Shown here: positions 1 to 15,441 of the stretch, piece by piece
Numbering within the stretch: the stretch's first letter is position 1
How the letters are laid out: every line of letters begins with the position of its first letter
Assembly (NCBI GenBank): GCA_005883365.1
Contig: VAXA01000045.1
Coordinates: forward strand, 1 to 15,441
DNA length: 15,441 nt
Direction: 5' to 3'
Source of the DNA: Actinomycetota bacterium
Lineage (GTDB): Bacteria; Actinomycetota; Thermoleophilia; Gaiellales; Gaiellaceae
Notes under the pieces: generated by a model
Databases searched by the model: none
Seen by the model: only the letters and a program-made list of their open reading frames with translations
What the model was told of the DNA's origin: nothing
Translations under genes and position numbers: made by a program

Positions 1-1
1 G

Positions 2-622
2 GTCGTCGCGCGAGTGAGCCGGCGCGAGGGCGCGGAGCTGTCGGGCCTCGTCCTCAACGAGCGTGGCTGGGAGCGATTCGCCGCCGCCGGCCTCGACCGC
101 GTCAACGTGACCTTCGCAGCGACCGAGACATTCAACCTCCGGAACGGGAACGCGACGCTCGCCGAGGCTGTCGAGCGGGCCGAGGCGATCCTCTCCGCGG
201 CGGGCGAGACGCCGGGGACGGTCACGATCTCCTGTTCGTTCGGGTGCCCGTTCGAAGGGCGCGTCGACCCCGGCGTCGTCGCCGAGCTTGCTGCGCGGGT
301 TGCGGACCGAGCGGAGGTCGTCCTCGCCGACACGATCGGCGTGGCGACGCCGTCGGCGGTGCGCTCGCTCGTGGAGCGGGCGCGGGCGGCCGGCTTCCAC
401 GGGCACAACACGCGCAACACCGGCTACGCGAACTGCCTCGCCGCGCTCGAGGCGGGCGCGCGCGTCCTCGACGCCGAGGATCTCGTCTATCTGCTCGAGG
501 GGGAGGGCGTCGAGACGGGCATCGACCTCGACCGCCTCGTCGGCGTCTCAGAGTGGCTCGAGGGCGTACTCGGCCGCACGCTCGAGGGCTACGTCCATCG
601 GGCGGGGGCCTGGCCACCGTGA
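2..622 (+). CDS. HMG-CoA lyase-like protein, 5' end outside window, catalytic loop missing
   Basis: This is the C-terminal two thirds of a DRE-TIM metallolyase of the hydroxymethylglutaryl-CoA lyase family, which splits HMG-CoA or related 3-hydroxyacyl-CoAs such as citramalyl-CoA. The frame is open to the window edge, and the GTG at 14 is internal to the conserved part, so the true start lies upstream. Counting from that GTG, recognisable landmarks are the SFGCPFEG strand (75-82), the metal-binding HGHNTRNTGYAN segment (129-140) and EDLVYLLEGEGVETG (155-169). The family normally has about 20 residues between the last two blocks, containing the glycine-rich GGCP(F/Y)A loop with the catalytic cysteine. 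Here VLDA (151-154, codons 464-475) runs straight into EDLVYLL. The product is therefore probably inactive, or the sequence is collapsed here. The stop overlaps the GTG start of the next gene by 4 bp, which suggests translational coupling. Family assignment is solid; the substrate is not. Confidence 0.85.
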   Translation, partial: VVARVSRREGAELSGLVLNERGWERFAAAGLDRVNVTFAATETFNLRNGNATLAEAVERAEAILSAAGETPGTVTISCSFGCPFEGRVDPGVVAELAARVADRAEVVLADTIGVATPSAVRSLVERARAAGFHGHNTRNTGYANCLAALEAGARVLDAEDLVYLLEGEGVETGIDLDRLVGVSEWLEGVLGRTLEGYVHRAGAWPP

Positions 623-1512
623 GGCGAGTCCCGTGGGAGGTGAGCGCGGTGCTCGTCCTCCTGGTGCTCGACGGCGTCGCGGTCATCGCGACGTATTCGC
701 ATTTCCCTGCGGCAGAGCTGTACAACGTCCACCACAGCGGGATCGCGGCAGGATTCGGGCGGGAGCTCGTCGCGCTCAACTTCCCGTTCGCGCTGATCGG
801 GATCGCACTCGTCGGGCTCGCCTGGCCGCGACTGCACGGCCCGCTGCGGACCGGTGGAGTCGTTGCGATCGCGCTCTGTGCCGTCGTCTATTTCGCGGTC
901 GACCAGTCGAATCTCGACGCCAAGCCGCTGAACGCGGTGCCGGCGCTGGGCCTCACCCTCGCCGTCGCGCTCGTGCTCGCGGTCGGCGTCTCGTCCGCGC
1001 CGAGGAGCGTGCGCGGCGACCGGGTGCGGATCGCCCTCGCGGCGGTGCTCGTCTTCTTCGCGGCGCCGCTCGTCGCGGCGGAGCTCGGCTTCTTCCTCGA
1101 CGGCGTGCCGTTTCTCGGCTGGTTCTTCGAGACGGGCAGGCTCGCGAGCCAGCCGGGAAATGCCGTGCTGCATCATGCCGTCCATCACGGCCAGCACCAC
1201 GGGTGGGAGGCGACGATGCTCGCGCTGACCGCACTCGCCTTCTCGCGCCTGCCGCGGCCCCGGCTGCTTGACGCCTACCTCGCGCTCATGCTCGCCTACG
1301 GCGTCGGGAACCTGGTCAACGACGACTGGCTCGAGCAAGTGGTCAAGCGCGGCTGGACGAACGACGAGATGCCGAGCGTCCTCGTGCCGGCGGCCAACTG
1401 GGGCTGGGCGGTGGTCGTCGCCGGCGCAGCGGCCGTGTGGTGGCTGTGGTTCCGTCAGCCGAGGCGGACGACGCCGGCTCCGGCGAGCCCTGCGATCTCG
1501 TCCTCGGCGTAA
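619..1512 (+). CDS. Multi-pass membrane protein with histidine cluster, function unknown
   Basis: I do not recognise this 297-residue protein. The start is the GTG overlapping the previous stop (GTGA), preceded by a G-rich stretch. It has about seven or eight hydrophobic segments, roughly at residues 9-27, 50-70, 78-95, 106-124, 137-160, 197-210, 217-235 and 258-278, so it is an integral inner-membrane protein. A run of six histidines in ten residues ([10 protein letters not shown], 185-194) sits at the start of a membrane segment, and a second HH pair lies at 38-39. Such spacing recalls the metal-binding histidine boxes of membrane hydroxylases and desaturases, but the rest does not look like those families, so metal binding is only a suggestion. 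The Ser/Pro-rich last 19 residues overlap the convergent CoA-transferase gene by 58 bp. Coupling to the lyase gene suggests co-expression, not a proven shared pathway. Confidence 0.7.
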
Positions 1513-2654
1513 TCGAGCTCGCGGAGGATCTCCGCGGTGTGCTCGCCGAGCGCGGGTGGCGGTGCCCGGTGGCGCATCCGCTCGCCGTCGGCCGAGAGCG
1601 GGGCCGCGACCGTGACGAGGTCGGCGACCACGCCGCCCGGCAGCGACTGCAGAATCCCGAGCGCGTCCGTCTGCGAATGCCGGGCCGCCTCGCCGACGTC
1701 GTGGACCGGCGACGCAGGCACACCGGCCGCCACGAGCGCCTCGAGCAGCTCCGCCGACTCCCGCTCCTGAGTCCGCGCCTCGAGCAGCACGACCAGCTCG
1801 GCGCGGTTCGCCACGCGGCCCGGGTTCGTGAGGAAGCGCGGATCGCCGGCCATCTCACCCACGCCGAGAACGTCGCAGAGCGCTGCGAACAGCTTGTCGT
1901 TCCCGGCCAGGATCATCAGCTCGCCGTCCTGCGTCGGAAAGACCTGGTACGGCACGATCTGCGGGAATCCGCTCCCCTCACGCCCGGGGACGACGCCGGT
2001 GCCGAGGTAGCCGACGAGCTGGTATGAGAGCAGGGAAAGCGAAGTCTCGTAGAGGGAGATCTCGAGCGTGCGGCCGGCGTCGGTGCGTTCGCGCTCGTAC
2101 AGCGCGGCGAGCACGCCGAGCGCCGCCCAGACGCCGGTGCCGAGGTCGACGAGCGAGACTCCGACGCGCACCGGCGGCCGTTCGCCCTCGCCGGTGACGC
2201 TCATGATCCCCGACGCGGCCTGCAGCAGCGGGTCGTAGCCGGGCCGGTCGCTCAGCGGACCTTGCGCGCCGAACGCGCCGATCGAGCAGTGGACGAGGCG
2301 CGGGTTGCGCGCCCGGAGCTCGGCGGCGCCGAGACCGTGCCGCTCTGCGGCTCCGGGCCGGAGGCTCTGGAGGAACACGTCGGCGCGGTCGACGAGGCGC
2401 AGGACGATCTCGCGGCCGCGCTCGTCCCCGAGCTCGACGGCGAGCGAGCGCTTGCCGGCGTTCGCGGCGAGGAACATCGCGCCCTCGCCCTCCAGAAACG
2501 GTGGCCCCCAGGCGCGTGCGTGGTCGCCGGCGAGCGGCTCCACCTTGACGACGTCGGCCCCGAGCGCCGCGAGGAGCTGCGTCGCGGTCGGCCCCGCGAG
2601 GGAGGAGCTGACGTCGACGACACGCGCGCCGGCGAGCGGGAGAAGCTCGCTCAC
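1455..2654 (-). CDS. Class III CoA-transferase, CaiB/BaiF family
   Basis: This 399-residue protein has the normal length for the family III CoA-transferases, which move CoA from one acyl-CoA to another carboxylic acid in the cytoplasm (formyl-, carnitinyl-, mesaconyl- and succinyl-CoA transferases, for example). The N-terminal block [14 protein letters not shown] and the ADVVKVEP strand form the typical CoA-binding Rossmann start. [13 protein letters not shown] (137-149) and SLVDLGTG (167-174) are the family core. Asp170 aligns by position with the catalytic aspartate that forms the mixed anhydride in formyl-CoA transferase. The start is GTG at 2654, overlapping the stop of the upstream acetyltransferase by 4 bp, so this is the last gene of the MaoC-GNAT-GNAT-CoA-transferase operon. 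Its 3' end overlaps the convergent membrane-protein gene by 58 bp. The acid substrate cannot be read from the sequence; a C4/C5 dicarboxylate is one possibility given the MaoC-like hydratase in the operon. Confidence 0.93.
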
Positions 2655-3190
2655 GCCTGCAGCGCGTAGAGCATCGCCGGCTTACCCCAGGGGACGATGT
2701 CCCGCTCGTACCGTTCGCCGATCTTCTCCGCGACGCGCACCGAACGCGCGTTGCTGTGGCCGATGATGGAGATGAGCCGGGTAAAGCCGCGCTCCGCGAT
2801 TCCCCAGTCGCGCATCGCGAGCGCCGCCTCCGTCGCGTAGCCCTGTCCCCAGTGCTCGCGCGCGACCAGCCAGCCCAGCTCGACCTCGGCGCGCTCGCCG
2901 GCGTCCGCGAAGTTGGCGACCTCCCACGCCCCTCCGTCCCAGACGAGGAAACCCGAGCGCCCGATGACCCGTCCGTCCTCGTGCCGCTCCATGGAGAACA
3001 GGCCGACCCCGTTCGCCTCCCACCGCTCGAGCCAGAACGCGATGCCCTGCTCGACCTGCTCGCGCGTGGCGGTGCTGCCGTCGCCGATGTAGCGAACCGT
3101 CTCGGGATCGGCATAGGCGACGGCGAGATCGGCCGCGTCCTCGAGGCGGGGCTTCCGGAGCAGGAGGCGCTCGGTCTCGATCGTCGTCAC
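2651..3190 (-). CDS. GNAT acetyltransferase, RimJ/RimL type (copy 1)
   Basis: This 179-residue cytoplasmic acyltransferase uses acetyl-CoA to acetylate an amine. It opens with the [11 protein letters not shown] strand typical of RimJ/RimL-type GNATs. The acetyl-CoA pyrophosphate loop is visible as [12 protein letters not shown] (111-122), preceded by ELGWLVA, and the C-terminal [15 protein letters not shown] helix follows. The GTG start overlaps the stop of the adjacent paralogous acetyltransferase, and the stop overlaps the start of the CoA-transferase (4 bp each). It is clearly related to its neighbour at 3187-3723 (same opening, the LERW..NG segment, REHWGQGYA), so the pair looks like an old tandem gene duplication. 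RimJ/RimL-type proteins acetylate ribosomal-protein N-termini, amino acids, antibiotics or polyamines. The substrate here is unknown. Confidence 0.9.
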
Positions 3191-3723
3191 CGCGGGTGCT
3201 CCCAGGCGACGTGCGGGCCGCCGTCGAACAGCTCGACCGTCTCGCCGGGAGTCGCCCCGAGCCGCTCCGCGAGGCGCTGCGAGCGGACGTTGGCGGGCGC
3301 GATCAGCGACACGAGCCGCTCGATACCTCGCTCGGCATAGGCCCACTCGCGCACCGCGAGCACGGCCTCGGCCGCATAGCCCTGCCCCCAGTGCTCGCGT
3401 GCGAGCGCCCAGCCGAGCTCGGGCTGTGCGTGCTCGCCGGCACTCTCGAACGTCGTGTGCGTCCAGGTGCGAACGTCCCACACGAGCAGACCCGTGCGGC
3501 CGAGCCAGCGCCCGTCCTCGCGCCTGAGGATGGAGAACGGGCCGCAACCGTTGTCGTCCCAGCGTTCGAGCCAGCGGCGGACGACGAAGCCCGGTTCGGT
3601 GCCGGCGTCGGGATGGACGCCGCCGATGAACTCCATCGCGATTGGGTCGGTGATGAGCGCGAGCGCAGGCTCCGCGTCCTCCGGCACCGGCTTCCGCAGC
3701 AGGAGCCGTTCCGTCTCGATCAC
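3187..3723 (-). CDS. GNAT acetyltransferase, RimJ/RimL type (copy 2)
   Basis: A 178-residue GNAT-fold acetyltransferase and paralogue of the next gene in the operon. It begins [12 protein letters not shown], has the acetyl-CoA loop [12 protein letters not shown] (109-120), and ends with the LIAPANVRSQRLAERLG helix-strand expected for motif B. The chosen GTG start at 3723 begins right at the conserved first strand and overlaps the MaoC-like stop by 4 bp; its own stop overlaps the start of copy 1 by 4 bp. The C-terminus differs from copy 1 (FDGGPHVAWEHP in place of [11 protein letters not shown]). This is where such enzymes close over the acceptor, so the two copies may have different acceptors; that is inference. 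Only the family is certain. Confidence 0.9.
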   Translation of the reverse strand: MIETERLLLRKPVPEDAEPALALITDPIAMEFIGGVHPDAGTEPGFVVRRWLERWDDNGCGPFSILRREDGRWLGRTGLLVWDVRTWTHTTFESAGEHAQPELGWALAREHWGQGYAAEAVLAVREWAYAERGIERLVSLIAPANVRSQRLAERLGATPGETVELFDGGPHVAWEHPR

Positions 3724-4154
3724 AGCGGGAGCATGATCGCGCGCTCGAAGGCGATTACAACTTCGTCGCGCTGGTTCAGGCCGCGTGAGCGCACGCGTAC
3801 GATCCCAGAGCCTGGCCGCGACTGAGACTCCCGCTTCGAGAGCACCTCGGTCTCGGCGCGGAGCGTGTCTCCGGCAAACACGGGAGCGAGCAGCCGCACT
3901 TCGTCCCAGCCGAGGTTGATGCCGCGCTCGGACACGTCCTCGACCGACAGACCCGTGACGAGCGCGAGCGTGAACGTCGAGTCGACGAGCGGGCGTCCCC
4001 ACTCGGTCGTCGCGGCGTACTCGGCATCGAAGTGGATCGGGTTCGTGTTCAGCGTGAGCAGCGTGAACCAGACGTTGTCGGCCTCCAGTACGGTGCGCCC
4101 GTGGCGGCTTCGGTAGACCGCCCCGACCTCGAGCTCCTCGTACGTGCGACTCAC
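3720..4154 (-). CDS. MaoC-like hot-dog dehydratase/hydratase
   Basis: A 144-residue single hot-dog-domain protein of the MaoC/(R)-specific enoyl-CoA hydratase superfamily, which adds water to enoyl-CoA thioesters or removes it. It shows the expected sequence of blocks: YEELEVG near the N-terminus, the hydratase motif TLNTNPIHFD (34-43) with His41 as the likely catalytic histidine, GRPLVDSTFTLALVTGL, and PVFAGDTLRAETEVL. The aspartate usual in the hydratase dyad appears as Asn38. TLNTNPIHFD resembles the variant I associate with mesaconyl-CoA/beta-methylmalyl-CoA-type hydratases, but this needs an alignment. It is the first gene of the four-gene minus-strand operon. The start could be GTG at 4154 (used here) or ATG at 4166. 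Both overlap the start of the divergent tandem-GNAT gene, so the two transcription units are head to head with no spacer. Confidence 0.88.
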   Translation of the reverse strand: MSRTYEELEVGAVYRSRHGRTVLEADNVWFTLLTLNTNPIHFDAEYAATTEWGRPLVDSTFTLALVTGLSVEDVSERGINLGWDEVRLLAPVFAGDTLRAETEVLSKRESQSRPGSGIVRVRSRGLNQRDEVVIAFERAIMLPL

Positions 4155-5040
4155 GCCGGAGATCATCGCAGCGATGCACGAGCTCGCCCTCGAGCAGCGG
4201 CGGGAGCTCGGCGTCCGCGCGCCGTGGCACGTCGGCGACGTCACGTGGGGGCTCCGCCAGCACGAAGGGCGGGAGGACGAGTGGAAGATCCGGATCTGGC
4301 AGGACGGCGGCCGCACCGTCGCCTGGTCGTGGCTGAAGGGCGACCGTGCGCTGCTCGAGTTCGACGTACGACGGGACCGGCTCGACCTGCTCGACGAGAT
4401 CCTCGCCGACCCCGACGCGCGCACCGCCGTCGCCTTCGAGGACGACAACGAGGTGCGCGCTGCGCTCGGGCGCCACGGCTTCGCCCAGCCCAGCGAGACG
4501 AACGTGAACCGCCAGGGCCCGCTCATGCACTTCCTCGCGCGCGACCTGCCGGACGCTCCCGAGTTGCCGCCGCTGCCCGACGGCTTCCGCTGCCGGACGG
4601 TCGGGCCGGGCGATCTCGCGGAACGCGTCGCCATCCACCGCGACGTCTGGGCGCCGTCGCGCGTCACCGAGACGAGCTTCGCGAGCGTCCAGGCCTCCTG
4701 GCCGTACCGCCGATCCCTCGACTGCGTCGTCGAGGCAGCCGACGGCCGCTTCGCCGCGTACTGCCTGATCTGGCCCGACGACGAGAACCGGGTCGGCGAG
4801 CTCGAGCCGGTCGGAGTGCGGGAGGAGTTCCGCCGCCGCGGGCTCGGGGCGGCCGTCTGCACGTTCGCGTTGCGCCGCCTGCACGAGGAGGGAGGCCGGC
4901 AGGCGATCGTCTACTGCGTCACCGACCCGGCCTGCGGGCTCTACGAGTCGCTCGGCTTCCGCCGGCACGCGACGCTGGTTGGCTACTCGCGCTCGTCGCG
5001 TTCCTCGTCGAGCGCCGAATCGAACGCCGACTCGAGCTGA
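4144..5040 (+). CDS. GNAT acetyltransferase, probable tandem-GNAT architecture
   Basis: This protein of up to 298 residues has a clear C-terminal GNAT domain (about 148-280). GELEPVGVREEFRRRGLG forms motif A, with the acetyl-CoA loop RRGLGA at 231-236, and LYESLGF (267-273) closes the domain. Residues 1-130 look like a second, degenerate GNAT half (a possible RAALGRHGF ending at 105-113), giving a two-domain layout of the kind seen in mycothiol-synthase-like enzymes. I cannot assign a substrate. The start is uncertain. GTG at 4144 gives the longest form and overlaps the divergent MaoC-like start. ATG at 4174 has a GGAG at 4158-4161, about 12 bases upstream, and may be the real one. The Ser-rich tail ([12 protein letters not shown]) is coded opposite the acidic end of the convergent cyclase gene, a 58-bp overlap. 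Confidence 0.85.
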   Translation: MRLTPEIIAAMHELALEQRRELGVRAPWHVGDVTWGLRQHEGREDEWKIRIWQDGGRTVAWSWLKGDRALLEFDVRRDRLDLLDEILADPDARTAVAFEDDNEVRAALGRHGFAQPSETNVNRQGPLMHFLARDLPDAPELPPLPDGFRCRTVGPGDLAERVAIHRDVWAPSRVTETSFASVQASWPYRRSLDCVVEAADGRFAAYCLIWPDDENRVGELEPVGVREEFRRRGLGAAVCTFALRRLHEEGGRQAIVYCVTDPACGLYESLGFRRHATLVGYSRSSRSSSSAESNADSS

Positions 5041-5663
5041 CGCTCGACATAGGCGTTGATGCGTTCCGTGAACCGCGCCGTCAGGTCCTCCTGCCTTGAC
5101 TTCGGCGACTCCGTCTTCAGCTGACGCTGGGACGCGGCACGTCCGTCGATCGTGAGCTCGTAGATGTGCTCGTGCTGGACGTCCTTCAGGTGCTGCTGCC
5201 CGAGGTCGTGGACGGCGACCCCGTCCGGGAGCTGGTTGCCGAGCAGCGCGCGCGTCGTCTCCGAGATGAGGATCTGCCCGCCGTGTCCGGCCGCTGAGAT
5301 GCGCGCCGCGCGGACGACGTCGAGGCCGAGGTAGCCCTCCTCGCCCATGTGCGGTTCGCCGGTGTGCAGCCCCATCCGCACGAGCACCTCGCGCCCTTCC
5401 GGCCACTCGTGGTCGCGGAGGGCGCGCTGCGCGTCGACCGCGGCCGCCACGGCATCGCGCGCCCGCGGGAACGAGAAGAAGAATGCGTCGCCCTGCGTGT
5501 CGATCTCCGTCCCGTCGCGTACGCGGAAGGCCTCGCGCACGAGGCGTCGGTGATCGCCCGAGACGCGGCCGTAGCCCTCGTCGCCGAGCTCCTGGAGGAG
5601 GAGCGTCGAGCCCTCGATGTCGGTGAAGACGAACGTGACGGTTCCGCCGGGGAGCTGGGACAT
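4983..5663 (-). CDS. Class III adenylate/guanylate cyclase, stand-alone catalytic domain
   Basis: This 226-residue soluble protein consists of a cyclase homology domain (about 6-172) and a charged, probably helical tail. It would make a cyclic nucleotide from a nucleoside triphosphate. The metal-binding aspartates are seen as FTDIEGS (Asp15) and [10 protein letters not shown] (Asp59). RMGLHTGEP (96-104), the [13 protein letters not shown] stretch (110-122) and [11 protein letters not shown] (124-134) complete the fold. Arg121 of the transition-state pair is present, but its usual asparagine partner (expected at 117) is a valine, as in the DVHRAARI-type cyclase domains often found in actinobacteria. 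Activity is therefore uncertain. The start is ATG at 5663, 18 bp from the divergent YyaL-like gene. No sensor, HAMP or membrane segment is attached, so any regulation must come from elsewhere. Confidence 0.9.
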
Positions 5664-5669
5664 CGCGCC

Positions 5670-5676
5670 TACGCTA
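5670..5676. promoter_or_regulatory. Possible back-to-back -10 elements in an 18-bp divergent gap
   Basis: The only DNA between the cyclase start (5663, minus) and the YyaL-like start (5682, plus) holds TACGCTA. Read on the plus strand it gives TACGCT, ending 6 bases before the GTG. On the minus strand it gives TAGCGT, ending 7 bases before the ATG. Both match the loose TANNNT form of a -10 box at the distance seen for leaderless actinobacterial transcripts, and neither gene has a convincing Shine-Dalgarno. No good -35 is visible, and such short matches arise by chance. Confidence 0.25.
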
Positions 5677-5681
5677 CCCCG

Positions 5682-7547
5682 GTGAACCGACTGGCGCAGG
5701 AGACGAGCCCGTACCTCCTCCAGCACGCCGACAACCCCGTCGACTGGCACCCCTGGGGGGAGGAGGCACTCGGCCGCGCGCGTGCCGAGGGGAAGCCGCT
5801 GCTCGTCTCGATCGGCTACTCCGCCTGTCACTGGTGCCACGTGATGGAGCGGGAGTCGTTCGACGACACGACAACCGCGGAGCTCATGAACGAGCTCTTC
5901 GTCAACGTGAAGGTCGATCGCGAGGAGCGGCCGGACGTCGACGCCGTGTACATGGACGCCGTCGTGGCGCTCACGGGCCAGGGCGGCTGGCCGCTCACCA
6001 TCTTCCTCACGCCCGACGGCGAGCCCTTCTTCGGCGGCACGTACTTCCCGCCCGAGCCGCGGCACGGGCTGCCCTCGTTCCGGCAGCTATTGCGTGCCGT
6101 GGCCGACGCCTACCGGGAGCGGCCGCAGGACGTCACCGCGCAGGCGGAAGCGCTCGTCGGCGCCTTGCGGCGATCGGCCGAGACGGAGCAGTCGCGGGAG
6201 CCCCTCACCGAGGCGCTGCTCGCGGAGGCGGAGGCCGTCCTCCTGCAACAGCTCGATCCGCGCTGGGGCGGCTTCGGGCATGCGCCGAAGTTCCCGCCCG
6301 CGTCGGCGCTCGAGTTCCTCCTGCGGCGGGGCTCGCTCGAGCCTGTCCGCCTCACGCTCGACGGGATGGCGGCCGGGGGGATGTACGACCTCGTCGGCGG
6401 CGGCTTCCACCGCTACTCCGTCGACGCGCAGTGGCTCGTCCCGCACTTCGAGAAGATGCTCTACGACAACGCGCTCCTCGCCCCGCCGTACCTCCACGCG
6501 TGGCTGCTCACGGGCGAGGAGCGGTATCGCGCCGTTGAGGAACGGACGCTGGAGTACATGCTGCGCGAGCTGCGCCTTCCGAGCGGAGGATTCGCCTCGT
6601 CGCAGGACGCAGACACCGACGGCGTCGAGGGGCTGACGTACACCTGGACTGCGGAGGAGGGTGCACCCGCGGAGCTCCTCCAGCCCTTCGAGCACGGTCG
6701 CTCGATCCTGCGCGGTGAGCTCGACGAGGAGCTGCGTCCGCGGCTGCTGGCAGTCCGAGAGGAACGTCTCCAGCCGGCGCTCGACGACAAGGTGATCGCG
6801 TCATGGAATGGGCTCGCCCTCGCCGCACTCGCCGAGGGGGCCCGCCGCCTCGACCGCGACGACATGCTCGGGGCGGCCGTCGAGCTCGGAGAGCTGCTTG
6901 CGGTGGAGCCGCTCTGGCGGACGATGCGCGACGGGCGCGCCCGGTTTCCCGCGTACCTCGACGACCACGCGAACGTCGCGCACGGGCTCTACGAGCTGCA
7001 CCTCGCCACCGGCGACCTCCGCTGGCTGCGAGAGGCGCGCCGGCTCGCCCTGGCCGCTGCCGATCTCTTCGGCGACCCGGAGCGGGGCGGCTTCTTCCTC
7101 ACGCCGGCCGACGGCGAGAAGCTCGTCGCACGGCAGAAGTCCTTCGACGACAACCCGACCCCGTCGGGGAGCTCGATGCTCGCCTTCGTCCTGCTGCGGT
7201 TCGCCAGGATCTGGGGGGACGACGGCCTCGAGCGGGAGGCGGTGGGAGCGCTGCGCCTCGTCCGCGATCTCCTGGCGCGGGCGCCGACAGCCTTCGGCTG
7301 GGCGCTCTGCGCGCTCGACCTCCACCTCTCACCGCCGCGCGAGCTCGCGATTCTCGGCGGCCGGGAGTCGGAGGTCGCCCGCGCCGCCCTGCGCGGCTTC
7401 GATCCCAACGCGGTCGTCGCCTTCGGGCCCGCGGACGACGTCCCGCTGCTCGAGGGCAAGACGCGCGTCGACGGCCGGCCGGCCGTCTACGTCTGCGAGC
7501 GTTTCGCCTGCCGCGCTCCCGTCACCGACCCGGGCGAGCTCTCCTGA
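5682..7547 (+). CDS. yyaL: DUF255/YyaL-type thioredoxin-domain protein
   Basis: A 621-residue cytoplasmic protein of the YyaL/SSP411 (spermatogenesis-associated protein 20) family. It has an N-terminal thioredoxin-like domain (about 1-160) joined to an (alpha/alpha)6-barrel domain resembling N-acylglucosamine epimerases and glycosidases. The N-terminal [19 protein letters not shown] is the family hallmark. [11 protein letters not shown] (45-54) carries the CxxC pair Cys49/Cys52, and [21 protein letters not shown] supplies the cis-proline part of the fold. [22 protein letters not shown] and [15 protein letters not shown] mark the barrel. The biochemical function of the family is unknown. GTG at 5682 was chosen because it precedes the hallmark directly. 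The protein is slightly short for the family, with the loss in the middle of the barrel after TYTWTAEE. It is followed by a hairpin terminator. Confidence 0.92.
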
Positions 7548-7552
7548 AAGAT

Positions 7553-7576
7553 GAGGGGGAGCCGGAGCTCCCCCTC
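7553..7576. terminator. Perfect 10-bp-stem hairpin between convergent genes
   Basis: GAGGGGGAGC is followed by the 4-base loop CGGA and the exact complement GCTCCCCCTC. It lies in the 53-bp gap between the yyaL-like stop (7547) and the livK 3' end (7601), so it can serve both strands. There is no T-run on the plus side. On the minus side the stem is followed by a short ATCTTT, so it is a weak classical terminator by that criterion but a very stable structure. Confidence 0.75.
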
Positions 7577-7600
7577 GGGCGTTCAGTCGGGTACGGCCGC

Positions 7601-8609
7601 TTAGTGCAGTCCGCTGATGAGCTTGCCGAACGGGTGCCAGTCGCCGGACGAGCCCCCGCTCCACTTGGTCATGATCAACTGCTCCATCGGGAACGTGCGC
7701 TTCGCCGACGTCTGAAGCGTGATCCCCGGATAGAGGAACGGGTTCTTCGTCGTGTTCATGTGGCGCAGCGCCTTCATGAGGCTCGCCCTCGTAGGGTTCT
7801 TGCCGGCGTGCTTGAGCGCGTACACAAACGTCCACGCCGAGCCGAGCCCGTAGACGAGGTTCAGGTCGCCTGCCGCGAAGTCCTGGTCGAGGGACGGCGC
7901 GTACGTGTGGATGATGTTCTTCGCGAGCTTCATCCCCGGCAGGTTCGGCTGCAGTGTCTGGCTCGCGACGTAACCGGTCGAGATGACTCCGTCCAGGTTC
8001 GCTCCGCTCTGGGCGGCCTTGAGCTCGAAGATCCGGTTCGCTGACACGTTGTTCAGGAACGTCAGCGGGTTCCAGCCGATCAGCGTCTTGGCCACGAGCG
8101 ACTGGATGCTCGCCGTCGGCGTCGCGAAGATGACGAACGTGTCCGCGCCGTGTGCCCGTAGCGCGACGATGTGGGCCGCGATGACCTGGGCGGAATCGCC
8201 GAGGTTGTAGGACTCGGCATCGACGATCTCGTTCGCGTGCGAGCCGAGCCCGGTCTTCAGGCCGGCGAGGTAGTTCTTGCCGTAGGCGTCGTTCTGGTAG
8301 ATGACGCCGATCTTCGCGCCCGCCTTGTGCGCGAGGATGTAATGGGAGTAGAGCTTCGCCTCCCCCGGATAGTCCGGCTGCCAGCCGAGCGTCCACGGCT
8401 TCGTCGAGCCCTGGCACTTGTGGTGGACGCAGTTGCCCCAGTACGCGTCGCCGGTGGCGACGAGCACCTGCGGGATCTTCCTCGTGTTGAGGTAGTTCCA
8501 CGTGGCGAGGATCGGCGCCGTGCCGAGACTGCCGACGACGGCGAAAACGTGGTTCTGCTCGACGAGCTTCGTGGTCTGCGGAACAGTCTGCGACGGGTCG
8601 TACTGGTCG
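7601..8609 (-). pseudogene. livK: Duplicated 3' part of livK-like substrate-binding protein gene, no start
   Basis: In this frame the sequence codes for residues from DDQYDPSQTVPQ (about residue 86 of the intact protein) to the natural C-terminus, which ends GKLISGLH. It is the downstream copy of a 935-bp tandem duplication inside the substrate-binding-protein gene. Because 935 is not a multiple of three, it is out of frame with the upstream copy that carries the signal peptide. No start codon or ribosome-binding site is visible at its beginning. Alone it would lack the secretion signal and the first lobe strand. It is the only place where the native last 24 residues are found. Removing one repeat unit gives an ordinary 421-residue protein. 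Confidence 0.8.
7675..8609. repeat. 935-bp direct tandem repeat, unit 1
   Basis: This unit starts TCAACTGCTCCATCGG and is repeated at 8610-9544 with an exact offset of 935 bases. The only difference I found is base 7826 (A) against 8761 (G), a synonymous TTT/TTC change in the livK frame. The left flank here (GGTCATGA..) is the native one; the junction at 8609/8610 is the novel one. Confidence 0.97.
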
Positions 8610-9801
8610 TCAACTGCTCCATCGGGAACGTGCGCTTCGCCGACGTCTGAAGCGTGATCCCCGGATAGAGGAACGGGTTCTTCGTCGTGTTCATGTGGCG
8701 CAGCGCCTTCATGAGGCTCGCCCTCGTAGGGTTCTTGCCGGCGTGCTTGAGCGCGTACACGAACGTCCACGCCGAGCCGAGCCCGTAGACGAGGTTCAGG
8801 TCGCCTGCCGCGAAGTCCTGGTCGAGGGACGGCGCGTACGTGTGGATGATGTTCTTCGCGAGCTTCATCCCCGGCAGGTTCGGCTGCAGTGTCTGGCTCG
8901 CGACGTAACCGGTCGAGATGACTCCGTCCAGGTTCGCTCCGCTCTGGGCGGCCTTGAGCTCGAAGATCCGGTTCGCTGACACGTTGTTCAGGAACGTCAG
9001 CGGGTTCCAGCCGATCAGCGTCTTGGCCACGAGCGACTGGATGCTCGCCGTCGGCGTCGCGAAGATGACGAACGTGTCCGCGCCGTGTGCCCGTAGCGCG
9101 ACGATGTGGGCCGCGATGACCTGGGCGGAATCGCCGAGGTTGTAGGACTCGGCATCGACGATCTCGTTCGCGTGCGAGCCGAGCCCGGTCTTCAGGCCGG
9201 CGAGGTAGTTCTTGCCGTAGGCGTCGTTCTGGTAGATGACGCCGATCTTCGCGCCCGCCTTGTGCGCGAGGATGTAATGGGAGTAGAGCTTCGCCTCCCC
9301 CGGATAGTCCGGCTGCCAGCCGAGCGTCCACGGCTTCGTCGAGCCCTGGCACTTGTGGTGGACGCAGTTGCCCCAGTACGCGTCGCCGGTGGCGACGAGC
9401 ACCTGCGGGATCTTCCTCGTGTTGAGGTAGTTCCACGTGGCGAGGATCGGCGCCGTGCCGAGACTGCCGACGACGGCGAAAACGTGGTTCTGCTCGACGA
9501 GCTTCGTGGTCTGCGGAACAGTCTGCGACGGGTCGTACTGGTCGTCGAGGACCTTGTCCACGATCTTGCGGTGGAAGACGCCACCGTGCGCGTTGACGTA
9601 GGCGTAGTAGGCCGCTTCCGCGGCCGGGATCGTTGCGTAGAGCGCCGCCGGGCCTGTGAGCGGGAACGTGCCGCCGATCACAATCTGCTTCTTCGTGACG
9701 CCCGGCGTGCCAGTGTGCGAGGCCGCCGCGGTGCCCGCTACGGCGGCTGTGGCGAGAAGAGCGCAAAGCAGCGCTCCGAGCTTCCTACGGTTGACAGCCA
9801 T
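8257..9801 (-). CDS. livK: Branched-chain amino acid ABC transporter substrate-binding protein, frameshifted by duplication
   Basis: The start is ATG at 9801 with AGGAGGGG just upstream. A signal peptide is visible (MAVNRRKLGALLC.., hydrophobic to about residue 27, likely cleaved after GTAAA). The mature part begins VTKKQIVIGGTFPLTGPAA, the classic opening of a Leu/Ile/Val-type periplasmic-binding protein (Peripla_BP_6), which captures an amino acid or similar ligand outside the membrane and delivers it to LivHM. There is no lipobox cysteine. Cys146 and Cys151 (NCVHHKC) could form a disulfide. The frame is normal for 397 residues, to MEQL. It then crosses the duplication junction at 8609/8610 and continues as 117 residues of out-of-frame, Arg/Ser-rich sequence to a stop at 8257. 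The native last 24 residues are lost. As drawn, the product is probably misfolded. It is the last gene of the liv operon, 73 bp after livM. Confidence 0.85.
   Translation of the reverse strand: MAVNRRKLGALLCALLATAAVAGTAAASHTGTPGVTKKQIVIGGTFPLTGPAALYATIPAAEAAYYAYVNAHGGVFHRKIVDKVLDDQYDPSQTVPQTTKLVEQNHVFAVVGSLGTAPILATWNYLNTRKIPQVLVATGDAYWGNCVHHKCQGSTKPWTLGWQPDYPGEAKLYSHYILAHKAGAKIGVIYQNDAYGKNYLAGLKTGLGSHANEIVDAESYNLGDSAQVIAAHIVALRAHGADTFVIFATPTASIQSLVAKTLIGWNPLTFLNNVSANRIFELKAAQSGANLDGVISTGYVASQTLQPNLPGMKLAKNIIHTYAPSLDQDFAAGDLNLVYGLGSAWTFVYALKHAGKNPTRASLMKALRHMNTTKNPFLYPGITLQTSAKRTFPMEQLTTSTTRRRLFRRPRSSSSRTTFSPSSAVSARRRSSPRGTTSTRGRSRRCSSPPATRTGATASTTSARARRSRGRSAGSRTIRGRRSSTPITSSRTRRARRSASSTRTTPTARTTSPA
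8610..9544. repeat. 935-bp direct tandem repeat, unit 2
   Basis: Second unit of the tandem repeat within livK. The match to unit 1 continues for two more bases (TC at 9545-9546), a 2-bp microhomology at the breakpoints, then diverges at 9547 into the native sequence coding for VDKVL. The whole unit lies inside one gene, so it is a gene-internal duplication, not an insertion of foreign DNA. Confidence 0.97.
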
Positions 9802-9804
9802 GCG

Positions 9805-9812
9805 CCCCTCCT
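9805..9812 (-). promoter_or_regulatory. Strong Shine-Dalgarno of livK
   Basis: AGGAGGGG on the minus strand, with the AGGAGG core 5 bases before the ATG at 9801. It is the best ribosome-binding site in the window. It fixes the start of livK at 9801 over longer in-frame alternatives (to 9888), and it suits a protein needed in excess over the transporter. Confidence 0.8.
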
Positions 9813-9838
9813 GCAATTCGGTTGTGTCCGTAGAGACG

Positions 9839-9853
9839 AACTCCCGGGCAGTT
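9839..9853. promoter_or_regulatory. Imperfect inverted repeat in the livM-livK gap
   Basis: AACTCCCGGGCAGTT is palindromic except for one C-C pair and the central base, and sits 38 bases upstream of livK. It could be an operator or part of an RNA stem that separates livK expression from livM. No convincing -10/-35 pair is seen in the 73-bp gap. A 15-base imperfect palindrome is weak evidence alone. Confidence 0.2.
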
Positions 9854-9874
9854 TGATGGAGATTGACTCGCCCT

Positions 9875-10810
9875 TCAAGCACGGGCAAGCCGACGTAGCC
9901 GCTTGAGCAGGCCGGCGAAGCCGTCGGGGAGCAGGAGCATGACGAGCACTACCGCGGCGCCGAAGACGACGTCGCGGCCGTGGCTGGAGCCGATCACCGG
10001 CACGCCGCTCGAGACCGCCGGCAGGAGACCGACGAACGCAGCGCCGGCGAGGATCCCCCAGAGCGAGCCGAGCCCCGCCACCGCGGCGCCGACGAGGAGC
10101 TGGAGCGAGAGGACGATGCCGAACTCGCTCGGCTCTGCGAAGCCGTTCGTGGCCAGCACCAAGAGCGAGCCCGCCACGCCGGCATAGGCGGCGGAGATCC
10201 CAAAGGCGAGCGTCTTGTAGACGGGCAGCTCGATCCCCGAGGCGACGGCCGCGATCTCGCTGTCGCGGACGGCCCGGAACGCACGGCCGACGCGGCCGCG
10301 CAGGATCAGCCACGCGAGCACGAACAGGATCGCGGACGCTGCCCAGGCGGCGCCGTACAGCCAGACGTGGCTGACCGTCCGCGACGTCTGCACCCCGTCC
10401 CTGCCGCCGAGGAACTTCGACCACTTGAGCGGCAGCTGGGGCACCGAGACGGCGAGCGCGAACGTCGCGAGGGCGAGGTAGACGCCCGACAGCCGCAGCG
10501 CAGGCAGCCCGAGGATCAGGCCGAGGACGAAGCAGATCGCGAACGCCATGAGCATCGTCACGACGAGGTTCGTGTGGTGGTCCTGCGACATGACCGCCGT
10601 CGTGTAGCCGCCGATGGCCATGAACGCGCCGTGGCCGATCGAGATCTGGCCCGTGTAGCCGGTGAGGATGTTGAGACCGAGGATCGCGACGAAGAAGATC
10701 CCAACCCGCGCGGCCAGGGAGACGTTGTAGGCACTCAGGACGAAGGGGAGCGCCGAGAGCAGCCCGGCCACGGCTAGGAGCGAGGCGATCGCGGGCAGCA
10801 GGCGCCTCAT
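9875..10810 (-). CDS. livM: Branched-chain amino acid ABC transporter permease LivM
   Basis: A 311-residue integral membrane permease of the BPD_transp_2 family, one of the two channel subunits of a HAAT-type importer. The family signature is seen at residues 45-69 (GLNILTGYTGQISIGHGAF and following), with conserved GYTGQ and GHGAF. Further blocks are LRLSGVYLALATFA, the ATPase-contacting loop GRAFRAVRDSEIAA, and GLGSLWGILAGAAF near the C-terminus. About eight to ten hydrophobic segments are expected. The start is ATG at 10810, with GGAGG at 10821-10825 (minus strand) and a 4-bp ATGA overlap with the livH stop. The C-terminus is Arg/Lys-rich (LLKRLRRLARA) and cytoplasmic by charge. Confidence 0.95.
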   Translation of the reverse strand: MRRLLPAIASLLAVAGLLSALPFVLSAYNVSLAARVGIFFVAILGLNILTGYTGQISIGHGAFMAIGGYTTAVMSQDHHTNLVVTMLMAFAICFVLGLILGLPALRLSGVYLALATFALAVSVPQLPLKWSKFLGGRDGVQTSRTVSHVWLYGAAWAASAILFVLAWLILRGRVGRAFRAVRDSEIAAVASGIELPVYKTLAFGISAAYAGVAGSLLVLATNGFAEPSEFGIVLSLQLLVGAAVAGLGSLWGILAGAAFVGLLPAVSSGVPVIGSSHGRDVVFGAAVVLVMLLLPDGFAGLLKRLRRLARA

Positions 10811-11820
10811 ACCCGCCGCACCTCCCGGCGACCGAACAGCCCGGTCGGTTTGAGGAGGAGCACGCCTACGAGCACGGCGAACGCGAACGGCGCCTGCAGC
10901 TCGGAGCTGATCGCCGGCACGTACTGGACGACGAGGTTGAGCGAGACGCCGATCACAAGCCCGCCGACGACCGCTCCGGCCGGGCTGTCGAGGCCGCCGA
11001 GAACGGCGGCGGCGAAGGCGTAGACGAGGATCGGCTGCATCAGCGTCGGCTCGAGGAAGAACTGCGAAGGCTCGGCCATGAGGCCCGCGACCGCGCCCAG
11101 TACCGCAGCGAGCCCCCAGCCGATCGCGAGCATCCAGTCGACCCGGACGCCGACGAGCGCCGACTCCGCCGGCCGGAACGCCGCAGCGCGCATGCCGAGG
11201 CCGAGCTTCGTGAATCGGAACAGCGCCCAGACGAGCACCACCGAGACGAGGACGACGGCGAGCATCCCGGGATAGAGGCGCGCGATGGAAACGCCGCCGA
11301 CGTGGTAGATCTTCGTCCCGAAGGGCGAGGGCATGTACTTGAACTCGCCGCCCCAGACCCAGTTCACGACGCCGTCGATGAGGATGAACAGGCCGACGGT
11401 GACGATGACCGCGCCGATCACCGATCGCTGCTGCACCGGCCGCACGAGCGCGACCTCGAGCACGGTGCCGAGCACGAAGGCGATCGCGAGCGTCGCGAAG
11501 AACGCCTCCCAGTACGACAGGCCCCACTGGATGAGCTGCCAGGCTACGTACGTCGTCGCCATCGCGAGCTCTCCCTGGGCGAAGTTGACGACCCGGGTCG
11601 CGCGGTAGACGAGGACGAGTGCGAGCGCGAGGCTGCCGTAGACGGCGCCGAGCGCGAGCCCCTGCACCGTCAGCTGGGCGAAGACCTCGCTGCGCAGGCA
11701 GCCGACGAGCAGACCTGCGGCGCCCGCGACCAGGAGCAGGCTGACCGGCGGCACGACGCCGCCCAGCGCGGCGCCGCGGCGCCGGAGGCTGGGGCGGGGG
11801 GAGCTTTCGAGCGCAGCCAT
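10807..11820 (-). CDS. livH: Branched-chain amino acid ABC transporter permease LivH
   Basis: This 337-residue membrane permease pairs with LivM. The core of the family begins at about residue 50 with LTVQGLALGAVYGSLALAL. It continues with YRATRVVNFAQGELAM, a LivH signature, then the coupling region LGLGMRAAAFRPAESALVGV and AVLGGLDSPAGAVVGGL near the end. It is longer than the usual 290-300 residues because of an N-terminal extension of about 45 residues (Arg-rich, then a hydrophobic segment) before the conserved core. A shorter start cannot be excluded, although ATG at 11820 lies only 5 bp after the livF stop, as expected for an operon. No good Shine-Dalgarno is seen, so translation may depend on coupling to livF. 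Confidence 0.93.
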   Translation of the reverse strand: MAALESSPRPSLRRRGAALGGVVPPVSLLLVAGAAGLLVGCLRSEVFAQLTVQGLALGAVYGSLALALVLVYRATRVVNFAQGELAMATTYVAWQLIQWGLSYWEAFFATLAIAFVLGTVLEVALVRPVQQRSVIGAVIVTVGLFILIDGVVNWVWGGEFKYMPSPFGTKIYHVGGVSIARLYPGMLAVVLVSVVLVWALFRFTKLGLGMRAAAFRPAESALVGVRVDWMLAIGWGLAAVLGAVAGLMAEPSQFFLEPTLMQPILVYAFAAAVLGGLDSPAGAVVGGLVIGVSLNLVVQYVPAISSELQAPFAFAVLVGVLLLKPTGLFGRREVRRV

Positions 11821-11825
11821 CGCGC

Positions 11826-12529
<704 letters not shown>

Positions 12530-12533
<4 letters not shown>

Positions 12534-13267
12534 GCCGCGAGCTCGCCTCCGAGGTAGGCCTCGATCACCGCGGGGTTGCGCTGCACGTCGGCGGGCGCGC
12601 CGGCCGCGATCGTCCGTCCGAAGTCGAGGACGTGCACGTGCTCGCAGACCTGCATCACGAGCCGCATGTGGTGCTCGACGAGCAGGATGGTCAGCTCGCG
12701 CTCGTCGCGCAGCCGCCGGATGAGGCCGACGAGCTCGTCGACCTCTTGGTGGTTGAGGCCACCGGCCGGTTCGTCGAGTAGCAGCACGCGCGGCCGGCTG
12801 GCGAGAGCGCGGGCGAGCTCGACCCGCTTCAGCGTCCCGAACGGGAGGCCGGACGCCGGACGTCCCGCGTGCTCGGCGATCCCCACGTCGGCCATCGTCT
12901 CGAGCGCCTGGCGCCGCTGCTCGGCCTCGCGCTGCAGGCGGGAAGAAGCATGCGCGCCCACGAGGACGTTCTCCAGTACGGTGAGCCTCGGGAACAGCTC
13001 GAGGTTCTGGAAGGTGCGGGCGATGCCGAGACGGATCACGCGGCTCGGGCGGACGCGGCGGAGCGAGTGGCCGTCGAAGAGGACATCGCCGGAGTCGAGC
13101 CGGTAGAGGCGCGTGATGGCGTTGAAGGCCGTCGTCTTGCCGGCGCCGTTCGGGCCGATCAGCCCGACGATCGAGCCTTCCGCCACCTCGAGGGAGACAT
13201 CGTCGAGCGCGACGATCCCGCCGAACCGCAGCCGAGCGTGGTCGAGCGCGAGGAGCCCCTTCGCCAC
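12530..13267 (-). CDS. livG: Branched-chain amino acid ABC transporter ATP-binding protein LivG
   Basis: A 245-residue cytoplasmic ABC ATPase. The features seen are Walker A GPNGAGKT (38-45), the Q-loop in ARTFQNLELFPRLTVLENV (Gln87), Walker B VLLLDEP (161-167) and the H-loop VEHH (His199). The signature region is LPFGTLKRVELARAL (141-155), in place of LSGGQ. A degenerate signature starting LP(Y/F)G is normal for LivG. The start chosen is GTG at 13267, just before LLALDHARLRFGG. No Shine-Dalgarno is evident, and a TAGGCT (13276-13281, minus strand) stands 8 bases upstream, so a leaderless transcript is possible but unproven. The 35-bp gap to the upstream serine-hydrolase gene also allows read-through. 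It is the first liv gene of the operon. Confidence 0.95.
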
Positions 13268-13302
13268 CGACCGCGAGCCTAGAGCATCGGACGCGGCGCG
13301 GG

Positions 13303-14607
13303 CTAGGACTCGCGGCGGGTCACGACGATCTCCTGGTCGCACTGCCTCAGCGTGAAGCCCGCGGCGCGACTTGCCTGATCGCTGTTCAGAGTCACCGAGA
13401 TCCGCCCGTCCGCCGTGGCGAGTGTGTGCTCGTCGACGATGTCGAATGGAAGAGGGTCCTGGTCACCAACTGTGAGCATCGCTCCCGTAGCTGTTGCCTC
13501 GAGCGCAATCACCGAGCCCGAAGCCGTTTCGCAGGTCCCGCGAAAGTCGATGCTCGTCTCGCCTGCAAGGCCATGCCGGGCGAGTGCGCTCCAACCCAGG
13601 CGGCGCGCCAGTTGGTTGAGAAGCGCGGGGACGACGAGACCTCCTTCGTCGGCGTTCGTCATCACGGCTGTGGCCGGCCCGCGGTGTGCGGATGCGACGA
13701 ACTCGCAGCGATATCCAGCATTGCCGCCGGTGTGACCGAAATACGGATTCTCCGGGGTGCCATAGAGACTCACACCGAGACCCCAGCGGGGCATTTGCGG
13801 CGTCACCATCTCAGCCACCAGCCACTGTGGGATGAGGGCGCCGCGCTCGCCGTTGAACGCGCGCTGCATCCCTCTGGCGAAGCGCACGAGGTCCGTCGGA
13901 GTGCACCAGAGGCCCGCAGCCGCGAGCTCGGGATAGACGTGCCAGCCACCCTCGATGGGTTTGCCGGCCGAGAAGCCGGGAGCGACGCGGGGCTCGAGCT
14001 CGGGCGGGATGGGCTGCTCGAACGTCGCCGACTCCATACCAAGTGGAGCGAGGATGCGCTCGGCGGCGAGGTCTCCGAAAGGCCTCTCTGCCACGTCCTC
14101 GATCAGCTGCTGAATCACCGCGTATCCCCCTCCCGAATAGGCGGCGGCTAGCCCCGGAATCCCGACGCTCCGGATGGGGTCGGTGTTCGCGGGCGGACGC
14201 CCGTCGAGAATGTCCAAGAGGCTCGGAACCGGCTCGTCGCGTCTGTAGCCCGGAAACCCCCGCACGCTCAAGCCTGCTCCGTGACAGAGGAGCTGCCGCA
14301 GCGTGATTCGCGGCCGCCACTCCCCGCTGCTCGTCACGAGAGGCGGTAGCGACCACGTGTGTATCGCGTTCGCGATGTCGTCGTCGAGCGAGAGCTTCCC
14401 GTCGGCGGCCAGGCACAGCGCGAGCACAGCGGTCACGGCCTTGCTGATCGACGCCGCCTGGAAGAGCGTGTCCGGGGTTGCTTCCCAACCTGCCGTGACG
14501 ATGTCTTCGTCCTGCGCGTAGGCGAGCGAGACTGCGGGAGTCAGGCCCGCGTAGCTCGTGACGGTCGCGGTGAGCTCGCGGGCGAGGTCGTCAGGAAGGG
14601 CCGTCAA
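13303..14607 (-). CDS. Beta-lactamase-family serine hydrolase (class C/PBP-like) with C-terminal domain
   Basis: A 434-residue protein of the beta-lactamase/esterase/DD-peptidase fold. The catalytic SxxK is SISK (Ser53-Lys56), the YxN-type motif is YSG (157-159), and HTGG (292-295) stands for the KTG box. QLLCHGAGL, YSGGGYAVIQQLIE and WCTPTDLVRFARGM are typical of the family. About 100 residues after the catalytic domain (from 340) look like a beta-rich C-terminal domain common in these hydrolases. No signal peptide is visible, so it may act in the cytoplasm, for example as an esterase or amidase and not a wall enzyme. The start is TTG at 14607, overlapping the SDR stop (TTGA); no ATG or GTG is available nearby upstream. 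Codon choice looks less GC-biased than in its neighbours, which may mean it was acquired later; that is a visual impression. The substrate is unknown. Confidence 0.9.
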   Translation of the reverse strand: MTALPDDLARELTATVTSYAGLTPAVSLAYAQDEDIVTAGWEATPDTLFQAASISKAVTAVLALCLAADGKLSLDDDIANAIHTWSLPPLVTSSGEWRPRITLRQLLCHGAGLSVRGFPGYRRDEPVPSLLDILDGRPPANTDPIRSVGIPGLAAAYSGGGYAVIQQLIEDVAERPFGDLAAERILAPLGMESATFEQPIPPELEPRVAPGFSAGKPIEGGWHVYPELAAAGLWCTPTDLVRFARGMQRAFNGERGALIPQWLVAEMVTPQMPRWGLGVSLYGTPENPYFGHTGGNAGYRCEFVASAHRGPATAVMTNADEGGLVVPALLNQLARRLGWSALARHGLAGETSIDFRGTCETASGSVIALEATATGAMLTVGDQDPLPFDIVDEHTLATADGRISVTLNSDQASRAAGFTLRQCDQEIVVTRRES

Positions 14608-15441
14608 GCCTGGAGCGAGCGCCCGCCCGCGGACTGCATGCCGGCGATCATCCCGGGCGGCGCGGCGCCGTCCGGGAAGCGCGCGAGCAGCTCGTCCAGC
14701 AGCGCGTCCGGCTCCCACCCCGCGGGCGCGTCGAGGAGCTCGTCGGCGCTCCAGCCGCGGAGGACGTTCACGGCGCCGCCCCAGACGTGGAATACCTGGC
14801 CGGTGATTGCCTGGGCCTCGTCGGCGCAGAGCGCGACGACCACAGCCGAGACGTTCGCCGGGTCGAGCGGGTCGAAACCCTTTGCCGGCGCGCCCATCTG
14901 GAACGTCTCCTCCGTCATGCGGGTGCGCGCGTTCGGCGCGAGGCAGTTCACGGTGACGCCGTAGCGCTGCAGCTCCTGGGCCACGATGATCGTGAAGCCG
15001 GCGATGCCCGCCTTGGCGGCGCCGTAGTTCGCCTGGCCGACGTTGCCGAACACGCCCGACGGGCTGGACGTGTTCACGACCCGGCCGCGAACCTCCTCGC
15101 CCGCCTTTGTGCCCGCCTTGGCGGCGCCGTAGTTCGCCTGGCCGACGTTGCCGAACACGCCCGACGGGCTGGACGTGTTCACGACCCGGCCGCGAACCTC
15201 CTCGCCCGCCTTTGAGCGCTCGCGCCAGTGGGCCGCCGCGTGGCGGGTGGGTCCGAAGTGACCTTTCAGGTGGACGGCGAGGACGGCATCCCACTCGTCC
15301 TCGGTCATGTTCACGAGCATTCGGTCGCGGAGGATCCCGGCATTGTTGACGAGGATGTCGAGCCGGCCGAACTCGTCGAGCGCCTGCTGCACGAGGCGCT
15401 CCGCTCCCGCGAACTCGGCGACGTTCTCGCCGTTCGTCGAC
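14604..15441 (-). CDS. Short-chain dehydrogenase/reductase with duplicated active-site segment, 5' end outside window
   Basis: The last 278 codons of a classical SDR, an NAD(P)-dependent oxidoreductase. The sequence enters at NGENVAEFAGAERLVQQALDEFGRLDILVNNAGILRDRM, which resembles the 3-hydroxyacyl-CoA dehydrogenase/17-beta-HSD4-like branch, so an acyl-CoA substrate is plausible. The NNAG motif is seen. The N-terminal cofactor motif TGxxxGxG lies off the window. The segment with the catalytic serine (NTSSPSG) and YxxxK (NYGAAK) occurs twice in frame because of a 105-bp tandem repeat, adding 35 residues. Tyr/Lys codons are at 15024-15026/15012-15014 and again at 15129-15131/15117-15119. The rest (VTVNCLAPNARTRMTEE, ITGQVFHVWGG) is normal. 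Two catalytic blocks in one Rossmann fold would be expected to disturb folding. The stop overlaps the TTG start of the hydrolase. Confidence 0.88.
   Translation of the reverse strand, partial: STNGENVAEFAGAERLVQQALDEFGRLDILVNNAGILRDRMLVNMTEDEWDAVLAVHLKGHFGPTRHAAAHWRERSKAGEEVRGRVVNTSSPSGVFGNVGQANYGAAKAGTKAGEEVRGRVVNTSSPSGVFGNVGQANYGAAKAGIAGFTIIVAQELQRYGVTVNCLAPNARTRMTEETFQMGAPAKGFDPLDPANVSAVVVALCADEAQAITGQVFHVWGGAVNVLRGWSADELLDAPAGWEPDALLDELLARFPDGAAPPGMIAGMQSAGGRSLQA
15005..15109. repeat. 105-bp direct tandem repeat, unit 1
   Basis: This unit, starting TGCCCGCCTTGGCGG, is repeated without visible change at 15110-15214. It codes for 35 residues of the SDR catalytic region and keeps the frame. 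The mismatches just outside (A at 15004, A at 15215) show no overlap at the exact breakpoints. A 9-bp GCCCGCCTT occurs near both ends of the unit (15006-15014 and 15099-15107). Confidence 0.97.
15110..15214. repeat. 105-bp direct tandem repeat, unit 2
   Basis: The second unit lies directly next to the first. The junction reads CTTTG then TGCCC at 15109/15110. The right flank (AGCGCTCGCGCC) is the native continuation coding for HWRERS. Confidence 0.97.

Follow-up and report, generated by a model that had tools for sequence, protein, structure and literature searches.

The window, which is the whole stretch of 15,441 nucleotides that was analysed, is the entire contig C222 of a draft genome that is 78.19% complete, with 2,148,135 bases distributed over 310 contigs. 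It carries an operon of the liv type on the minus strand. The last gene of this operon, livK, encodes a binding protein with a Peripla_BP_6 domain, and its partners, as assigned by Pfam, are two BPD_transp_2 permeases and two ABC ATPases. These partners (livM and livH with BPD_transp_2 domains, livF and livG with ABC_tran domains) occupy positions 9875 to 13342 on the minus strand, with approximate ORF starts. The locus fits an operon for an ABC transporter whose predicted substrates are branched-chain amino acids. The contig ends in a short-chain dehydrogenase (SDR) gene; on the opposite side of the operon, a DUF255/thioredoxin-like gene points towards it.

Three of the four longer loci from relatives (L095, L096 and L097) conserve the order SDR-livG-livF-livH-livM-livK and the converging gene; in the fourth, L094, the contig begins at livM. 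Relatives bear names such as Gaiellaceae or are labelled as Thermoleophilia and Actinomycetota MAGs, which points to the group concerned. Among congeners, livK is next to livM in all 11 loci (L023-L033). In G002, a twelfth congener that is outside the 11-locus repeat count given below, livK is represented only by a pair of partial matches, located on two contigs. Elsewhere in the window, positions 2718-3017 and 3257-3556 form a direct repeat of 69% identity that corresponds to two adjacent acetyltransferase-like genes (named by eye), which are probably old paralogues.

A 935-bp tandem repeat within livK

The livK gene holds a head-to-tail repeat of 935 bp on the minus strand, consisting of copy A at 7675-8609 and copy B at 8610-9544, offset by exactly 935 bases. 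Direct comparison of the copies, which abut, shows that 934 of 935 bases are identical and that the longest exact run is 785 bases; a match of this length cannot have originated by chance. The sole mismatch is an A at 7826, where position 8761 has a G. It is synonymous, changing the minus-strand codon between TTT and TTC, both of which encode Phe, and is of the kind that one would see between strain variants. The presence of the repeat in the deposited sequence, as described in an earlier sequence-only reading, is thus confirmed at these coordinates, except that the repeat had been called perfect and is not. The match between copies extends two bases beyond the 935, to 8611/9546, in agreement with the TC microhomology that the same reading had reported.

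Copy B is continuous with the native N-terminus of LivK, whose start lies at 9801, and on the minus strand copy A leads into the native C-terminus. From the native ATG at 9801, the ORF extends on the minus strand as far as 8257 and encodes 514 amino acids with a Peripla_BP_6 domain. The first 397 of these residues are native; the other 117 are out of frame and form the nonsense tail previously described. The native C-terminus, with a stop codon ending at 7601, is in a different frame from the native start. The remainder of the gene that carries this C-terminus (7601-8635, minus strand; Peripla_BP_6) has no native start. It had been said to have no start, and the authentic start is indeed absent, but the frame is open upstream to 9766 (721 amino acids), without the native start or signal peptide.

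Intact LivK proteins and related loci

A search with the 514-residue frame found a public LivK protein of 421 amino acids, P0001, that has 21 member sequences and occurs on 4 contigs. Because the longest of these contigs is 10,719 bp, none is the 15,441-bp window contig. The first 397 residues of P0001 are identical to the native-start frame and the last 335 are identical to the frame of the other copy, so the pieces of LivK in the window are matched at all 421 residues. The protein may come from the window's own sample or from another.

The 514-residue form is absent from the 120 LivK proteins listed (the best 120 of 2778 matches, from a candidate set capped at 8000), and none of these 120 proteins, which are 381-425 residues long, contains an exact internal repeat of 10 amino acids. 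Likewise, tandem repeats are absent from livK at all 11 congener loci. No second intact livK was found elsewhere in the same genome, where nothing matches strongly apart from the two pieces in C222. One further match, on C258, is weak (32% identity over residues 4-116).

These comparisons bear on the proposal, made in the sequence-only reading, that the locus could be a reversible on/off switch. In such a switch, livK would be turned on when the copies recombine and the repeat collapses, and turned off when the repeat expands again. Collapse would in principle yield a full-length gene. Tandem repeats collapse easily. To regenerate one exactly from a single copy that lacks flanking repeats is not a simple matter, so loss of the livK repeat would be a one-way reversion. 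A phase-variable switch would also be expected to recur at the same locus in relatives, but the repeat is seen at 0 of the 11 loci and in 0 of the 120 listed proteins, and a Pfam scan of 10 window proteins detected no recombinase domain. A switch is therefore extremely improbable, and this candidate was rejected for its absence in the relatives examined and for want of a plain route to re-expansion.

A further repeat in the SDR gene

The window contig has another tandem repeat, at 15005-15109 and 15110-15214 on the minus strand, which is not mentioned in the finding of the sequence-only reading. Its two copies of 105 bp are exact, and the repeat is in frame inside the SDR gene, where it doubles 35 residues around what we take to be a YxxxK-like stretch. 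Of the 120 SDR proteins listed, only P0121 has a 10-residue stretch that recurs exactly within the protein, and its contig of 15,441 bases identifies it as the window's own; the other 119 are without one. Matches to the SDR gene in L095-L097 span 227 codons, as compared with 262 residues in the window, which is 35 fewer. This repeat is probably an artefact of the same kind as that in livK. Alternatively, an exact repeat of 105 bp could be resolved by ordinary reads, so it might be genuine.

Repeats and overlaps in the rest of the assembly

To sample the same assembly, 60 of its 310 contigs were requested, of which 9 were masked with N and excluded. This left 51 contigs totalling 421,703 bases, with the window uncounted. 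Tandem repeats and end overlaps were called at 95% identity and 60 bases. Tandem repeats are present in 3 of the 51 readable contigs (L002, L010 and L109), all with at least 97% identity, although these are small counts.

In L002 (C1), copies at 7524-8416 and 8417-9309 are 99.6% identical, and the segment 8417-9784 recurs in full at 9877-11244 (1368 bases, 99.9% identity, 2 mismatches). The result is a staggered pile-up of three copies, the third of which includes the whole of the middle one. The repeats cross a fumarase-like gene (named by eye) that is full length in one copy and cut short in two. Over L002:7417-11244, three staggered and near-identical copies span the fumarase-like gene and its neighbour. 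The pattern looks like three overlapping contigs set in a row.

The repeat in L010 (C121) has a unit of 183 bp (L010:2783-3149) and lies in frame within a glutamate formiminotransferase gene. The doubling comprises 61 residues, and the L010 protein has 354 amino acids as against 292-308 in 120 listed relatives, which by their length do not share it. An identical intact form of this protein was not found in the search, in which the best match is 92% identical. The repeat in L109 (C161) has a unit of 250 bp (L109:6740-7219), with 97% identity and a 3-bp indel, and was not called as tandem by an exact-seed scan. It may be natural, or it may be an overlap between strain variants. Repeat sizes are mixed in this assembly, in that units of 105 and 183 bp are multiples of three and remain in frame, whereas those of 935 and 893 bp are not.

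Unmerged end-to-end overlaps also occur among the sampled contigs. Three pairs, with identities in the range of 98.4-98.9%, are L010:1-268 with L047:1-268 (268 bp), L020:3195-3385 with L111:1-191 (191 bp), and L021:5736-6058 with L116:1-323 (323 bp). A fourth pair, L006 and L100, shares 308 bp at 96.4%, with a contig end on one side only. For the window contig's own ends, no near-identical partner contig was found in the genome; apart from the contig itself, the best matches are short, at most 43 to 88 bases with 74-93% identity.

As a control, we used G003, a similarly fragmented congener with about 310 contigs and 2.2 Mb (71% complete). Of 47 contigs requested, 7 were masked and dropped, leaving 40 readable contigs with 310,520 bases. 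No tandem repeat was found in these 40 contigs at the cut of 95% identity and 60 bases, and there is one end-to-end overlap, which is exact and 136 bp long. Nine other congeners contributed 33 contigs, of which 2 were masked and dropped, and the remaining 31 (345,245 bases) have neither a tandem repeat nor an end overlap at the 95% cut. Since the few contigs of these nine are too scattered, the comparison of end overlaps rests on G003.

At a looser cut of 80%, L088 (from G010) has a near-adjacent repeat of 147 bp with 91% identity (L088:2722-3041), which looks natural. Some looser similarities appear at this cut in the own-assembly sample and in the other congeners, and G003 still has only its 136-bp overlap. 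Looser repeats are therefore found in controls as well. An exact-seed scan of 37 control contigs gave two short direct repeats of 53 and 71 bp, neither of them tandem, the latter in L088. What marks this assembly within the sample, albeit with small counts, is the combination of nearly identical copies that abut and contig ends that overlap inexactly without having been merged.

Origin of the livK repeat

We consider it very probable that the livK repeat is an assembly artefact, in which overlapping contigs of near-identical strains were concatenated without being merged. Two contigs, which the one synonymous difference suggests were probably derived from two near-identical strains, would have shared about 935 bp of livK and been joined end to end at 8609/8610 with their overlap left unmerged, which would give rise to a false tandem duplication. 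We infer both the joining step and the existence of two strains, and the novel junction at 8609-8610 is accordingly taken as the putative point of concatenation. An assembly error, which had been raised as the alternative in the sequence-only reading, is strongly favoured because the sampled assembly contains other repeats and unmerged overlaps and because an identical intact protein of 421 amino acids exists on other contigs.

Several features fit this artefact. The copies abut and differ by few substitutions (934 of 935 bases are identical, with one synonymous difference), the microhomology is minimal, and in-frame and out-of-frame repeats are mixed. In addition, L002 includes a contained copy, and unmerged ends occur elsewhere in the assembly. 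At the 95% cut, tandem repeats and inexact end overlaps are seen at other places in this assembly and not in the matched control, within small counts, and the single-copy form is intact on other contigs, as P0001. Points against the artefact are that the ends of the window have no near-identical partner contig, that L109 is possibly natural, and that a looser repeat occurs in control contig L088. Further such points are that the 105-bp repeat might be genuine, that P0001 may come from another sample, and that the search for an identical intact form of the L010 protein found none.

Mis-assembly of divergent haplotypes is described as a source of false segmental duplications by Kelley and Salzberg (2010; PMC2864568). 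There, as is proposed for livK, one locus is reconstructed twice from slightly different chromosomes and placed adjacent to itself, with SNPs between the copies. The cases presented there involve diploid vertebrates. In livK, by contrast, co-occurring strains in a metagenome could play the role of the two haplotypes, if our inference is right, and the copies abut without a gap.

The repeat could instead be genuine. In that case, illegitimate recombination at the 2-bp microhomology would have duplicated the segment in tandem very recently in the sequenced strain and so knocked out livK, and an intact allele would persist elsewhere in the population. Duplication with short microhomology is a known type of mutation. 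The sequence alone is consistent with such an event, and the one mismatch may have arisen afterwards by mutation. However, the degree of fragmentation suggests that short reads were used for the assembly, and if so, it would be odd for a fragmented draft to resolve a repeat with an exact run of 785 bases. Also speaking against the duplication are the further repeats and unmerged overlaps in the same assembly, the intact form, identical in amino acids, on other contigs, and the lack of the repeat at the 11 congener loci and in the 120 listed LivK proteins. Nothing in the analysis favours a genuine duplication, which is quite unlikely.

Spontaneous tandem gene duplications in bacteria are head-to-tail copies of a chromosomal stretch, and the livK repeat likewise has this arrangement. 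Unlike such duplications, it is wholly within one gene, and repeats resembling it occur elsewhere in the sampled assembly. There is also no transposase domain in the 10 window proteins that were scanned with Pfam; amplification associated with IS elements in bacteria is a subject of PMC13423834. In a further form of this explanation, a genuine intragenic duplication would be segregating among uncultured Thermoleophilia, where intact and duplicated alleles coexist and the latter revertibly deprive a liv-type transporter of its binding protein. This form is very improbable.

Implications for the transporter and the draft genome

Of the functional consequences that had been drawn from the repeat, neither the loss of the transporter's binding protein nor the reversible switch found anything in its support. 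Reading the deposited sequence at face value would lead to mis-annotation of livK as a broken gene and of the transporter as non-functional. Observations on the sampled contigs suggest that this draft genome has unmerged overlaps at several places, so its frameshifted or partly doubled genes need to be checked before they are given a biological reading. The livK repeat, which most likely is an assembly mistake, tells little about the living bacterium, and its value is only that of a warning. The bacterium itself most likely has a single intact livK gene, with a product of 421 residues that feeds the LivHMGF transporter.
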